Below are positions 1 to 64,000 of a stretch of 64,000 nucleotides of DNA, piece after piece. The position numbers were made by a program, and so were the translations under genes. Position 1 is the first letter of the stretch. The number at the start of each line of letters is the position of its first letter. This DNA is from Mycolicibacterium malmesburyense (lineage in GTDB: Bacteria > Actinomycetota > Actinomycetes > Mycobacteriales > Mycobacteriaceae): positions 1-64,000 of the forward strand of contig NZ_CVTB01000221.1 in the NCBI RefSeq assembly GCF_001050015.1, read 5' to 3'. The notes under the pieces are model-generated. The model was not told the origin of the DNA, did no database searches, and worked only from the letters and a program-made list of their open reading frames with translations.

Positions 1-38
1 GTGGATTGATCCCCGCCAGTGGCGTTGTGTGGTTGGGC

Positions 39-1034
39 TCAGAACAGGCCGGTGTCGACGGTGGTGTTCACATCGACGTCGGTGTTGACCTGACCGGAGT
101 TGTCGGTCGAGTTGTCCTGCCCGGAGTTGTCGACCGAGTTGTCGGTCGAGTTGTCCACCGAGTTGTCCTCGACGCTCGTACCGCCGGAGATCCCGCCTGA
201 GACACTGCCGTCGATATCGCCCACGGTTGTCTGGTTGCCATCGACATTGGTGGTGGTCGTGTCGTTGTCGTTGATCACGATGCCCCCACCGGATCCGCCG
301 GCCCCACCGGTGGCGTTGCCGCCGTCGTTGCCGACACCGATCAACCCGCCGCCGCCGTCACCGCCGGAAGCGCCACCGCCGTTGCCGCCGCTCATGTCGA
401 CGTCGTTGATCACCGGGCCGTCGTTGTCGGAGATGATGTCCCCACCGGCGCTCTGATCGCCGCTGTCGTCGATCTCGTTGTCCTCGCCGATGTTGACGTT
501 GGAGTCCTCGATGTCTCCGGTGTTGACGTTTTCGTTGTCATCGCCGACGACGTTGCCGTCACCCTCGACGTTGGTGGCATCGATATCACCGGCGGTCCCG
601 GTGTTGACCACCCCGCCGTCGGTGGCGGTGTTGGTGGTCTTGTCCCCGAAGGTGATGTCACCGAACTCCAAGCCGACGTTGCCGATGCCCTGCTGCTGAT
701 CCTCACCGGCGTGGTTGAGCGTGTTGGTCTCCGGGCTCAAAAACCGGGTGTCGTTGTGGCTGAGCGTGTCGTTGTTCGACAACACCTCGGTCTGGCGCTG
801 CGGGGTGAACGCAATCCCATGCGTCTGCGCCACCGCCTGCTGCAAACCCACCACCGGATTACCACCACCGTGCACCACCGCAGCCGGGGCAACCGCCGCG
901 GCGGCCTGCTGCAGCTGCGCCGCCGAGGCGTTGTGCACACCGGCGCTGCACATGGCCCGATCCGGGTCGTCGACGAAGGCCTGCGCCGACACCTCGTCGC
1001 GGAAGAGGTTGAGAATCCAGTCGATTACGTTCAT
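39..1034 (-). CDS. iniB: IniB-like protein, Asp/Asn/Gly-rich repeat protein
   Basis: 331 aa. The first ~60 residues (starting MNVIDWILNLFRDE) resemble the N-terminal domain that defines IniB, the product of the first gene of the isoniazid-inducible iniBAC operon. After about residue 90 the chain is low-complexity: first Asn/Asp-Gly alternation (GDGNVVGDDNENVN), then a glycine-rich stretch, then a C-terminal block of DNS/TDNS/VDNS/GQ repeats. There is no clear signal peptide or membrane segment. A purine-rich GAGAGG lies about 9 nt before the ATG. iniA and iniC would lie downstream on this strand, to the left of the window edge, so their presence cannot be judged. The role of IniB itself is not established; the operon responds to cell-wall stress. 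The family call rests on the N-terminus and composition. Confidence 0.8.
   Translation of the reverse strand: MNVIDWILNLFRDEVSAQAFVDDPDRAMCSAGVHNASAAQLQQAAAAVAPAAVVHGGGNPVVGLQQAVAQTHGIAFTPQRQTEVLSNNDTLSHNDTRFLSPETNTLNHAGEDQQQGIGNVGLEFGDITFGDKTTNTATDGGVVNTGTAGDIDATNVEGDGNVVGDDNENVNTGDIEDSNVNIGEDNEIDDSGDQSAGGDIISDNDGPVINDVDMSGGNGGGASGGDGGGGLIGVGNDGGNATGGAGGSGGGIVINDNDTTTTNVDGNQTTVGDIDGSVSGGISGGTSVEDNSVDNSTDNSVDNSGQDNSTDNSGQVNTDVDVNTTVDTGLF
90..175 (-). repeat. 12-nt-type tandem repeats encoding DNS(V/T/G) units in the iniB-like gene
   Basis: GAGTTGTC recurs with variable triplets between copies, giving in-frame repeats of Asp-Asn-Ser near the C-terminus of the IniB-like protein. Such arrays can change copy number by slippage without shifting the frame. 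Confidence 0.7.
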
Positions 1035-1204
1035 GTCCGTGGTCCTCTCGGAGTCTGGTCGCCGGACCGTCCGGCGAACTGATGCGAACGCTATGGATCC
1101 GAGAAGAACCGGGAAACGGGTCGCCGCCCCCTAGCTGCGGCCCGCCGGTGCAGGGCGAGACGCGGTCCCCGTTAGGGGATTAGGGGGTGGCCGGGGGGGG
1201 TGCG

Positions 1205-1942
1205 CTAGCGCGAGGCCTTCTTGCGTTCGATGTCCGCGAGGGCCGCGGCCAACTCGGCGCGTTGGGCCGCCGATGTCTCCCACGCGAGTTGGCGGTTCTT
1301 GACCACCTTCGCGGGCGCGCCGACCGCGATCGAGAAGTCGGGGATGTCACCGCGTACCACCGCGTGCGACCCGAGCACGCAGCCGCGCCCGATCGCGGTG
1401 TTACGCAACACCGTGACCTTGACCCCGACCCAGGTGTCGGGTCCGATCCGCACCGGGCCCTTGAGGATGCCCTGGTCCTTGATCGGCATGTTGATGTCGT
1501 CCATGCGATGGTCGAAATCGCAGATGTAGCACCAGTCGGCCATCAACACCGAATCACCCAACTCGATGTCGAGGTAGGTGTTGATGACGTTGTCGCGGCC
1601 CAGCACCACCTTGTCGCCGATCCGCAGCGAACCCTCGTGGCAGCGGATGGTGTTCTTGTCGCCGATGTGCACCCAGCGGCCGATCTCCATCGTCGACAGC
1701 TCCGGCGTCGCCTCGATCTCGACGCCCTTGCCGAGAAAGACCATCCCCCGCGTGATGATGTGCGGATTGCGCAGCTTGAACTTCAGCAATCTCCAGTACC
1801 GCACCAGATACCAGGGGGTGTAGGCGCGGTTGGTCAACACCCATTTCAGCGAGGCCAGGGTCAGGAACTTCGCCTGCCTCGGGTCACGCAGTCGCGACCC
1901 CCGCCAGCGCTTGTGCAATGGCGCGCCCCACATGGTCGTCAT
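1205..1942 (-). CDS. Left-handed beta-helix (hexapeptide repeat) acyl/acetyltransferase, Rv3034c-like
   Basis: 245 aa from the ATG at 1942 (MTTMWGAPLHKRW); an upstream in-frame start at 1990 would overlap the 5' end of the divergent lipoprotein gene and is less likely. Isoleucine-patch hexad repeats run through the middle and C-terminal half (IGDKVVLGRDNVIN, IGPDTWVGVKVTVLRNTAIG, GAPAKVVKN), the signature of the LbetaH O-acetyl/acyltransferase fold that transfers acyl groups from acyl-CoA to sugars or other small acceptors. The acceptor is unknown. It is adjacent and divergent to the Rv3035-like gene, as I recall for M. tuberculosis, which supports orthology with Rv3034c. Confidence 0.85.
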   Translation of the reverse strand: MTTMWGAPLHKRWRGSRLRDPRQAKFLTLASLKWVLTNRAYTPWYLVRYWRLLKFKLRNPHIITRGMVFLGKGVEIEATPELSTMEIGRWVHIGDKNTIRCHEGSLRIGDKVVLGRDNVINTYLDIELGDSVLMADWCYICDFDHRMDDINMPIKDQGILKGPVRIGPDTWVGVKVTVLRNTAIGRGCVLGSHAVVRGDIPDFSIAVGAPAKVVKNRQLAWETSAAQRAELAAALADIERKKASR

Positions 1943-1998
1943 GGCCGGAAAGCCTACGCGAGCGTTCCGGCGCGGAACGGTTACCCTCACGTGGACCG

Positions 1999-3318
1999 AT
2001 GACGAGGAACGGGAAGGGTCGAGTGTTCCGGCGATTGACCGTGCTGGCGTCTACAGCGCTGATCACGGCCACCCTGGCGGGTTGCCAGGACACCGACTCC
2101 TGGGTCGACGCCAAAGCCGCCGACGGCTGGGCCGCCCAATACCGCGATGCCGCCAACAGCAGCTACCAACCCGTCGCGGGCGCCGAGACGCTTCGGCCGG
2201 AATGGACGCGCTCGGTCAAGGGTGAGCTCGCCGCCGCGGTCGCGCTCGGCACCGGCAGCTATCTGGCCGTCAACGCGCAGACCGCCGATGGCTGCTCGCT
2301 GATGGTGTGGGAGGCCGACAACAAGGCCCGGCAACGGTGGTGCACCCGCCTGGTCCAGGGCGGCGGGGCGTCCAGTCCCCTGTTCGATGGCTTCGACAAC
2401 CTCTACATCGGACAGCCCGGCGCCATGCTGTCGTTTCCGCCGACGCAGTGGATCCGCTGGCGCCAGCCGGTCATCGGGATGCCGACCACCCCGCGGATCC
2501 TGAGCCCGGGCCATCTTCTCGTCGTCACCCACCTGGGTCAGGTGCTGGTATTCGACGCCCATCGCGGGACGGTGGACGGCAGCCCACTGGACCTGGTCGC
2601 GGGCGTCGACCCGAAGGACTCCGAGCGCGGACTAGGCGACTGCCGGGCGGCCCGGCCCCGCTGCCCGGTGGCCGCCGCACCCGCCTTCTCCGGCGCCGGC
2701 GGCATCATCGTGCTGTCGTTGTGGGAGCCCGGCACGGACGCGCCCATCCTCGTCGGGCTGCGGTACCGGCCCGGGCAGTCACCGCTTCTGACGCGCGAAT
2801 GGACCAGCGACGCGGTCGGCGGCGGTCCCCTTGCCAGCCCGGTGTTCTCGGCCGACGGCTCGACCGTCTACGTCAACGGCCGCGACGACCACCTGTGGGC
2901 GCTCGACGCCGCCGACGGCGAGGCCAAGTGGTCGGTGCCGCTGGACTACCCCGCGCAGACCCCGCCGTCCGTGTCGCCCGACGGGCTGATCGTGGCCGGC
3001 GGCGGACCGGGGGCCAAGCTGATCGGGATCAAAGACGAGGGCGACCGCGGCGAGGTGCAGTGGACCCGCGACGACGCCGAGCCGCTGTCGACGTCGAGCC
3101 GGTCCGGCCCCGATGTCGCCTACACCGTCGTCCGCGACGGTGAGGGAGAGGACGCCGGACTGGCCCTGATGGTCTTCGACCCCGCCGACGGGCGCACCCT
3201 CAACACCTATCCGCTGCCCCGGGCGACCGGTTGGCCCGTCGGCGTCTCCGTCGGAAAAGACCGCCGCGTCGTCACCGCCACCAGCGACGGTGTGGTGTAC
3301 GGATTTGCGCCCGCATAG
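1999..3318 (+). CDS. Putative lipoprotein with PQQ-type beta-propeller, Rv3035-like
   Basis: 439 aa with ATG at 1999. The N-terminus MTRNGKGRVFRR is followed by a hydrophobic segment ending in the lipobox LAGC (Cys29), so export and lipidation are expected. The mature chain has repeated propeller-like blades typical of quinoprotein/PQQ-like folds (for example STVYVNGRDDHLWALDAADG), but no dehydrogenase catalytic domain, so a scaffold or binding role is more likely than enzyme activity. A longer frame from 1918 would push the signal peptide inside the protein and is rejected. It is divergent from the hexapeptide transferase. Function unknown. Confidence 0.88.
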   Translation: MTRNGKGRVFRRLTVLASTALITATLAGCQDTDSWVDAKAADGWAAQYRDAANSSYQPVAGAETLRPEWTRSVKGELAAAVALGTGSYLAVNAQTADGCSLMVWEADNKARQRWCTRLVQGGGASSPLFDGFDNLYIGQPGAMLSFPPTQWIRWRQPVIGMPTTPRILSPGHLLVVTHLGQVLVFDAHRGTVDGSPLDLVAGVDPKDSERGLGDCRAARPRCPVAAAPAFSGAGGIIVLSLWEPGTDAPILVGLRYRPGQSPLLTREWTSDAVGGGPLASPVFSADGSTVYVNGRDDHLWALDAADGEAKWSVPLDYPAQTPPSVSPDGLIVAGGGPGAKLIGIKDEGDRGEVQWTRDDAEPLSTSSRSGPDVAYTVVRDGEGEDAGLALMVFDPADGRTLNTYPLPRATGWPVGVSVGKDRRVVTATSDGVVYGFAPA

Positions 3319-3441
3319 CGCGCGACCCATGCCCCGTATCGAATTTGTCACCGCAACGAAACACACGGACGCCTCGGACGTGTCAGCATGCCATCCGTGT
3401 GCGTGTGACCGGCGCGGGCGCGCCTGATCCAAGGAGACGTA

Positions 3442-4986
3442 TTGTCCGAGTTCCTCGACGCAGTCAACGGTTACGTCTGGAGCAACGCGCTGGTCTATCT
3501 GTGCCTGGCCGCCGGTGTGTACTTCTCCATTCGTTCCCGGTTCGTCCAGGTACGCCAGGTGCGCGAGATGGTCCGGCTGATGCTCAAGGGCGAGAAGTCG
3601 CCGTCGGGGGTGTCCTCGTTCCAGGCGTTGACGATGTCGCTGGCGGGCCGCGTCGGCACGGGCAACATCGCTGGCGTCGCGACCGCGATCGCGTTCGGCG
3701 GTCCCGGCGCGCTGTTCTGGATGTGGACGGTGGCGTTCCTCGGCGCGTCGACGTCGTTCGTCGAGTGCACGCTGGGCCAGATCTACAAGACACGCGACGC
3801 GCTGACGGGCGAATACCGCGGCGGGCCCGCGTATTACCTCAGCCGAGCGATGGCGCACACCAGGGCCGCCGGACTGTTCAAGGTGTACGGCTTCTTGTTC
3901 GCCGCGGTGACGGTGCTGGCCTGTGGTCTGCTGCTGCCCAGCATCCAGTCGAACTCGATGGCCTCGGCGATGAACTCGGCCTGGGGCTTCTCGAAGTGGT
4001 GGGTGGCCGTCGGCACGGTCATCGTGCTGGCCTTCGTGATCATCGGCGGCGTCAAGCGCATCGCGGCGTTCGCCTCGATCGTCGTGCCGTTCATGGCGGT
4101 CGTTTACATCGTGCTCGCGTTGGTGGTGGTGCTGCTCAACGCCGATCGGGTGCCCGGAGTCCTGGAGATGATCTTCGCCAGCGCCTTCGGCGTGGATTCC
4201 GCTTTCGGGGCGATCATCGGATCCGCGGTGATGTGGGGCGTCAAGCGCGGCATCTACTCCAATGAGGCCGGACAGGGCACCGGTCCGCACGCGGCGGCGG
4301 CCGCCGAGGTCTCACACCCGGCGAAACAGGGTCTGGTGCAGGCGTTCGCGGTTTACGTCGACACGCTGTTCATCTGCTCGGCCACCGGTTTCCTGATCCT
4401 GTCGACCGGCGCCTACCGCGTCTTCGAGGGAGAGAGCGACAGCGGTGCCGTGATCGCCGAGGGCGGCCTGCTTCCCGAGGGCGCCGAAGTCGGGCCGACG
4501 TTCGCTCAAGTCGGATTCGACACGCTCTGGAGCGGCGCGGGCTCGAGCTTCATCGCGATATCGCTGGCGTTCTTCTGCTTCACGACGATCATCGCCTACT
4601 ACTACATGGCCGAGACCAATCTGCGGTTCATGCTCGGCCGGTTCTCCCCGATGTCCATGCCGGTGATTCGGGGCACCGTGGGAGCCAACGCGACGATGTT
4701 GCTTCAGGCGTTGATCCTGGTGTCGGTGGTCATCGGTGCGGTGTCGACGGCGACCGAGGCATGGGTGCTCGGGGACATCGGTGTCGGTTTGATGGCCTGG
4801 CTCAACATCGTCGGAATCATCATCCTTCAGCAGCCCGCGTACCGGGCGCTGTGGGATTACGAGAAGCAGAAGAAGGCCGGACTCGATCCCGCGTTCGACC
4901 CTCGCGCGCTGGAGATCACCGGCGCGACGTTCTGGGAGAACTACGACCCGCTTGCTGGCAAGGAGCGGGAGTCGACGCGGACCTGA
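3442..4986 (+). CDS. Alanine or glycine:cation symporter (AGCS/DAACS-type sodium symporter)
   Basis: 514 aa. It starts with TTG at 3442, supported by AAGGAGA at 3431-3437 with 4 nt between. The protein is strongly hydrophobic with about ten or more membrane segments. Family marks include the N-terminal GRVGTGNIAGVATAIAFGG block, MWTVAFLGASTSFVECTLGQIYK and MWGVKRGIYSNEAGQGTGPHAAAAA, all characteristic of the AGCS family that couples Na+ entry to uptake of alanine or glycine. It sits between the Rv3035-like and Rv3036c-like genes, where I recall no counterpart in M. tuberculosis, so it is either an insertion here or a loss there. It ends 3 nt before the convergent gene's stop. Confidence 0.92.
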   Translation: MSEFLDAVNGYVWSNALVYLCLAAGVYFSIRSRFVQVRQVREMVRLMLKGEKSPSGVSSFQALTMSLAGRVGTGNIAGVATAIAFGGPGALFWMWTVAFLGASTSFVECTLGQIYKTRDALTGEYRGGPAYYLSRAMAHTRAAGLFKVYGFLFAAVTVLACGLLLPSIQSNSMASAMNSAWGFSKWWVAVGTVIVLAFVIIGGVKRIAAFASIVVPFMAVVYIVLALVVVLLNADRVPGVLEMIFASAFGVDSAFGAIIGSAVMWGVKRGIYSNEAGQGTGPHAAAAAEVSHPAKQGLVQAFAVYVDTLFICSATGFLILSTGAYRVFEGESDSGAVIAEGGLLPEGAEVGPTFAQVGFDTLWSGAGSSFIAISLAFFCFTTIIAYYYMAETNLRFMLGRFSPMSMPVIRGTVGANATMLLQALILVSVVIGAVSTATEAWVLGDIGVGLMAWLNIVGIIILQQPAYRALWDYEKQKKAGLDPAFDPRALEITGATFWENYDPLAGKERESTRT

Positions 4987-4989
4987 CGC

Positions 4990-5682
4990 TCACAGCGCAA
5001 GCATCGGCGCCACCGCCGCGCGCGGCACCGTCGCCTGGACGGGTCCTGCCGATTCCGGGAACAGTCCGCCCTGGCTGAAGAAGAAGATCAGCGAATCGTC
5101 GGTCAGCGCAAAGTTCTGGTAATTCGCCGGGTCCGTCCCCTCGCCCGGCGGCACCGGATCGAACATCCCCTGTTTCTCCAGGTACCGGTCGACCTCCCGG
5201 TAGATGACCTCCATCGGTTCGGTGCCCGGTTCGAACAGGGTGTCGAAGGTGATCGGCGCGTTGGTGGCCAGGTTCCAGTTGAAGCTCTGATAGAAGGTCT
5301 GCGGGCGCACTCCGCCGACGTTCTGCCAGACGGTGAACACCACGCTGCGGGTGCCGGTGATCGGCGAGCCCGATCGATAGCCCGTCCCGTCGGCGTCGAG
5401 TTCGTAGGGCAGGTTGGCCGCGTCGGGGTTTTCCGCGACGTTGACGAACCCGTCACGCGCCTGCGTCAGGTAGGCCACCAGCGGCGCCTGGTCGGGGTAG
5501 TCGTCGGGGAAGCTCAATTCGAGCGTGTAGTTCGGCTTTTGGACGTGTACCCGGCAAATCTGGTCCGGTCCGACCGTGCCCTGCAGGTCGGCGCACCCCG
5601 GCTGGGCGGCGGCCGCGGGATTGGCGATCGCTCCCGTGGCGGCGGCCACCGCGAACAGAGCGGTCCACCTGGAAATGCGCAT
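4990..5682 (-). CDS. Secreted DUF3298/MPT64-type protein, TB22.2 (Rv3036c)-like
   Basis: 230 aa from the ATG at 5682, chosen because GCGAGGA lies about 8-13 nt upstream and the chain then begins MRISRWTALFAVAAATGAIA, a Sec signal peptide ending near AAAA. An earlier ATG at 5691 is possible. The mature part carries the SFPDDYPDQAPLVAYLTQARDG and PGTEPMEVIYREVDRYL segments typical of mycobacterial secreted antigens related to MPT64/TB22.2 (C-terminal DUF3298). The M. tuberculosis relative has been reported as a cell-wall-associated esterase; nothing here proves catalysis. The next minus-strand gene upstream ends at 5748. Confidence 0.85.
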   Translation of the reverse strand: MRISRWTALFAVAAATGAIANPAAAAQPGCADLQGTVGPDQICRVHVQKPNYTLELSFPDDYPDQAPLVAYLTQARDGFVNVAENPDAANLPYELDADGTGYRSGSPITGTRSVVFTVWQNVGGVRPQTFYQSFNWNLATNAPITFDTLFEPGTEPMEVIYREVDRYLEKQGMFDPVPPGEGTDPANYQNFALTDDSLIFFFSQGGLFPESAGPVQATVPRAAVAPMLAL

Positions 5683-5747
5683 CGTCGACATCCTCGCAAC
5701 AGGCGCCGGTCGGAATCCGGCGCGATCCCGCCAGGATACGTGGACGC

Positions 5748-6917
5748 TCAACGTGACGGACGACAAATGAATGCCGTTGCCCGGCTTGCGCCTCCGGCGC
5801 CGATCCGGGTGATCACCACGGACGCTTGCTGCGAGCCACGCAGGCGAAGCCGCGGCCGCAGCCTGTCGGGGTCGACGTCGACACCGCGCACGAGGATCTC
5901 GACGGCGCCGACATCGCGCGCCGAAAGCACCTGCCGCAACCGCCGTTCGCTGAAGGCCACTTGCTCGAGCACCTCGAAGCCGCGCATGCCGGGCGGAAGC
6001 CGGTCACCCGAGAGGTAGGCGATGTCGGGGTCCAGTTGCCACAGCCCGTGCCGCGCGGCGTAGTGGCGGACCAGCCCGGCCCGCACGACGGCGCCGTCCG
6101 GGTCGACGATCCACCGACCGGCGGGCGCGACCAGGCTGTCGTCGGGTTCAGCGTCGGTGATCTGTTCGCCGGTGTCCAACAACGAGGCTCGTCGACGCAC
6201 GCCGTCGGCGCCGAGCCCCGCCGACCACAAGCACGCCTCGCGCACGCTGCCCGACAGCGAGACCAGTTCGATCTCCCCGTCGAATCCCAATCCCCTGACG
6301 GCGTCGAAATCTATTCCGGGAGCGCACTTCACGACGATGTCGCGACCGCGGTACACCTCCAGTAACTCGTCGAGCGGCGGTGCGTAGTCACAGGGGTCGA
6401 AGCGTCGGCGTCCGCCGCCGCGTCGGGCCGGGTCGAGCACGACGACGGTGCCGCGGGTGACGGGCCACAGCGCGTCGGCGCGGCAGAGGTCCACGCCGTC
6501 GACGTTGTTGCGCGCCATCGCGAGCCGTACCGGATCGATGTCGCTGCCGACCACCATCGCCGCCGTATCGCGCAGCGCGGCGAGCTCGGTACCGATCGAA
6601 CACGTCGCGTCGTGCACTCGGGCACCGCCGAGTCGACGGGCGCGGTGCCGGGCGACCGGTTCGGCGGTGGCCTGCTGCAGGGCTTCGTCGGTGAACAGCC
6701 AGCCGTCGGGATCGGCGAGTTTGGCCATCGCCTTGCGACGCAGCAGAGTTGTCTCCACCAGAACGCTCGCGCGGTCGCCGAAACATGCACGCGCCGAAGC
6801 GATGTCGGCAACCAATGTCTTGTCGGTCAATGGTAGCGCGGCGGTGTTCCGCAGGGCATCGACGCCGGCCTGGCTGCGCAGATACTCGACGTCGTCGACG
6901 CCGAACGCCACGCTCAC
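5748..6917 (-). CDS. Class I SAM-dependent methyltransferase with THUMP-like domain, Rv3037c-like
   Basis: 389 aa from GTG at 6917, whose GTGA overlaps the TGA of the upstream methyltransferase gene (6914-6916). The frame continues upstream but that part only mirrors the neighbour. A Rossmann methyltransferase core is visible: DATCSIGTELAAL (SAM loop), MVVGSDIDPVRLAMARNN (acidic motif II) and VVVLDPARRGGG (motif IV with DP). The C-terminal half matches THUMP-like domains found in actinobacterial putative RNA methyltransferases, so RNA is the likely substrate by inference. It is translationally coupled in the chain Nudix-echA17-methyltransferases. Confidence 0.88.
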   Translation of the reverse strand: MSVAFGVDDVEYLRSQAGVDALRNTAALPLTDKTLVADIASARACFGDRASVLVETTLLRRKAMAKLADPDGWLFTDEALQQATAEPVARHRARRLGGARVHDATCSIGTELAALRDTAAMVVGSDIDPVRLAMARNNVDGVDLCRADALWPVTRGTVVVLDPARRGGGRRRFDPCDYAPPLDELLEVYRGRDIVVKCAPGIDFDAVRGLGFDGEIELVSLSGSVREACLWSAGLGADGVRRRASLLDTGEQITDAEPDDSLVAPAGRWIVDPDGAVVRAGLVRHYAARHGLWQLDPDIAYLSGDRLPPGMRGFEVLEQVAFSERRLRQVLSARDVGAVEILVRGVDVDPDRLRPRLRLRGSQQASVVITRIGAGGASRATAFICRPSR

Positions 6918-7918
6918 GCCGAAGCTGGCTTCACCCCTGTGACCATCACGTTGTAGTACCACGATTTCGGCACCACACGGCTCCAGAGGTTCGCGTCGAC
7001 CCAGCTCAACCCGATCCAGCTGTGGAAGGCGAATTTCGCGTAGCCCCAACCCAATCGGCCCGGCGGGACGGCGGCCTCGAAAGTGCGCAGCGGCCAGCCC
7101 AGCATCGCTGCGGTGAACTCGGTGGTGGCGGTCGACACGTCGACGGCGCCGGCGTTGCCCGCCATGCGTTCGAGGTCGCCCGGTGAGAAGGTGTGCAGGT
7201 CGACCACCGCCTCCAACGCGGCCGCGCGCGACGACTCGTCGAGCTCGGCCTGCGGGCGGCGCCAACCCGAAAGGCCCGGCAGTCTGGTCAGGTTCGTCAC
7301 CACGCGCCAGGTCAGGGTCGACAGCGGGCGCGCGTAGTTCTCCCCCGCGTTCGTCGGCTCACCGGCGAAGATGAACCGGCCGCCGGGCTTGAGCACGCGC
7401 ACCACTTCGCGCAGCGACAGTTCCACGTCGGGAATGTGGTGCAGCACCGCGTGACCGACCACGAGGTCGAAGGTGTCGTCGTCATACGGGATGCCCTCTG
7501 CGTCGGCGACCCGACCGTCGATCTCCAGGCCCAGGTTCTCGCCGTTACGGGTGGCGACCTTGACCATGCCCGGCGACAGATCGGTCACCGAGCCGCGCCG
7601 TGCCACACCGGCCTGCATCAGGTTGAGCAGGAAGAAGCCGCTGCCGCAGCCCAGCTCCAGCGCGCGGTCGTAGGGCAGCTTGCGCTGCTCGGAGAACGGA
7701 ACGGTCGCGTCGAACAGGTCGCGGGCGTAGTCGACGCAACGCTTGTCGTAGGAGATCGACCACTTCTCGTCGTAGCTCTCGGCTTCCCAATCGTGGTACA
7801 GCACCTGGGCGAGTTTGGAGTCGTGGCGGGCCGCTTCCACCTGCTCCGCGGTGGCGTGCGGGTTCGGAGCCGGCTCGGCGGCGACGTCTGGCAGAGCGCC
7901 GGGTTCCTTCAAGTCCAT
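6914..7918 (-). CDS. Class I SAM-dependent methyltransferase, Rv3038c-like
   Basis: 334 aa. It has an acidic N-terminus (MDLKEPGALPDVAAEPAPNP), then a Methyltransf_11-type core: RALELGCGSGFFLLNL (motif I), SVTDLSPGMVKVA (motif II), FDLVVGHAVLHHIPDVE (motif IV) and VLKPGGRFIFAGEP (motif VI). The C-terminal ~130 residues are not assigned. Its stop overlaps the GTG of the THUMP-like methyltransferase, and echA17 ends 11 nt upstream of its ATG, so it belongs to the minus-strand operon. The methyl acceptor is unknown. Confidence 0.9.
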   Translation of the reverse strand: MDLKEPGALPDVAAEPAPNPHATAEQVEAARHDSKLAQVLYHDWEAESYDEKWSISYDKRCVDYARDLFDATVPFSEQRKLPYDRALELGCGSGFFLLNLMQAGVARRGSVTDLSPGMVKVATRNGENLGLEIDGRVADAEGIPYDDDTFDLVVGHAVLHHIPDVELSLREVVRVLKPGGRFIFAGEPTNAGENYARPLSTLTWRVVTNLTRLPGLSGWRRPQAELDESSRAAALEAVVDLHTFSPGDLERMAGNAGAVDVSTATTEFTAAMLGWPLRTFEAAVPPGRLGWGYAKFAFHSWIGLSWVDANLWSRVVPKSWYYNVMVTGVKPASA

Positions 7919-7929
7919 AACAGGGCAGC

Positions 7930-8577
7930 CTAAAGGTCGAACGTCGCCTTGGCCGCAGCCAGTACCTGGGGCGAATGTTCGACGAAACGTTCGGCCCAGG
8001 CCAGCGCGGCGTCGTACACCCCGTCGGGGGCCACCATCTGGTCGATCAGACCCAGTGCGCGCGCCTCCTTGGCGTCGACGAACCGACCGCTGAACACCAG
8101 TTCCTTGGCCTTGCTCAGGCCGATGGTGCGGGCCAGTCGCGAGGTGCCGCCCGCGGGCACGAGGCCGGCGAGGATCTCGGTCACGCCGAACTTGACGTTG
8201 TCGCCGGAGACCCGCCAGTCGGCGGCCAGCGCCAGCGTCAGGCCGCCGCCCAGCGCATAGCCCGTGATGGCCGCGACGGTCGGCTTCGGGATGGCCGCCA
8301 ACGCGTCGACGGCCTCGCGGCAGACCCGCGTGGCCAAGGCGGCTTCGCCGGCGTCGAGGGTGCGCAGTTCGGGGACGTCGTCGCCGGCGGAGAAGATCTC
8401 GTGGCCGCCGTACACGATCACCGAGTGGATGTCGTCGCGCTCGCCGACGGTGCGCGCGGCGGCGGCCAGTTCGCGATAGACCTGGCGGGTGAGGGCGTTG
8501 GTCGGCGGCCGCGACAGCAGCAGCGTGGCGACGCCGGGTCGCTCATCGCTGGTATGAACGGAGACGAACTCGCTCAT
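7930..8577 (-). CDS. echA17: Enoyl-CoA hydratase/isomerase family protein (crotonase fold)
   Basis: 215 aa, shorter than the usual ~255 aa of crotonases because both ends are compact. The oxyanion-hole segments [14 protein letters not shown] and [20 protein letters not shown] are present, as is [25 protein letters not shown] with a candidate catalytic Glu. Position and sequence fit EchA17 (Rv3039c), expected to hydrate 2-enoyl-CoA in beta-oxidation. ATG at 8577 overlaps the Nudix stop as ATGA, which fixes the start. The physiological acyl chain is not known. Confidence 0.9.
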
Positions 8578-9419
8578 GCCTGACGCGCGTCGGATCCGTA
8601 GCCGTCGGGGCTGCGGCGGTTGCGGGCGGCGTTGTACCGGTGGCTGTCGAAGAACTCGATCTCCCAGTTGCCGGTGTCCTTGTCGGCGGCCAGGTGCGGC
8701 GTGACGGACACGATCTGGCGTTCGACGGCGAGCACTTCGGCGACGGTGCGGCCGTTGAGCGAGTCCAGCTGGGTCCACGTCGGCGGCAGCAGGAACGTGC
8801 GGCCGTCGGCGAAGTCGTCGAGGGCCTGCTGCGGGGCGATCCAGTCGGCCTTGTCGGTCTCGGTGTTGTCGCCGTCGGCGCGTTGGCCCTCGGGCAGTGC
8901 GCCGACGAAGAAATAGGTGTCGTAGCGGCGGGTGCGCTCCTCTTTGGGGGTCACCCAATTGGCCCACGGCCGAAGCAGATCCGCGCGCAACACCAGCTTC
9001 TCGCGGTGCAGGAAGTCGGCGAATGACAGTGACCGGTCGACCAGCGCCGCCCGCTCCTCGCGGTAGACCGAGGCGTCGTCGACCAGGACGTCGGGGTCGT
9101 CCGCCGCCCCGGCGAACAACACGCCGGACTCCTCGAACGTCTCCCGCGCCGCGGCGCACACCAGCGCCTGCGCCAGGTTCGGGTCGACGTTGAAACGCTC
9201 TGCCCACCAACCGGGTTCGGGACCGAACCAGGCGATGTCGGCGTTGCGATCACGGTCGTCGACGCCGCCGCCGGGGAACACCATCACGCCGGCGACGAAG
9301 TCCATCGCTGAATGCCGCCGCATCAGGAACACTTCCACGTCTCGCGCGGAGCCCTCGCGCTTGTCGCGGATCAGCATCACGGTCGCCGCGGGCCGCGGCG
9401 TCAACGGTTCTTCGGTCAT
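8574..9419 (-). CDS. Nudix hydrolase with an interrupted Nudix box (NUDT19/RP2p-like), Rv3040c-like
   Basis: 281 aa. The start at 9419 forms an ATGA overlap with the upstream ABC ATPase gene. The Nudix elements are visible but split: [10 protein letters not shown], about 35 residues of insertion, then [14 protein letters not shown]. This layout is known from the NUDT19/RP2p subfamily, some members of which hydrolyse CoA and CoA esters; that would fit a gene coupled to an enoyl-CoA hydratase, but the substrate is inferred. The C-terminal region [19 protein letters not shown] is also typical of the subfamily. Confidence 0.88.
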
Positions 9420-10258
9420 GCTCTTCTCCTGTGCGCGGCGCGGCTTCTGGCCCGGCGCGCGAAGTATCGGCCGTCGACCACCTCGAGCGAGATCGCCTGG
9501 CCGAATGCCTTGGATAGGTTCTCGGCGGTCAGCACGTCCGGCAGCAGGCCCGAGTCGACCACCTTGCCCTCGGACAGGATCAGCGCGTGCGAGAAACCGC
9601 GCGGGATCTCCTCGACGTGGTGGGTCACCAGGACCATCGCCGGCGCGTCTGGGTCGGCGGCCAGGTCCTCGAGGCGGGCCAGAAGTTCCTCGCGTCCGCC
9701 GAGGTCCAATCCCGCCGCGGGCTCGTCGAGCAGGAGAAGTTCGGGGTCGGTCATCATCGACCGCGCGATCAGCACGCGCTTGCGTTCGCCTTCGGACAGG
9801 GTGCCGTACGTGCGCTCGGCCAGGTGTTCGGCGCCGACGCTCTCGAGCATGTCGATCGCCTGTTCGTAGTCGACGTCGTCGTAGGACTCGCGCCAGCGGC
9901 CCAGCACCGCATAGCCCGCGGAGACCACCAGATCGCGGACCACCTCGTCGTCGGGCACCCGCTGCGACAACGCCGAGCTGCTGAGCCCGACCCGCGCGCG
10001 CAGTTCGGCCATGTCGGTGCGGCCGAGTCGCTCGCCGAGCACGTACGCCGTCCCCGACGACGGATGCTCCAGGGCGGCGGCGATGCGCAACAGCGACGTC
10101 TTTCCCGCGCCGTTCGGGCCTACCACCACCCAGCGTTCGTCGAGTTCGACCGCCCACGTGAGGGGACCGACCAGCGTCTGACCGCCACGCCGTAGCGACA
10201 CCTTGGCGAAGTCGATCAGCACATCGGGGTCTGCTGCATCTCCTTCGGCTGCGGGCAC
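9416..10258 (-). CDS. ABC transporter ATP-binding protein, Rv3041c-like
   Basis: 280 aa from GTG at 10258 (VPAAEGDAADPDVLIDFAKV). It carries Walker A GPNGAGKTS, the signature LSEGERKRV, Walker B ELLLLDEPAAGLD and an H-loop (VTHHVEEIP), so it is a complete single nucleotide-binding domain. No permease is encoded next to it; the neighbours are enzymes, so the partner is unknown. The start lies inside the 3' end of the YczE-like gene, overlapping it by about 43 nt; a GTG nearer the domain would lose little, so the exact start is uncertain. It heads the ATGA-coupled chain Nudix, echA17 and methyltransferases. Confidence 0.88.
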   Translation of the reverse strand: MPAAEGDAADPDVLIDFAKVSLRRGGQTLVGPLTWAVELDERWVVVGPNGAGKTSLLRIAAALEHPSSGTAYVLGERLGRTDMAELRARVGLSSSALSQRVPDDEVVRDLVVSAGYAVLGRWRESYDDVDYEQAIDMLESVGAEHLAERTYGTLSEGERKRVLIARSMMTDPELLLLDEPAAGLDLGGREELLARLEDLAADPDAPAMVLVTHHVEEIPRGFSHALILSEGKVVDSGLLPDVLTAENLSKAFGQAISLEVVDGRYFARRARSRAAHRRRA

Positions 10259-10998
10259 TCGCCCATCGTAGTCAGGCGACTTGTGCGTGATTTCGTTCGC
10301 CCAGCGATCGTTTTCACGCCCAATTCGCTCGCGCGCCTGCGGCGAGCCTCGGCGACGGTGTCTGTCGCGCGCCTGCGGCGAGCCTCGGCGACGGCGGCCC
10401 ACCCGCTCACCGCCAGCACCCTCTCCGGCGTGATCCGCAAGAAGAACTGCACCAGCGGGCCGATGCCGAACGCATAGACGACGGTCCCGACGCCGACCGT
10501 GCCCCCGAGCAGCCATCCGGCGACCAGCACCGTCGCCTCGATCGAGGTCCGAACCAGGCGCACCGACAGCCCGGTGCGCTCGACGAGTCCAGTCATCAAC
10601 CCGTCCCGCGGGCCCGGCCCGAGCCCGGCGCCGACGTAGAGCACGGTGCTGATCGCGTTGAGCACCACGGCGCCGACCATCATCGCGATGCGCAGCGGCA
10701 GCGACGTGGGCGTCGCCAACAGCCACAGGCCGGCGTCGACCGTGACCGCGATGACGACGACGTTGGCCACGGTGCCCACTCCGGGTCGGTTGCGCAGCGG
10801 GATCCACGCCAGGAGGACGGCCGCGCCCACCACCGCCGAGGCCAGCCCGATCGACATCCCGGTGTGCCGGGCCAGTCCCTGATGAAAGACGTCCCAGGGG
10901 TCCAGCCCCAGCCCCGCCCGCACCATCACCGCAATCGAGAAGCCATAACCGGTCAACCCGACGAGGAGGACCAGTCCTCGTGCCACCCCCCTACGCAT
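10216..10998 (-). CDS. YczE/YyaS/YitT-family membrane protein with repeat-bearing C-terminal extension
   Basis: 260 aa. There are five or so hydrophobic segments from the N-terminus to about residue 200 (GLVLLVGLTGYGFSIAVMV, VAGWLLGGTVGVGTVVYAFG). The motif GLGLDPWDVFHQGLARHTG is the hallmark of YczE-like proteins, which are frequently encoded beside MocR regulators. Residues beyond ~205 are a basic hydrophilic tail with two copies of VAEARRRRA, encoded by a 36-nt tandem duplication, and a tail that overlaps the ABC ATPase start; it looks like acquired sequence. The ATG at 10998 overlaps the stop of a small upstream ORF. Transported substrate unknown. Confidence 0.88.
   Translation of the reverse strand: MRRGVARGLVLLVGLTGYGFSIAVMVRAGLGLDPWDVFHQGLARHTGMSIGLASAVVGAAVLLAWIPLRNRPGVGTVANVVVIAVTVDAGLWLLATPTSLPLRIAMMVGAVVLNAISTVLYVGAGLGPGPRDGLMTGLVERTGLSVRLVRTSIEATVLVAGWLLGGTVGVGTVVYAFGIGPLVQFFLRITPERVLAVSGWAAVAEARRRRATDTVAEARRRRASELGVKTIAGRTKSRTSRLTTMGECPQPKEMQQTPMC
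10331..10394 (-). repeat. Direct repeat, two 28-bp copies with period 36 bp
   Basis: Identical 28-bp copies at 10331-10358 and 10367-10394 lie in the 3' end of the YczE-like gene. The 36-bp period is 12 codons, so the reading frame is kept and the peptide VAEARRRRA is doubled. Confidence 0.85.
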
Positions 10999-11146
10999 GG
11001 TGGGGAAAGCGCATTTTGATCAGCTCCAATTCCCGGGCGATGCGTTCTGCGTCGCGGTCGACGTAATCGGCGTGGGCGACCGGCGGCGCCCACGCGAAGA
11101 GCGCGGCGAGTCTGTGACCCAACCGAGGGATCCAGTTCATGCTCAT
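10991..11146 (-). CDS. Small hypothetical protein coupled to the YczE-like gene
   Basis: 51 aa (or 49 aa from the second ATG at 11140, which has GGCGGA 6 nt upstream). The sequence begins MSMNWIPRLGHRLAAL, then has a charged amphipathic C-terminus (RDAERIARELELIKMRF). Its TAG at 10991-10993 lies just inside the ATG of the YczE-like gene at 10998, the usual geometry for translational coupling. It shares the intergenic region with the divergent MocR gene. No family is recognised; it could be a membrane-associated small protein or a translated leader. Confidence 0.5.
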   Translation of the reverse strand: MSMNWIPRLGHRLAALFAWAPPVAHADYVDRDAERIARELELIKMRFPHHA

Positions 11147-11163
11147 TCCGCCATGATCAAGAC

Positions 11164-11205
11164 CAACTGGCTTGCTCATCAATAGCCAGTTGCGCAATAC
11201 TGGCC
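11164..11205. promoter_or_regulatory. Probable MocR operator: perfect 9-bp inverted repeat plus third half-site
   Basis: CAACTGGCT at 11164-11172 and its exact reverse complement at 11184-11192 are separated by 11 nt. A further ACTGGC occurs at 11199-11204, in direct orientation and 33 nt (three helical turns) from the first. The element lies directly before the ATG at 11210 of the MocR gene and between the divergent genes, where MocR family members are known to bind and autoregulate. Confidence 0.65.
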
Positions 11206-11209
11206 TGCA

Positions 11210-12652
11210 ATGACGCTTGAAATGCCCGTGCGCGCGCTCGATGTGGACCTTCTGGCCCGCGAGCTCGGCAACTGGCGGACGTCCAGCAGAAGTGGGCCCG
11301 CCTACCAGGGTCTGGCCGATGCCATCCGCCTGCTGATCGTGGACGGGCGCCTGCCAGTCGGGGCGCGCGTGCCCAGCGAACGCGCGCTCGCCGACGCGCT
11401 GCGGGTATCGCGCACCACGGTCACCGCCGCCTACACCCAGTTGCGGGAGGACGGCTACCTCAACGCCCGCCGCGGCGCCCGCAGCACGACGGCCCTGCCC
11501 GTCGCGCCGGCCGCACCCGTCGAGACCGCACCGCCGTCGGTCAGCCTGGCCGCCGCGGCGCTGTCCGCCCCGGCCGCCGCGGTGATGGAGGCCTTCGCCG
11601 AGGCCACCCGCGACGTCACGCCGTATCTGCACGCGCCGGGACACGAACTCGTCGGCGTTCCCGCGTTGCGGCAGGCCATCGCCGAAAGATACTGCGAGCG
11701 TGGGCTTCTGACCGATCCCGACGAGATCATGGTCACCACCGGGGCGTTGCACGCCATCGGTCTGATCCTGACGACCTACATCCAGCCCGGCGACCGCGTG
11801 CTCGTCGAGCAACCGACGTATCACGGTGCGCTGTCCTCGATCACGACCGCGGGTGCGCGCCCGGTCCCCGTCGCGATGACCGAATCCGGTTGGGATCTCG
11901 ACGCACTCCAGAATGCGCTGCACCAGACGGCCCCCACCCTGGCGTACCTGATCCCCGACAACCAGAACCCGACCGGCATGACCATGCCCTCTTCCGATCG
12001 AAAACTCCTGGCGCGCATGATCACCGAGACGCGCACCCGCACGGTCATCGACGAGACCATCCTCGACATGTGGCTGGACGAACCCGCTCCCGGGCCGGTC
12101 GCGGCCGAGATGACGTCGCGACGCGACCTCGTGCTGACCATCGGTTCGATGTCGAAGTCGTTCTGGGGTGGGCTGCGGGTCGGGTGGATCCGCGCGGAGC
12201 GCGCGACGATCGCCACCATCGCCGCCCTGCGACCGTCCGTCGACATGGGTACCGCCGTGCTCGAACAGTGTGCCGCCGCACGGCTTCTCGACCGCCACGA
12301 CGATCTGCTGCCGGAGCGGCGTGAGATCCTGCGCAGTCGCCGCGCGTACCTACTGGCCTTGCTGAGCCGTCATTTACCCGACTGGGAGCCGGGCCCCGGT
12401 GCGGGTGGCATGTCGCTGTGGGTCCGGCTGCCCGCGCCGATGAGCACCGCGCTGTCGGCGGCCGCTTCACGGCTCGGCCTCGACCTGCCGGCGGGCCCGC
12501 GTTTCGGCGTCGACGGCACGCTCGAGCGATTCGTCCGTGTCCCCTACGCGCTGCCCGAGGAGCAGCTGAGCGAGGCCGTGGAACTTTTGGCGCGGGCGTG
12601 GCGCAACGTCACCGGGCTCTCGACCCCGGAGCCAGCGACCGTCGTTGTCTAG
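11210..12652 (+). CDS. MocR-type regulator: GntR HTH fused to class I aminotransferase domain
   Basis: 480 aa. Residues ~25-95 form the GntR winged helix (PAYQGLADAIRLLIVDGRLPVGARVPSERALADAL, then VSRTTVTAAYTQLREDGYL). Residues ~120-470 are a fold-type I aminotransferase-like domain with YLIPDNQNPTG and the PLP lysine motif SMSKSFWGGLRVGW. These proteins sense PLP or amino-compound ligands and act as regulators rather than aminotransferases. It is divergent to the YczE-like membrane gene, a pairing known for this family, so the two probably form a regulator/transporter unit. The ATG sits only ~5 nt beyond the last half-site, so the transcript may be leaderless or nearly so. Confidence 0.92.
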   Translation: MTLEMPVRALDVDLLARELGNWRTSSRSGPAYQGLADAIRLLIVDGRLPVGARVPSERALADALRVSRTTVTAAYTQLREDGYLNARRGARSTTALPVAPAAPVETAPPSVSLAAAALSAPAAAVMEAFAEATRDVTPYLHAPGHELVGVPALRQAIAERYCERGLLTDPDEIMVTTGALHAIGLILTTYIQPGDRVLVEQPTYHGALSSITTAGARPVPVAMTESGWDLDALQNALHQTAPTLAYLIPDNQNPTGMTMPSSDRKLLARMITETRTRTVIDETILDMWLDEPAPGPVAAEMTSRRDLVLTIGSMSKSFWGGLRVGWIRAERATIATIAALRPSVDMGTAVLEQCAAARLLDRHDDLLPERREILRSRRAYLLALLSRHLPDWEPGPGAGGMSLWVRLPAPMSTALSAAASRLGLDLPAGPRFGVDGTLERFVRVPYALPEEQLSEAVELLARAWRNVTGLSTPEPATVVV

Positions 12653-12656
12653 TTCC

Positions 12657-12719
12657 CGCGAGCGACCGTGTCTGCCCCTCGACACGCCGCGAATTCAAGT
12701 ACGAACGCGGTCGCTCGCG
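12657..12719. terminator. Inverted-repeat element between convergent genes (family 1, copy A)
   Basis: Arms at 12657-12671 and 12705-12719 pair at 14 of 15 positions (one G-U). The loop includes the 11-mer CGACACGCCGC at 12680-12690. It lies between the MocR gene and serB2, which converge, so a bidirectional transcription stop is the likely role. There is no U-tract, as is common in mycobacteria. A second copy with the same architecture lies at 50108-50167. Confidence 0.6.
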
Positions 12720-12737
12720 CGGAATGAAAGGCCCTGA

Positions 12738-15822
<3,085 letters not shown>

Positions 15823-15893
15823 CTACAAAGTGTCGTAATCGGCCGCGACGCGGCTTTCCGCCCCGGAGCTGGCCGGATGTTACCGTCGGCGAC

Positions 15894-17009
15894 GTGTTGA
15901 GCGGCGGATCGCGGTGGGCTCTCGTGGCCGCCAGGACGCTGGGCCTGGCCGCGATCGCGACCGCCGTCGGCGTCACCGGCGTGAGCGGTTGCGGCTCGCT
16001 CGGCGACGACGCCTCCGAGACCGCCCCCTCCGAGACGATCGTCACCAGTACGACGAAGATCGCCGGCGCGGGCGTGCTGGGCAATCAGCGCCGGCCCGAC
16101 GAATCGTGTGCGGCCGAACCGGCGCCGGTTGATCCGGGCCCGCCCGAGCGCATGGTGCGCCACGAAGCGGGCGAAACCCTGGTGCCCGCCGACCCGCGGC
16201 GCATCGTGGTGCTCTCCGGCGATCAGCTCGACGCGCTGTGTGCGCTGGGCTTGCAGTCGCGGGTGGTGGCCGCGGCACTGCCCGACGGATCGGAGAGCCA
16301 GCCGTCGTATCTGGGTCAGGTGATTCACGACGTGCCGGGCGTCGGCACCCGCAGCGAACCCGACCTCGACGGCATCCGCGCCGCCGCCCCCGAACTCATC
16401 CTCGGGTCGCAGGCGCTGACGCCCGAAGCGTTCGGCGCGCTTTCCGACATCGCGCCGACGGTGTTCACCGGCCCGCCCGGCCCGGCGTGGCAGGACAACC
16501 TGCGCACCGTGGGCGCCGCGACCGGGCGTCAGGACGCCGCGAACGGTCTGATCGACGGGTTCCACCGCGCCGCCGACAAGACCGGCGCCGACAGCGACGC
16601 CGCCCACTTCCAGGCGTCGGTCGTGCAGTTCACGGAGACCACGATGCGCGTGTACGGCGCCGACAGCTTCCCCGGCAGCGTGCTCGCCGACGTCGGCGTG
16701 GATCGCCCTGTGACACAACGCTTCACCGACAAGCCCTACATCGAGGTGGGGATCACCGACGCCGACCTGGCCGAGAATCCCGACCTGTCGATCGCCGACG
16801 GCGACATCGTCTACCTGTCCTTCGACTCCCCCGCCGCCCGCGACCGCGCGCCCGCCGTGCTCCATAGCGACACGTGGAAGAAGTTGGGCGCCACGCGCGA
16901 CGATCGGGTGTTCGCGGTCAACAACGAGGTGTGGCAGACCGGTGAGGGCCTCGTCGCCGCACGCGGCATGCTCGCCGACCTGCAATGGCTCAACGCCCCG
17001 ATCAATTAG
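15894..17009 (+). CDS. fecB: FecB-type iron-siderophore substrate-binding lipoprotein
   Basis: 371 aa from GTG at 15894. A long hydrophobic segment ends in the lipobox VSGC (Cys33). The mature protein has the periplasmic-binding fold type III seen in iron-chelate binders (RRIVVLSGDQLDALCALGLQ, PELILGSQALTPEAFGALSDIAPTVF, FAVNNEVWQTGEGLVAARGML). It is the likely orthologue of Rv3044 FecB, which is divergent from ctaD there too and has been linked to intrinsic antibiotic tolerance. No permease is adjacent. No convincing ribosome site precedes the GTG, so the start may be off by one or a few codons (TTG at 15897). Confidence 0.88.
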   Translation: MLSGGSRWALVAARTLGLAAIATAVGVTGVSGCGSLGDDASETAPSETIVTSTTKIAGAGVLGNQRRPDESCAAEPAPVDPGPPERMVRHEAGETLVPADPRRIVVLSGDQLDALCALGLQSRVVAAALPDGSESQPSYLGQVIHDVPGVGTRSEPDLDGIRAAAPELILGSQALTPEAFGALSDIAPTVFTGPPGPAWQDNLRTVGAATGRQDAANGLIDGFHRAADKTGADSDAAHFQASVVQFTETTMRVYGADSFPGSVLADVGVDRPVTQRFTDKPYIEVGITDADLAENPDLSIADGDIVYLSFDSPAARDRAPAVLHSDTWKKLGATRDDRVFAVNNEVWQTGEGLVAARGMLADLQWLNAPIN

Positions 17010-17019
17010 CGTTGGTGCC

Positions 17020-17295
17020 GTGTTCCACGTCCTCAAGTCGACCTATCTGCAACCGCCCGACGTGATCGACGAGACCCGGCCGGCCCACCTCGAATGGCTC
17101 AAGGGAGAAGTCAGCGCCGGCCGGATCGTGCTGGCGGGCCGGCTCGACGACGAGTCCGGCGCCGTTCTGATCACCGGTGACATGGACGCCGACCAAGCGC
17201 AGGACATCGTCGACCGCGACCCGTACACCGCGGCCGGCGTCGCCCGCTACGAGCGGACGTCGTTCAACGGCGCTTTCCGGGCCACGGGGCTTTAG
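17020..17295 (+). CDS. YciI family protein
   Basis: 91 aa from GTG at 17020, 10 nt after the fecB stop. The ferredoxin-like YciI fold is indicated by RPAHLEWLKGEVSAGRIVLAGRL, followed by GAVLITGDMDADQAQDIVDRDPYTAAGVARYE, which is the standard (R)P.H...L......G.....G...........D.....DPY pattern including the conserved His and Asp-Pro-Tyr. Biochemical roles of YciI proteins vary and none can be assigned. Likely co-transcribed with fecB. Confidence 0.85.
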   Translation: MFHVLKSTYLQPPDVIDETRPAHLEWLKGEVSAGRIVLAGRLDDESGAVLITGDMDADQAQDIVDRDPYTAAGVARYERTSFNGAFRATGL

Positions 17296-17418
17296 GAGCA
17301 AGCTCACAGCGTCGACCGGAATCATCGAGGCGGACGGCCTCGTTGGTCGTTTCGGGCCGTCAGCATCCTCAGCGACGGCTCTTGTCGATAGTCGATACGT
17401 GAACAGAAGAAGGTCGTA

Positions 17419-18465
17419 ATGAGCACCGTTTCCGCATATGCCGCGCCGTCGGCGTCCGAGCCCCTGGCCAAGACCACCATCACCCGACGCGAACCCGGCC
17501 CGCACGACGTGGCCTTCGACATCCACTTCGCGGGCATCTGTCACTCCGACATCCACACCGTCCGCGACGAATGGGGCCGCGCCCGGTATCCGATCGTGCC
17601 CGGCCACGAGATCGCGGGCGTCGTCACCCAGGTCGGTTCGGAGGTCACCGGGTTCAAGGTGGGCGACCGCGTGGGCGTCGGCTGTTTCGTGGACTCCTGC
17701 CGCGAATGCGCCCAGTGCCGCGCGGGCGACGAGCAGTACTGCGTTAAGGGCATGGTCGGCACGTACAACGCGGTGGGTCGTGACGGCGAGCCGACCCAGG
17801 GCGGCTACAGCGGCGCGATCGTGGCGGACGAGAACTACGTCCTGCACATCCCCGACAGCCTTCCCCTGGACGCCGCGGCCCCGCTGCTGTGCGCGGGCAT
17901 CACGCTGTATTCGCCTCTGCGCCACTGGCATGCGGGTCCCGGCACCCGGGTGGCGGTCGTCGGCCTCGGCGGGCTGGGCCACATGGGCGTCAAGCTCGCG
18001 CACGCGATGGGTGCGCACGTCACGGTGCTGAGCCAGTCGCTGAAGAAGATGGAGGACGGCCTGCGCCTCGGCGCCGACGAGTACTACGCGACCTCCGACC
18101 CCGAGACTTTCGCCAAGCTGAAGGGCTCGTTCGACCTGATCCTCAACACCGTGTCGGCCAACCTCGATATTGGCAGCTACCTCGGATTGCTCGCCCTCGA
18201 CGGCACATTGGTCGAACTCGGAATGCCCGAGCACCCCATGTCGGTGCCCGCCGGCGCGCTGATCGCCGGCCGCCGCCGCATCGCGGGGTCGCTGATCGGC
18301 GGCATCGCCGAGACACAGGAGATGCTCGACTTCTGCGCCGAGCACGGCGTGCGGCCCGAGATCGAGATCATCGCACCCGATTACATCAATGAGGCCTACG
18401 AGCGGGTGCTCGCCAGCGATGTCCGGTACCGCTTTGTGATCGACACCGAGACGCTGCGCGCGTAG
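17419..18465 (+). CDS. adhC: Zinc-dependent NADP alcohol dehydrogenase, CAD/AdhC type
   Basis: 348 aa. Catalytic zinc ligands are visible as GICHSD (Cys41) and PGHE (His63/Glu64). The structural zinc cysteines cluster in [16 protein letters not shown]. The cofactor motif [17 protein letters not shown] and the downstream [17 protein letters not shown] suit NADP. It interconverts aldehydes and primary alcohols. The sequence and position (after fecB) match AdhC, Rv3045. It converges tightly (12 nt) with the bicupin gene. The 123-nt upstream gap after the YciI gene is enough for its own promoter. Confidence 0.94.
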
Positions 18466-18477
18466 AGCTTTCGCGCG

Positions 18478-19524
18478 TCAGGCGTCGACCGGGTTCTTGC
18501 GCTCGACGATCAGCGGATCGATCGGCGCGAACGGGAAATTCGGCAGATCGTCGATGTGGGTGTTGAAGGCCGCGGCCAACACCTCGCGGGAGTAGGCACT
18601 CGCCGATGCGCGGTAGCCGATGTCGGCGGGGAACGGCTGATCGAAGAAGATCAGGAAATGCCAATCCCGGCTGCCGATGTTCTCGATGTGGTGCGGATAG
18701 GCGCGCGGAATGAAGTACATGTCGCCGGTGGTCATGGTCCAAGTGTCCAGCGTGCCATCGGGATTCATGATCGTCATCCGCGCGTCGCCCTCCTGCACGT
18801 AGCCCATCTCCGCGGTCACCGGATGCCAATGCGGTTCGCGCATACCGCTTTCCGTGACCCGCAACGAGTACATCGAGATGTCCTTCAGCGCCGGCCAATA
18901 CTGGTCGCGGGCGAAGCGCGCGCTGCCGCTGACGTAGTTCAGCCCGGGGGCTTGCGCTTCGACGTCGAACTTGTGGGGATCCTCGAAGTACGCCGACGGG
19001 GGAATCTCGGGATCACCGATCCGGGCGGCCAGCTTGCGATCGGTGGTGTCGCGGCGGATTTTCGAGAAATCGGCGGCGGGCAGGTCATAGGTGTTGCCCA
19101 ACACCGCGTCGCTGAACGCCCCGAAGGTGGCGCCCAGGCCGAAATCCTCGGGGCGTTCGTGGCGGAACGCGATGATGAATTCCGCGACGTCCTCACCGAG
19201 GTTCTCGATGTGGTGCAGCGATCCGGACGGGGCATGGAACATCTGACCGGCCGTCACGATGAAGCTGGCGAACTGGTTGTGATTGTCGAGCATCGACACC
19301 AACGCGGTCCCCTTCACGCAGTAGGTCAACTCGTTGGCGTTGGCGTGCCAGTGCGGTGTGCGCATCGAGCCCGGGTTCAGCAGCACCCGCTTGATCGAGA
19401 GCCTTTTCAGGATGGGCAGGTTGTCGGCGGTGATGCGGCGCATCGAACCCAGGTCGTTCTCCTCGACGACCTCGCCGTCGATCAGGGAGGCGGTGTGGAC
19501 GCTGTGGGTCAATGAGGCGGTCAT
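18478..19524 (-). CDS. Bicupin of the oxalate decarboxylase type
   Basis: 348 aa from ATG at 19524 with AGGAG 6 nt upstream; a longer frame to 19608 lacks such a signal. Two cupin domains are visible, each with a complete metal set: domain 1 PHWHANANELTYCVKG plus PSGSLHHIEN, domain 2 PHWHPVTAEMGYVQEG plus PRAYPHHIEN (HxH, Glu and distal His). That layout matches oxalate decarboxylase/oxalate oxidase-like bicupins that bind Mn. It has no signal peptide, unlike many fungal and bacillus relatives that are exported or spore-associated. It does not neighbour other oxalate genes, so the substrate is open. Confidence 0.85.
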   Translation of the reverse strand: MTASLTHSVHTASLIDGEVVEENDLGSMRRITADNLPILKRLSIKRVLLNPGSMRTPHWHANANELTYCVKGTALVSMLDNHNQFASFIVTAGQMFHAPSGSLHHIENLGEDVAEFIIAFRHERPEDFGLGATFGAFSDAVLGNTYDLPAADFSKIRRDTTDRKLAARIGDPEIPPSAYFEDPHKFDVEAQAPGLNYVSGSARFARDQYWPALKDISMYSLRVTESGMREPHWHPVTAEMGYVQEGDARMTIMNPDGTLDTWTMTTGDMYFIPRAYPHHIENIGSRDWHFLIFFDQPFPADIGYRASASAYSREVLAAAFNTHIDDLPNFPFAPIDPLIVERKNPVDA

Positions 19525-19589
19525 GGGCGCTCCTGTCGATCCGGTGATGGGTTCACTCTCGTCCCAACCGGCGGTTCTGTCCTCGACAT

Positions 19590-19943
19590 TGGCCCAGGAC
19601 GCTGGCACGGCGCTCCCCGGTTCCGGTGGATCTCGACATCGACGTCGAGGGCCGGTTGGCCGAGTCGGTCGAGGTGGCGGCCTATTACGTTGTCGCCGAG
19701 TGCCTTACCAACGCCGCCAAACACGCGAATGCCGAAGTGGTGACGGTGCGCGCGACGCGGGACGCCGGTGCGGTGAGGCTCTCGGTCAGCGACGACGGGG
19801 ACGGCGGCGCGACGCCCGGCCAGGGGTCGGGTCTGGTCGGACTACGCGACCGCGTCGAAGCGCTGTCCGGGCAGTTGTGGGTCGCCAGCCGACCGGGTGA
19901 GGGCACGACGGTGTCGGCGACGATGCCGGTGCCCGTTGGATAG
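19590..19943 (+). pseudogene. 5'-truncated sensor histidine kinase (HATPase_c remnant)
   Basis: Only the last ~118 codons of a NarX/LiaS-type sensor kinase remain. The frame reads LARRSPVPVDLDIDVEGR, then the ATP-binding N-box ECLTNAAKHA, the G-boxes VSDDGDG and GSGLVGLRDRVEAL, and GEGTTVSATMPV. Homology can be followed upstream to about 19590, before the first usable start (GTG at 19626), while the sensor, dimerisation and phospho-acceptor His regions are absent. No response regulator is adjacent. It abuts the 5' end of the bicupin gene, so the break point is near 19525-19590. Probably inactive. Confidence 0.75.
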
Positions 19944-19946
19944 CGG

Positions 19947-20393
19947 TCAGAAGCCGCGGACCGACGCGTCGTTGATGAGGAAGCCCTTTCCGCTCGCATC
20001 GTTGGTGATGCGCGTGCGGAAGCCCTGCTCCGGCTGAACCGTCCAACCGTTGGTCCGATACGTACCGGAATCCACGGCGACGGGAGGAGTGGCCGGTTCG
20101 GCGATCAGGCCCCGGTCCCAATAGAACTCTCCGGTCCCCCGTTGGACCGCGAGGTTCAACCGCTGGTTCCATTTGGAGGTCTCGAACGGAGCACCTGCCC
20201 ACGGCTGGCCATTCGTCAACGCGCACACGGCCATCGGCCCGCCGCCGAACGTCGTCTCGTCCGCGCTGAGCAGGCACCTCACCGTGCCGTTCTGCAGCAG
20301 CACCTGCTGGTCCGGGTCGGCCGCCGCCGGCGCCGCCAAAGCCACCGCGCCCAGAATCGAGGCCCCCAGAGCCGTCACTGCCCGCCGAATCAT
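19947..20393 (-). CDS. Secreted hypothetical protein
   Basis: 148 aa with a clear Sec signal peptide (MIRRAVTALGASILGAVALA, then APAAADPD with cleavage after ADA-like Ala). The mature 120 residues contain two cysteines (VRCLLSADE; MAVCALTNG) that could form a disulfide, and read like other small mycobacterial exported proteins of unknown function. No enzyme motif. It converges with the kinase remnant, leaving only 3 nt between stops. No function is assigned. Confidence 0.8.
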   Translation of the reverse strand: MIRRAVTALGASILGAVALAAPAAADPDQQVLLQNGTVRCLLSADETTFGGGPMAVCALTNGQPWAGAPFETSKWNQRLNLAVQRGTGEFYWDRGLIAEPATPPVAVDSGTYRTNGWTVQPEQGFRTRITNDASGKGFLINDASVRGF

Positions 20394-20576
20394 GCCCGTC
20401 TCCCACGTCGCGCCACGCCATCACCTTGCGCCGCGAATGGTCTCACGGCCCTGATCATGGCAGGTCGGTTTCCCTCGAAGTCGGCCGCCCGTGCAGAAAC
20501 CGGAAGCCCCCGCCGTCTCGTTCGGCCACTCGGCCGTGCGCGTCATATGGCCCGGGCCCGACGTGCGGCGCTTGCG

Positions 20577-20615
20577 AGCTCCCGTGAGCCGACCCCTCCT
20601 CGGCTCACGGGAGCT
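20577..20615 (-). terminator. Perfect 16-bp hairpin in the 20.4-20.7 kb intergenic stretch
   Basis: Arms 20577-20592 and 20600-20615 are exact reverse complements around a 7-nt loop. It lies downstream of the minus-strand DUF4242-like gene and upstream of the secreted protein gene. No U-tract follows in either direction. Apart from this hairpin, nothing is seen in the ~298 nt between 20394 and 20691. Confidence 0.65.
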
Positions 20616-20691
20616 GAATTGAACGTTATGCAGCGGCCGGTGCGGCGGATACAGGGAATTCCCTGGAGCTTTCCGGGGATGAGCGTCGTCC

Positions 20692-20994
20692 TCACGGGTT
20701 TCGCCCCGCGGCGAGGTGGGCGTGCACGGCGCTGATGCGGTCGGCGGGCAGGCCGGCTTGTCGGCAGGTGCGCGCGACCGTTTCGGCGGCATCCGATTCG
20801 AAGACCCCGTAGAGGATCTCGTCGCCTGCTGCGGCCACCGTGATGAGGAGTTCAACGGCCTCCCCGTCGGCGGCCATCCTCTGCGTGGTGCGCTCGAGTA
20901 CGGCGATGTGGTCTTCGAGGTCCGACGTGGTGAGCCGCGGCTGATACCACTCGGTGAGGAAGCAACGTTGCGGTTCGAGGCGAGTGGTCACCAC
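20692..20994 (-). CDS. DUF4242-like small ferredoxin-fold protein
   Basis: 100 aa. The pattern RCFLTEWYQP, then VELLITVAAAGDEILYGVFESDAAETVARTCRQAGLPADRISAV resembles the DUF4242 (SCO4226-type, nickel-binding) fold, in which a sensor-sized alpha/beta domain ends with an xAGxPADRI helix. It follows the LAL regulator with a 24-nt gap on the same strand, so the two are probably co-transcribed and may work together. Family assignment is from pattern memory and moderate. Confidence 0.65.
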   Translation of the reverse strand: MVTTRLEPQRCFLTEWYQPRLTTSDLEDHIAVLERTTQRMAADGEAVELLITVAAAGDEILYGVFESDAAETVARTCRQAGLPADRISAVHAHLAAGRNP

Positions 20995-21018
20995 CGGAGG
21001 ATATGAATCGCCGGCGAT

Positions 21019-23829
21019 TTACGAACCAGGGATTTCCCTGGCATCGGGTTGCGAGAGGCGAGAGTGCAGCTGAGAGCGTGAACGGATGCCGAGTTTCCGG
21101 TAGACGTTGCTCAAGTTCATTTCGACGGTCTTGGTGGACAGGAAGAGCTCCGCGGCGATCTCACGGTTGGACAACCCGGCCGCGGCACGGCGCGCGATGC
21201 GCTCCTCGGCCGGCGTGAGGCCGAGCCCGCCGGTTGCACTGCCCTTGAGATGATTCAGTTCGGTGTCGACGCGACGCACCCACAGCGGTGCGCCCAGCTG
21301 GTCGAAGGCGTGACGGGCAGCCGTCAGATGATCCTCGGCGGGCTTCCGGTGCCGTCGGCGCCGCTGGATCTGGCCCAACACGAACTGGGTGCGGGCGGTT
21401 TCGAACGGCATCGGCAGGTCGCGGTGACGCTCGAGCGCGGCGACGGCCGCCGCCTCGGCAGCAGGCAGATCGCCCCGCGCCGCGAGATAGAGGCAGCGCC
21501 CACGCGCGCCGATGGCGAGCATCCACGGCCGGTGCAATCGGGTTCCGTTCGTTTCGAGGGCGTCGATCAGCGGTTGCGCCTCGTCGAATCGACCCAACGC
21601 GGTCAACGCTTCGATGGCGTCGGGGAGATACCCACCGCTGATGATCTCGGTGTCATGAGCGGGGTCAAAGGTGCGCAGTAGCGGCTCGAGGGTGTCGATC
21701 GCCGCGGCGTAGTTGCCGATCGAGGTCTCGAGGAATCCGAGGCTGGTGAGGGGGGATCGGGCCAGATACTGCCCGCCGGTCGCGCTTGCGATCTCAATCG
21801 CGAGGCGGGCCGCCTCGCGGGCGTCTTGTTCGCGCCCGGTATAGGCGGCGACCGCGGCGCGGCAACTCGCCGCGAACACTCGGGGGTGGTGGCCGGCGAT
21901 CTGTTCGGCTCGTCGGCTCGCCTCGTCGGCGATCGTGGCGGCGTCCTCGTAGTGGCCGGACCAGATGTTGATCATCGTCGCGTGAGTGTCGACCCAGATC
22001 GCGTCGAGTTCGTTTCCGCGATAGGCGGCCTGCTCCCGCAGGGCCTGCATCACGTCACGCGCCTCCCGCAGATCGCCGGTACCGGCGTCGATCACGGCTT
22101 TGACCGCGTCGGCTCGGTGGTGGACGTGCCCGAACGGCGTGCTGCCTTGCAGCCGAAGGGCCTCGGTGAGGGCTTGGTCGTCGACGCCGCGGCCGTACTG
22201 GAACTGCAGCATGGCGACCAATGCGCGCGCTTGGCTTCCGAGTGCGGTGTCGGCGATCTGGTCGGCGACTGCGACCGCGTCCCGGGCGTGGGCCAGCGCC
22301 TGGTCGAAGTCGCCGGTGATGCCGGTGACCGGTGCGAGGGTCATCAGGGCCTGCAACCGGAGATGCGGGCTCTCGTCGACGTCCTCCAAGCCTCGGCTCA
22401 GCCCCTGCACGGCGGCGGTGAACGAACCGTCGTAACCGTCCATCGCGCCCTGCAGAATCACCGCCGCCCCGCGGATGGCGCCTGGCGGAAGGGATTCGGC
22501 CAGACCCTTGAGGTGCTGGCGGGCGGCGGCGATGGCACCGGCATCGAAGTGGTAGCGCGCGGCGAGGATCCGCCGAATGGGATCGTCGCCGCCGAGCGCG
22601 ATCCCGAGTTCGACGAGTTCGGCCGCGGAGGTCGGTGCTCCCTGCTCGCGGGTCGCGACCGCGGCGGCGTCGAGGGCCGCCAGGGTCGCCGGGTCGGCGC
22701 TGGTGGCCGCGAGCGCAAGATGGCGGGCCTTGAGTTCCGGTGCTTCGACGAGCTCGGCGAGCCGACGGTGCATCGCACGGCGATCGGCGGGTTCGGCGTC
22801 GTCGTGGACGCCTGCCGACAGTAGGGGATGCGAGAACTCGATGGCCGTTCCGACGATAGAGACCACATGTGCGGCCTCTCCGCGCTCCAACAGTTCGACG
22901 ACGCGCTCTTCGTCGACGCCCGTCGCTCGGGAGACCATCGCGACGGTCGGCTTCGTTGCGCAGGCGGCAGCGAGCAGCAGGGGCATCGCATCACCTTCGA
23001 TTCCGGCGAGCCGGTCCGCGACGATCGCGGCCAACGTCTCCGGGAGCGTCCCGTCGATCCCCCGACCGTCCTCGAAGGCCCGGACCAGTTCGAGCGCGTA
23101 AAACGGGTTGCCGCCGGAGATTTCGTGGATGCGCCGCATCTGCGGGCGCGGCAGAACCTTGCCGTGACGCTTGGTGATCAAGGCGTGGAGGCCGCCCATC
23201 GTCAGCGGTGTCATGCTGACGCGACGCAGCGCGTCCGGGTGGGCCATCTGCAGCCGAAGCTGCGCCTCAAGGGATCCGGGCTCTCCGGTCCGCGCGGTGA
23301 CGAGGACGCCCACCGGTCCTCTCACCCGCCGCGCTACATAGCGGACGGCCATGGCGCTCGGTGTGTCGAGCCACTGCATGTCGTCTACCGCGATCAGCAC
23401 CGGAGTACGGGCCGCCGACCACTCCACCAACGACTGGAATGCCGCTGCCGCCCCGCGTTCGTCGGTCGCGGCAGTCCCCTGATCGTGCAGGACGCCGTCC
23501 AGCGCCGCTCGCTGGATCGGGGACAACGAGTCGAGCGCTTCGTGGTCGACGCCGGCGAGCAGATCGGACAGACCAGCGAACGCGAAGGTCACTTCGCCCT
23601 GATCACCTTGTGCCGTCAGGACTTTGAATCCGCGCGCCGAAGCGTCCGTTAGCGCGTCACGGTACAGCGTCGTCTTGCCGATCCCGGGTTCCCCGTCGAC
23701 GATCAACCCGGTCGCGGTTTCGGCGGCGCTGTCCAGAAAGGTGGTTACGGCGGCCTGCTCGGCGAGCCGCGTCACGGATCGCGACTCGCGGGTCGGCACG
23801 TCGGACTGGATCGAGCCGCCCGTCAACAT
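21019..23829 (-). CDS. LAL-type (large ATP-binding LuxR) transcriptional regulator
   Basis: 936 aa. Residues ~20-250 form a STAND/AAA ATPase with Walker A GEPGIGKT (residues 46-53) and Walker B VLIAVDDMQWLD. The middle ~500 residues are helical repeats of the TPR/MalT type. The last ~65 residues are a LuxR HTH (LTPAEERIARRAAAGLSNREIAAELFLSTKTVEMNLSNVYRKLG, in pieces). Such proteins are ligand-responsive activators. It precedes the DUF4242-like gene and is divergent from the GAF-domain gene. The whole 18.5-24.7 kb stretch occupies the place where I recall only Rv3046c and Rv3047c in M. tuberculosis. Confidence 0.92.
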   Translation of the reverse strand: MLTGGSIQSDVPTRESRSVTRLAEQAAVTTFLDSAAETATGLIVDGEPGIGKTTLYRDALTDASARGFKVLTAQGDQGEVTFAFAGLSDLLAGVDHEALDSLSPIQRAALDGVLHDQGTAATDERGAAAAFQSLVEWSAARTPVLIAVDDMQWLDTPSAMAVRYVARRVRGPVGVLVTARTGEPGSLEAQLRLQMAHPDALRRVSMTPLTMGGLHALITKRHGKVLPRPQMRRIHEISGGNPFYALELVRAFEDGRGIDGTLPETLAAIVADRLAGIEGDAMPLLLAAACATKPTVAMVSRATGVDEERVVELLERGEAAHVVSIVGTAIEFSHPLLSAGVHDDAEPADRRAMHRRLAELVEAPELKARHLALAATSADPATLAALDAAAVATREQGAPTSAAELVELGIALGGDDPIRRILAARYHFDAGAIAAARQHLKGLAESLPPGAIRGAAVILQGAMDGYDGSFTAAVQGLSRGLEDVDESPHLRLQALMTLAPVTGITGDFDQALAHARDAVAVADQIADTALGSQARALVAMLQFQYGRGVDDQALTEALRLQGSTPFGHVHHRADAVKAVIDAGTGDLREARDVMQALREQAAYRGNELDAIWVDTHATMINIWSGHYEDAATIADEASRRAEQIAGHHPRVFAASCRAAVAAYTGREQDAREAARLAIEIASATGGQYLARSPLTSLGFLETSIGNYAAAIDTLEPLLRTFDPAHDTEIISGGYLPDAIEALTALGRFDEAQPLIDALETNGTRLHRPWMLAIGARGRCLYLAARGDLPAAEAAAVAALERHRDLPMPFETARTQFVLGQIQRRRRHRKPAEDHLTAARHAFDQLGAPLWVRRVDTELNHLKGSATGGLGLTPAEERIARRAAAGLSNREIAAELFLSTKTVEMNLSNVYRKLGIRSRSQLHSRLSQPDAREIPGS

Positions 23830-23977
23830 CAGCGCCCCTCCCCCGGTCCCTATCGCTCATCTGTCGGTGACGCCAACCATAAGTCAGATTGTGGGCGAGG
23901 TGGGCCCCATCTCGGCAGATCGCCGTCGACACCCGTGAGCCTCGGAACATCCGGACGGTCGACAGATACGCGCTAGC

Positions 23978-24703
23978 GTGGCAATCATGGCGCCGACGTT
24001 GCCGGGCTTCGACGAGTGGATGAACTCCGCTCTGATCGAGGAGGCAGACAAGGCCGGGGAAGCAATCGGGACATACGTCGAACGCGCCGTCGCTGCCCGA
24101 ATGATCATCGAGCGCGCCCGCCGTGGTGACCCCGACGTGCGCGACCTCATGGCGCACGTCAAATCGTTGAACCTGGACACCTCCGACCCCGTCGCCGAAC
24201 TCGCCGAGGGTGCCGTCATTTCCGATCCGGATCGGCTCCGCGCGCTCTACGACAGTGGTCTGCTCAACGAGGAACAGGCCCGGAGTCTCGACCGCATCGT
24301 CGCCATGGTGGTGGGGGCGGTCGGGGTGCCGTCTGCCGCTGTGACACTGATCGATCGAGACACCCAATACATGTGCAGCGCAATAGGCCTCGACGCCGAC
24401 ATGGCGGTCACTCGCCAGGGTCCCCTCGAAGGTTCTCTTGGCCGCGAGGTGCTCGTCACCGGTAAGCCCCTGATCGTCGCGGATGCCCGTCAGGAGCCGC
24501 TGCTGCGTGACCATTGGGCGGTGGCGAAGGGGGTCGTCGTGGCTTATGCGGGCTTCCCGCTGACCGACAGGCAGGGGCACACCATCGGCACGCTCATCGC
24601 CTGGGACGCTCGGCCACGCCCGTGGATGCCCGGCCACGTCCAGGTGATGGAGGATTTCGTGATGATGCTCCGCGCGCGCCTGTTCGGCATCGATCCGAGC
24701 TGA
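23978..24703 (+). CDS. GAF-domain protein
   Basis: 241 aa from GTG at 23978; ATG at 23987 is an equal alternative because neither has a ribosome site and the transcript may be leaderless. The N-terminal ~90 residues are helical. Residues ~95-235 form a GAF domain (RIVAMVVGAVGVPSAAVTLIDRDTQYM, SLGREVLVTGKPLIVADARQEP, YAGFPLTDRQGHTIGTL). There is no output domain (no HTH, kinase or cyclase), so it is a stand-alone sensor or a regulator acting through contacts. It is divergent from the LAL regulator gene, which may control it. Confidence 0.85.
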   Translation: MAIMAPTLPGFDEWMNSALIEEADKAGEAIGTYVERAVAARMIIERARRGDPDVRDLMAHVKSLNLDTSDPVAELAEGAVISDPDRLRALYDSGLLNEEQARSLDRIVAMVVGAVGVPSAAVTLIDRDTQYMCSAIGLDADMAVTRQGPLEGSLGREVLVTGKPLIVADARQEPLLRDHWAVAKGVVVAYAGFPLTDRQGHTIGTLIAWDARPRPWMPGHVQVMEDFVMMLRARLFGIDPS

Positions 24704-24723
24704 ACGCTCGCGAGAACCTCGAT

Positions 24724-24743
24724 ACGGCGTTGAGCCGTCGCTT

Positions 24744-24745
<2 letters not shown>
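24724..24745 (+). terminator. Short intrinsic-terminator-like hairpin after the GAF gene
   Basis: ACGGC at 24724-24728 pairs with GCCGT at 24734-24738 and is followed by CGCTTTT. The stem is only 5 bp, so strength is doubtful. It overlaps the nrdF2 stop. Confidence 0.35.
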
Positions 24746-25730
<985 letters not shown>

Positions 25731-25777
25731 TCACCTGGTCTTTGGTCCGCTCGAAGCGGTTCTAACGCCCGCCACCG

Positions 25778-25825
25778 ACACTACCCCTGGGGGACGACAT
25801 CCACCTGCAACACAACATCGTGTGT
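25778..25825 (-). promoter_or_regulatory. Paired NrdR-box-like elements upstream of nrdF2
   Basis: The distal box ACACAACATCGTGTGT (25810-25825) is palindromic and fits the NrdR consensus. The proximal box ACACTACCCCTGGGGG (25778-25793) keeps the left half only. The starts are 32 nt apart, about three helical turns, the arrangement needed for NrdR to repress ribonucleotide reductase genes. The proximal box is 60 nt before the GTG. Confidence 0.7.
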
Positions 25826-25922
25826 CTGGCGTGTCGCCCCGCCGGCAGTTACCGGCGCGGCCAGTGTGCATTCTGATCGCGTTTCCCGGCCCGAGAACGT
25901 GAATTCGCGATCTCCGCGCACA

Positions 25923-27449
25923 CTAGGCGGTCAGCTGTGCGCGGCGCCCGCCGAAGAACCGGTACTCCGACTTGTCGAACCTGCGGGTCGCCAGCCAGTA
26001 CTGCCACGTCATGCCGCTCCACAGCGTCCGGTTCACACCGTGCTCGTCGAGGTACCAGCTCTGACATCCGCCGGTGCTCCACACGGTCCCGGCGAGTTCG
26101 CCCTGCAGCTGCTCGTTGTAGCGGTCCTGGGCCTCGCGGGTGGGCGCCAGCGCCTCCACGCCTGCACGGTCGACGGCCGCGATGGCCTGGGCGGCGTAGC
26201 GGATCTGCGACTCGATCATGAACACCACCGAGTTGTGCCCGAGCGCGGTGTTGGGCCCGAGCAGGAAGAACAGGTTCGGCATGTCCGCGACCGTGATCCC
26301 GCGCAGCGCCGCGATGCCCTCCCGGTTCCAGCGGTCCACCAGGTCCTCGCCGCGCGGGCCCTTGATGTGGACGTAGGTGTACGAGTCGGTGACGTGGAAG
26401 CCGGTGGCGAACACGACGACGTCGGCCTCGCGTTCGGTGCCGTCGGCGGTCACGATGCCCGTCGGCGTGAACCGCGCGATGGCATCGGTGACGACCTCGG
26501 TCTTCGGGTCGGCGATCCCGCGATAGTAAGTGTCGGAGTTCAGGATTCGCTTACAGCCCGCCCGGTAGCTCGGCGTCAGCTTGCGGCGCAGCTCGCGGTC
26601 CTTGATCGACTTGCGAATGTTCCACTTGCCCAGCAGCTCACCGATTTTCAGCAGCCGCGGTTCGCGCGTCATCGCAAACCCCACGCCCTCGTGGATCCAG
26701 TAGATACCCGCGCGCATCAACTGCCGGGTGCCCGGCACGTTGGTGAACAGCTCACGCATCCACCGCGGAATCGGGTTGTTGGGCCGCGGCATCACCCACG
26801 CGGGCGTGCGCTGATACAGGTGCAGCGCGCCGACGTCCTTGACGATCTCGGGCACGATCTGGATCGCGCTGGCGCCGGTGCCGATGACCGCCACGCGTTT
26901 ACCGGCCAGGTCCACGCCGTGGTCCCACTCCGCGGAATGAAAAGCGGCACCGGCGTATTCATCGAGCCCGGGGAAGTCCGGAATGAAGGGGATGTGCAGT
27001 CCACCCGCTCCGGAAACCACGAACTGCGCGACGAATTCGCGGCCGTCCTTGGTGAAGACGTGCCAGCGATGCTCGTGGTCGTCCCAATGCGCGCGGTCGA
27101 CGTGGGCGCCGAACCGGATGTAGCGGCGCAGCCCGTACTTATCGGTCACGCCCTTGAGGTAGTCGAAGATCTCGGGCTGGAACGACCACATATGGCGCCA
27201 GTCGGGCTTGGGCTCGAACGAGAACGAGTACATGTGCGACGGGATGTCGCAGGCGCACCCCGGGTATGTGTTGTCCCGCCACGTGCCCCCGATTTCGTCG
27301 GCCTTCTCCAACATCAGGAACTCGACGTTCTGGCGCTGCAGCGCGATGGCCATGCCGATACCGGAGAATCCGGTGCCGATGATCAGCGCGCGGGTGTGCA
27401 CGGGCTGCTGGGTGGCGGTCTGGTCGGCCGACTGCTCGACAACCGTCAT
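25923..27449 (-). CDS. Flavin-containing (Baeyer-Villiger type) monooxygenase, Rv3049c-like
   Basis: 508 aa from ATG at 27449 (GGGAGA 5 nt upstream). It has the FAD site LIIGTGFSGIGMAIAL, GGTWRDNTYPGCACDIPSHMYSF (in part, typical of BVMO/FMO), the fingerprint region YAGAAFHSAEWDHG with its His retained, and the NADPH site VAVIGTGASAIQIVP. It inserts oxygen into ketones or oxidises soft nucleophiles using NADPH and O2; the substrate is unknown. It follows the TetR gene on the same strand with a 96-nt gap. Position matches Rv3049c. Confidence 0.92.
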   Translation of the reverse strand: MTVVEQSADQTATQQPVHTRALIIGTGFSGIGMAIALQRQNVEFLMLEKADEIGGTWRDNTYPGCACDIPSHMYSFSFEPKPDWRHMWSFQPEIFDYLKGVTDKYGLRRYIRFGAHVDRAHWDDHEHRWHVFTKDGREFVAQFVVSGAGGLHIPFIPDFPGLDEYAGAAFHSAEWDHGVDLAGKRVAVIGTGASAIQIVPEIVKDVGALHLYQRTPAWVMPRPNNPIPRWMRELFTNVPGTRQLMRAGIYWIHEGVGFAMTREPRLLKIGELLGKWNIRKSIKDRELRRKLTPSYRAGCKRILNSDTYYRGIADPKTEVVTDAIARFTPTGIVTADGTEREADVVVFATGFHVTDSYTYVHIKGPRGEDLVDRWNREGIAALRGITVADMPNLFFLLGPNTALGHNSVVFMIESQIRYAAQAIAAVDRAGVEALAPTREAQDRYNEQLQGELAGTVWSTGGCQSWYLDEHGVNRTLWSGMTWQYWLATRRFDKSEYRFFGGRRAQLTA

Positions 27450-27545
27450 GGGTCTCCCTAACTCAGTGGTACGCAGATCCTGGGAACGCCGGTACCGGGT
27501 ACTTGCCAGTTTCCGGTCCGCGACCGGAGGTGTCAACGTCGCGTG

Positions 27546-28286
27546 TCAGGCGACCGGCTGTTGTTTGCGGACGGCGGTGTGCATTGGCTGGTCGGGGTCG
27601 ATCTGGATGCCCAGCAACTCCGCCGTGCCGTTGATCGCGCCGACCATGATCGTGGTCATGTGGGCGACGAACTGGTCGGCCGGCATGCGGCGGACGCCGT
27701 CATCGTCGTCGCCCAGCCACCAGTCCGTCGCCGACGCCGCGGTGCCGAAGATCGCGTACGCCGCCAGCTCGAAGGCGGCCGGATCCGGTGCCAGATCCTT
27801 CATTTCCTCGCTGATCATGTCCGCGACGGCCAACGTGATCTCGCTGCCCCGGTTGACCGTCGTCATCGCGGCGGCGGACTTGTCGGCGAACCGGCCCTGC
27901 AGCAGGAAGCGCACCACGTTCGGGTGCTGTTCGACCAGGTCGACGTAGTGCGCGACGCCGCGCCCGACGATCTGGCGTGCCGAGTCGTGCTCCACGTCGA
28001 TGGACGGGATGATCGCCGCCCACAACATGTCGCGCATCCGCTGACCGATCTCGCTGAACATGTCCGACTTGTCGGTGAAGTGGCGGTAGATCTTGGGTTT
28101 GGCGGTGCCGGCCTCTTCGGCGATCTCGCGCACGCTGACGTTGGGGCCCAACCGGTCGATGGCGCGGAAGGCGGCGTCGACGATCTCGGCGCGCACCTTT
28201 TTCCGGTGCTCACGCCAGCGCTCGCTGCGGGCGTCCACCTTGGCGCCCGGCTCGCCACCCGAACGTGGCCTGGACCCTCGCCGCAC
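27546..28286 (-). CDS. TetR-family transcriptional regulator, Rv3050c-like
   Basis: 246 aa from GTG at 28286; ATG at 28337 is an alternative and the start is not settled by a ribosome site. The N-terminal HTH is RAEIVDAAFRAIDRLGPNVSVREIAEEAGTAKPKIYRHFTDKS (in pieces), typical of TetR. The C-terminal ~150 residues form the ligand/dimer domain, with AYAIFGTAASATDWWLGDDD near the end. It lies directly upstream of the monooxygenase gene on the same strand and divergent from the geranylgeranyl-reductase-like gene, either of which may be its target. Confidence 0.9.
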   Translation of the reverse strand: MRRGSRPRSGGEPGAKVDARSERWREHRKKVRAEIVDAAFRAIDRLGPNVSVREIAEEAGTAKPKIYRHFTDKSDMFSEIGQRMRDMLWAAIIPSIDVEHDSARQIVGRGVAHYVDLVEQHPNVVRFLLQGRFADKSAAAMTTVNRGSEITLAVADMISEEMKDLAPDPAAFELAAYAIFGTAASATDWWLGDDDDGVRRMPADQFVAHMTTIMVGAINGTAELLGIQIDPDQPMHTAVRKQQPVA

Positions 28287-28356
28287 CCGGTCACTGTACC
28301 GCTCAGGCACTGCTGACCAGCTCAGACCAGGCCACATGTGTTTTCCGAGCCCACCT

Positions 28357-28374
28357 CCGGACAACTCCGTCCGG
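28357..28374. promoter_or_regulatory. Inverted repeat in the TetR/reductase divergent region
   Basis: CCGGAC and GTCCGG are separated by 6 nt, between the divergent TetR and reductase genes. It is short and could be chance in GC-rich DNA, but its position suits a TetR operator. Confidence 0.3.
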
Positions 28375-28436
28375 CAAGAGAGGCGGCCGCGTCGCGGGTA
28401 ATATCGCTGCGACAGCCGATCGACGAGACGAGTTTC

Positions 28437-29618
28437 ATGACGCAGAAGTACGACCTGGTCATCGCGGGTGGTGGACCCTCCGGCTCCGCCGCAGCGTGGC
28501 AGGCCTCTCAGACCGGCGCGAAGGTAGTGGTCCTCGACAAGGCCCAGTTCCCCCGCGACAAGCCGTGCGGCGACGGCCTGACCGCGCGGGCGGTGAGCTA
28601 TCTGCAGAAGATGGGGCTCGCCGACGAGGTCAGCACGTTCCACCGGGTCAACCGGGTGACGGTGTTCAGCCCCAGCCAGTGGGAGCTGTCGTTCCCGCGC
28701 CGCCCGGGCATGCCCGACCACGGCCACACCGTCAGCCGCACCCACCTCGACACGGTGCTGCTCAAGCACGCCGAGTCCGCCGGCGCCGAGGTGCGCCAGG
28801 GCGCGGAGGTGTCCGGTCCGATCGTCGAGAACAGCCGGGTGGTCGGCGTGACGCTCAAGAACGGCGAGAAGGTGTACGGCGACGCGGTGATCGCGGCCGA
28901 CGGCGCTTACTCCCCGATCAAGCGCGCGCTGAAGATCGACTCGGAGTACAACGGCTACTCGGCGATCGCGATCCGCTCCGAGATGCCCGCCAACCGCCCC
29001 GACTCCGACAGCCTCGACATCTATCTGAAGCTGGTCTTCGAAGGCGATCAGTTACCGGGCTACGGCTGGGTGTTCCCGATGGGCAACGGCATGTTCAACA
29101 TCGGGTTGGGCTACGTCAACAGCTACAAGAACTGGCAGTCGATCAACGCCACGCAGTTCCTCGGCGACTTCCTGCGCACACTGCCGCCTGAGTGGGAACT
29201 GCCGCCGATCGAGGAACTCAAGAAGAACAAGAGCGTCCGGGCCTGGCGACTGCCGATGGGGTTCACCGCGTGGCCGCCGTGGCGCCCGGGTGTGCTGTTC
29301 ACCGGCGACTCACTGGGCGCGGGCAAACCGGCCTCCGGCGCCGGCATCTCCAAGGCGCTCGAATCCGGTCTGGCCGCAGGCGAATGCGCGATCGCGGCCC
29401 TGCAGAACGGCGGACCCGACGACTTCACGAACTACGCGCAGCGCATGGAGGCGGCGTGGGGCCGCGAGTATCGCCGCGGCCGCTACTTTCACAAGCTCCT
29501 CGGATATCCGAAGCTCGCGAACGCGGGCATCAAGCTCATCGACAACGCGATGTTCCGCGACCGGATGCTGCGGGCGCTCTACAAGAAGGCCCAGGGCCCG
29601 CAGCACACCGTCAAGTGA
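28437..29618 (+). CDS. Geranylgeranyl reductase family FAD-dependent oxidoreductase
   Basis: 393 aa from ATG at 28437. It has the FAD dinucleotide fold YDLVIAGGGPSGSAAAWQAS, PRDKPCGDGLTARAVSYLQKMGL (the CG..L motif of the geranylgeranyl reductase/p-hydroxybenzoate hydroxylase group), the substrate-side motif YGWVFPMGNGMFNIGLG and the second FAD motif GVLFTGDSLGAGKPASGAGISKALESG. Known members reduce isoprenoid double bonds, including MenJ on menaquinone. A prenyl-lipid substrate is therefore plausible but not shown. It converges with the cupin gene of the next operon. Confidence 0.92.
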   Translation: MTQKYDLVIAGGGPSGSAAAWQASQTGAKVVVLDKAQFPRDKPCGDGLTARAVSYLQKMGLADEVSTFHRVNRVTVFSPSQWELSFPRRPGMPDHGHTVSRTHLDTVLLKHAESAGAEVRQGAEVSGPIVENSRVVGVTLKNGEKVYGDAVIAADGAYSPIKRALKIDSEYNGYSAIAIRSEMPANRPDSDSLDIYLKLVFEGDQLPGYGWVFPMGNGMFNIGLGYVNSYKNWQSINATQFLGDFLRTLPPEWELPPIEELKKNKSVRAWRLPMGFTAWPPWRPGVLFTGDSLGAGKPASGAGISKALESGLAAGECAIAALQNGGPDDFTNYAQRMEAAWGREYRRGRYFHKLLGYPKLANAGIKLIDNAMFRDRMLRALYKKAQGPQHTVK

Positions 29619-29636
29619 GGCCGCGGGACTGACGGG

Positions 29637-29975
29637 CTACTTGGCGACGACCGTCAGCAGCACCGCCGAGTCCTCCAGGGCGGCGAGGCTGTGACGTTCG
29701 TTCGGTATCGGGAGGTAGTCCCCGGCGCTGCCTTCCACCGAGGAGCTCACCGCGCTGAGCTGTACCCGCCCGCGCAGCACCAATAGCGTTGCCTCGCCGG
29801 GGCTTTCGTGATCGTCCAGGCCGTGGCCGGCGGCCAGCGCCAACACGGTCTGACGCAGCTTGTGGTCGCGACCGCCGTACACGGTGTGTGCGGAACGGCC
29901 TGACGACGCGGCCTTGGCGGCCGCAAGCTGCTCATCGGCGAGTTGCTGCAGCGACAACGCGGTTGACGCAGTCAT
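29637..29975 (-). CDS. Single-domain cupin protein
   Basis: 112 aa from ATG at 29975 with GGGAGA 5 nt upstream. The chain reads LALAAGHGLDDHESPGEATLLVLRG (metal motif 1 with His, Glu) and YLPIPNERHSLAALEDSAVLLTVV (motif 2 His), a minimal cupin barrel. It is the last gene of a six-gene minus-strand operon and follows the Cys-containing regulator by 26 nt. Its role could be ligand sensing or small-molecule modification; no closer call is possible. Confidence 0.85.
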   Translation of the reverse strand: MTASTALSLQQLADEQLAAAKAASSGRSAHTVYGGRDHKLRQTVLALAAGHGLDDHESPGEATLLVLRGRVQLSAVSSSVEGSAGDYLPIPNERHSLAALEDSAVLLTVVAK

Positions 29976-30001
29976 GAGTTCTCCCTTCTCGCCCCCGGCG
30001 T

Positions 30002-30676
30002 TCACCGTTCGGGGCGCAATACCAAACTGACCTCGCACGAGCCGCCGTGCGGGTCCGGCGTCACCGACGCCTGATAGCGGGCGCCGACGGCGTCGGCGTT
30101 GAGGTTGATCACCTCTTGGATGAGGCCCTGCTGGATGCCACGCACGACTTCCGGCGCCGACGCGGCCACTTCGGCCAGTGGGCAGGTGCAGATCTGCACC
30201 GTCACTTCGCCGAACGAGGTCAGCACCGAACGCACCTGGAAGCCAAGCTCGTTGAGGGTGGCGACCACCATGTCGGCGATGGTGGCTTCCGGCCGCCTGC
30301 GGGCCAGGCGGACCCGATGGGCCAGGTCCGCGCCGATCCGCAGCGCACGCTGTTCGCGTTCCTGCGCCGTCCCGCCCAGGTGCTCGGCGAACAGCGAGAC
30401 GATGTCGGCGTACTCGAACCGGGGTGCCAACTCGTAGGTCAGCCGCGGTCGCCCGGCGCGACCGGCCTTGGTCGCGTTGCCGCGCCGGATGAATCCCTGT
30501 TCCTCCAGCGTCGTCAAGTGAAAGCGGGCCGTGGTGATGTGGATCTGCAGCGCGTCGGCGACCTGCCGGGCGTCGATGGGATCGGCCGCGTTCTTGAGCA
30601 GGCTCAGCACTTTCTGGCGCTGCTGGCCCGCCGCCCGTTCCGGCGGCGCATCGAGTCCGTGGCGCGACACTGTCAT
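30002..30676 (-). CDS. Winged-helix regulator with C-terminal cysteine motif, SufR-like
   Basis: 224 aa. The N-terminal winged helix is visible (IDARQVADALQIHITTARFHLTTLEEQGFIRR), then a dimer region, then ICTCPLAE (about residues 163-166) and GGSCEVSL (about 215). The spacing and position of these Cys residues recall SufR-type Fe-S regulators, which use four Cys; three are present here, so cluster binding is uncertain. It sits between the methyltransferase (12 nt) and the cupin gene (26 nt) in one operon and may control it in response to iron, redox or nitric oxide (inference). Confidence 0.8.
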   Translation of the reverse strand: MTVSRHGLDAPPERAAGQQRQKVLSLLKNAADPIDARQVADALQIHITTARFHLTTLEEQGFIRRGNATKAGRAGRPRLTYELAPRFEYADIVSLFAEHLGGTAQEREQRALRIGADLAHRVRLARRRPEATIADMVVATLNELGFQVRSVLTSFGEVTVQICTCPLAEVAASAPEVVRGIQQGLIQEVINLNADAVGARYQASVTPDPHGGSCEVSLVLRPER

Positions 30677-30688
30677 GGGTCGAGTCTG

Positions 30689-31492
30689 TCACGCCGTCGG
30701 CACGACACCGACCACCGCGACCGCGGTCAGCGCCCGCCGATAGCGGTGGAATGTCTTGCGCATACCGATGACCCGCTTGCGTGCGCCCGGCCGTGTGATC
30801 AGGTTTCCCACGATCCGCAGTGCGCCGGTGAAGCCCTCGTCGGCCAACACCCGAGCCGGATTGAGCAACGCCATCTTGGCGTGGTCGACGGTCTCCACCT
30901 CGAAGCCGGCCTCGGTCAGCAGCGCAACCCATTCCGCGGTCGTCAGCGGCCGCGCGTTGACCTTGATCGCGCGCGCCATGTCGCGGCGGATCTCGTCCTT
31001 GGTGTCCTGCGGAAGGTCGTCGGGCTTCAGGCCCAGTTCGTGGATCGCGTAGCGACCGCCCGGCCGCAGCACCCGGAAGGCCTCGGCGACGATCGCGCGC
31101 TTGTCGCGGTCGCCCTGCATCGTCAGCATCGCCTCGCCGATCACCACATCGGCGCTGCCCGATGGCAATCCGGTGTCGGCGGCGTTGGCCACCACCACCT
31201 TGCCGTCGACGGGTGCGACGACGGCGCGCACCGTCTCGCTGGTGGCCTCGGTGTCGTCGACGCCGACGTAGGAGCTCGGCCGTTGCGCGACGATGTCGGT
31301 GGCGGTGCGCCCCAGGCCCGGGCCGAGCTCGACGACGTCGGCGCCGCCGATCTTGGCGGCCGCGAGGAGCCGGCTGGTCAATTCGAGGCCGCCGGGCCGC
31401 AGCACCCGCTTGCCGAGCCGGGCCAGCAGCCAGTGGCCCGGCAGGTCGGCGTCGGACCGCTGTGCGAGCGGAAGTGATTCTCTGCCAGTCAT
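30689..31492 (-). CDS. Class I SAM-dependent methyltransferase
   Basis: 267 aa from ATG at 31492, an ATGA overlap with the ABC permease stop. Motifs: ADVVELGPGLGRTATDIVA (SAM loop), YVGVDDTEA (motif II), SADVVIGEAMLTMQGDRDK (motif IV) and VLRPGGRYAIHELGL (motif VI). The C-terminal ~90 residues match the phthiotriol/menaquinone methyltransferase-like architecture only loosely, so the acceptor is unknown. Coupling to a two-component ABC exporter suggests it modifies the exported molecule or a lipid (inference). Confidence 0.88.
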   Translation of the reverse strand: MTGRESLPLAQRSDADLPGHWLLARLGKRVLRPGGLELTSRLLAAAKIGGADVVELGPGLGRTATDIVAQRPSSYVGVDDTEATSETVRAVVAPVDGKVVVANAADTGLPSGSADVVIGEAMLTMQGDRDKRAIVAEAFRVLRPGGRYAIHELGLKPDDLPQDTKDEIRRDMARAIKVNARPLTTAEWVALLTEAGFEVETVDHAKMALLNPARVLADEGFTGALRIVGNLITRPGARKRVIGMRKTFHRYRRALTAVAVVGVVPTA

Positions 31493-32268
31493 CTTCGAAG
31501 TGTCCTTCCGACGGTGGCGATCACGAAAATCGCCATGAAAACCGAGCATGCGTAGAGCAATGCGCCGTTCTGACCCCATGGCGGCGTGAGAACGGTGTCC
31601 TGTCCGGTGGCGTATACCGCGTTGAGCAGCGGCATGAACCGCTGCAGCGCCGCCCCGCTGGGCAGATAACCGGCCGCGGTCTCGGCCACGAACGCCCACA
31701 GCAGGATCCCACCCACCGCGGCGAGCGGTGAGCGGATGAGGGCCCCGACTCCCACACCCGCCCCCGCCGCGAACAGCGCCAGCAGCGGCACCGTCCACAG
31801 GAGTCGCAGCCCGACGTCGTCGGTCAGCGACACCGGTCCGTACACCAAGGGCGCGACGACCGGGAGGCCCGTGAGCACCACCACCAGGGTGGCTCCCGCC
31901 ACGAGCGCGCCCAGGATGCCGTAGAACACCCACCTGCCGAGCAGCACGGCCCAAGCCTTCGGTATGGCGAGGCGCACGTATTCACCGGCGCCGTAACGAC
32001 TCTCGGCGGCCTGACCGTCGGCGCCGGCCACCGCCACCAGCGCGACGGTGATCGTGATGACCCAGTAGGCGGCGTTCGACGTCGTGACCTGCAGCACCGA
32101 GATCTGTCCCGGGATGCGCGCGAACGACTCGGCGACCCACGCGATGCCGAACGTGATCACCACCGGAACGATCACCGCCGCCGGGGTCACGACGGTCCAC
32201 AGCCGGCTACGTCCGCCGGTGCGGATGACCTCGGCGCGCGCGCTGCGCGCCACCGCGGCGGCGCTCAT
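31489..32268 (-). CDS. ABC-2-type transporter permease
   Basis: 259 aa from ATG at 32268 (ATGA overlap with the ATPase gene). Six hydrophobic segments are visible, including AAVIVPVVITFGIAWVA, AYWVITITVALVAVAG and ALLYACSVFMAIFVIATVG, typical of the small ABC-2 permeases paired with a single ATPase. With the upstream ATPase it should form a complete exporter. Substrate unknown. Confidence 0.88.
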   Translation of the reverse strand: MSAAAVARSARAEVIRTGGRSRLWTVVTPAAVIVPVVITFGIAWVAESFARIPGQISVLQVTTSNAAYWVITITVALVAVAGADGQAAESRYGAGEYVRLAIPKAWAVLLGRWVFYGILGALVAGATLVVVLTGLPVVAPLVYGPVSLTDDVGLRLLWTVPLLALFAAGAGVGVGALIRSPLAAVGGILLWAFVAETAAGYLPSGAALQRFMPLLNAVYATGQDTVLTPPWGQNGALLYACSVFMAIFVIATVGRTLRR

Positions 32269-32957
32269 GCGCACTCCAGGAGGGTCGTCTCGAGCCACTC
32301 CCGGGGGTCGGCACCGGTGGGGGCCAACTGCGCGAGTTCGCCTGCCGCCTGCATCTTGCCGTAGCTGAGCACCGCGATGTGGTCAGCGGTCAAGGCCACC
32401 TCGCCGAGCAGGTGGGTGGCGACGACGACGGTGCGGCCTTGTTCGGCGAGCCGACGAAGCAGCGACCGGAACCAGACGATGCCGGGTACGTCGAGCCCGT
32501 TGAGCGGTTCATCGAACAGCAGTGTCGGCGGGTCGGCCAGCAGCGTGCCCGCGATGGCCACCCGCTGGCGAATGCCCAGCGACAGCCGGTCGATACGCTG
32601 CGACCGGTGGGCGTGCAGTTCGGTCTCGATGAGGACCTCGTCGAGTCGCGTGTCGTCGATACCGGAAAGCGCTGCAAGCCAGGATAAATGGCGTCGCACG
32701 GTGTGGCGGGGGTTCATGGCGGCCGGCCCCAGGTGGAATCCGAGCAGGCGCGGGTCCTCGCCCGGACGACGCCCACACACCGCGATCGTCCCGCGGTCGG
32801 GGCGGGTCAGTCCCGCGAGCAGCCGCAGCAGTGTCGTCTTGCCCGCGCCGTTGAGGCCGAGGAGCGCGGTGACGGAACCGGCGGGAAAGGTGACGGTGAC
32901 GTCGTCGACGGCTCGGTGCGAACCGAACGACTTCGTCAATCCAACGACTTCGATCAC
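32265..32957 (-). CDS. ABC-2-type transporter ATP-binding protein
   Basis: 230 aa from GTG at 32957 (VIEVVGLTKSFGSH), 7 nt after the stop of the secreted protein gene. Walker A is LNGAGKTTLLR, the signature is the degenerate LSLGIRQRVAIAG, Walker B is TLLFDEPLNGLD, and the H-loop is VATHLLGEV. Longer upstream starts would run into the neighbour and are rejected. It is the partner of the overlapping permease. Confidence 0.9.
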   Translation of the reverse strand: MIEVVGLTKSFGSHRAVDDVTVTFPAGSVTALLGLNGAGKTTLLRLLAGLTRPDRGTIAVCGRRPGEDPRLLGFHLGPAAMNPRHTVRRHLSWLAALSGIDDTRLDEVLIETELHAHRSQRIDRLSLGIRQRVAIAGTLLADPPTLLFDEPLNGLDVPGIVWFRSLLRRLAEQGRTVVVATHLLGEVALTADHIAVLSYGKMQAAGELAQLAPTGADPREWLETTLLECA

Positions 32958-32964
32958 GCGCGCA

Positions 32965-33450
32965 TCATTCGAAGTTGCACGGGATGGGCAGGCCGAGGGT
33001 CTTGATGCCGTTGCACAGCGACTTGCTCGCCAACTTCCACTGACCGTCGATCCGGCGCCATTCGGCTTGTACACGCACGGTCGGTGCGCCCTGCCTGCTG
33101 GCGTTGATGATCGCGGTGTGGCGGTCACCGTCGTGGGTTTCGGGACCCGTCACCACGCTCGATCCGCGCGGCGGGCGGAAGAAGCCGATCCGGTAGACCA
33201 TCTTCGGGACGACCACCGCGCGGCTGCCGCCCTCGAGTTGAGCGGCTTTGACGGCGTCCGGTGCGGGGGTGGCGACCAGCAGCCGGATCTGCTGATCGAG
33301 TTCCTCCAGCGAGGGCACCTCGGAGGTGATCGCGAACTCGTGGTCGGCGGCGGGCGGCTCCTGCTCCGGGCCGGGTTGGGCGTGCGCTGCGGGAGCGAAC
33401 GAGGCGGCGGCGACAATCGTCGCCGCGAAAACGCACAGACGCTTGAGCAT
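32965..33450 (-). CDS. Secreted protein of the MTB12/CFP2-like family
   Basis: 161 aa from ATG at 33450 (AGGAG 8 nt upstream; a GTG at 33459 lies too close to that site). The signal peptide MLKRLCVFAATIVAAASFAPA ends near AHAQ (written in part). The mature domain has SEVPSLEELDQQIRLLVATP and VRVQAEWRRIDGQWKLASKSLC with LPIPCNFE at the end, a pattern like the low-molecular-weight antigen MTB12 (Rv2376c) family, with two Cys likely disulfide-bonded. It is the first gene of the six-gene operon, right behind the iron-box-like promoter. Confidence 0.8.
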   Translation of the reverse strand: MLKRLCVFAATIVAAASFAPAAHAQPGPEQEPPAADHEFAITSEVPSLEELDQQIRLLVATPAPDAVKAAQLEGGSRAVVVPKMVYRIGFFRPPRGSSVVTGPETHDGDRHTAIINASRQGAPTVRVQAEWRRIDGQWKLASKSLCNGIKTLGLPIPCNFE

Positions 33451-33486
33451 CAACCGCACTCCTATTTAGAGGAAATCTTTCCGGGT

Positions 33487-33526
33487 AATGTAGACGTCAA
33501 TAAAAGCTGAGGCAAGCCTTACCTGC
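33487..33526 (-). promoter_or_regulatory. Sigma-A-like promoter overlapped by an IdeR-box-like sequence
   Basis: On the minus strand: -35 TTGCCT (33510-33515), 17-nt spacer, -10 TACATT (33487-33492), giving a predicted start about 30 nt before the ATG at 33450. The -35 lies within TGAGGCAAGCCTTACCT (33508-33524), which agrees with 13 of 19 positions of the DtxR/IdeR operator (TTAGGTTAGCCTAACCTAA) and retains the AGG...CCT outer triplets. This is the classic geometry for iron-dependent repression. Confidence 0.5.
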
Positions 33527-33537
33527 CCAACTGTGCG

Positions 33538-33577
33538 CGAGCGCACGGTTATGCGCGCGACGAGCGCACGGTTATGC
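33538..33577. repeat. Direct repeat, two 17-bp copies, period 23 bp
   Basis: CGAGCGCACGGTTATGC occurs at 33538-33554 and 33561-33577, upstream of the iron-box-like promoter. Function not known; may be a binding site. Confidence 0.7.
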
Positions 33578-33728
33578 ACCCCTCCACCAGGTGTTTTGCG
33601 TACAGAAGCTCGGCGGTGGTGCCCCTACTCCCCCTAACGCCGCCGCGGCGCCATCCCGCATCAGCGGGCAGGAGGTCGCGGTCTGTGCCCCGTTCCGGCC
33701 GGCCCGGCGCCGCAGCATCGTCTACGCC

Positions 33729-34028
33729 ATGACGATCACACGACTTCTGGCAACGGCGGCCGCGACGGTCCTGGCCGTCGGGCTGGCCGCGGCGGCCGGC
33801 GCCGCTCCGGTCAGCGACGACTTCTGGGAGTGCGCGGCCGACCATCAGGACACCGGCGGCCTAGGCGTCTGCTGCGTGTTCTACGGCGGCGACTACGACG
33901 AGAGAACCGGCGAGTGCTGGATAGACCACGAGGCGAAGCCAGAGGAGGCCGACGCCGGCCCCGGTGTTCCGTCGAAGCACCCGGTGCTGACGCGGGTGGA
34001 CCGCCTGCCCACCTACGTCATGGACTAG
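33729..34028 (+). CDS. Small secreted cysteine-rich protein
   Basis: 99 aa from ATG at 33729. An N-terminal signal peptide (MTITRLLATAAATVLAVGLA) leads to a mature ~73-residue peptide with Cys in WECAADHQD, GVCCVFYGG and ECWIDHEA: four cysteines, enough for two disulfides. An upstream frame to 33591 has no signal-like N-terminus and is rejected. Homologues are common as small exported mycobacterial proteins without function. It converges with nrdE across a perfect hairpin. Confidence 0.75.
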   Translation: MTITRLLATAAATVLAVGLAAAAGAAPVSDDFWECAADHQDTGGLGVCCVFYGGDYDERTGECWIDHEAKPEEADAGPGVPSKHPVLTRVDRLPTYVMD

Positions 34029-34035
34029 CGGCGTG

Positions 34036-34066
34036 CGCCGAGTGTCGGATGACCCGACACTCGGCG
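34036..34066. terminator. Perfect 13-bp hairpin between convergent genes
   Basis: CGCCGAGTGTCGG at 34036-34048 pairs exactly with 34054-34066 across a 5-nt loop, between the small secreted protein gene and nrdE. A bidirectional terminator is likely. Confidence 0.7.
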
Positions 34067-34074
34067 TTGCGGTC

Positions 34075-36243
34075 CTACAGCATGCAGGACACGCAACCCT
34101 CGACTTCGGTTCCCTCCAAAGCCATTTGGCGCAGCCGGATGTAGTACAGCGTCTTGATGCCCTTGCGCCAGGCGTAGATCTGCGCCTTGTTCACATCACG
34201 CGTGGTGGCCGTGTCCTTGAAGAACAACGTCAGGCTCAGGCCCTGGTCCACGTGCTGGGTGGCCGCGGCGTAGGTGTCAATGACCTTCTCGTAGCCGATC
34301 TCGTAGGCGTCCTGGAAGTACTCCAGGTTGTCGTTGGTCATGTAGGGCGCCGGGTAATAGACGCGCCCGATCTTGCCTTCCTTGCGGATCTCGATCTTGC
34401 TGGCGATCGGGTGGATCGAGCTGGTCGAGTGGTTGATGTAGCTGATCGACCCCGTCGGCGGAACCGCCTGCAGGTTCTGGTTGTAGATGCCGTGCTGCTG
34501 CACCGACTCCTTCAGCCGCTTCCAGTCCTCTTGATTGGGGATCCGGATGTCGGCATCGGCGAAGAGCTGACGGACCTTGTCGGTCTTGGGCTCCCACACC
34601 TGCTCGGTGTACTTGTCGAAGAACTCGCCGGTGGCGTACTTCGACTTCTCGAAGCCCTTGAACGCGGTACCCCGTTCGATCGCAATGCGATTCGACGCCC
34701 GCAGCGCGTGGTAGAGCACCGTGTAGAAGTAGATGTTGGTGAAGTCGACGCCCTCTTCGGACCCGTAGAAGATCCGCTCACGCGCCAGGTACCCGTGCAG
34801 GTTCATCTGCCCGAGCCCGATCGCGTGAGAATCGTTGTTGCCCTGCTCGATCGACGGCACCGAGGTGATCGACGTCTGGTCACTCACCGCGGTGAGCGCC
34901 CGGATGGCCACCTCGATGGACTGCGCGAAGTCGGGTGAATCCATCGCCTTGGCGATGTTCAACGACCCGAGGTTGCACGAGATGTCCTTGCCGATCTTCT
35001 TGTAGGACAGGTCGTCGTTGAACTCCGACGGGGTCGAGACCTGCAGGATCTCCGAGCACAGGTTCGAGTGCGTGATCTTGCCGTCGATCGGGTTCGACCG
35101 GTTCACCGTGTCCTCGAACATGATGTACGGGTAGCCCGACTCGAACTGCAGCTCGGCCAGCGTCTGGAAGAACTCGCGCGCCTTGATCTTCGTCTTGCGG
35201 ATCCGGCTGTCGTCGACCATCTCGTAGTACTTCTCGGTCACCGAGATGTCGGCGAACGGCAGGCCGTAGACGCGCTCGACGTCGTAGGGCGAGAACAGGT
35301 ACATGTCCTCGTTCTTCTTGGCCAGCTCGAAGGTGATGTCCGGGATCACCACGCCGAGGCTCAACGTCTTGATCCGGATCTTCTCGTCGGCGTTCTCCCG
35401 CTTGGTGTCGAGGAACCGGTAGATGTCGGGGTGGTGGGCGTGCAGGTACACCGCACCCGCACCCTGACGGGCGCCGAGCTGGTTGGCGTAGGAGAACGAG
35501 TCCTCGAGCAGCTTCATGATGGGGATGACGCCCGAGCTCTGGTTCTCGATGTTCTTGATCGGCGCACCGTGCTCGCGAATGTTGCTCAGCAGCAACGCGA
35601 CTCCGCCGCCGCGCTTGGACAACTGCAGCGCCGAGTTGATGGAGCGCCCGATCGACTCCATGTTGTCCTCGATGCGCAGCAGGAAGCACGACACCGGCTC
35701 GCCGCGCTGCTTCTTGCCCGAGTTCAGGAACGTCGGCGTGGCCGGCTGGAACCGGCCGTCGATGATCTCGTCGACCAGCTTCTCGGCCAGCGTGGTGTCA
35801 CCGGACGCCAGGGTGAGCGCCACCATCACCACGCGGTCCTCGAACCGCTCCAGGTAGCGCTTCCCGTCGAAGGTCTTCAGCGTGTAGGAGGTGTAGTACT
35901 TGAACGCGCCGAGGAACGTCGGGAACCGGAACTTCTTGGCGTACGCGCGATCCAGCAGCGTCTTGACGAAGTTGCGCGAGTACTGGTCGAGCACCTCGCG
36001 CTCGTAGTACTCCTTCTGGATCAGGTAGTCGAGTTTCTCGTCCTGATTGTGGAAGAAGACCGTGTTCTGGTTGACGTGCTGCAGGAAGAACTCGCGCGCG
36101 GCCAGCCGGTCCATGTCGAACTGAATCTTGCCGTCGGCGTCGTACAGATTCAGCATCGCGTTGAGCGCGTGGTAATCCGTCTCCCCCGGCAACGTGGCCG
36201 GCGCGGACGTTACAGGCTCTGCAGCTGTGACGGTTGGTGGCAC
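34075..36243 (-). CDS. nrdE: Class Ib ribonucleotide reductase alpha (catalytic) subunit
   Basis: 722 aa from GTG at 36243 with GGAAGG 7 nt upstream. Features: redox Cys and substrate site in [19 protein letters not shown], the active-site loop [13 protein letters not shown] with Cys, and [17 protein letters not shown]; the C-terminus EGCVSCML carries the mobile CxxC re-reduced by NrdH. It converts NDPs to dNDPs using the NrdF radical. It lacks the extended allosteric ATP cone of class Ia, as expected for class Ib. It overlaps nrdI by about 34 nt. Position matches Rv3051c. Confidence 0.96.
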
Positions 36244-36653
36244 GTCTGGTCCTTCCAAAACTCTTCCAAACCCGATCGGACGGCGGCGACGTCGTCGGGT
36301 GTTCCCATCAGTTCGAAGCGATACAGGTACGGCACGCCGCACTTGCGGGATACGACATTGCCCGCGTAGGCGAACTCGGCGCCGAAGTTGTTGTTGCCCG
36401 CGGCGATGACGCCGCGGATCAACGACCGGTTGTGTTCATTGTTGAGGAACGCGATGACCTGCTTGGGCACATAGCCACCGTCGTTGATGTCCGGTGTGGC
36501 CCGCCCACCGCCATAGGTGGGCAGCACCAGCACGTAGGGCTCGTCGACCTCGATTCGCCCGTGCAGCGGAATCCGGATCGCGGGCAGGCCCAGCTTCTGC
36601 ACGAAGCGATGGGTGTTCTCCGAAACGCTGGAGAAGTAGACGAGGTTGCTCAC
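36210..36653 (-). CDS. nrdI: NrdI flavodoxin-like activator of the class Ib reductase
   Basis: 147 aa from GTG at 36653 with a GGGGG run 4 nt upstream. A flavodoxin-like FMN fold is clear: [17 protein letters not shown] (phosphate loop), [14 protein letters not shown], and [20 protein letters not shown]. It supplies the oxidant that assembles the Mn tyrosyl-radical site in NrdF. The 3' end overlaps nrdE; nrdH lies upstream with a 29-nt gap. Confidence 0.95.
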
Positions 36654-36682
36654 GCGTCCCCCTTTCTGCCCGTCGAATACCC

Positions 36683-36931
36683 CTAAGCCGTCGCCGCGAC
36701 CGCTCCGAGCGTCTTGATGCGGTCGGGACGGAAGCCCGACCAGTGCTCGTTGCCGACCACGACGACCGGGGCCTGCAGGTAACCCAGCGCCATCACGTAG
36801 TCGCGGGCTTCGCTGTCGAGGCTGATGTCGACGGTCTCGTAGGCGAGGCCCTGCTTGTCCAACGCCTTGTAGGTGGCGTTGCACTGCACGCATGCGGGCT
36901 TCGTGTACACGGTGATCGAGTGTTGCGTCAT
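36683..36931 (-). CDS. nrdH: Glutaredoxin-like NrdH redoxin
   Basis: 82 aa. The redox motif CVQC is at residues 14-17 in [17 protein letters not shown]. The thioredoxin-like fold continues with [16 protein letters not shown], the cis-Pro region [21 protein letters not shown], where WSGFRPD is diagnostic of NrdH. It takes electrons from thioredoxin reductase to reduce NrdE. First gene of the nrdHIE operon. Confidence 0.96.
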
Positions 36932-37391
36932 CTGCGGTACGGCTCCTCTGCGACGGGGACTGGCAACTGGTCGGATACTTCTTCTCGCCGAGATTCATCG
37001 AATATCAGCAGCCCGGAGGCCCGGTGAATTCCTGCCGTCCGGGGCCACCGCCGGTGCGTCTGAGAGACCCAGACAACCGGGTTCGGGGGCTCCGGCCGAC
37101 CCTCGGGAGGCTTGGAAATCTTGGGGCCTGTCGGTGTCCGAAACACTACACCTAGTGTCCGACATTGCGAAGGAATACCAGATGTTCTGAATAACAATCC
37201 TGGAATTCCCAGGTCGTAAGCTCTTCCCAGGATGTCCCATCGGCGTGTCGCACGTCACACTCGGGGCGTGTCGCCTGACGTGCACCAGATATAGCACCGC
37301 GGCCCCGACAACAGAGCCGCACACCGGGAGCGGACAGCAAAGCCGTCGGTCGGTCCATTCGACCACCGACGGCCAGCTAGCGCTGACGCCC
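36932..37391. other. 460-nt intergenic region holding the nrdHIE promoter
   Basis: No supported gene lies here; the frames at 36873-37190 and 36995-37426 have no recognisable protein signal. The region holds the paired NrdR-like boxes described separately. Confidence 0.7.
37111..37158 (-). promoter_or_regulatory. Paired NrdR-box-like elements upstream of nrdHIE
   Basis: The distal box ACACTACACCTAGTGT (37143-37158) is near-palindromic and fits the NrdR consensus. The proximal CTTGGAAATCTTGGGG (37111-37126) is weak, and matches best in its right half. Starts are 32 nt apart, exactly as at nrdF2, with the strong box again distal. Confidence 0.65.
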
Positions 37392-37979
37392 TCAGCCGAT
37401 CTCGGCAACCAACTTGCCGATGACATCGCGAAGGCTCGCGGTCACCTCGGCGTTCTCCCGCGGGTGCTTGCCGTCGAAAGCCGTGCTCGGCACCGACAGC
37501 TTGAGGTCCTCGATGATGCGCGGCCCCGCGATGCCGAAGCTCTTGCGCGTTTCGTCATGCGCCCACTGGCCGCCGTAGCGTCCGAGCGCGGCACCGACGA
37601 CCGCGAGCGGCTTGTCCTTGAGCGCACTGCTTCCGAACGGGCGCGACAACCAGTCGATCGCGTTCTTGAGCACGCCCGGGATGCTGCCGTTGTACTCGGG
37701 GGTGACCACCAGGGCGGCGTCCGCATCGGCCGCGACCCGGCGCAGCGCGGCGACGGGTTCGGCCACACCTCCATGTTCGGGGTCGTTGTCGATGTCCTCG
37801 TTGTAGAACGGCAGCTCGCCCAGCCGATCGAAGAACTCCAGGTGAACGCCCTCCGGAGCGGTTTCCTGCGCGAGTTCGACGAGCTGCCGGTTGATCGACG
37901 CCGCCCGCAGGCTGCCCAGTAGCACCAGCACGTTGGCCTTCGAGGTGGCCTTCGAGGTGGCCTTCGAGATGTCCGACAT
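37392..37979 (-). CDS. NADPH-dependent FMN reductase, Rv3054c-like
   Basis: 195 aa from ATG at 37979 (AGAGGA just upstream). After an N-terminal KATSKATSKA repeat comes a flavodoxin-like NADPH:FMN reductase: VLLGSLRAASINRQLVELAQE (FMN phosphate site), VVTPEYNGSIPGVLKNAIDWLSRP (the diagnostic PEYNGS.PG.LKNA.DW motif) and VVGAALGRYGGQWA. It reduces FMN or quinones with NADPH. Divergent from the TetR gene with a palindrome between. Position matches Rv3054c. Confidence 0.92.
   Translation of the reverse strand: MSDISKATSKATSKANVLVLLGSLRAASINRQLVELAQETAPEGVHLEFFDRLGELPFYNEDIDNDPEHGGVAEPVAALRRVAADADAALVVTPEYNGSIPGVLKNAIDWLSRPFGSSALKDKPLAVVGAALGRYGGQWAHDETRKSFGIAGPRIIEDLKLSVPSTAFDGKHPRENAEVTASLRDVIGKLVAEIG
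37935..37970 (-). repeat. 12-nt tandem repeat, three copies, at the N-terminus of the FMN reductase gene
   Basis: Unit GGCCTTCGAGGT at 37935-37946 and 37947-37958, and a third copy with one change (AT for GT) at 37959-37970. It encodes the KATS repeats just after the start; copy number could vary in frame. Confidence 0.8.
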
Positions 37980-38022
37980 TCCTCTTCCCTTCGACGTCGG
38001 TGAGATCCTCGCACAGATCAAC

Positions 38023-38036
38023 CGGACTACGGTCCG
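38023..38036. promoter_or_regulatory. Probable TetR operator between FMN reductase and TetR genes
   Basis: CGGAC and GTCCG flank the 4-nt TACG between divergent starts at 37979 and 38066. It is short, but central to the intergenic region and placed where a TetR protein would control both genes. Confidence 0.4.
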
Positions 38037-38065
38037 AATAATTCCGCCTGAACTAAACTGCTGAC

Positions 38066-38674
38066 ATGACCGCCCCTCGTCCCGTCAACGAGTTGTCGGT
38101 CACGAGCGAAACTCCTCACGAACGCGGTGATGCCGCCCGCAACCGCACCCTCCTTCTCGACGCCGCGCGCCGCCTGATCGGCGAGCGCGGCGCCGACGCG
38201 GTCAGCACCGATGACATCGCCACCGCGGCCGGGGTCGGCAAGGGCACGTTGTTCCGCCGGTTCGGCAGCCGCGCGGGGCTGATGCTCGTTCTGCTCGACG
38301 AGGACGAGAGAGCACACCAGGAAGCGTTCCTGTTCGGCCCGCCGCCTCTGGGTCCCGGCGCTTCGCCTCTCGAACGGCTGCTGGCCTACGGTCGGGACCG
38401 ATTGGCGTTCGTGCACAAGCACCACGCGCTGCTGTCCGACGCCAACCGCGACCCGCAGACGCGGTTCAACGCCCCCGCCCGACTGCACCACCGGCATGTC
38501 CGGGTGCTGTTGGAGTCCGCGGGCACGACCGGTGACCTCGATGCGCAGGCCACCGCTCTGCTCGCGTTGCTCGACGCGGACTACGTGCACCATCAGCTCA
38601 CCGAGCAGGGGGCGACGTTGGAATCGCTCGGAGATGCGTGGGAGTCGGTGGCGCTCAAGCTGTGCGGGCGATGA
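38066..38674 (+). CDS. TetR-family transcriptional regulator, Rv3055-like
   Basis: 202 aa. The HTH is RTLLLDAARRLIGERGADAVSTDDIATAAGVGKGTLFRRFGSR (in pieces), a canonical TetR N-terminus with the FRRFGSR end motif. The C-terminal ligand domain is not diagnostic. It is divergent from the FMN reductase gene. Its TGA (38672-38674) lies inside the first unit of the 32-bp repeat array that separates it from dinB2. Confidence 0.92.
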   Translation: MTAPRPVNELSVTSETPHERGDAARNRTLLLDAARRLIGERGADAVSTDDIATAAGVGKGTLFRRFGSRAGLMLVLLDEDERAHQEAFLFGPPPLGPGASPLERLLAYGRDRLAFVHKHHALLSDANRDPQTRFNAPARLHHRHVRVLLESAGTTGDLDAQATALLALLDADYVHHQLTEQGATLESLGDAWESVALKLCGR

Positions 38675-38769
38675 GCGCTTGCGCGAAGAGCAGACAGCCC
38701 CGATGAGCGCTTGCGCGAAGAGCAGACAGCCCCGATGAGCGCTTGCGCGAAGAGCAGACAGCCCCGATG
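38670..38769 (+). repeat. MIRU-like array: three 32-bp tandem repeats between tetR and dinB2
   Basis: Identical units start at 38670, 38702 and 38734, and the first bases of a fourth (GATGA) begin at 38766. Each unit carries GATGAG; the first supplies the tetR stop (TGA 38672-38674) and the last supplies the dinB2 start (ATG 38767). Removing the three units restores an ATGA overlap of the two genes. This matches the defining behaviour of mycobacterial interspersed repetitive units, which sit inside start/stop overlaps in operons. Confidence 0.85.
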
Positions 38770-39837
38770 ACGCGCTGGATCCTGCACGTCGATCTCGACC
38801 AGTTCCAGGCCGCTGTCGAGATCCGCCGCAACCCGGAGCTCGCCGGCCTGCCCATCATCGTCGGCGGCAACGGCGACCCGAACGAGCCCCGCAAGGTGGT
38901 CACGTGCGCGTCGTATCCGGCGCGGGCCTTCGGCGTGCGCGCCGGCATGCCGTTGCGCACCGCCGCCCGTAGATGTCCCGAGGCGACGTTCCTACCACTG
39001 GACACCGAGGCCTACGACGAGGCCTCCGCGGAAGTCATGGGCCTGCTGCGCGATTTCGGACATCCCGTGGAGGTGTGGGGTTGGGACGAGGCGTACGTCG
39101 GCGCCGACCTGGACGACTCGCAGAGCCCGTTCGAGTTCGCCGAACGCATCCGCGAGGTGATCGAAGCGGAAACGAGCCTGACGTGTTCGGTCGGCATCAG
39201 CGACAACAAGCAGCGCGCCAAGGTCGCGACCGGCTTCGGCAAGCCGAGACGCGAACCCGGCGAGGCGGTCGGGGTCTATCGGCTCACCGACGAGAACTGG
39301 ATGGCCGTGATGGGCGATCGCGACGTCGACGCGCTCTGGGGCATCGGCCCGAAGACCGCGAAAAAGCTTGCCGCGATGGGCATCAGCACCGTGGCCGACC
39401 TGGCAGGCACCGACGCGAACGTGCTCACCGAGACCTTCGGCCCGACCACGGGGCTGTGGATCCTGCTGCTGGCCAAGGGCGGCGGCGACACCGATGTCAG
39501 CGCCGAACCCTGGGTGCCGCGCTCGCGCAGCCACGTCATCACCTTTCCGCGCGACCTCACCGAGCGCGACGAGATGGATTCCGCGGTCGTCGATCTTGCG
39601 CGGCAGACGCTGACCGAGGTCGTCGGGCAGCGTCGCGTCGTCACCCGGGTGGCGGTGACGGTGCGCACGAAGACCTTCTATACGAGGACGAAGATCCGCA
39701 AGCTGCCCGGCCCTTCGGTGGACGAGGATCTCATCACCCGGACGGCTCTCGAGATACTCGGCCGGTTCGAACTCGACCGCCCCGTCCGGCTTCTGGGCGT
39801 CCGCCTCGAACTCGCGCCCCCGGAAGGTGGGTACTGA
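38767..39837 (+). CDS. dinB2: Y-family DNA polymerase IV, DinB2 type
   Basis: 356 aa from ATG at 38767. The catalytic Asp are in HVDLDQFQAAVE (Asp9, Asp11) and WGWDEAYVGAD (Asp-Glu). VTCASYPARAFGVRAGMPL and the helix-hairpin ALWGIGPKTAKKLAAMGI are standard. The residue at the steric gate (Tyr12 in Dpo4) is Gln14; the M. smegmatis DinB2 has Leu there and readily uses ribonucleotides. The C-terminus ends near the little finger domain with no clear beta-clamp motif after it, as recalled for DinB2. Position matches Rv3056 (dinP). Confidence 0.93.
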   Translation: MTRWILHVDLDQFQAAVEIRRNPELAGLPIIVGGNGDPNEPRKVVTCASYPARAFGVRAGMPLRTAARRCPEATFLPLDTEAYDEASAEVMGLLRDFGHPVEVWGWDEAYVGADLDDSQSPFEFAERIREVIEAETSLTCSVGISDNKQRAKVATGFGKPRREPGEAVGVYRLTDENWMAVMGDRDVDALWGIGPKTAKKLAAMGISTVADLAGTDANVLTETFGPTTGLWILLLAKGGGDTDVSAEPWVPRSRSHVITFPRDLTERDEMDSAVVDLARQTLTEVVGQRRVVTRVAVTVRTKTFYTRTKIRKLPGPSVDEDLITRTALEILGRFELDRPVRLLGVRLELAPPEGGY

Positions 39838-39838
39838 C

Positions 39839-41029
39839 GTGCTGCACACCGTCGCCATCCGCGGATACCGCTCGCTGCGCGAGATCGTGCTGCCGCTGGC
39901 CCAGCTGACCGTCGTCACCGGCGCGAACGGGACAGGGAAGTCGTCGCTGTATCGGGCGTTGCGACTGCTGGCCGACTGCGGCCGGGGCGAGGTGATCGGA
40001 TCGCTGGCCCGCGAGGGCGGACTGGAGTCGGTGTTGTGGGCGGGGCCCGAGCAGCTCGGCGGCGCCCGCCGTACGGGCCGGGTGGAGGGTACGACGCGCA
40101 CCGTGCCGGTATCGCTTGAAATGGGCTTCGCAGCAGACGATTTCGGCTATCTCGTCGACCTCGGCCTGCCGCAGATGGCTGGCCCGGGCTCGCTGTTCGC
40201 CCGCGATCCGGAGATCAAGCGTGAGGCGGTGTTCGTCGGTCCCGTCATGCGCAACAGCACGACCCTGGTGCGCAGGACCCGCGACTACGTCGAGGCCAGT
40301 GCCGAGTCCGGGCGCGGATTCGACAAGGTGACGCAGGCGCTTCCGGCCTACCGCAGCGTGCTCGCCGAGTTCGCCCATCCCGGCGCGCATCCGGAACTCG
40401 CGGCGGTGCGGGACCGGTTGCGCAACTGGCGCTTCTACGACGGTTTTCGCGTCGACGCCGCCGCGCCCTCACGACAGCGCACCGTCGGCACCCGCACTCC
40501 CGTGCTCTCCGACGACGGCAGCGACCTGGCCGCCGCAATCCAGACCATCATCGAGGCGGGCCACGACGACCTGCCCCGGGCCATCGCCGACGCCTTCGAC
40601 GGCGCGACGGTGTCGGTGGCCGTGCACGACGGGCTGTTCGACCTGCAGCTGCATCAGCCCGGCATGCTGCGCCCGCTGCGCGCCGCCGAATTGTCCGATG
40701 GCACCTTGCGTTTCCTGTTGTGGGCGGCGGCGTTGCTCAGCCCGCGACCGCCGTCGCTGATGGTGCTCAACGAACCCGAGACGTCCCTGCACCCCGACCT
40801 GGTGGGCCCGCTTGCGTCGTTGATCCGCGCCGCGGCCGCAACCAGCCAGGTGGTCGTCGTCACCCACTCCAAGGCGCTGCTCAGCCACCTCGACACCGTT
40901 CCCGTCGCCGTGGCCACCGAGAGTGAGGCGACCGCGGTGGAGATCCCGTTGTACAAGGACCTCGGCGAGACCCGCGTCGACGGTCTCGGCATGCTCACCA
41001 TGCCGCCGTGGGACTGGGGTAAGCGCTAG
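39839..41029 (+). CDS. AAA family ATPase (AAA_21, RecF/OLD-like)
   Basis: 396 aa from GTG at 39839, one nt after the dinB2 stop. Walker A is GANGTGKSSLYRALRLL after IRGYRSLREIVLPL; the signature-like LSDGTLRFLLWAAALL, Walker B SLMVLNEPETSLHPDL and the H-loop VVVVTHSKALLSHL follow, the order of ABC-type ATPases of the RecF/SMC class. No nuclease domain is visible. Close coupling to a translesion polymerase suggests a DNA-repair or damage-sensing role (inference). I recall no counterpart at this locus in M. tuberculosis. It overlaps the convergent SDR by 4 nt. Confidence 0.88.
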   Translation: MLHTVAIRGYRSLREIVLPLAQLTVVTGANGTGKSSLYRALRLLADCGRGEVIGSLAREGGLESVLWAGPEQLGGARRTGRVEGTTRTVPVSLEMGFAADDFGYLVDLGLPQMAGPGSLFARDPEIKREAVFVGPVMRNSTTLVRRTRDYVEASAESGRGFDKVTQALPAYRSVLAEFAHPGAHPELAAVRDRLRNWRFYDGFRVDAAAPSRQRTVGTRTPVLSDDGSDLAAAIQTIIEAGHDDLPRAIADAFDGATVSVAVHDGLFDLQLHQPGMLRPLRAAELSDGTLRFLLWAAALLSPRPPSLMVLNEPETSLHPDLVGPLASLIRAAAATSQVVVVTHSKALLSHLDTVPVAVATESEATAVEIPLYKDLGETRVDGLGMLTMPPWDWGKR

Positions 41030-41886
41030 CCGCGTCGCGCCGAGGGCCGTAACGCTTTGGTGAACAACACGTTCGCCTGGCGCATGGCCACGCTGTACGG
41101 CCACCACATGGCGCGCTTGAACAGGTACAGCGCCCGGATGTCGGCCGAGGTGTAGATCAGGAACCGGTTGCGCCGCACGCCCTTGAGGATGCAGTCGGCG
41201 GCGTGCTCGGGTGAGATCGCGTGCCCGCTGAATCGGTCGGTCCACTTCTTCACCCGCGGATCCTCACGGTCGACCCCGGCGATCTGAACCGTCTGCACCA
41301 GAGGGGTTTTCACCGCACCCGGCACCACCACCGACACGCCGATCCCGTGTCGCGCCAGGTCGAAGCGCAACACCTCCGACATCCCGCGCAGCCCGTACTT
41401 GCTCGCGCTGTAGGCCGCGTGCCAGGGCAGCGCGACGAGGCCCGCCGCCGACGACACGTTGACGATGTGACCGCCCGTACCGGCAGCGACCATCCGCGGC
41501 ACGAACGCCTCGATGACGTGGATCGGCCCCATCAGGTTGATGTCGATCATCGACTTCCAGTGTTGGTGCGTCAGCGTCGAGACGGTGCCCCACGCCGACA
41601 CCCCCGCGATGTTCATCACGATGTCCATGGCCGGGTGGCGGGAGTGGATGTCGTCGGCGAACGCAACCACCGCGTCGTAGTCGGAGATGTCCAGTGCGCG
41701 GTGCTCGGCCACTTCAGCGCCCAGTGAGCGGGCGTCGACGACCGTCTTCTCCAGCCCCTCGGCGTCGCGGTCGGTCAGATAGAGTTCGGCGCCTTCGGCC
41801 GCCAACTTCAGCGCGGTCGCGCGGCCGATGCCGCTGGCGGCCCCGGTCAGAAAGCAACGCTTGTTCGCAAACCCGGTGTGCGCCAT
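41026..41886 (-). CDS. Short-chain dehydrogenase/reductase, Rv3057c-like
   Basis: 286 aa. NAD(P) site TGAASGIGRATALKLA, structural NIAGVS, and active-site Ser-Tyr-Lys in NVSSAAGLVALPWHAAYSASKYGL. A C-terminal basic/hydrophobic tail (YLFKRAMWWPYSVAMR) could touch the membrane. Substrate unknown; it is adjacent to the TetR/cyp136 pair and may be co-regulated. It reads from the 20-nt gap after the TetR gene. Confidence 0.92.
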   Translation of the reverse strand: MAHTGFANKRCFLTGAASGIGRATALKLAAEGAELYLTDRDAEGLEKTVVDARSLGAEVAEHRALDISDYDAVVAFADDIHSRHPAMDIVMNIAGVSAWGTVSTLTHQHWKSMIDINLMGPIHVIEAFVPRMVAAGTGGHIVNVSSAAGLVALPWHAAYSASKYGLRGMSEVLRFDLARHGIGVSVVVPGAVKTPLVQTVQIAGVDREDPRVKKWTDRFSGHAISPEHAADCILKGVRRNRFLIYTSADIRALYLFKRAMWWPYSVAMRQANVLFTKALRPSARRG

Positions 41887-41905
41887 GGCGGTGAGGATAC
41901 TGGGC

Positions 41906-42547
41906 CTAACCGCTGCCCTGGTCGGACGGCTTCATGTGGCCCCAGAACGCCGCCACCCACAACCGCTCGAGGGTGTCGACGGCCCGGCGGGGGTCGATGC
42001 CGCGACCGACGAACGTGCTGTCGTGCGTCAGCGTCATCGTGGTCGTCGCGGCCAGCGTCCGCACGAGCGCGGGCAGGTCGTCGGAGATCGGCCGCGCGTC
42101 GGCGTCGCTCTCGAGCAGCGTGATCAGCTTGTCGATGATGCCGTCGTAGAAGTCGTCCATCATCTCGCGGATCTTCGCGTCGGTGTTGCGCGCGACCGCG
42201 CACGCGGTGAGGACCGGGTCGTCGTTGGCGTACACCGCCGCCGCGCTGCCCACCATCCGCTTGGCGAACGTCTCCGGCGTCTCCCCCGGCTCGCGGGGCG
42301 CGAAGTGGTGGGTGAGGCTGTCGAGCATCTCGCCGGCCCCGGAGAGGATCTCGGCGAGCACCGCGTACTTGGAGTCGAAGTAGAAGTAGAACCCGGAGCG
42401 GGCGACGCCGGCGCGTTCGCTGATGGCGCTGACCGACAGGTCGGCGAACCGCTGTTCTTGCACCAGGTCGCGCACGGCGTTGATGATCGCGTCGCGCTGC
42501 CGGTCACCGCGGCTGCGACGCGTTTGCGATGCTGGTTGGGCGCTCAT
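41906..42547 (-). CDS. TetR-family transcriptional regulator, Rv3058c-like
   Basis: 213 aa. HTH: DAIINAVRDLVQEQRFADLSVSAISERAGVARSGFYFYFDSKY (in pieces), the TetR pattern with a characteristic FYFYFDSK end. It is divergent from cyp136 with a perfect-armed palindrome between, and upstream of the SDR on the same strand, so it is likely to control cyp136, itself and the SDR. Confidence 0.92.
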   Translation of the reverse strand: MSAQPASQTRRSRGDRQRDAIINAVRDLVQEQRFADLSVSAISERAGVARSGFYFYFDSKYAVLAEILSGAGEMLDSLTHHFAPREPGETPETFAKRMVGSAAAVYANDDPVLTACAVARNTDAKIREMMDDFYDGIIDKLITLLESDADARPISDDLPALVRTLAATTTMTLTHDSTFVGRGIDPRRAVDTLERLWVAAFWGHMKPSDQGSG

Positions 42548-42583
42548 CGCCTAGACCTTCGCACCGCGACGCGCCATAACAAA

Positions 42584-42601
42584 ACTTGACATGCGTCAAG
42601 T
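42584..42601. promoter_or_regulatory. Probable TetR operator between the TetR gene and cyp136
   Basis: ACTTGAC and GTCAAGT flank 4 nt (ATGC). The left arm includes TTGACA, which could be a -35 for cyp136, and the reverse complement offers TTGACG toward the TetR gene, so binding would block both. Confidence 0.65.
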
Positions 42602-42664
42602 CTGCCATTCAGGATGGGGATGAGAGTGACAACGGCCACATTCCTTTGCACCAGGAGCTTGTGA

Positions 42665-44149
42665 ATGACCGCGACCATCAGTACCACCGACTACCTGCTG
42701 GATCAGGCCAAGCGCCGGTTCACACCGTCGTTCAACAACTTTCCCGGCATGGGAATCGTGGAACGCAAGCTGCTGAACACGGACTTTCCGCAGAAGCCGA
42801 TGGCCACGCCGCCCGCGGGCAGCGGCCTCAAGCCGGTGATCGGCGACGCGGGTCTGCCGGTTCTGGGCCACATGATCGAGATGTTCCGCGGCGGACCCGA
42901 CTATTTGCTGCACGTCTACCGCAAGTACGGGCCGCTGTACTACGCGGACTCGCCGGCGCTGCCCGCCGTCGCTGCGCTCGGGCCGGACGCGGCGCAGGCC
43001 GTCTACTCCAACCGCAACAAGGACTTCTCCCAGCAGGGCTGGGTGCCGGTGATCGGTCCGTTCTTCCATCGCGGGCTGATGCTCCTGGACTTCGAGGAGC
43101 ACATGTTCCACCGCCGGATCATGCAGGAGGCGTTCGTGCGCTCCCGGCTGGTCGGCTACACCGAGCAGGTCGACAAGGTCGTCTCGCAGGTGATCGCCAA
43201 CGACTGGGTGCCCAACGACGGCCGCTTCCTGATGTATCCGGCGATGAAGGAGCTGACCCTCGACATCGCGTCGATGGTGTTCATGGGCCACGAGCCCGGC
43301 TCCGACAAGGAGCTGGTCACCAAGGTGAACAAGGCCTTCACCACCACCACCCGCGCCGGTAACGCGATCATCCGCACGCCGGTTCCGCCGTTCACCTGGT
43401 GGCGCGGCATGCAGGCACGCAAGCTGCTGGAGAACTACTTCGAGGAACGCGTCCGGGAACGCCGCGGTAAAGAGGGCAACGACCTGCTGACCGTGCTGTG
43501 CCACACCGAGGACGAGGACGGCAACAAGTTCTCCGACGAGGACATCGTCAACCACATGATCTTCCTGATGATGGCCGCGCACGACACGTCCACCTCGACG
43601 GCGACGACCATGATCTACCACCTCGCCAAGCATCCCGAATGGCAGGACCGCTGCCGCGACGAGTCCGACCGCCTCGGCGACGGACCCGTCGACATCGAGT
43701 CGCTGGAGAAGTTGGAGTCGCTGGATCTGGTGATGAACGAGTCGATCCGCCTGGTCACGCCGGTGCAGTGGGCCATGCGCCAGACCGTCCGCGACACCGA
43801 ACTGCTGGGGTACTACCTGCCGAAGGGCACGAACGTCATCGCCTATCCGGGGATGAACCACCGGCTCGAGGAGCTCTACCCCGAGCCGATGAAGTTCGAC
43901 CCGTTGCGGTTCACCGAGCCGCGCAACGAGCACAAACAGCACCGCTACGCGTTCAGTCCGTTCGGCGGCGGCGCGCACAAGTGCATCGGCATGACCTTCG
44001 GCCAGCTGGAGGTCAAGACGATCCTGCACCGGCTGTTGCGCAAGTACCGGCTCGAACTGCCCCGCCCGGACTACACCACCGAGTGGGATTACGGCGGCAT
44101 GCCGGTGCCCAAGGACGGCATGCACATCGTCCTGCGCCCGCTGCACTAG
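42665..44149 (+). CDS. cyp136: Cytochrome P450 CYP136
   Basis: 494 aa. I-helix oxygen-binding motif MAAHDTSTSTATTM, K-helix ESIR (MNESIRLVTPV), and the heme loop FSPFGGGAHKCIGMTFG with the axial Cys. The length, ~80 residues longer than typical bacterial P450s, and the location after a divergent TetR match CYP136 (Rv3059). The natural substrate is not established. Ferredoxin partners are not encoded here. A GGAGC precedes the ATG. Confidence 0.94.
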   Translation: MTATISTTDYLLDQAKRRFTPSFNNFPGMGIVERKLLNTDFPQKPMATPPAGSGLKPVIGDAGLPVLGHMIEMFRGGPDYLLHVYRKYGPLYYADSPALPAVAALGPDAAQAVYSNRNKDFSQQGWVPVIGPFFHRGLMLLDFEEHMFHRRIMQEAFVRSRLVGYTEQVDKVVSQVIANDWVPNDGRFLMYPAMKELTLDIASMVFMGHEPGSDKELVTKVNKAFTTTTRAGNAIIRTPVPPFTWWRGMQARKLLENYFEERVRERRGKEGNDLLTVLCHTEDEDGNKFSDEDIVNHMIFLMMAAHDTSTSTATTMIYHLAKHPEWQDRCRDESDRLGDGPVDIESLEKLESLDLVMNESIRLVTPVQWAMRQTVRDTELLGYYLPKGTNVIAYPGMNHRLEELYPEPMKFDPLRFTEPRNEHKQHRYAFSPFGGGAHKCIGMTFGQLEVKTILHRLLRKYRLELPRPDYTTEWDYGGMPVPKDGMHIVLRPLH

Positions 44150-44158
44150 CACCGGCTG

Positions 44159-44221
44159 TCGCGAAACTGTGTTCCCGCAGCGAAAATTCGAGTGACGGCC
44201 TGCTGGAATACAGTTTCGCGG
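44159..44221. terminator. Inverted repeat between convergent cyp136 and LeuA-dimer-like genes
   Basis: Arms 44159-44175 and 44205-44221 match at 15 of 17 positions around a 29-nt loop. A bidirectional terminator is probable. Confidence 0.55.
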
Positions 44222-44725
44222 TCAGCACGCGGCCAGTAGCCGGTTCGCGCACGCGATGACCGCGCTCAGCGCCGACTGCGTCGCGTCCTCGGACAGTCCC
44301 ATCGCCCATTCCGACTTCAGCCCGTCGGAACCCTGGATGAAGGTGGCGGTGCGGTCACCGGCGCGCATCTGGTGAAAAGCGGTCATCTCCAACGCGATTC
44401 CGCTGTCGTAGAGCATCGAGGTCAACGCGGCGACGGGGCCTGGCGCGGCGGCCGATGTCGTGCAGATCCGGTCCCCGATCGCGAGCGTCGCCTGATAGTT
44501 GCGCGCCTGCGGGCCCAGCCGGGTGGCGGGAATGTCCCTGTCGACGCAGCTCCAGTTTCCCAGCCTCAAGGGTCCCGACGTCGGCGCGTACTGGGCGAGG
44601 AACGTTTCGAAGGACATCGCGTCGGCCTCCTCGCGCAGACCGCGGGGCGGCGGGGCATCCAGATAGGCCGCGAAAGCCGACGGTGCTGCGCTGGTTGCGG
44701 ATTCTGTTGCGAAGGAGATGCTCAT
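44222..44725 (-). CDS. Stand-alone LeuA dimerisation (regulatory) domain-like protein
   Basis: 167 aa. The N-terminus (FAAYLDAPPPRGLREEADAMSFETFLAQYAP) is not assigned. From about residue 55 it resembles the C-terminal allosteric domain of 2-isopropylmalate synthase: ATLAIGDRICTTSAAAPGPVAALTSML, then TATFIQGSDGLKSEWAMGLSEDATQSALSAVIACANRL, which has the G.VAA, WG-type and AS..A...NR pattern. The catalytic TIM barrel is missing, so it cannot make isopropylmalate itself. Small proteins of this kind are often labelled homocitrate synthase in mycobacteria. It may regulate LeuA or bind leucine on its own (inference). Confidence 0.75.
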   Translation of the reverse strand: MSISFATESATSAAPSAFAAYLDAPPPRGLREEADAMSFETFLAQYAPTSGPLRLGNWSCVDRDIPATRLGPQARNYQATLAIGDRICTTSAAAPGPVAALTSMLYDSGIALEMTAFHQMRAGDRTATFIQGSDGLKSEWAMGLSEDATQSALSAVIACANRLLAAC

Positions 44726-44989
44726 GTGCCGGTCTTTTCTTCGAGATGAAGTGACCGACTACGTAGCGACGACCCACAGCGAGGGGTCGGTCAGGATCAG
44801 ACCCCGCTGCGGGTTGCTACTACGAGTCGCCTCGGCACGCGTTCGATCGTAGACAACGGCCGAGCCGGCCGCAAAGAGAAAACCGTTCGCAAAGTGTCTG
44901 TCACTCCTTCGCGTTCCGGCTGTTGTTCCGCCCACGCCTTTGACAGGGTGTGTTCCTACTTCTGGTGTCCCGATGACCTGGGGGGATGA

Positions 44990-45682
44990 GTGCAAGGCGA
45001 AGGCACAGGCAACCGGATGACGTCGCCGACAAGCGCCACAACGGCGTCCGTCGGCGAACGCGTGGGCTCATTTCGCTACTTCCGCGCGGAGGACCGCTGG
45101 CAGTGGTCCGACGCCGTCGCCGAGATGCACGGTTATCCGCCCGGGCAAGCAGAACCGAGCACCTCGCTGGTGATGTCGCACAAGCATCCCGACGATGCGG
45201 CCAGCGTCGCGTTGCTCATCGAGACGGTGACGGGCGAGGGTCGGCCGTTCAGCAGCCGCCACCGCATCATCGACACGCACGGTCAGGTCCACCCCGTTCT
45301 CGTCATCGGGGAACGAATGCGAGACGACGACGGCGAGATCATCGGCACCCAGGGCATCTACGTCGATCTGACCGATGTCGACGACACGGGCACCGTCGAC
45401 GCCGCCGTGGCCGACTTCACCGAGCACCGGGCGATCATCGAACAGGCCAAGGGCGTGCTGATGATGACCTACGGCATCACCGCCGAGCGGGCCTTCGACA
45501 TCCTGGTATGGCGGTCGCAGGAGACCAACATCAAACTGCGCAGGCTGGCCGCGCAAGTCGTCGACGACTTCACCGGCGAGGTGAAGGTGCCCGACGCGGT
45601 TCGCCGGCGGGCCGACCACCTGCTGCTCACCTCGCACCGGCGGATCAGGTGCCCGGGCGGAGAGCGCAGCAACGCCTGCTGA
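44990..45682 (+). CDS. PAS-ANTAR regulatory protein
   Basis: 230 aa from GTG at 44990 (ATG at 45017 possible). Residues ~30-135 form a PAS-like sensor (WQWSDAVAEMHGYPPGQ, FSSRHRIIDTHGQVHPVLVIGERM). Residues ~145-200 are an ANTAR RNA-binding domain (HRAIIEQAKGVLMMTYGI, AFDILVWRSQETNIKLRRLA). ANTAR proteins bind paired hexanucleotide loops in leader RNAs to prevent termination. A TTGACA at 44940-44945 could be the -35. The 264-nt gap before it holds no gene that can be supported. Confidence 0.9.
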   Translation: MQGEGTGNRMTSPTSATTASVGERVGSFRYFRAEDRWQWSDAVAEMHGYPPGQAEPSTSLVMSHKHPDDAASVALLIETVTGEGRPFSSRHRIIDTHGQVHPVLVIGERMRDDDGEIIGTQGIYVDLTDVDDTGTVDAAVADFTEHRAIIEQAKGVLMMTYGITAERAFDILVWRSQETNIKLRRLAAQVVDDFTGEVKVPDAVRRRADHLLLTSHRRIRCPGGERSNAC

Positions 45683-45758
45683 GGGTGGGTCTCCAGCGAC
45701 GCACACCACAGCGCCTCGACTCTTCGATCGGCACGGACTGGCCGTAACGTGAGGCCCG

Positions 45759-46508
45759 ATGACGTGGGCCTTGCTGTTCGCCGCCGGCGTTCTCGGCGGG
45801 CTCACCGGCAGCATCGCCGGGCTGGCCTCGGTGGCCACCTATCCCGCCCTGCTGCTGTTCGGGTTGCCTCCGGTGACGGCGAACGTGACCAACACCGTGG
45901 CATTGGTGTTCAACGGCATCGGGTCGGTATTGGGATCGCGTCCCGAACTCGAGGGTCAAGGGGTATGGATCCGCCGCACCGTGCCGATCGCGGTGCTCGG
46001 CGGTGCGGCCGGGGCCGCGCTGCTGCTCACCACCCCCGCCGAGGGTTTCGAAAGATCCGTGCCGATTCTGCTGGCCGTCGCTTCGGTCGCGATCCTGCTG
46101 CCGCGCAAACCCTCCGGCGAACCCGGAAGCCCGGGCCGTCGTCGTGCGGCGGTGGTCGTCGAGGCGACCGCGGTGCTGCTGATCTGCGTCTACGGGGGCT
46201 ATTTCGGGGCGGCGGCCGGAGTGCTGCTTCTCGCGCTGCTCCTGCGCACCGGGCACGCCTCGCTCGCCGAGGCCAACGCGGGCAAGAACGTCATCCTCGG
46301 CGTCGCGAATCTCGTCGCGGCGGTGGTCTTCGCGGTGTGGGCGCCCGTGCAGTGGGGGGCGATGCTGGTGCTGGGCATGGGCTGCCTGATCGGTTCCCGG
46401 CTGGGTCCGGTCGTCGTGCGGCACGCGCCCGCCGGGCCGCTGCGCGTGGTGATCGGCGCCGCGGGCGTGGCGCTGGCGGTCAAGTTGGCTCTCGACACCT
46501 ACGCTTAG
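45759..46508 (+). CDS. TSUP (TauE/SafE) family permease
   Basis: 249 aa, almost wholly hydrophobic, with two related halves: GVLGGLTGSIAGLASVATYPALLLFGLPPVTANVTNTVAL (in pieces) and GGYFGAAAGVLLLALLLRTG, AEANAGKNVILGVANLVAAV. These are the hallmark halves of the TauE/SafE family that exports sulfite, sulfoacetate or other small anions. The substrate is not predicted. It meets the convergent phosphotransferase gene with a 4-nt stop overlap. Confidence 0.92.
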   Translation: MTWALLFAAGVLGGLTGSIAGLASVATYPALLLFGLPPVTANVTNTVALVFNGIGSVLGSRPELEGQGVWIRRTVPIAVLGGAAGAALLLTTPAEGFERSVPILLAVASVAILLPRKPSGEPGSPGRRRAAVVVEATAVLLICVYGGYFGAAAGVLLLALLLRTGHASLAEANAGKNVILGVANLVAAVVFAVWAPVQWGAMLVLGMGCLIGSRLGPVVVRHAPAGPLRVVIGAAGVALAVKLALDTYA

Positions 46509-47569
46509 AGCTCAAAGGGGCTGTCGCCCTTGATCACCCGGTTACCCAGATCGATGAGGTTCTGGGCGTTGGCGTGCAACCGCTCCCCCGCGTCGCGGCT
46601 CGCCTGACCGATCAGGAAACGCGACCAGGTGCCCTCGATCACGACTCCGAGCTTGAAGCACGCCATCGCGATATACCAATCCAGGCTTGAGGTTTCGCGA
46701 CCGCCCGCGGCGAGGTAGGCGTCGAGGAGCTCGCGCCGACTGGCGAGGCCGCCGAGCGCGGCGAGCTGCGCGCCCGCCGTGATCGTGTTCGTCTCCAGCG
46801 GCCAGCAGATGAGCATCCACCCCAGGTCGAGCAGCGGGTCGCCGATCGTGCACATCTCCCAGTCGACGAACGCCGCCACCTCCGGCTTGTCGCGTCGCAG
46901 CAGGACGTTGCTCAGATGCGGGTCCCCGTGCAGCACACCGGGCTTGCCCTCCGGGGGCAGGTTCGACGCCAACCAGTCGGCGAGTTCGGTCACCGCCAGC
47001 GATTCCGGGTCATACCGGTCGTGGCGATAGCTCTCGAGCAGCCGCAGGAACTGAGGAACCTGGCGCTCCAGGAATGATCCGGGCCGTTTGAGCTCGGCCA
47101 GCGGACTGCCCTCCCACTCGACCTGTCCGAGCGCGGCCAGGCTCGCCGCGTACGACAGGCCCACCTGATGACGCATCGCGGGATCACGCACGTAGGCCTC
47201 GGACATGTCGTCGCCGGGGTTGAAGCCGTCCACCTCTTCCATCAAGTAGAAGACGACACCGAGGACGCTGAGATCCTCGCAGCCGGCGATGAATCCGGGG
47301 TGGGGCACCGGTGTTCCCGCCAACGTTCGCAGTGCGGCGATCTCGCGCAACATGGTCTTGTCGCTCGTCGGCCGCGGGTGCGCCGGCGGCCGCCGCAGCA
47401 CCATGGTCCGATCATCGATCCGCAGGCGCACCACGATGTTCTGCGTCCCGCCGGTCAGCGGTTCGACGTCGCCGACCGTCGAACCGAGGCCCTGCGCACG
47501 CACCCACTGCTGCAGCGCGGCCTGGTCGTCCTTGCTCAGTGTCGGAAGCTGATGCGCGTCGTCGGGCAT
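46505..47569 (-). CDS. Phosphotransferase family protein (APH/ACAD10-like)
   Basis: 354 aa. Protein kinase-like fold: the Lys in MVLRRPP region, Brenner motif VLHGDPHLSNVLL with Asp, and the DFG-equivalent FVDWEMCTIGDPLLDLGW. Members of this group phosphorylate hydroxyacyl-CoA-type or other small substrates (the ACAD10 model) rather than antibiotics. The gene stands between the TSUP permease and an SDR without further overlap; the 101 nt upstream of its start include a family-2 hairpin. Substrate unknown. Confidence 0.9.
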   Translation of the reverse strand: MPDDAHQLPTLSKDDQAALQQWVRAQGLGSTVGDVEPLTGGTQNIVVRLRIDDRTMVLRRPPAHPRPTSDKTMLREIAALRTLAGTPVPHPGFIAGCEDLSVLGVVFYLMEEVDGFNPGDDMSEAYVRDPAMRHQVGLSYAASLAALGQVEWEGSPLAELKRPGSFLERQVPQFLRLLESYRHDRYDPESLAVTELADWLASNLPPEGKPGVLHGDPHLSNVLLRRDKPEVAAFVDWEMCTIGDPLLDLGWMLICWPLETNTITAGAQLAALGGLASRRELLDAYLAAGGRETSSLDWYIAMACFKLGVVIEGTWSRFLIGQASRDAGERLHANAQNLIDLGNRVIKGDSPFEL

Positions 47570-47616
47570 GCAGTCATCGTGTCAGGTCGAATGCGCGCGC
47601 CGCTCACCCTATAGGC

Positions 47617-47665
47617 GATTTCGGTGCGCTACCGGTCGCTCAGCGATCAGTAGCGCACCGAAGTC
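47617..47665. terminator. Inverted-repeat element (family 2, copy A)
   Basis: Arms 47617-47631 and 47651-47665 match at 14 of 15 positions (one G-U), 19-nt loop. It lies just after the SDR stop (47671, minus strand), so it likely ends SDR transcription before the next gene. A second copy lies at 58206-58254. Confidence 0.55.
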
Positions 47666-47670
47666 ACCGG

Positions 47671-48438
47671 TTACTTGGGGGCGAAGCGCTGGCCCGCGTC
47701 CAGGCGCAGGCACTGGCCGTTGAGCATCGGGTTCTCGACGATCGCGGCGACCAGCTTGGCGTACTCCTCCGGCTTGCCGAGCCGCTTCGGGAACGCCGCG
47801 TCCTTGGTCAGCGCCTTGGCGAACTCGTCGGGGATGCCTTCGGTCAGGCCGGTCGCGAACAGGCTCGGCGCGATCGCCAGCGCCCGGATGCCCAGGCTGC
47901 CCATGTCGCGGGCCATGGTCAGGCACATGCCGGCGATGGCTGCCTTCGACGCGGTGTAGGCGACCTGGCCGATCTGGCCCTCGAACGCCGCGATCGAGGC
48001 GGTGTTGATGATGACGCCGCGCTCTTCCTGCTCGTCGTCGACGAGGTCCTGCTGGCTCATCTGCCAACCGGCCAACCGGCTGATGTTGAACGTGCCGATC
48101 AGGTTCAGGTCGACGCACTTGCGGAACGAGTCCAGGCTGTGCGGGCCGTCCTTCTTGACGGTGCGCTCGGCGGCGCCGCCGCCGGCGGTCGTGACGATGA
48201 TGTGCAGCCCGCCGAGCTTGTCGATCGCTTGCTGCAGGACCTTCTCGGTGCCCTCGAAGTCGGTGACGTCCACCTCGAAGAACGAGCCGCCGATCGCGTC
48301 GGCCACTTCCTTGCCCTTCGACTGCGGACGGTCGAGAACCGCCACGTCAGCTCCGCGCTGAGCCAGCAACTCGGCCGTCGCCTTCCCGAAGCCGGACGCT
48401 CCGCCGACGACGATGGCCTTCTTGCCAGAAATCTCCAC
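47671..48438 (-). CDS. Short-chain dehydrogenase (3-hydroxyacyl-CoA dehydrogenase-like)
   Basis: 255 aa from GTG at 48438 with GGGGAGA upstream. NAD site VVGGASGFGKATAELLA, NTASIAAFEGQIGQVAYTASKAA with the Ser/Tyr/Lys triad, and the Asp after the second strand (VAVLDRPQSKG) suggesting NAD. Closest recalled type is the HSD17B10/3-hydroxy-2-methylbutyryl-CoA dehydrogenase group. Likely role in beta-oxidation of branched acyl or steroid intermediates (inference). Confidence 0.9.
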   Translation of the reverse strand: MEISGKKAIVVGGASGFGKATAELLAQRGADVAVLDRPQSKGKEVADAIGGSFFEVDVTDFEGTEKVLQQAIDKLGGLHIIVTTAGGGAAERTVKKDGPHSLDSFRKCVDLNLIGTFNISRLAGWQMSQQDLVDDEQEERGVIINTASIAAFEGQIGQVAYTASKAAIAGMCLTMARDMGSLGIRALAIAPSLFATGLTEGIPDEFAKALTKDAAFPKRLGKPEEYAKLVAAIVENPMLNGQCLRLDAGQRFAPK

Positions 48439-48541
48439 CTGGGTCTCCCCTTTCCAAAAAGAGCTCGATTCGTAAAGCAACCTAGCTGACGTCATCGTTC
48501 GGTAAGCCCTTCGGGTCACCAACCTGAGTACTTTGAGCGGC

Positions 48542-50098
48542 ATGACGTCGCGCAACACCAAGGCGATGGGCGGCATCGCCGCGGCGGCCGTCGCACTGGG
48601 CGTGACTGCGCTCCTCGCGGTCTTCGTCGGACCGCGCGCCGACTCCCGCACCGCGGTCGGTTCGGTCGTCATCGATCTGACCCCGGGGCCGGTCAAGGAA
48701 TGGGCGATCCATACCTTCGGCATGGCCGACAAGCTCGTGCTGTCGATGCTGGTGCTCGCGGTGATCGCGATCGTGGCCGCCGCCACCGCCGCGCTGGAGA
48801 CGCGGCGGTTCCCGATCGGCAGCCTCGCGATCGTCGCGGCCGGGGGCGCCGGGTGCGCGGCCGTGCTCTCGCGCGCGGGAGCCACGCTCGTGGACACCCT
48901 GCCGACGGTCGTCGGCGCCGCGTGCGGCGTCGCGGTGTTGCGGCTGCTGACCTCGGGGCGGTTCAGCGACGCCGCGCACGCCGCCGACGATGGGCGGGTC
49001 GCCGACGACGCCCCGGACCCGGGCCGGCGGCTGTCGCTGATCACGCTGGGCTTCCTCGGTGCGGGTGCGCTGGCGGGAGTGGGCGGCGTGGTGCTGTCGC
49101 GCTTGACGACGTCCGTCTCCGGCGACCGCAACGCCTTCGCGCTGCCGCCGATCGACGTCGCCGCTCCCCCGGTGCCGGCGACGGTGCAGCCGAAAGGTGC
49201 TGCGCTGCCGTCGTTCATCACCAGCAACGCAGACTTCTACCGGATCGACACCGCGCTCACCGTTCCCCAGCTGAGCCGAGAGAAGTGGCAGTTGCGTATT
49301 CACGGCATGGTCGACCGCGAAATCACCTTGCGCTTCGACGATCTCGACCGCTTCGACGTGGTCGAGAAGCTGGTCACGCTCACGTGCGTGTCGAATCCCG
49401 TCGGCGGCGACCTCATCGGTAACGCCGCATGGACGGGGTATCGCGTGCGAGACCTGTTGGCCGAAGCGGGAGTTCATCCCGACGCGGACATGGTGCTGTC
49501 GATGTCGATCGACGGGTTCACCGCCGGCACCCCGGTCGAGGCGCTCACCGACGACCGCGGCGCGCTGCTGGCCGTCGGCATGAACGGCGAACCGCTGCCG
49601 ACCAACCACGGCTATCCCGCCCGCCTCGTCGTGCCGGGCCTGTACGGGTACGTCTCGGCGACGAAGTGGGTGGTCGACCTCGAGGTGACGCGCTTCGACC
49701 GCGCCGAGGCCTACTGGACGCGGCTGGGCTGGTCGCCGCGGGGCCCGATCAAGACCGAGTCCCGCATCGACGTACCGCGCAGCGGTCAGGACGTGCCGCG
49801 CGGGCCGGTGACGTTCGGCGGTGTCGCGTGGGCGCAGAACCGCGGCGTGCGCAACGTCGAGGTGCGCATCGACGGCCCCGACGGTCAAGGCGACTGGCGG
49901 CAGGCCGAACTCGGCGCGCCCTACTCGAACGAGACCTGGCGGCTGTGGAGTTTCGCGTGGCAGGCCAGCGAGTCGGGTCGCCACACCATCACGGTGCGCG
50001 CCACCGACAACACCGGCGCGGTGCAGACGGCCGACATCGCCGACCCGATCCCCGACGGCGCCACCGGTTGGCACAGCGTCGACTTCGAGGTCACCTAG
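48542..50098 (+). CDS. Membrane-anchored molybdopterin-dependent oxidoreductase (sulfite-oxidase type)
   Basis: 518 aa from ATG at 48542. Four hydrophobic segments in the first ~190 residues (including VLSMLVLAVIAIVAAATAAL and LSLITLGFLGAGALAGVGGV) anchor it. The soluble part is the sulfite-oxidase Mo-pterin fold, with the Mo-binding Cys in VTLTCVSNPVGGDL, RLVVPGLYGYVSATKWV, and a C-terminal Ig-like dimer domain (GVRNVEVRIDGPDGQGDW). The overall layout matches Rv0218-like proteins. Electron acceptor and substrate unknown. Confidence 0.9.
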   Translation: MTSRNTKAMGGIAAAAVALGVTALLAVFVGPRADSRTAVGSVVIDLTPGPVKEWAIHTFGMADKLVLSMLVLAVIAIVAAATAALETRRFPIGSLAIVAAGGAGCAAVLSRAGATLVDTLPTVVGAACGVAVLRLLTSGRFSDAAHAADDGRVADDAPDPGRRLSLITLGFLGAGALAGVGGVVLSRLTTSVSGDRNAFALPPIDVAAPPVPATVQPKGAALPSFITSNADFYRIDTALTVPQLSREKWQLRIHGMVDREITLRFDDLDRFDVVEKLVTLTCVSNPVGGDLIGNAAWTGYRVRDLLAEAGVHPDADMVLSMSIDGFTAGTPVEALTDDRGALLAVGMNGEPLPTNHGYPARLVVPGLYGYVSATKWVVDLEVTRFDRAEAYWTRLGWSPRGPIKTESRIDVPRSGQDVPRGPVTFGGVAWAQNRGVRNVEVRIDGPDGQGDWRQAELGAPYSNETWRLWSFAWQASESGRHTITVRATDNTGAVQTADIADPIPDGATGWHSVDFEVT

Positions 50099-50107
50099 TT
50101 CTCCGCC

Positions 50108-50167
50108 GAGCGACCGCGTTTGTACCGCGACACGCCGCTAATAGGCGTGCAAACGCGGTCCCTCGCG
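50108..50167. terminator. Inverted-repeat element (family 1, copy B)
   Basis: Arms 50108-50122 and 50150-50164 match at 14 of 15 positions. The same CGACACGCCGC core lies 20 nt from the left arm and 14 nt before the right-arm hexamer as in copy A (12657-12719). It is between two same-strand genes, the oxidoreductase and ligB. Confidence 0.6.
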
Positions 50168-50214
50168 CCAATCAACTGACCGGACTTGTCCGACAGCCGT
50201 GACAGGCTGGACCC

Positions 50215-51762
50215 GTGCAGTTACTCGACGTGGCCACCGCGTCCACCGAGGTCGGCGCCTCCTCGTCGCGGCTGGCCAAGACGGCACGCATCGCAGACCT
50301 CCTCGCCCGCGCCGGCGAGGAGGGCGACGCCGACCAGGTGGCGGTCGTCGTGTCGTGGCTCTCCGGCGAACTGCCCCAACGGCAGATCGGCGTCGGGTGG
50401 GCCGCGCTGCGATCGCTCCCGCCCCCGGCGGAGTCGACCTCGCTGACGGTGCCCGAGGTCCATGCGCGCTTCACCGAGATCGGGCAGGTCGCGGGGAAGG
50501 GCTCGCAGGCGAAACGCGCCGAACTGCTCGCCGGGCTGTTCGGCGCCGCCACTGCGGAGGAGCAGACGTTTCTGCGCCGCCTGCTGGGCGGTGAGCTGCG
50601 CCAGGGGGCACTCGTCGGCGTGATGGCCGACGCGGTGGCCAAGGCCGCCGGCCTGCCCGCCGCCGCGGTGCGCCGCGCCGCGATGCTCGGCGGTCACCTG
50701 CCCGCCGTCGCGGCCGCGGCACTGACCGTCGGCGAGGCCGCGCTCGAACAATTCACGCTGACGGTCGGCAGGCCGGTCGGCCCGATGCTGGCGCAGACGG
50801 CCGCCGGAGTGGCCGAGGCACTCGAACGGCTCGGCGGCACAGCGGTTTTCGAGGCCAAACTGGACGGCGCCCGCGTGCAGGTGCATCGGCGGGGCGACGA
50901 CGTATCGATCTACACCCGAAGCCTCGACGACGTGACCGCGCGCCTGCCCGAGGTCGTCGACGCCGCGTTGGCGCTGCCCGTCACGACCCTGATCGCCGAT
51001 GCCGAGGCCATCGCCCTGCGGCCCGACGGGCGGCCGCACCGCTTCCAGGTCACCGCGTCACGGTTCGGCCGCTCCGTCGACATCGCCGCGGCTGCGAAGG
51101 CGCAACCGCTGTCGGTCTTCGTATTCGACCTGTTGCATGTCGACGGCATCGACCTGCTCGACAAACCGGCCGCCGAGCGCATCGAGGTTCTCGACGCCCT
51201 CGTCCCCAAGCTGCACCGCGTCGACCGCCTCGTCACCGGCGACGTCGACCAGGCGCGTGAGTTCCTGGAGGTGACGCTGGCCGCGGGCCACGAGGGTGTG
51301 ATGACGAAGTCGCTGACCGCGCCGTACGAGGCGGGCCGCCGCGGGGCGGGCTGGCTCAAGGTCAAACCCGTACACACCCTCGACCTGGTGGTGCTCGCGG
51401 TCGAGTGGGGTTCGGGCCGTCGCACCGGCAAGTTGTCGAACATCCATCTCGGGGCCAGGGATCCGCAGACCGGCGAATTCGTCATGCTCGGAAAGACTTT
51501 CAAGGGCATGACCGACGCCATGCTCGAGTGGCAGACCGAGCGGTTCCTGGAATTGGCCGACGGGCCCACCGATCGCTATGTGGTGCGGGTCAGGCCCGAG
51601 CAGGTCGTCGAGATCGCGTTCGACGGCGTGCAGACCTCGTCGCGGTACCCCGGCGGTATGGCCCTGCGGTTCGCCAGGGTGCTGCGCTACCGCGACGACA
51701 AGAGCCCCGCCGAGGCCGACACCATCGACACGGTGCGCGCGTTCTATCAGCGGGGAAGCTGA
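50215..51762 (+). CDS. ligB: ATP-dependent DNA ligase B
   Basis: 515 aa from GTG at 50215 ([20 protein letters not shown]). Nucleotidyltransferase motif I is [14 protein letters not shown] (adenylated Lys), with motif [19 protein letters not shown], motif [11 protein letters not shown], and motif [11 protein letters not shown]. An N-terminal helical DNA-binding domain (~200 residues) and a C-terminal OB fold complete it. It matches LigB, Rv3062. Mycobacteria keep it in addition to essential LigA; its in vivo role is minor or unknown. Confidence 0.94.
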
Positions 51763-51812
51763 AGCCCGCGGTTTTGACACGTCGCCGGCATCGCCGATGG
51801 AAGGATCGCCCC

Positions 51813-54116
<2,304 letters not shown>

Positions 54117-54263
54117 TGGGCGACACCCACTACCGGCGTTACGTCGAACACCGGATGCGGACGCATCCGGGCGAGCCGATCCTCTCCGAGCGGGACTACT
54201 GGCGGATGCGCCACGCCGCCACCGAGGCGAACCCGGGCGCGCGCTGCTGTTAAACGCTCGTTG

Positions 54264-54310
54264 TTGCACACAGGGCTGTGATCTCGCCGCTGCCACGACC
54301 CTGGGTGCAA
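54264..54310. terminator. Inverted repeat between convergent ybdD-like and P450 genes
   Basis: Arms 54264-54275 and 54299-54310 match at 11 of 12 positions around a 23-nt loop. Probable bidirectional terminator. Confidence 0.5.
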
Positions 54311-54329
54311 TCTTTGCGACGGGCGCCGC

Positions 54330-55568
54330 CTAGGCCGTCAGCGTGTAGCGGATCGGCAGGTGTTTGAGCCCGCCGACGAAGGTGGTCGCCACGTACTCGG
54401 GTCGGCCGGCCAGCTCGACCGCCTTCAGCCGGGGTAACAGTTCGGTGAAGAAGCTGTTGACCTCCATGCGCGCCAACGCCGCCCCGAGGCAGAAGTGCAC
54501 GCCGTAGCCAAAGGCGACGTGCTTGTTCGGATCACGGCAGATGTCGAAGCGGAAGGGATCGACGAACACCTCCTCGTCGCGGTTGCCCGAAACATACGAC
54601 AGCAGAACCGATTCCCCCGCCGCGATCGGCACCCCGCGGACGGTGGTGTCCTCGGCGGCGGTGCGCATGAACGCCTTCACCGGCGTAACCCACCGGATCA
54701 TCTCCTCGGTCGCCAGTGGCATCAGGTTGGGGTCGTCGCACAACTTCTCGCGCTGGTCGGCGTTCTCGATGAGCGCCAGCATCCCTCCCGAAATGGTGGC
54801 GCTCGTGGTGTCGTGCCCCGCCGCGGCGATGATCGCGTAATAGGACATGGTGTCGATGTCCGACAACGGTTCGCCGTCGACGGTCGCGTTGGCGATCGCC
54901 GAGGCCAGGTCGTCGGTCGGATTCTCGCGGCGCGAGGCGGTCAACGCCGTGAAGTACTCGAACATCTCGACCAGGGCCGACATCTGGTCGGTTTGGTCGG
55001 CGCCACGCTTGAATTCATCGTCGTCGCTGCCGAACAACTCCTGGGTGAGCTTGAGCATGAGGGGGAAGTCCGACTCCGGAATGCCCAGCAACGACATGAT
55101 GACGTAGAGGGGGAAGTTCACCGCGACCTGCTGGACGAAGTCGCACTCGGTGCCGATCTTCATCATCTTGTCGACGTAGACCTTCGCGAGCTCGTCGACA
55201 CGGATCTTCAACGCGCGCATCGCCTTCGGCCGGAACCAGTCGGCCCCGATCGCACGGACCACACGGTGCTGCGGATCGTCCATGTGGATCAGCGTGCGCA
55301 CGCCGATGGCAGCCTGCTGCTCATCGCCCTCCTTGGTGACCAGCACCGGCCGCGGATGATTGGTGAACAGGTTGTTGGCCCGCTCGACGTCCATGATGTC
55401 GGCGTGCTTGGTGATCGCCCAGAACGGCTGGTAGTTCGGCACGTCGACCCACGAAACGGGCGCGTTGGCACGCAGATGCGTCAGCGACGCATGCAATTTC
55501 GCTTCATCGGTGTAGGCCAGCGGGGTGGCGAAGACCTTGGCCGCTTCGTCCATAATCGGTGTGCTCAC
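54330..55568 (-). CDS. Cytochrome P450
   Basis: 412 aa from GTG at 55568, chosen because AGAGGAG lies 6 nt upstream. I-helix AAAGHDTTSATISGGM, K-helix EEMIRWVTPVKAFMRTA, heme loop FGYGVHFCLGAALARME with the axial Cys. It has the size and motif style of mycobacterial steroid- or lipid-active P450s (CYP125/124/142-like), but I cannot name a family. It leads the left flank of the oxidative cluster, ~20 nt upstream of the LLM gene's stop. Confidence 0.92.
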   Translation of the reverse strand: MSTPIMDEAAKVFATPLAYTDEAKLHASLTHLRANAPVSWVDVPNYQPFWAITKHADIMDVERANNLFTNHPRPVLVTKEGDEQQAAIGVRTLIHMDDPQHRVVRAIGADWFRPKAMRALKIRVDELAKVYVDKMMKIGTECDFVQQVAVNFPLYVIMSLLGIPESDFPLMLKLTQELFGSDDDEFKRGADQTDQMSALVEMFEYFTALTASRRENPTDDLASAIANATVDGEPLSDIDTMSYYAIIAAAGHDTTSATISGGMLALIENADQREKLCDDPNLMPLATEEMIRWVTPVKAFMRTAAEDTTVRGVPIAAGESVLLSYVSGNRDEEVFVDPFRFDICRDPNKHVAFGYGVHFCLGAALARMEVNSFFTELLPRLKAVELAGRPEYVATTFVGGLKHLPIRYTLTA

Positions 55569-55589
55569 GAACAACTCCTCTGCCGAACC

Positions 55590-56618
55590 TCATGCGCCGC
55601 GCAATTCCTGCAGCACGGCGACTACCGTCGCTTCGTCGATCGAGCGTGGGAAGCCGATCATCACCCGGTCGATCACGCCGTCGCACCGGTCGCGGATCTT
55701 GGCGGCCAGCTTGTCGATCGGGGCGACCACCGCGAACGCCTCGAGGATCTCGTCGTCGACCAGCGTGCCCATCGCGTCCCACTCGCCGGCGAGGCTGAGC
55801 CGGTGAAGCTCGTCGTGCAGATCACCCCACCCGTGCAGCGCCAGCACCTTGCGGTAGGCCGGCGTCGAACCGTAGAAGGCGATCTGCTTGCGGGTGGCGA
55901 CGGAGGACTCGGCCACCTCGCGCTCGTCGGCGCCGGTCACCACGAAAATCGGACACGACACCTGAAAGTCGCTGCGCTGTCGGCCCGATCGGGCCATGCC
56001 GCGCTCGAGCGCCGGGATGGTGATCTCCTCGAAGTAGCGCTTCGTGGTGAAGGCGTGGGCCAGCACACCGTCGGCGACCTCACCGGCCATCTCGGTCATC
56101 GCCTCGCCCACCGCCGCGATGAACACCCGGGGAAACCCGTAGTCGTGCGGTTCGGGGGTGAACATCGGCGTCATGAGCTTGTGCGTGTAGAAGTCGCCTT
56201 CGAACTGCAACCGGGTGCCGTCGCGCCAGCACGCCCAGATCTCGCGCATCGCGTGCACGAATTCGCCCATGCGGCGTACCGGTTGACTCCACGGCATGCT
56301 GAACCGCTTCTCGATGTGCGGGCGGATCTGCGACCCCAGACCCACGATCAGCCGGCCGCGCGAGTAGTCCTGCAGATCCCAGCCGATGTTGGCCACGTTC
56401 ATGGGATTTCGCGCGAACGCCACCGCGATACTGGTGCCGAGGTCGAGGGTTTCGGTGTGCTCGGCGGCCAGGGTCAGCGGCAGGAACGGGTCGTGGGCCA
56501 CCTCGGCCGTCCAGCATCCGTCATATCCGCGCCGCTGCAGCGTGGCCGCCGTCTCCACCACGCTGGCGAGCTGGCTCGAAACCGCCCCGTCGACCTTCAG
56601 GCCGGCGCCGCTAAGCAT
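55590..56618 (-). CDS. LLM-class F420-dependent oxidoreductase (TIGR03617-like)
   Basis: 342 aa from ATG at 56618. The bacterial luciferase-like fold is visible in YDGCWTAEVAHDPFLPLTLAAEHT, LDLGTSIAVAFARNPMNVANIGWDLQDYSRGRLIVGLGSQI (in pieces), and FPRVFIAAVGEAMTEMAG. Mycobacterial relatives use the deazaflavin F420. It is the first gene of the P450 pair: it lies upstream of cyp on the minus strand, separated by ~20 nt. Divergent from the carboxyltransferase with an operator-like element between. Confidence 0.9.
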   Translation of the reverse strand: MLSGAGLKVDGAVSSQLASVVETAATLQRRGYDGCWTAEVAHDPFLPLTLAAEHTETLDLGTSIAVAFARNPMNVANIGWDLQDYSRGRLIVGLGSQIRPHIEKRFSMPWSQPVRRMGEFVHAMREIWACWRDGTRLQFEGDFYTHKLMTPMFTPEPHDYGFPRVFIAAVGEAMTEMAGEVADGVLAHAFTTKRYFEEITIPALERGMARSGRQRSDFQVSCPIFVVTGADEREVAESSVATRKQIAFYGSTPAYRKVLALHGWGDLHDELHRLSLAGEWDAMGTLVDDEILEAFAVVAPIDKLAAKIRDRCDGVIDRVMIGFPRSIDEATVVAVLQELRGA

Positions 56619-56629
56619 GGTCGTAGACG

Positions 56630-56650
56630 CTACAGTAAGCAATTCAGTAT
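56630..56650. promoter_or_regulatory. Degenerate copy of the 63.5-kb palindrome
   Basis: Half-sites CTACAGTAA and ATTCAGTAT around 3 nt match 14 of 18 positions of the perfect palindrome at 63491-63511, with the same spacer length, between the divergent LLM and carboxyltransferase genes. The match hints that one regulator controls both ends of the cluster. Confidence 0.5.
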
Positions 56651-56703
56651 GGTCAACGAGGGCATGCCGGTGCGACGATCGCCTAGCCAGAACAGGAGTT
56701 GAG

Positions 56704-58200
56704 ATGACCAAGGCCGACGATTGGCATGCCACGCTCGACGAGCTCTCGCGCCGGCGCCAGACCGCATACGACATGGGCGGCGCCGAGCGCGTTGCCAAGC
56801 ACCGCGACAAGGGCAAACTCGACGCCCGCTCGCGCATCGAGTATCTCCTCGACAAGGGCACGTTCCGCGAGTTCGGCACCCTGGTCGGCGGCGACATCGC
56901 CGCCGACGGCATCGTCGCCGGCTCCGGGTATCTCGACGGCCGGCCCGTGATGATCGGGGCCGAGGATTTCACGACGCTTGCGGGCAGCATCGGCCCCGGC
57001 GGGAACGCCAAGCGGTATCGATTGGCGGAGTTGGCGTTGCGCGACAAGGTGCCGCTGGTGATGCTGCTCGAGGGCGCCGGGTTCCGGCCCAGCGGTGAGC
57101 ACTACGGACGCACCCCGACCGATCTGCTCTCCCAGGCACAGTGCTCGGGCAAGGTGCCGATGGTCGCCGGACTACTCGGGCCGTCCGCCGGGCACGGCGC
57201 GCTGGTCGCCCCCGTCTGCGACTGGACGATCATGAGCCGCCAGGGGGCGATCTTCACCGCGGGTCCGCCCGTGGTGAAAGAGTCGACGGGCGAGGATATT
57301 ACGAAAGAAGACCTCGGCGGACCTTCGGTCGCGCTCGCCAGCGGCGTGATCCACAACTACGCCGAGGACGACGAGGCCGTGCTCGACGACATTCGCCGCT
57401 ACCTGTCGTACTTCCCGTCGAGCGCATGGTCGTATCCGGAGTCGCTGCCCGAAGACGAGGCGACCGCGTCGCGCACCACCCCCGAACTGCTCGACCTGGT
57501 ACCCCGCGGCAACCGGCGCGTCTACGACATGCGGCGCGTGCTCGACGTCGTGTTCGACCGCCCGGACTGGTTCGAGGTACAGCCGAAGTTCGGACCGGCG
57601 ATCATCTGCGCGCTGGCCCATCTCGGCGGTCATCCCGTCGCGGTGGTGGCCAACCAGCCGCAGGTGATCGCGGGCTCCATCGACTCCGACGCGGCGGACA
57701 AGGCGGCGCACTTCATCGCGGTCGCCGACTCCTTCCACCTGCCGATCGTCTTCCTCGCCGACAATCCCGGCATGCTGCCCGGCAGCCGGTCGGAGAAGGC
57801 GGGCGTGCTGCGCAGTGGTGCGCGGATGTTCGCCGCGCAGACCGCCGCGACGACGATCAAGCTGCATGTCACGCTGCGCAAGGCGTACGGGTTCGGCTCG
57901 ATGGTGATGTCGCTGTTGGGTTTTGACAACCAGAGCGCGACGTTCGCCTATCCGGGCGCGACGATGGGCGCGATGAGCGCGGCCGCCCTGAGCAAGGCGT
58001 CCCACGCCGCCGAGGATGTCGAGGCGCGGCTTCGGCAGATGGAGGTCGAGGCGTCGTTCCGGTCGGCGGGCCACCTCGGCTTCGACGATCTGATCCATCC
58101 CGAGGAGACCCGCAACGCGCTGCTGTGGGGTCTGCAGCGGGCGGTCTACAGCCGCCAGGCCGCCGCGGAACCGGTCGCCCGCACGGTCATCACACCCTGA
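56704..58200 (+). CDS. Acyl-CoA carboxylase beta subunit (carboxyltransferase)
   Basis: 498 aa from ATG at 56704. Two crotonase-like carboxyltransferase halves are visible: the N-terminal half with VPLVMLLEGAGFRPSGEHYG and GHGALVAPVCDWTIMSRQGAIFTAGPPVVK (in pieces), and the C-terminal half with FLADNPGMLPGSRSEKAGVLRSGARM and LRKAYGFGSMVMSLLGFDNQSATFAYPGATMGAMS (in pieces). It transfers carboxyl from biotin to an acyl-CoA. No biotin carboxylase/BCCP subunit is adjacent, so it must share one elsewhere. Acyl substrate unknown. Confidence 0.92.
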   Translation: MTKADDWHATLDELSRRRQTAYDMGGAERVAKHRDKGKLDARSRIEYLLDKGTFREFGTLVGGDIAADGIVAGSGYLDGRPVMIGAEDFTTLAGSIGPGGNAKRYRLAELALRDKVPLVMLLEGAGFRPSGEHYGRTPTDLLSQAQCSGKVPMVAGLLGPSAGHGALVAPVCDWTIMSRQGAIFTAGPPVVKESTGEDITKEDLGGPSVALASGVIHNYAEDDEAVLDDIRRYLSYFPSSAWSYPESLPEDEATASRTTPELLDLVPRGNRRVYDMRRVLDVVFDRPDWFEVQPKFGPAIICALAHLGGHPVAVVANQPQVIAGSIDSDAADKAAHFIAVADSFHLPIVFLADNPGMLPGSRSEKAGVLRSGARMFAAQTAATTIKLHVTLRKAYGFGSMVMSLLGFDNQSATFAYPGATMGAMSAAALSKASHAAEDVEARLRQMEVEASFRSAGHLGFDDLIHPEETRNALLWGLQRAVYSRQAAAEPVARTVITP

Positions 58201-58205
58201 CCGGC

Positions 58206-58254
58206 GATTTCGGTGCACTACCCGTCGGTGCGCGAACGGTAGCGCACCGAAATC
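58206..58254. terminator. Inverted-repeat element (family 2, copy B)
   Basis: Arms 58206-58220 and 58240-58254 match at 14 of 15 positions (one G-U), 19-nt loop, between convergent genes. Arms are nearly identical to copy A at 47617-47665. Confidence 0.6.
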
Positions 58255-59296
58255 ACGCCGACGCGCGGTAGGCGGCGACGATCGGCTCGAGTTCCTCGGG
58301 TGTCGCGCCGTGCATGATGAGCGCGTCGGCGCCGTAGTCGAATTCCTTGCGCACCCTCTGGACGCACTGCTGCGGCGAACCGGTCGCGGCGGGTTCCAAC
58401 CACTCGTCGGGGATCAGCGTCGCGATGTGCTCGATCTGCTCGGGCGACGCCTTGTGGTCGATGCCGCCCGGGATGGACTGAACCACGGGATCGTCGCGGA
58501 AACGTTGCAGCACAGCGGGATCCCAGCCGTTGGTGTTGACCAGCAGGTCGCCGTAGCCCTGCAGGTAGGTGGCCAGCCGGGCCACGGTCTTCTTCAGCCG
58601 CAACTCCTCGGGCAGATGGTCGCCGACCGTGGCGAAGCATGACCACACCCGCACGGCGGCCGGATCGCGTCCGGCCTGCTCGGCGGCGTCCTTGACGGTC
58701 TTGACCGCGCGCTGCAGCGTCTCCGGGGTGAAGTAGGTGTGCAGGATGACGTCGTCGAACGCCCGCCCGCCCAGCGCCAGCGTCTGGGGGCCGAAGGCAA
58801 CGATGGCCAGCCGAATGTCCTCGCGGAAGTCCGGATCGAGGAACAACACCTGATACTTGCCGATCGGTCCGTCGTGGTTGAAGATCACCTCGCCGTTCCA
58901 CAGCCGACGCATGACCTGCGCGAAATCCTCCATCTGCGCGGTCGTCACCGACGGGATCCCGAACGCGCCGTACATCGCCGCCACCCCGCGCCCGATGCCC
59001 AGGGTGAACCGGCCGCCCGAGAGCCGGTGCATCGTCGTCGCCCATGACCCGGTGATCAGCGGGTGGCGGGTGTTGTGATTCGTTGCCGCCGTGGCGATCT
59101 GCATGCGCGACGTGACCGCGCACGCCGCGCCGACGAGCGATGACGCCTCCTTGACGTTCCACCGTTCGGAGATGAACGCGGTGCCGAACCCGAGCTCCTC
59201 GCCGCGACGGGCCTCGTCCATCAACGTCGCCGGACCCTCGCCCCCGGCACCGGCCAACAGGTAGTAGCCCAGTTCGTTGAGCACTGATTCGGTCAC
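58253..59296 (-). CDS. LLM-class F420-dependent oxidoreductase
   Basis: 347 aa from GTG at 59296, GTGA overlap with the SnoaL gene. Luciferase-like marks: LGFGTAFISERWNVKEASSLVGAACAVTSRMQIATAATNHNTRHPLITGSWATTMHRLSGGRFTLGIGRG (in pieces) and DVILHTYFTPETLQRAVKTVKDA. Likely uses F420. Last gene of the five-gene coupled operon. Catalyses a hydride transfer on an unknown intermediate, probably the product of the upstream oxygenases. Confidence 0.9.
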   Translation of the reverse strand: MTESVLNELGYYLLAGAGGEGPATLMDEARRGEELGFGTAFISERWNVKEASSLVGAACAVTSRMQIATAATNHNTRHPLITGSWATTMHRLSGGRFTLGIGRGVAAMYGAFGIPSVTTAQMEDFAQVMRRLWNGEVIFNHDGPIGKYQVLFLDPDFREDIRLAIVAFGPQTLALGGRAFDDVILHTYFTPETLQRAVKTVKDAAEQAGRDPAAVRVWSCFATVGDHLPEELRLKKTVARLATYLQGYGDLLVNTNGWDPAVLQRFRDDPVVQSIPGGIDHKASPEQIEHIATLIPDEWLEPAATGSPQQCVQRVRKEFDYGADALIMHGATPEELEPIVAAYRASA

Positions 59297-59670
59297 GCCC
59301 AGACTCCTTGCTTGTAGCCGCAGTTCCACACCTCGACGATCTTGCCGTCGACCACCCGGAAGACTTCCATACTGCCGATCGTGGTCTGCGTGCCGTCCTT
59401 CATCTTGATCGGCGACTGGTAGACGATCGCGACGTGCTCCCCGTCGGCACCGGCCACCACCAGGTTCAGGTCGAACCGGATGCTCTCCGACACCTCCCAC
59501 ATGTCGACCACCCGGCGCACCGCCTGCTCGTGGGTCAGGACGTGCGCGGGCTCCCCCACCTCGTGACGGATCACCGTCTCGCCCAACAGCTCGTCGGCCA
59601 TCGCGAAGTCCGCCTTGTTCCACGCCACCAGGTTGTACAACTCCACCACCTCGCGCGCGGAGCGGCTCAT
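59293..59670 (-). CDS. SnoaL-like/NTF2-fold protein
   Basis: 125 aa. The NTF2 cone fold is indicated by VVELYNLVAWNKADFAMADELLGETVIRHE, then VVDMWEVSESIRFDLNLVVAGADGEHVAIVYQSPIKMKDG (in pieces) and GSMEVFRVVDGKIVEVWNCGYKQGVW. Relatives act as isomerases, hydratases or cyclases on steroid and polyketide rings. ATGA overlaps at both ends of the gene (59667-59670 and 59293-59296) place it in the operon. Confidence 0.85.
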   Translation of the reverse strand: MSRSAREVVELYNLVAWNKADFAMADELLGETVIRHEVGEPAHVLTHEQAVRRVVDMWEVSESIRFDLNLVVAGADGEHVAIVYQSPIKMKDGTQTTIGSMEVFRVVDGKIVEVWNCGYKQGVWA

Positions 59671-60734
59671 GCGAACACCTCCAGGGCGCCGATGGCGTCG
59701 ATCGCGGCCACCGCGCGGTCGGTGAGCGTCAGGCACAGCCGCCGGGATCGTTCCGGCAGCGCGTCCCACCCGTTGAGCGTGATGACCGGCAGCACCATCA
59801 GATAGACGGCGGCGAAGCGATAGTGCCGCCACGCCTCGTCGAATCCGTAGTCCGAGCCGCCGTGCCTGGCCAGATGGTCGAGGTACTCGCGAAGCAGCGC
59901 CTCGTCGTGGCCTTCGCGCACCACAGTCGGAAGGCCCTGTGTGACGAGGTAGGCCACGTCGGACGCCCCCGCACCCCTGGCGGCGAACTGGAAGTCCACG
60001 ACCTTCATGGCATCGCCGGAGAAGAAGAGATTGTCGGCGCGGATATCGCCGTGCAGCAGCATGTTCCGCTCGCTGAGCGCGGGCAGCGCCTCCACCGCGC
60101 GTTCGGCGAAGCGTTCCGTGAACGCGGCCACCGCCGGCGGCACACTCTGCGAGGTGTTCGCGCGGTAGATCTCCCAGCCCGGTCCGAACGCCGGCAACAA
60201 CAGGTCCCGTGCGATCGGGGTGTCGATGCTCGGAAACTGCTCCAGCACGGCGGATTCGCCCGCCCACGAATGCAAACCCGCCAGTTGCCCGATGCAGGTG
60301 CGGGAGCGGTCCATCGTCAGCCCCGCCAGGTGATCGGCGTTGTCCCAGTTCGAGAGGTCCTCGAGCAACAGCACGAAATCGACGCTGTCGTCGGCCATCC
60401 GGGCAGTGTAGACCCGTGGGGTGTCCATCGGTGCACGCCCGGCCACGTCGCGGTAGAACGACAGCTCGCGCCGGTACCCGCCCAGCAACTCCATCGCGCC
60501 GCGCGCCTCCGACACCGCGGGCAGCTTCACGATCAGCGTGGTCGGAACGCCGGTCCCGCTCAGGTGCAGCCGGTACAACAGCGACGAGAAGCCGCTGTCC
60601 ATCGCGATCTGCTCGACACGGACGTCGTCGACGGTCGCGCCGTCGAGACCCGCCTCGGTGCGCAGCGCCTCGGTCAACCAGTCGGCGTCGACCTCGTCGA
60701 TGCCGCCCGGCACCGCGGCCGTGCTCGTCGTCAT
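59667..60734 (-). CDS. Phosphotransferase family protein (APH fold)
   Basis: 355 aa, with ATGA overlaps at both ends. Kinase-fold motifs: LIVKLPAVSE (Lys), MLLHGDIRADNLFFSG (Brenner motif with Asp), and MKVVDFQFAARGAGASDVAYLV (DFG-equivalent Asp). Its coupling to a BVMO and an alpha/beta hydrolase suggests it phosphorylates a hydroxylated catabolic intermediate, as proposed for ACAD10-type kinases (inference). Confidence 0.9.
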   Translation of the reverse strand: MTTSTAAVPGGIDEVDADWLTEALRTEAGLDGATVDDVRVEQIAMDSGFSSLLYRLHLSGTGVPTTLIVKLPAVSEARGAMELLGGYRRELSFYRDVAGRAPMDTPRVYTARMADDSVDFVLLLEDLSNWDNADHLAGLTMDRSRTCIGQLAGLHSWAGESAVLEQFPSIDTPIARDLLLPAFGPGWEIYRANTSQSVPPAVAAFTERFAERAVEALPALSERNMLLHGDIRADNLFFSGDAMKVVDFQFAARGAGASDVAYLVTQGLPTVVREGHDEALLREYLDHLARHGGSDYGFDEAWRHYRFAAVYLMVLPVITLNGWDALPERSRRLCLTLTDRAVAAIDAIGALEVFA

Positions 60735-61840
60735 CGCGCACCCCTCCCGTCGACCGCGGTCAGGAATCGCTCCGAGGCCCGCTGCACACCGCCCGCGAAC
60801 AGGTGGCCGACGTGGCTGCCCCGATGCCAGTACAGTTCGCCGCCCCACCGCTCGTGCAGTCGTTCGGCCGGTTCCCGCCGCGCCATCTGGTCGTGCCAGG
60901 CGCCGACGATCAGCCGGCGCTCGGGCGGCGCCGTCGGCTCGACGGCCTGGTAATCGACCACCGACATCACCCGCTCCACCGGCTCCGACCGCAACAGCTC
61001 GATCGTGTCGTACACCGACGGCCCCCACCGCCCCAGGTGCGCGGCGATCATCGCGTTGAGCCCGAAGATCGGTGTGTAGACCGCGACGGCGTCGACCTCC
61101 TCGAGGTGCGACACCAGGCCCGCCACGGGGCTGCCCATCGAAACCCCCGACACCGCAACCGCGCTCGCCTGCGGCCGCAGCCACCGAAGCACCGCCCGCA
61201 CCTCGGAGACCACCCGGACCATGCCCGCCAGGTTGTTCAGCGGGTCCATGTTCGGATAGGTCGGCCACCGGTCGCGTCGCACTCCGCATCCGGGCTGCAC
61301 CGGTAACGCGATGTTGTACCCGAGTTGCTCCTGCAGTCGCCGCGCCCGCGAGAACACCAGGTCGATCGGCAGCCCCTGGCCCGCCCCGTGCACCCACACC
61401 AGCCACGGCCGCGGCTCGTCACCGGTCCGGCACAGGTGCACCACCGCCGTCGCGGGGCCGCCGAACTCGGCCAGCGACGCCGGCAGGTGGGGATCGTGCT
61501 CGAAGGTCAACTGCTCGTATCTGGTCCGGCCGAACCGGCGCCGACGGATCGCTCTCGGCCGCAGTTCATCCGGTGCGACGTGCACGCCGGTCATACCCAA
61601 CCCGGCCAAAGTGTCGGCTGCCGCCGCGCAGGACTCGACCGTGCGCTCGACTCTCGGCGGCGGCGCGGTCAGCGTCATCCCGGACAGGGCCAGTTCGTCG
61701 AGGACGACCTCCCCGAGTTGCCGGGCACCCCTGCGTGACAGCGGCTTCCAATCGCCCGGCGCCGCCACCGCGGCGTGCGCCCGCGGCACCACACCCGCGA
61801 AATCGCGGCCGATGCGATAGGCGCGTTCGGCCGTTCTCAT
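60731..61840 (-). CDS. Alpha/beta hydrolase
   Basis: 369 aa, ATG at 61840 overlapping the BVMO stop as ATGA. After an N-terminal ~130-residue region comes the hydrolase core: PWLVWVHGAGQGLPIDLVFSRARRL (oxyanion HGAG), the nucleophile elbow VSGVSMGSPVAGLVSHL, and a C-terminal GSHVGHLF with the candidate His. Following a BVMO it is a natural lactone/ester hydrolase. Longer upstream starts to 62107 overlap the BVMO and are rejected. Confidence 0.9.
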   Translation of the reverse strand: MRTAERAYRIGRDFAGVVPRAHAAVAAPGDWKPLSRRGARQLGEVVLDELALSGMTLTAPPPRVERTVESCAAAADTLAGLGMTGVHVAPDELRPRAIRRRRFGRTRYEQLTFEHDPHLPASLAEFGGPATAVVHLCRTGDEPRPWLVWVHGAGQGLPIDLVFSRARRLQEQLGYNIALPVQPGCGVRRDRWPTYPNMDPLNNLAGMVRVVSEVRAVLRWLRPQASAVAVSGVSMGSPVAGLVSHLEEVDAVAVYTPIFGLNAMIAAHLGRWGPSVYDTIELLRSEPVERVMSVVDYQAVEPTAPPERRLIVGAWHDQMARREPAERLHERWGGELYWHRGSHVGHLFAGGVQRASERFLTAVDGRGAR

Positions 61841-63462
61841 GCCAGCTTGAACCCGGTGTATCCGGCATCGGCAACCTCGTCGCAGCGACGCCGATACTCC
61901 GGGATGCCCGCGGTGTAACCCATGTACATCCGCTTCTTGCCCGGCACATTGCCGCCGTTGTACCAGGAATTGCAGGTCGGATGGTCGAGCACCGTGGGGG
62001 CCACCAGCGACGTCGCGTGTTCGATCCACTCGCGCTGGGCCTCGGGCAGCGCCTCGATGCTCCGGTAGCCGTGCCGTGTCAGGTAGTCGATGCAGTCGCT
62101 GATCCACTCGACGTGGTGTTCGAGGGCGGTCACGAAGTTGCTTGCGGGCGCGGGACTTCCGGGTGCCTGGATGATGAACAGGTTGGGGAAGCCGGCGACC
62201 GCGATCCCCAGGTAGGTGTAGGGGCCCTCGGCCGTCCAGAAGTCGCCGAGGGATTGGTGGTCGCGGCCGGTGACGGCGATCCGCGACATCGCCCCGGTCA
62301 TCGCGTCGAATCCGGTCGCGTAGATGATCACATCGAGTTCGTGGTCGCCCTGCTCGGTGCGGATTCCCGTCGGGGTGACCTCCACGATCGGCCCCTTGCG
62401 CAGATCCACCAGCGTCACGTTGTCGCGATTGAACGTCTCGTAATAGCCCTGGTCGATGATCGGGCGCTTACATCCGAACGGATGGGTCGGGGTCAGTGCC
62501 GCCGCGGTCCCGGGATCCTCGACGATGCGCGCGACCGCCTCGCCGTAGAGTTTGGCGGCCATCTGATTGGCCTCGATGTCGAAGAACACGTCGCCCCAAC
62601 TGAGCGCACCGATGATGCCGCCCTCCTCGACGGCACGCAGTTGCTCCTCGCGCGATGCGGACTTCAGCGGAGGTTTGGTCATCATCTCGAACATCACCGA
62701 GAACGCGCTCAGCCGCGCCGCACCCACGGCGTGTTCCCGTTGCGCCGCGCGGATCTCGGCGTAGTTGGCCTTCAGCTCGTCGAGTTCGCCGTCGTCGAAC
62801 GCTCGGACCTGCCACGGCAGGGTGTAGGCCGGCGATCGCTGGAACACGGTGAGGTGGCCGGCCTGCTCGGCCACGACCGGGATCAGTTGCACCCCGGTGG
62901 AACCCGTCCCGATCACGCCGACCCGCTTGCCGGTCAGGTCGACGTCGCTCTTCGGCCATCGACTGGTGAACAGCGACTGCCCGCCGAAGGCGTCCACGCC
63001 GGGGATCTCCGGTTCCTTCGGGATCGACAGGATGCCGGTCGCCGCCACGACGAACGGTGCGACGAGGGTGTCACCGTCCGCGGTCCGCACCCGCCATTCG
63101 GAGGCGGCCTCGTCGAAGGTCATCTCCGTGACCTCGGTGTGAAACCGTATGTCACGCCGCAGATCAAGCCGGTCGGCGACGAAGTTCAGGTAGGCCTCGA
63201 TCTCGGGCTGGCGGGGCATCGTCTCGGTCCACACCCACTCCTGCTGGATCTCCTCGGAGAAGCTGTAGGAGTACTCGATGCTCTCGATGTCACAGCGAGC
63301 GCCGGGATACCGGTTGAACAGCCATGTGCCGCCGACGTTCTCGGCCTTTTCGAGCACGATGGTGCGCAATCCCTGCTCTCGCAGTCGATGCAGCGCGTAC
63401 AGACCGGAGAACCCGGCCCCGACGACGATCGCGTCGAAGCGGGTGGTGTCGGATGTCCTCAC
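61837..63462 (-). CDS. Baeyer-Villiger-type flavin monooxygenase with atypical fingerprint
   Basis: 541 aa from GTG at 63462 (GAGGG 7 nt upstream). FAD site IVVGAGFSGLYALHRL, GGTWLFNRYPGARCDIESIEYSYSF (in pieces), NADPH site VGVIGTGSTGVQLIPV, and C-terminal ATGFDAMTGA. The BVMO fingerprint FxGxxxHxxxW reads FGGQSLFTSRW, i.e. His replaced by Phe. It should oxidise a ketone to an ester or lactone, or act as a general flavin oxygenase. First gene of the five-gene coupled operon; a palindrome lies 29 nt upstream. Confidence 0.93.
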   Translation of the reverse strand: MRTSDTTRFDAIVVGAGFSGLYALHRLREQGLRTIVLEKAENVGGTWLFNRYPGARCDIESIEYSYSFSEEIQQEWVWTETMPRQPEIEAYLNFVADRLDLRRDIRFHTEVTEMTFDEAASEWRVRTADGDTLVAPFVVAATGILSIPKEPEIPGVDAFGGQSLFTSRWPKSDVDLTGKRVGVIGTGSTGVQLIPVVAEQAGHLTVFQRSPAYTLPWQVRAFDDGELDELKANYAEIRAAQREHAVGAARLSAFSVMFEMMTKPPLKSASREEQLRAVEEGGIIGALSWGDVFFDIEANQMAAKLYGEAVARIVEDPGTAAALTPTHPFGCKRPIIDQGYYETFNRDNVTLVDLRKGPIVEVTPTGIRTEQGDHELDVIIYATGFDAMTGAMSRIAVTGRDHQSLGDFWTAEGPYTYLGIAVAGFPNLFIIQAPGSPAPASNFVTALEHHVEWISDCIDYLTRHGYRSIEALPEAQREWIEHATSLVAPTVLDHPTCNSWYNGGNVPGKKRMYMGYTAGIPEYRRRCDEVADAGYTGFKLA

Positions 63463-63490
63463 AGATAAGCCCTCACGTCCAGAAGTGGAG

Positions 63491-63511
63491 ATACTGTAAC
63501 TATTACAGTAT
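63491..63511. promoter_or_regulatory. Perfect palindrome upstream of the BVMO operon
   Basis: ATACTGTAA and its exact complement TTACAGTAT around CTA, in the interval between the BVMO (start 63462) and Rieske (start 63632) genes. A left half-site CTACTGTAA recurs at 63584-63592 nearer the Rieske gene. Probable TetR-type operator; no candidate regulator lies inside this end of the window. Confidence 0.7.
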
Positions 63512-63631
63512 TGCGCCGCACCGTCGGCCGGTTTTCGGGGAACACCGGCTCGGAGCGCCGAGGTATCGCACTTCCTGAAACCGCTACTGTAAGCTCTTCC
63601 ATTAGTTCGTGGAGATGGGAGGCCGTGCGGC

Positions 63632-64000
63632 ATGAAAGTACCGTTCACCTGGAAGGTCACCGGCTGGTTCATGATCGGCTGGTCCGCGGAATTCGCCGTG
63701 GGCGAGACGCGGCCGCTGCGGTACTTCGGCGAGGACCTGGTGGCCTATCGCGACGAGGACGGCGAGCTGCACGTGCTCTCCGCGCACTGCCGGCATCTCG
63801 GTGCGCACATCGGCCACGGCGGCAAGGTCGTCGGCGACTGCGTCGAATGCCCCTTCCACGGTTGGCGGTGGGGGCCGGACGGCACCAACCGCTACATCCC
63901 CTATCAGCCCGACAAGCCGAACAAGGCGCTGCGGCTGCGCGTCTTCCCGGTGCGCGAACAGTACGGCTGCGTGTTCGCCTGGCATCACCCCGAGGGCGAG
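63632..64000 (+). CDS. Rieske-type oxygenase alpha subunit, partial (runs off the window)
   Basis: 123 codons are visible from ATG at 63632 (GGGAGG 9 nt upstream); the frame stays open at the edge. The Rieske [2Fe-2S] ligands are complete: CRH, then 17 residues, then CPFH (in GAHIGHGGKVVGDCVECPFH), and GWRWGPDGTNRYIPYQPDKP follows. The sequence style resembles KshA and related steroid/terpenoid ring hydroxylases. The catalytic mononuclear iron domain lies beyond the window. Divergent from the BVMO operon and probably co-regulated with it. Confidence 0.9.
   Translation, partial: MKVPFTWKVTGWFMIGWSAEFAVGETRPLRYFGEDLVAYRDEDGELHVLSAHCRHLGAHIGHGGKVVGDCVECPFHGWRWGPDGTNRYIPYQPDKPNKALRLRVFPVREQYGCVFAWHHPEGE

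Follow-up and report, generated by a model that had tools for sequence, protein, structure and literature searches.

The limonene (lim) pathway of Rhodococcus erythropolis DCL14 includes a Baeyer-Villiger monooxygenase (BVMO), a hydrolase, a small protein of the NTF2 fold and an LLM enzyme. The limA gene of this pathway is named in the sections available to us of a report on CYP108N12 and CYP108N14 of Rhodococcus globerulus, which are described there as hydroxylating monoterpenes (PMC11279926). Other described systems pair a kinase with a flavoenzyme: in LvaA/LvaC and in ACAD10/11, according to the accessible parts of two reports, the kinase phosphorylates a hydroxyacyl-CoA and the flavoenzyme removes the phosphate, which leads into beta-oxidation (PMC11342911, PMC12440821). 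In mycobacteria, 'motif X' (G155_05115/Rv0767c) belongs to a catabolic regulon that is under TetR control and includes P450s, ALDHs and SDRs, as outlined in the part of the source available (PMC6593523).

Here we investigate a five-gene operon of Mycolicibacterium malmesburyense that lies in the 64,000-nucleotide stretch of DNA analysed, referred to as the window. All five genes are on the minus strand and their open reading frames were checked. The first encodes a BVMO-like FAD/NADPH monooxygenase (61837..63462, GTG start, Pfam FMO-like). It is followed by an alpha/beta hydrolase without a Pfam family (60731..61840), an APH/ecdysteroid-kinase-like kinase with EcKL and APH Pfam matches (59667..60734), a SnoaL-like small protein with SnoaL_2 and SnoaL Pfam matches (59293..59670), and an LLM-class oxidoreductase of NCBIfam TIGR03857 (F420_MSMEG_2249), predicted to be F420-dependent (58253..59296). 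The junctions are, in order, ATGA, ATGA, ATGA and GTGA. The initial annotation had described such an overlapped operon, and the same reading frames, families and overlaps were found in this place, Pfam and NCBIfam bearing out every family assignment except that of the hydrolase. It had also put a divergent Rieske oxygenase gene across a palindrome, and this arrangement stands as well: the gene starts at 63632 on the plus strand, and a perfect 8-3-8 palindrome, TACTGTAACTATTACAGTA, lies at 63492..63510 between it and the operon. With start codons in the relatives assigned by script, the kinase–SnoaL overlap, by which the two genes are joined here, is retained at all 45 loci compared, the SnoaL–LLM overlap in 40 of 50, the BVMO–hydrolase overlap in 34 of 48 and the hydrolase–kinase overlap in 17 of 45.

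The operon belongs to a larger regulon, which is absent from the earlier account. The window holds the 5' part of the Rieske gene, cut by the window end (63632..64000, plus strand, Rieske Pfam); the full-length orthologue in locus L001 has Rieske and KshA_C domains and its best PDB match is KshA (E 5.2e-32). By its domains the product is a KshA-type oxygenase, for which 3-ketosteroid 9alpha-hydroxylation is a prediction. On the other side of the operon are genes for an acyl-CoA carboxyltransferase-type subunit (56704..58200, plus strand, Pfam Carboxyl_trans; no biotin carboxylase gene noted next to it), a second LLM oxidoreductase, LLM2, of TIGR03617 (F420_MSMEG_2256; 55590..56618, minus strand; 513.8 bits against a cut-off of 278.15), and a cytochrome P450 whose closest solved structure is P450terp (54330..55574, minus strand; 1cpt, E 2.5e-102). 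Further neighbours in the regulon are FadD, CaiB, ALDHs, enoyl-CoA hydratases, an acyl-CoA dehydrogenase, a thiolase and a ChsH2-type protein. A cyclic compound as the growth substrate, perhaps an isoprenoid, is suggested by the P450, the KshA-type Rieske enzyme, the CoA ligase, the ALDHs and the genes for beta-oxidation, and a catabolic role for the regulon is very probable.

Are the members of this operon scattered in relatives, as would speak against a conserved catabolic operon? Within the genus they are not. Synteny is kept in 44 mycobacterial loci, and presence was counted in 54, namely the window, the 44 syntenic loci and 9 of 10 fetched later; L090 was left out, being a second copy of the hydrolase that has none of the other cluster genes. 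Presence was taken as a tblastn match covering 40% of the query at 50% identity or more, the limit being 60% for both P450s. The hydrolase is present in all 54 by construction, and contig ends truncate some of the loci. Nine loci have no kinase, four no SnoaL-like gene and four no sufficiently intact BVMO-like gene. The carboxyltransferase-type gene is found in 51 of the 54, the second LLM gene in 50 and the Rieske gene in 47, the window's own truncated copy falling short of the coverage limit and so lying outside these 47. Several further species have the regulon with the LLM and Rieske genes and without hydrolase, kinase and SnoaL-like genes. The LLM and the Rieske enzyme usually stay, and the kinase, the SnoaL-like protein, the BVMO-like enzyme and the hydrolase are each absent in some species. 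These counts do not support the gene order as an obligatory sequence of five steps, and the isomerisation suggested earlier for the SnoaL-like protein is a conjecture. It is nearly certain that the five genes belong, as a single variable arm, to a larger regulon of mycobacteria. In the stretches fetched for 10 of the 31 more distant hydrolase hits (36-45% identity, in genomes of the same family taken as other genera; the L102 stretch is short), the BVMO-like, kinase, SnoaL and first LLM genes were absent. Searches of open papers yielded no description of the gene set, in agreement with the initial annotation, which did not recognise a described pathway.

A second, diverged copy of the palindrome, with three mismatches, lies at 56631..56649, between the LLM2 and carboxyltransferase genes; two sites at three or fewer mismatches in the window compare with a mean of 0.01 in shuffles of the window, and 42 of the 45 sources (the window and the 44 loci) carry the diverged variant. 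Of 396 genomes of the genus, 215 contain the exact palindrome, with one or two copies apiece, and one contains its backward control. Among 75 listed sites, 57 have a listed hydrolase position, and 56 of these lie no more than 15 kb from the gene, by distances from positions copied by hand from listings, two being worked out from the synteny listing. For the other 18, nine places were opened, and all nine are among regulon genes with a Rieske gene in each. A count by eye gave at least 14 genomes that carry the operator and have no hydrolase match at E 1e-10.

Which protein binds this operator? Of the 54 loci, 27 have a TetR gene, which sits in the hydrolase–kinase gap in the maps examined. TetR-A, from this gap, was considered as the common repressor and rejected, because 6 of 10 operator-carrying genomes lack a match to it at E 1e-15. 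Another regulator, TetR-C, is found in 10 of 10 genomes at 74-100% identity, on the same contig as the cluster in nine, and an operator-like site with two to three mismatches is beside it in all four flanks that contain it. The repressor of the regulon is probably TetR-C, coded 20-35 kb away. The possibility that this is the phytosterol motif X regulon was also rejected on its operator, the comparison being made at Rv0768-type loci, the likely source of motif X, and not with the published logo: the regulon operator has at least five mismatches in 11 of 11 such loci (10 genomes), and at least 4 of 10 carry a TGGACA/TGTCCA palindrome in its place.

The best PDB matches of the BVMO-like protein are phenylacetone monooxygenase (PAMO; 1w4x, E 1.5e-156) and steroid monooxygenase (STMO; 4ap3, E 7.9e-156), and two or three GxGxxG Rossmann motifs are present in 48 of 48 orthologues. 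The fingerprint of type I Baeyer-Villiger monooxygenases is FxGxxxHxxxW[PD]. Its His is replaced in 47 of the 48 orthologues, that of the window included (by Phe in 41), and for this reason we call the protein BVMO-like; the Baeyer-Villiger step that had been proposed is a putative one, suggested by family membership. The hydrolase has no Pfam or NCBIfam match at E 0.001. Its AlphaFold (AF2) model (pLDDT 90.3) has the alpha/beta-hydrolase fold, with acetyl xylan esterases as the best Foldseek matches. Ser234 and Asp317 are invariant among 32 sequences, and of the candidate catalytic His residues, 343 and 346, neither is invariant in this set.

The kinase has EcKL as its best Pfam match. Lys70, His228-Asn235 (HGD...N) and Asp247 are invariant among 27 sequences, in keeping with APH/EcKL enzymes, and the fold of its AF2 model matches small-molecule kinases. 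The LLM scores 499.7 bits against the TIGR03857 cut-off of 218.4, and its best PDB matches are F420-dependent methylene-H4MPT reductases; from the family name and this similarity to Mer, it is predicted to use F420. TIGR03857 is listed in NCBIfam as a hypothetical equivalog. Across Actinomycetes, an HMM whose training set consisted in part of kinases neighbouring these LLMs places a kinase within 1 kb of 41 of 68 TIGR03857 genes versus 0 of 32 control LLM genes (Fisher p 4e-10, in a test that ignores relatedness), in three arrangements. The 41 include a 52-residue match (L220, E 2e-9) and a weak one (L161, E 1e-9). One protein (L183) is without a family match, its coordinates possibly being out of frame. 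The 68 members are all 26 over-cut-off loci of one listing and 42 of the 60 in another, these being the ones not already fetched; the 32 controls are 14 of many below-cut-off loci in the first listing and 18 of 20 in the second. A looser kinase motif scan gave 16 of 68 members and 0 of 32 controls, and both genes occur together in all four plasmid loci opened. No kinase is within 1 kb in 27 of the 68 loci, several of them cut by contig ends, and the LLM is kept without a kinase in the nine cluster loci and in further species (L270-L274, some of these stretches ending shortly behind the LLM). The LLM therefore cannot always need the kinase. That the two genes are often adjacent in distant relatives hints at an undescribed two-enzyme reaction, and the two enzymes likely act in one reaction sequence.

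From the observed gene content, conservation, shared operators and kinase–LLM association we infer a series of reaction steps. The P450 and the Rieske oxygenase would hydroxylate the substrate, dehydrogenases would give ketones and acids, opening of a ring would fall to the BVMO-like enzyme together with the hydrolase, and CoA ligases would load the acid onto CoA. Where present, the kinase would phosphorylate the freed hydroxyl, and the F420-type LLM would carry out hydride transfer on the phosphorylated product, with phosphate loss or reduction of the resulting alkene, leaving a chain able to enter beta-oxidation. In our preferred reading, which has a slightly better than even chance of being right, the operon serves as an accessory arm for ring opening within a large TetR-controlled regulon by which mycobacteria use a cyclic isoprenoid-like compound, a terpenoid in the first place and a steroid-like one in the second. 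A cyclic isoprenoid as the actual substrate comes a little short of an even chance. Chemistry that involves loss of the phosphate is unlikely. The same low confidence attaches to the more specific proposal of phosphorylation-assisted dehydroxylation in Actinomycetes, in which the EcKL/APH kinase would convert a hydroxyl of a hydrophobic catabolic intermediate to a phosphate ester and the TIGR03857 LLM, with reduced F420, would remove this ester or reduce the product, as an F420 counterpart of the chemistry of LvaA/LvaC and ACAD10/11.

The regulon might instead degrade a sterol, a steroid acid or some steroid side product; the Rieske enzyme would then be a paralogue of KshA, and the BVMO-like protein would act as a steroid monooxygenase. 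The KshA match and KshA_C domain of the Rieske orthologue fit this account, as do the ChsH2-type and thiolase genes of the wider cluster and the name 'cholesterol 7-desaturase' that UniRef gives to some Rieske relatives; the BVMO-like protein matches STMO and PAMO alike. However, the P450 is nearer to P450terp than to CYP125, these genes were not found named in the main texts of two sterol transcriptome papers, and the operator is unlike that of the Rv0768-type loci, although induction by sterols may still hold. We consider a steroid pathway rather improbable, and less so than the two remaining alternatives.

The names of some hosts refer to pollutants or contaminated sites (M. pyrenivorans, M. 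vinylchloridicum, M. vanbaalenii), as would suit a cluster for xenobiotics or polycyclic aromatics in pollutant-degrading environmental strains, but an operator in more than half of the genomes is wider than expected of pollutant degraders, and the 39 proteins scanned include no extradiol dioxygenase or dioxygenase beta subunit; this origin is very unlikely. Just as improbable is a protective role, in which the kinase would inactivate an antibiotic or toxic terpenoid and ride in the operon. Its APH fold and the name 'aminoglycoside phosphotransferase' in some databases agree with such a role, but its best Pfam family is EcKL, its gene is overlapped within a catabolic operon, and, across Actinomycetes, it frequently neighbours members of a single oxidoreductase family. 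As over half of the mycobacterial genomes sampled carry the operator, the regulon should serve a common carbon source, and its inducer can be screened for directly, since the operator is precisely defined and there is a candidate for the repressor.

Compared with the KstR/KstR2 and motif X regulons, as far as the latter is covered by the part of its source available, the likeness lies in the TetR control of a mycobacterial gene set for catabolism that includes P450s, ALDHs and SDRs; the operator and regulator here differ from those at the Rv0768-type (motif X) loci. The limonene pathway has a similar parts list, but here the LLM is of TIGR03857, a kinase is added and the small protein is SnoaL and not limonene-1,2-epoxide hydrolase (LEH). 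Identity with that pathway was rejected on the family of this protein, which has SnoaL_2 and SnoaL rather than LEH as its Pfam families and matches LEH in the PDB only at E 0.1. With the CYP108 monoterpene hydroxylases the cluster shares ALDHs, a CoA ligase and a P450 that is identical to P450terp at 169 of 405 aligned residues (41.7%), barely above the 40% identity at which the line of a P450 family is customarily drawn. The kinase–LLM pair, if the two enzymes do cooperate in the proposed way, would be a new biological route for hydroxyl removal and would give TIGR03857 a function. Its likeness to the Lva (levulinate) system and to mammalian ACAD10/ACAD11, within the parts of those reports available, is that of a kinase plus a flavoenzyme, phosphorylation of a hydroxyacyl-CoA by the present kinase being a prediction. 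In those systems the flavoenzyme is an acyl-CoA dehydrogenase, whereas here acyl-CoA dehydrogenases sit elsewhere in the wider cluster, the kinase is EcKL-like, and its recurrent neighbour is the TIGR03857 LLM.

The five-gene operon is one unit of a mycobacterial regulon that is real, conserved, dedicated and very probably catabolic; what is most novel about it is the pairing of the kinase with an LLM. As the initial annotation described, the genes are joined by stop/start overlaps, each of 4 bases (ATGA, ATGA, ATGA and GTGA), and lie on the minus strand in the order BVMO-like flavoprotein (63462–61837), alpha/beta hydrolase (61840–60731), APH-fold kinase (60734–59667), SnoaL-like protein (59670–59293) and LLM-class oxidoreductase (LLM1, 59296–58253). 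The divergent Rieske oxygenase is also borne out; its gene starts at 63632 and is truncated by the window end, with the perfect palindrome TACTGTAACTATTACAGTA (63492–63510) between it and the operon. A weaker copy of the palindrome, with 3 mismatches (56631–56649), lies between the genes for a second LLM (LLM2, 55590–56618, minus strand) and an acyl-CoA carboxyltransferase (56704–58200, plus strand), and a P450 gene (54330–55574, minus strand) comes next after LLM2.

A hydrolase scan of genome contigs found 44 loci, every one labelled Mycobacterium or Mycolicibacterium. Scattering of the members in relatives, which the initial annotation had named as the sign against an operon, is not what is seen inside the genus: the arrangement is the same in most of these loci. 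Together with the window and 9 further loci they make a set of 54, some cut by contig ends and all containing the hydrolase by construction, in which LLM1 is present in 54, the carboxyltransferase-type subunit in 51, BVMO, SnoaL and LLM2 in 50 each, Rieske in 47 and kinase in 45. No biotin carboxylase gene was noticed next to the carboxyltransferase gene. The kinase/SnoaL overlap is retained in 45 of 45. Across the genus, 323 of 396 genomes have a match to the hydrolase family at E 1e-10, in many cases a weak one. At 10 sampled of the 31 distant hydrolase loci in the family (36–45% identity), no BVMO, kinase, SnoaL or LLM1 gene was found, and beyond the genus the five-gene set was not seen in the loci examined, except that a Pseudonocardia plasmid carries an operon of similar make-up (FMO-like, TetR, alpha/beta hydrolase, kinase and TIGR03857 LLM). 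The gene at 51798–54116, which we take to encode a CstA-like carbon starvation transporter, adjoins the regulon in 23 of the 54 loci. A second APH-type kinase gene is present at 46505–47581 (minus strand), with a copy 68–73% identical in a flank from M. hippocampi.

The exact palindrome TACTGTAANNNTTACAGTA was found in 36 of the 44 loci. Each of 10 genomes has one or two copies, and across the genus 215 of 396 genomes carry it, against 1 for the reversed pattern used as a control. Among 75 listed operator sites, 57 have a hydrolase position listed for the same genome and 56 of these are within 15 kb of it, the sole other site being on a different draft contig. The operator is present without any hydrolase match in at least 14 genomes (counted by eye). 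Of the 18 sites for which no hydrolase position is listed, nine places were inspected; regulon genes and the Rieske gene were present at all nine and the second P450 at eight. Four loci (L271–L274) have a reduced regulon in which LLM1 adjoins the Rieske gene, with FadD, ALDHs, P450 and CaiB; no BVMO, hydrolase, kinase or SnoaL gene was found within these stretches, some of which end shortly after the LLM. A fifth, L270, is without hydrolase and kinase. Because these five loci keep regulon genes without all or part of the BVMO-hydrolase-kinase-SnoaL portion, the regulon is the lasting core and that portion a changeable arm. When up to 3 mismatches are allowed, extra sites turn up in constant positions. 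One is the carboxyltransferase/LLM2 gap, where 42 of 45 sources share an identical variant; others are the gaps preceding P450, dehydrogenase and aldehyde dehydrogenase genes. In relatives the cluster extends to FadD, isochorismatase-like, ALDH, SDR, second P450, CaiB-type CoA transferase and molybdopterin oxidoreductase genes, as well as a thiolase with a ChsH2-type protein, acyl-CoA dehydrogenase, amidohydrolase and enoyl-CoA hydratase. The families TIGR03857 and TIGR03617 are named for MSMEG_2249 and MSMEG_2256, and since these are seven locus tags apart the names suggest that M. smegmatis carries a version of this cluster.

Three TetR genes are within the region. TetR-A, in the hydrolase-kinase gap, is absent from 6 of 10 genomes. 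TetR-C is in all 10 (74–100% identical), on the same contig as the cluster in 9 and approximately 20–35 kb distant, and an operator-like site (2–3 mismatches) is beside it in all four flanks that contain it. TetR-C is the best candidate repressor, with putative binding to the operator.

In Pfam and NCBIfam searches the BVMO-like protein has an FMO-like match, and it is nearest to phenylacetone and steroid monooxygenases. Type I BVMOs carry a fingerprint motif with a histidine. This histidine is substituted in 47 of 48 orthologues (Phe in 41, otherwise Tyr, Leu or Ser), with the remaining motif intact, so Baeyer-Villiger activity, although likely, is not certain; these orthologues are perhaps a distinct subgroup. 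Pfam and NCBIfam assigned no family to the hydrolase. The top structural matches of its model (pLDDT 90.3) are acetyl xylan esterases and other alpha/beta hydrolases, and across 32 sequences Ser234 and Asp317 are invariant and neither of two candidate catalytic histidines is. The kinase has EcKL and APH matches, a model (pLDDT 92.2) resembling methylthioribose, homoserine, choline and antibiotic kinases and Rv3168, and catalytic residues invariant in 27 sequences. SnoaL_2 and SnoaL match the SnoaL-like protein, TIGR03857 matches LLM1 at 499.7 bits (cut-off 218.4) and TIGR03617 matches LLM2.

Does the kinase belong with the LLM? In 68 TIGR03857 loci from order-level (150 genomes) and class-level (246 genomes) sets, an HMM trained on kinases already collected detected a kinase within 1 kb in 41, versus 0 of 32 control LLM genes scoring below the TIGR03857 cut-off (Fisher p 4e-10, relatedness ignored); with a stricter motif scan the counts were 16 of 68 and 0 of 32. 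The kinase may be upstream, downstream or divergent, and the LLM-associated kinases fall into at least two sequence clusters, of EcKL and APH type. TIGR03857 genes are also on plasmids, at five places in four records. A phosphotransferase gene adjoins at all four places inspected (two in Rhodococcus pyridinivorans, one each in Pseudonocardia and Streptomyces); three of these kinases are 28–31% identical to that of the window, and the Streptomyces one is of the plain APH kind with no match to it. Near the pairs on R. pyridinivorans plasmid pA (L106, L108) are genes for a PEP-utilising enzyme and pyruvate-phosphate dikinase, possibly a further phosphorylating system; L106 additionally has P450, ALDH and SDR genes. 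Because the pairing persists through changes of arrangement, it points to two enzymes acting in one reaction sequence, which we consider probable. Both this reading and that of a novel chemistry of kinase and LLM, which we think rather unlikely, are weakened by the 27 of the 68 loci that have no kinase within 1 kb and by mycobacteria that keep the LLM without the kinase.

What might the regulon degrade? Our best guess, by analogy, would be a cyclic isoprenoid, because among solved structures the P450 matches P450terp best (169 identities in 405 aligned residues) and Rhodococcus has CYP108 enzymes that hydroxylate limonene, p-cymene and terpineols (PMC11279926). A steroid stays the main rival, since the cluster has a ChsH2-type/thiolase pair and the Rieske protein is of the KshA type: the full-length orthologue from relative locus L001 has a KshA C-terminal domain, with KshA as its best solved match. 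As known families would predict, the P450, Rieske and BVMO-like enzymes would oxidise a ring compound, ALDHs and CoA ligases would activate the acid and beta-oxidation genes would complete breakdown. The hydrolase may open an ester or lactone. In loci that have the kinase, this enzyme may phosphorylate the hydroxyl so released; the LLM with F420 may process the product. The order first proposed, from Baeyer-Villiger cleavage through hydrolysis, phosphorylation and isomerisation to hydride transfer, serves as a reasonable outline rather than an established pathway, given mycobacteria that keep the LLM without the kinase; isomerisation and classical Baeyer-Villiger oxidation are its weakest steps.

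In a phytosterol transcriptome study (PMC6593523), a palindromic 'motif X' attributed to the Rv0767c orthologue lies beside 14 operons, mostly induced. That this is the same regulon is rejected on comparison with sequences at Rv0768-type loci, as distinct from the published motif X logo or operon list. The operator TACTGTAA was not found at 11 such loci in ten genomes (best match at least 5 mismatches), and the regulators beside them have at most approximately 31% identity to the cluster TetRs, over short stretches; by this comparison the present regulon is distinct from the Rv0767c type. At least four Rv0768-type loci, two script-listed and two read by eye, have a TGGACA/TGTCCA palindrome, a candidate Rv0767c-type operator; in L240, L242, L245 and L246 it is upstream of the ALDH gene. 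A parallel to the proposed kinase-LLM steps is the scheme of LvaA/LvaC and ACAD10/11, in which phosphorylation of a hydroxyacyl-CoA is followed by elimination of the phosphate (PMC11342911). The steps suggested here would mirror that scheme, although the flavoenzyme differs, being an LLM.
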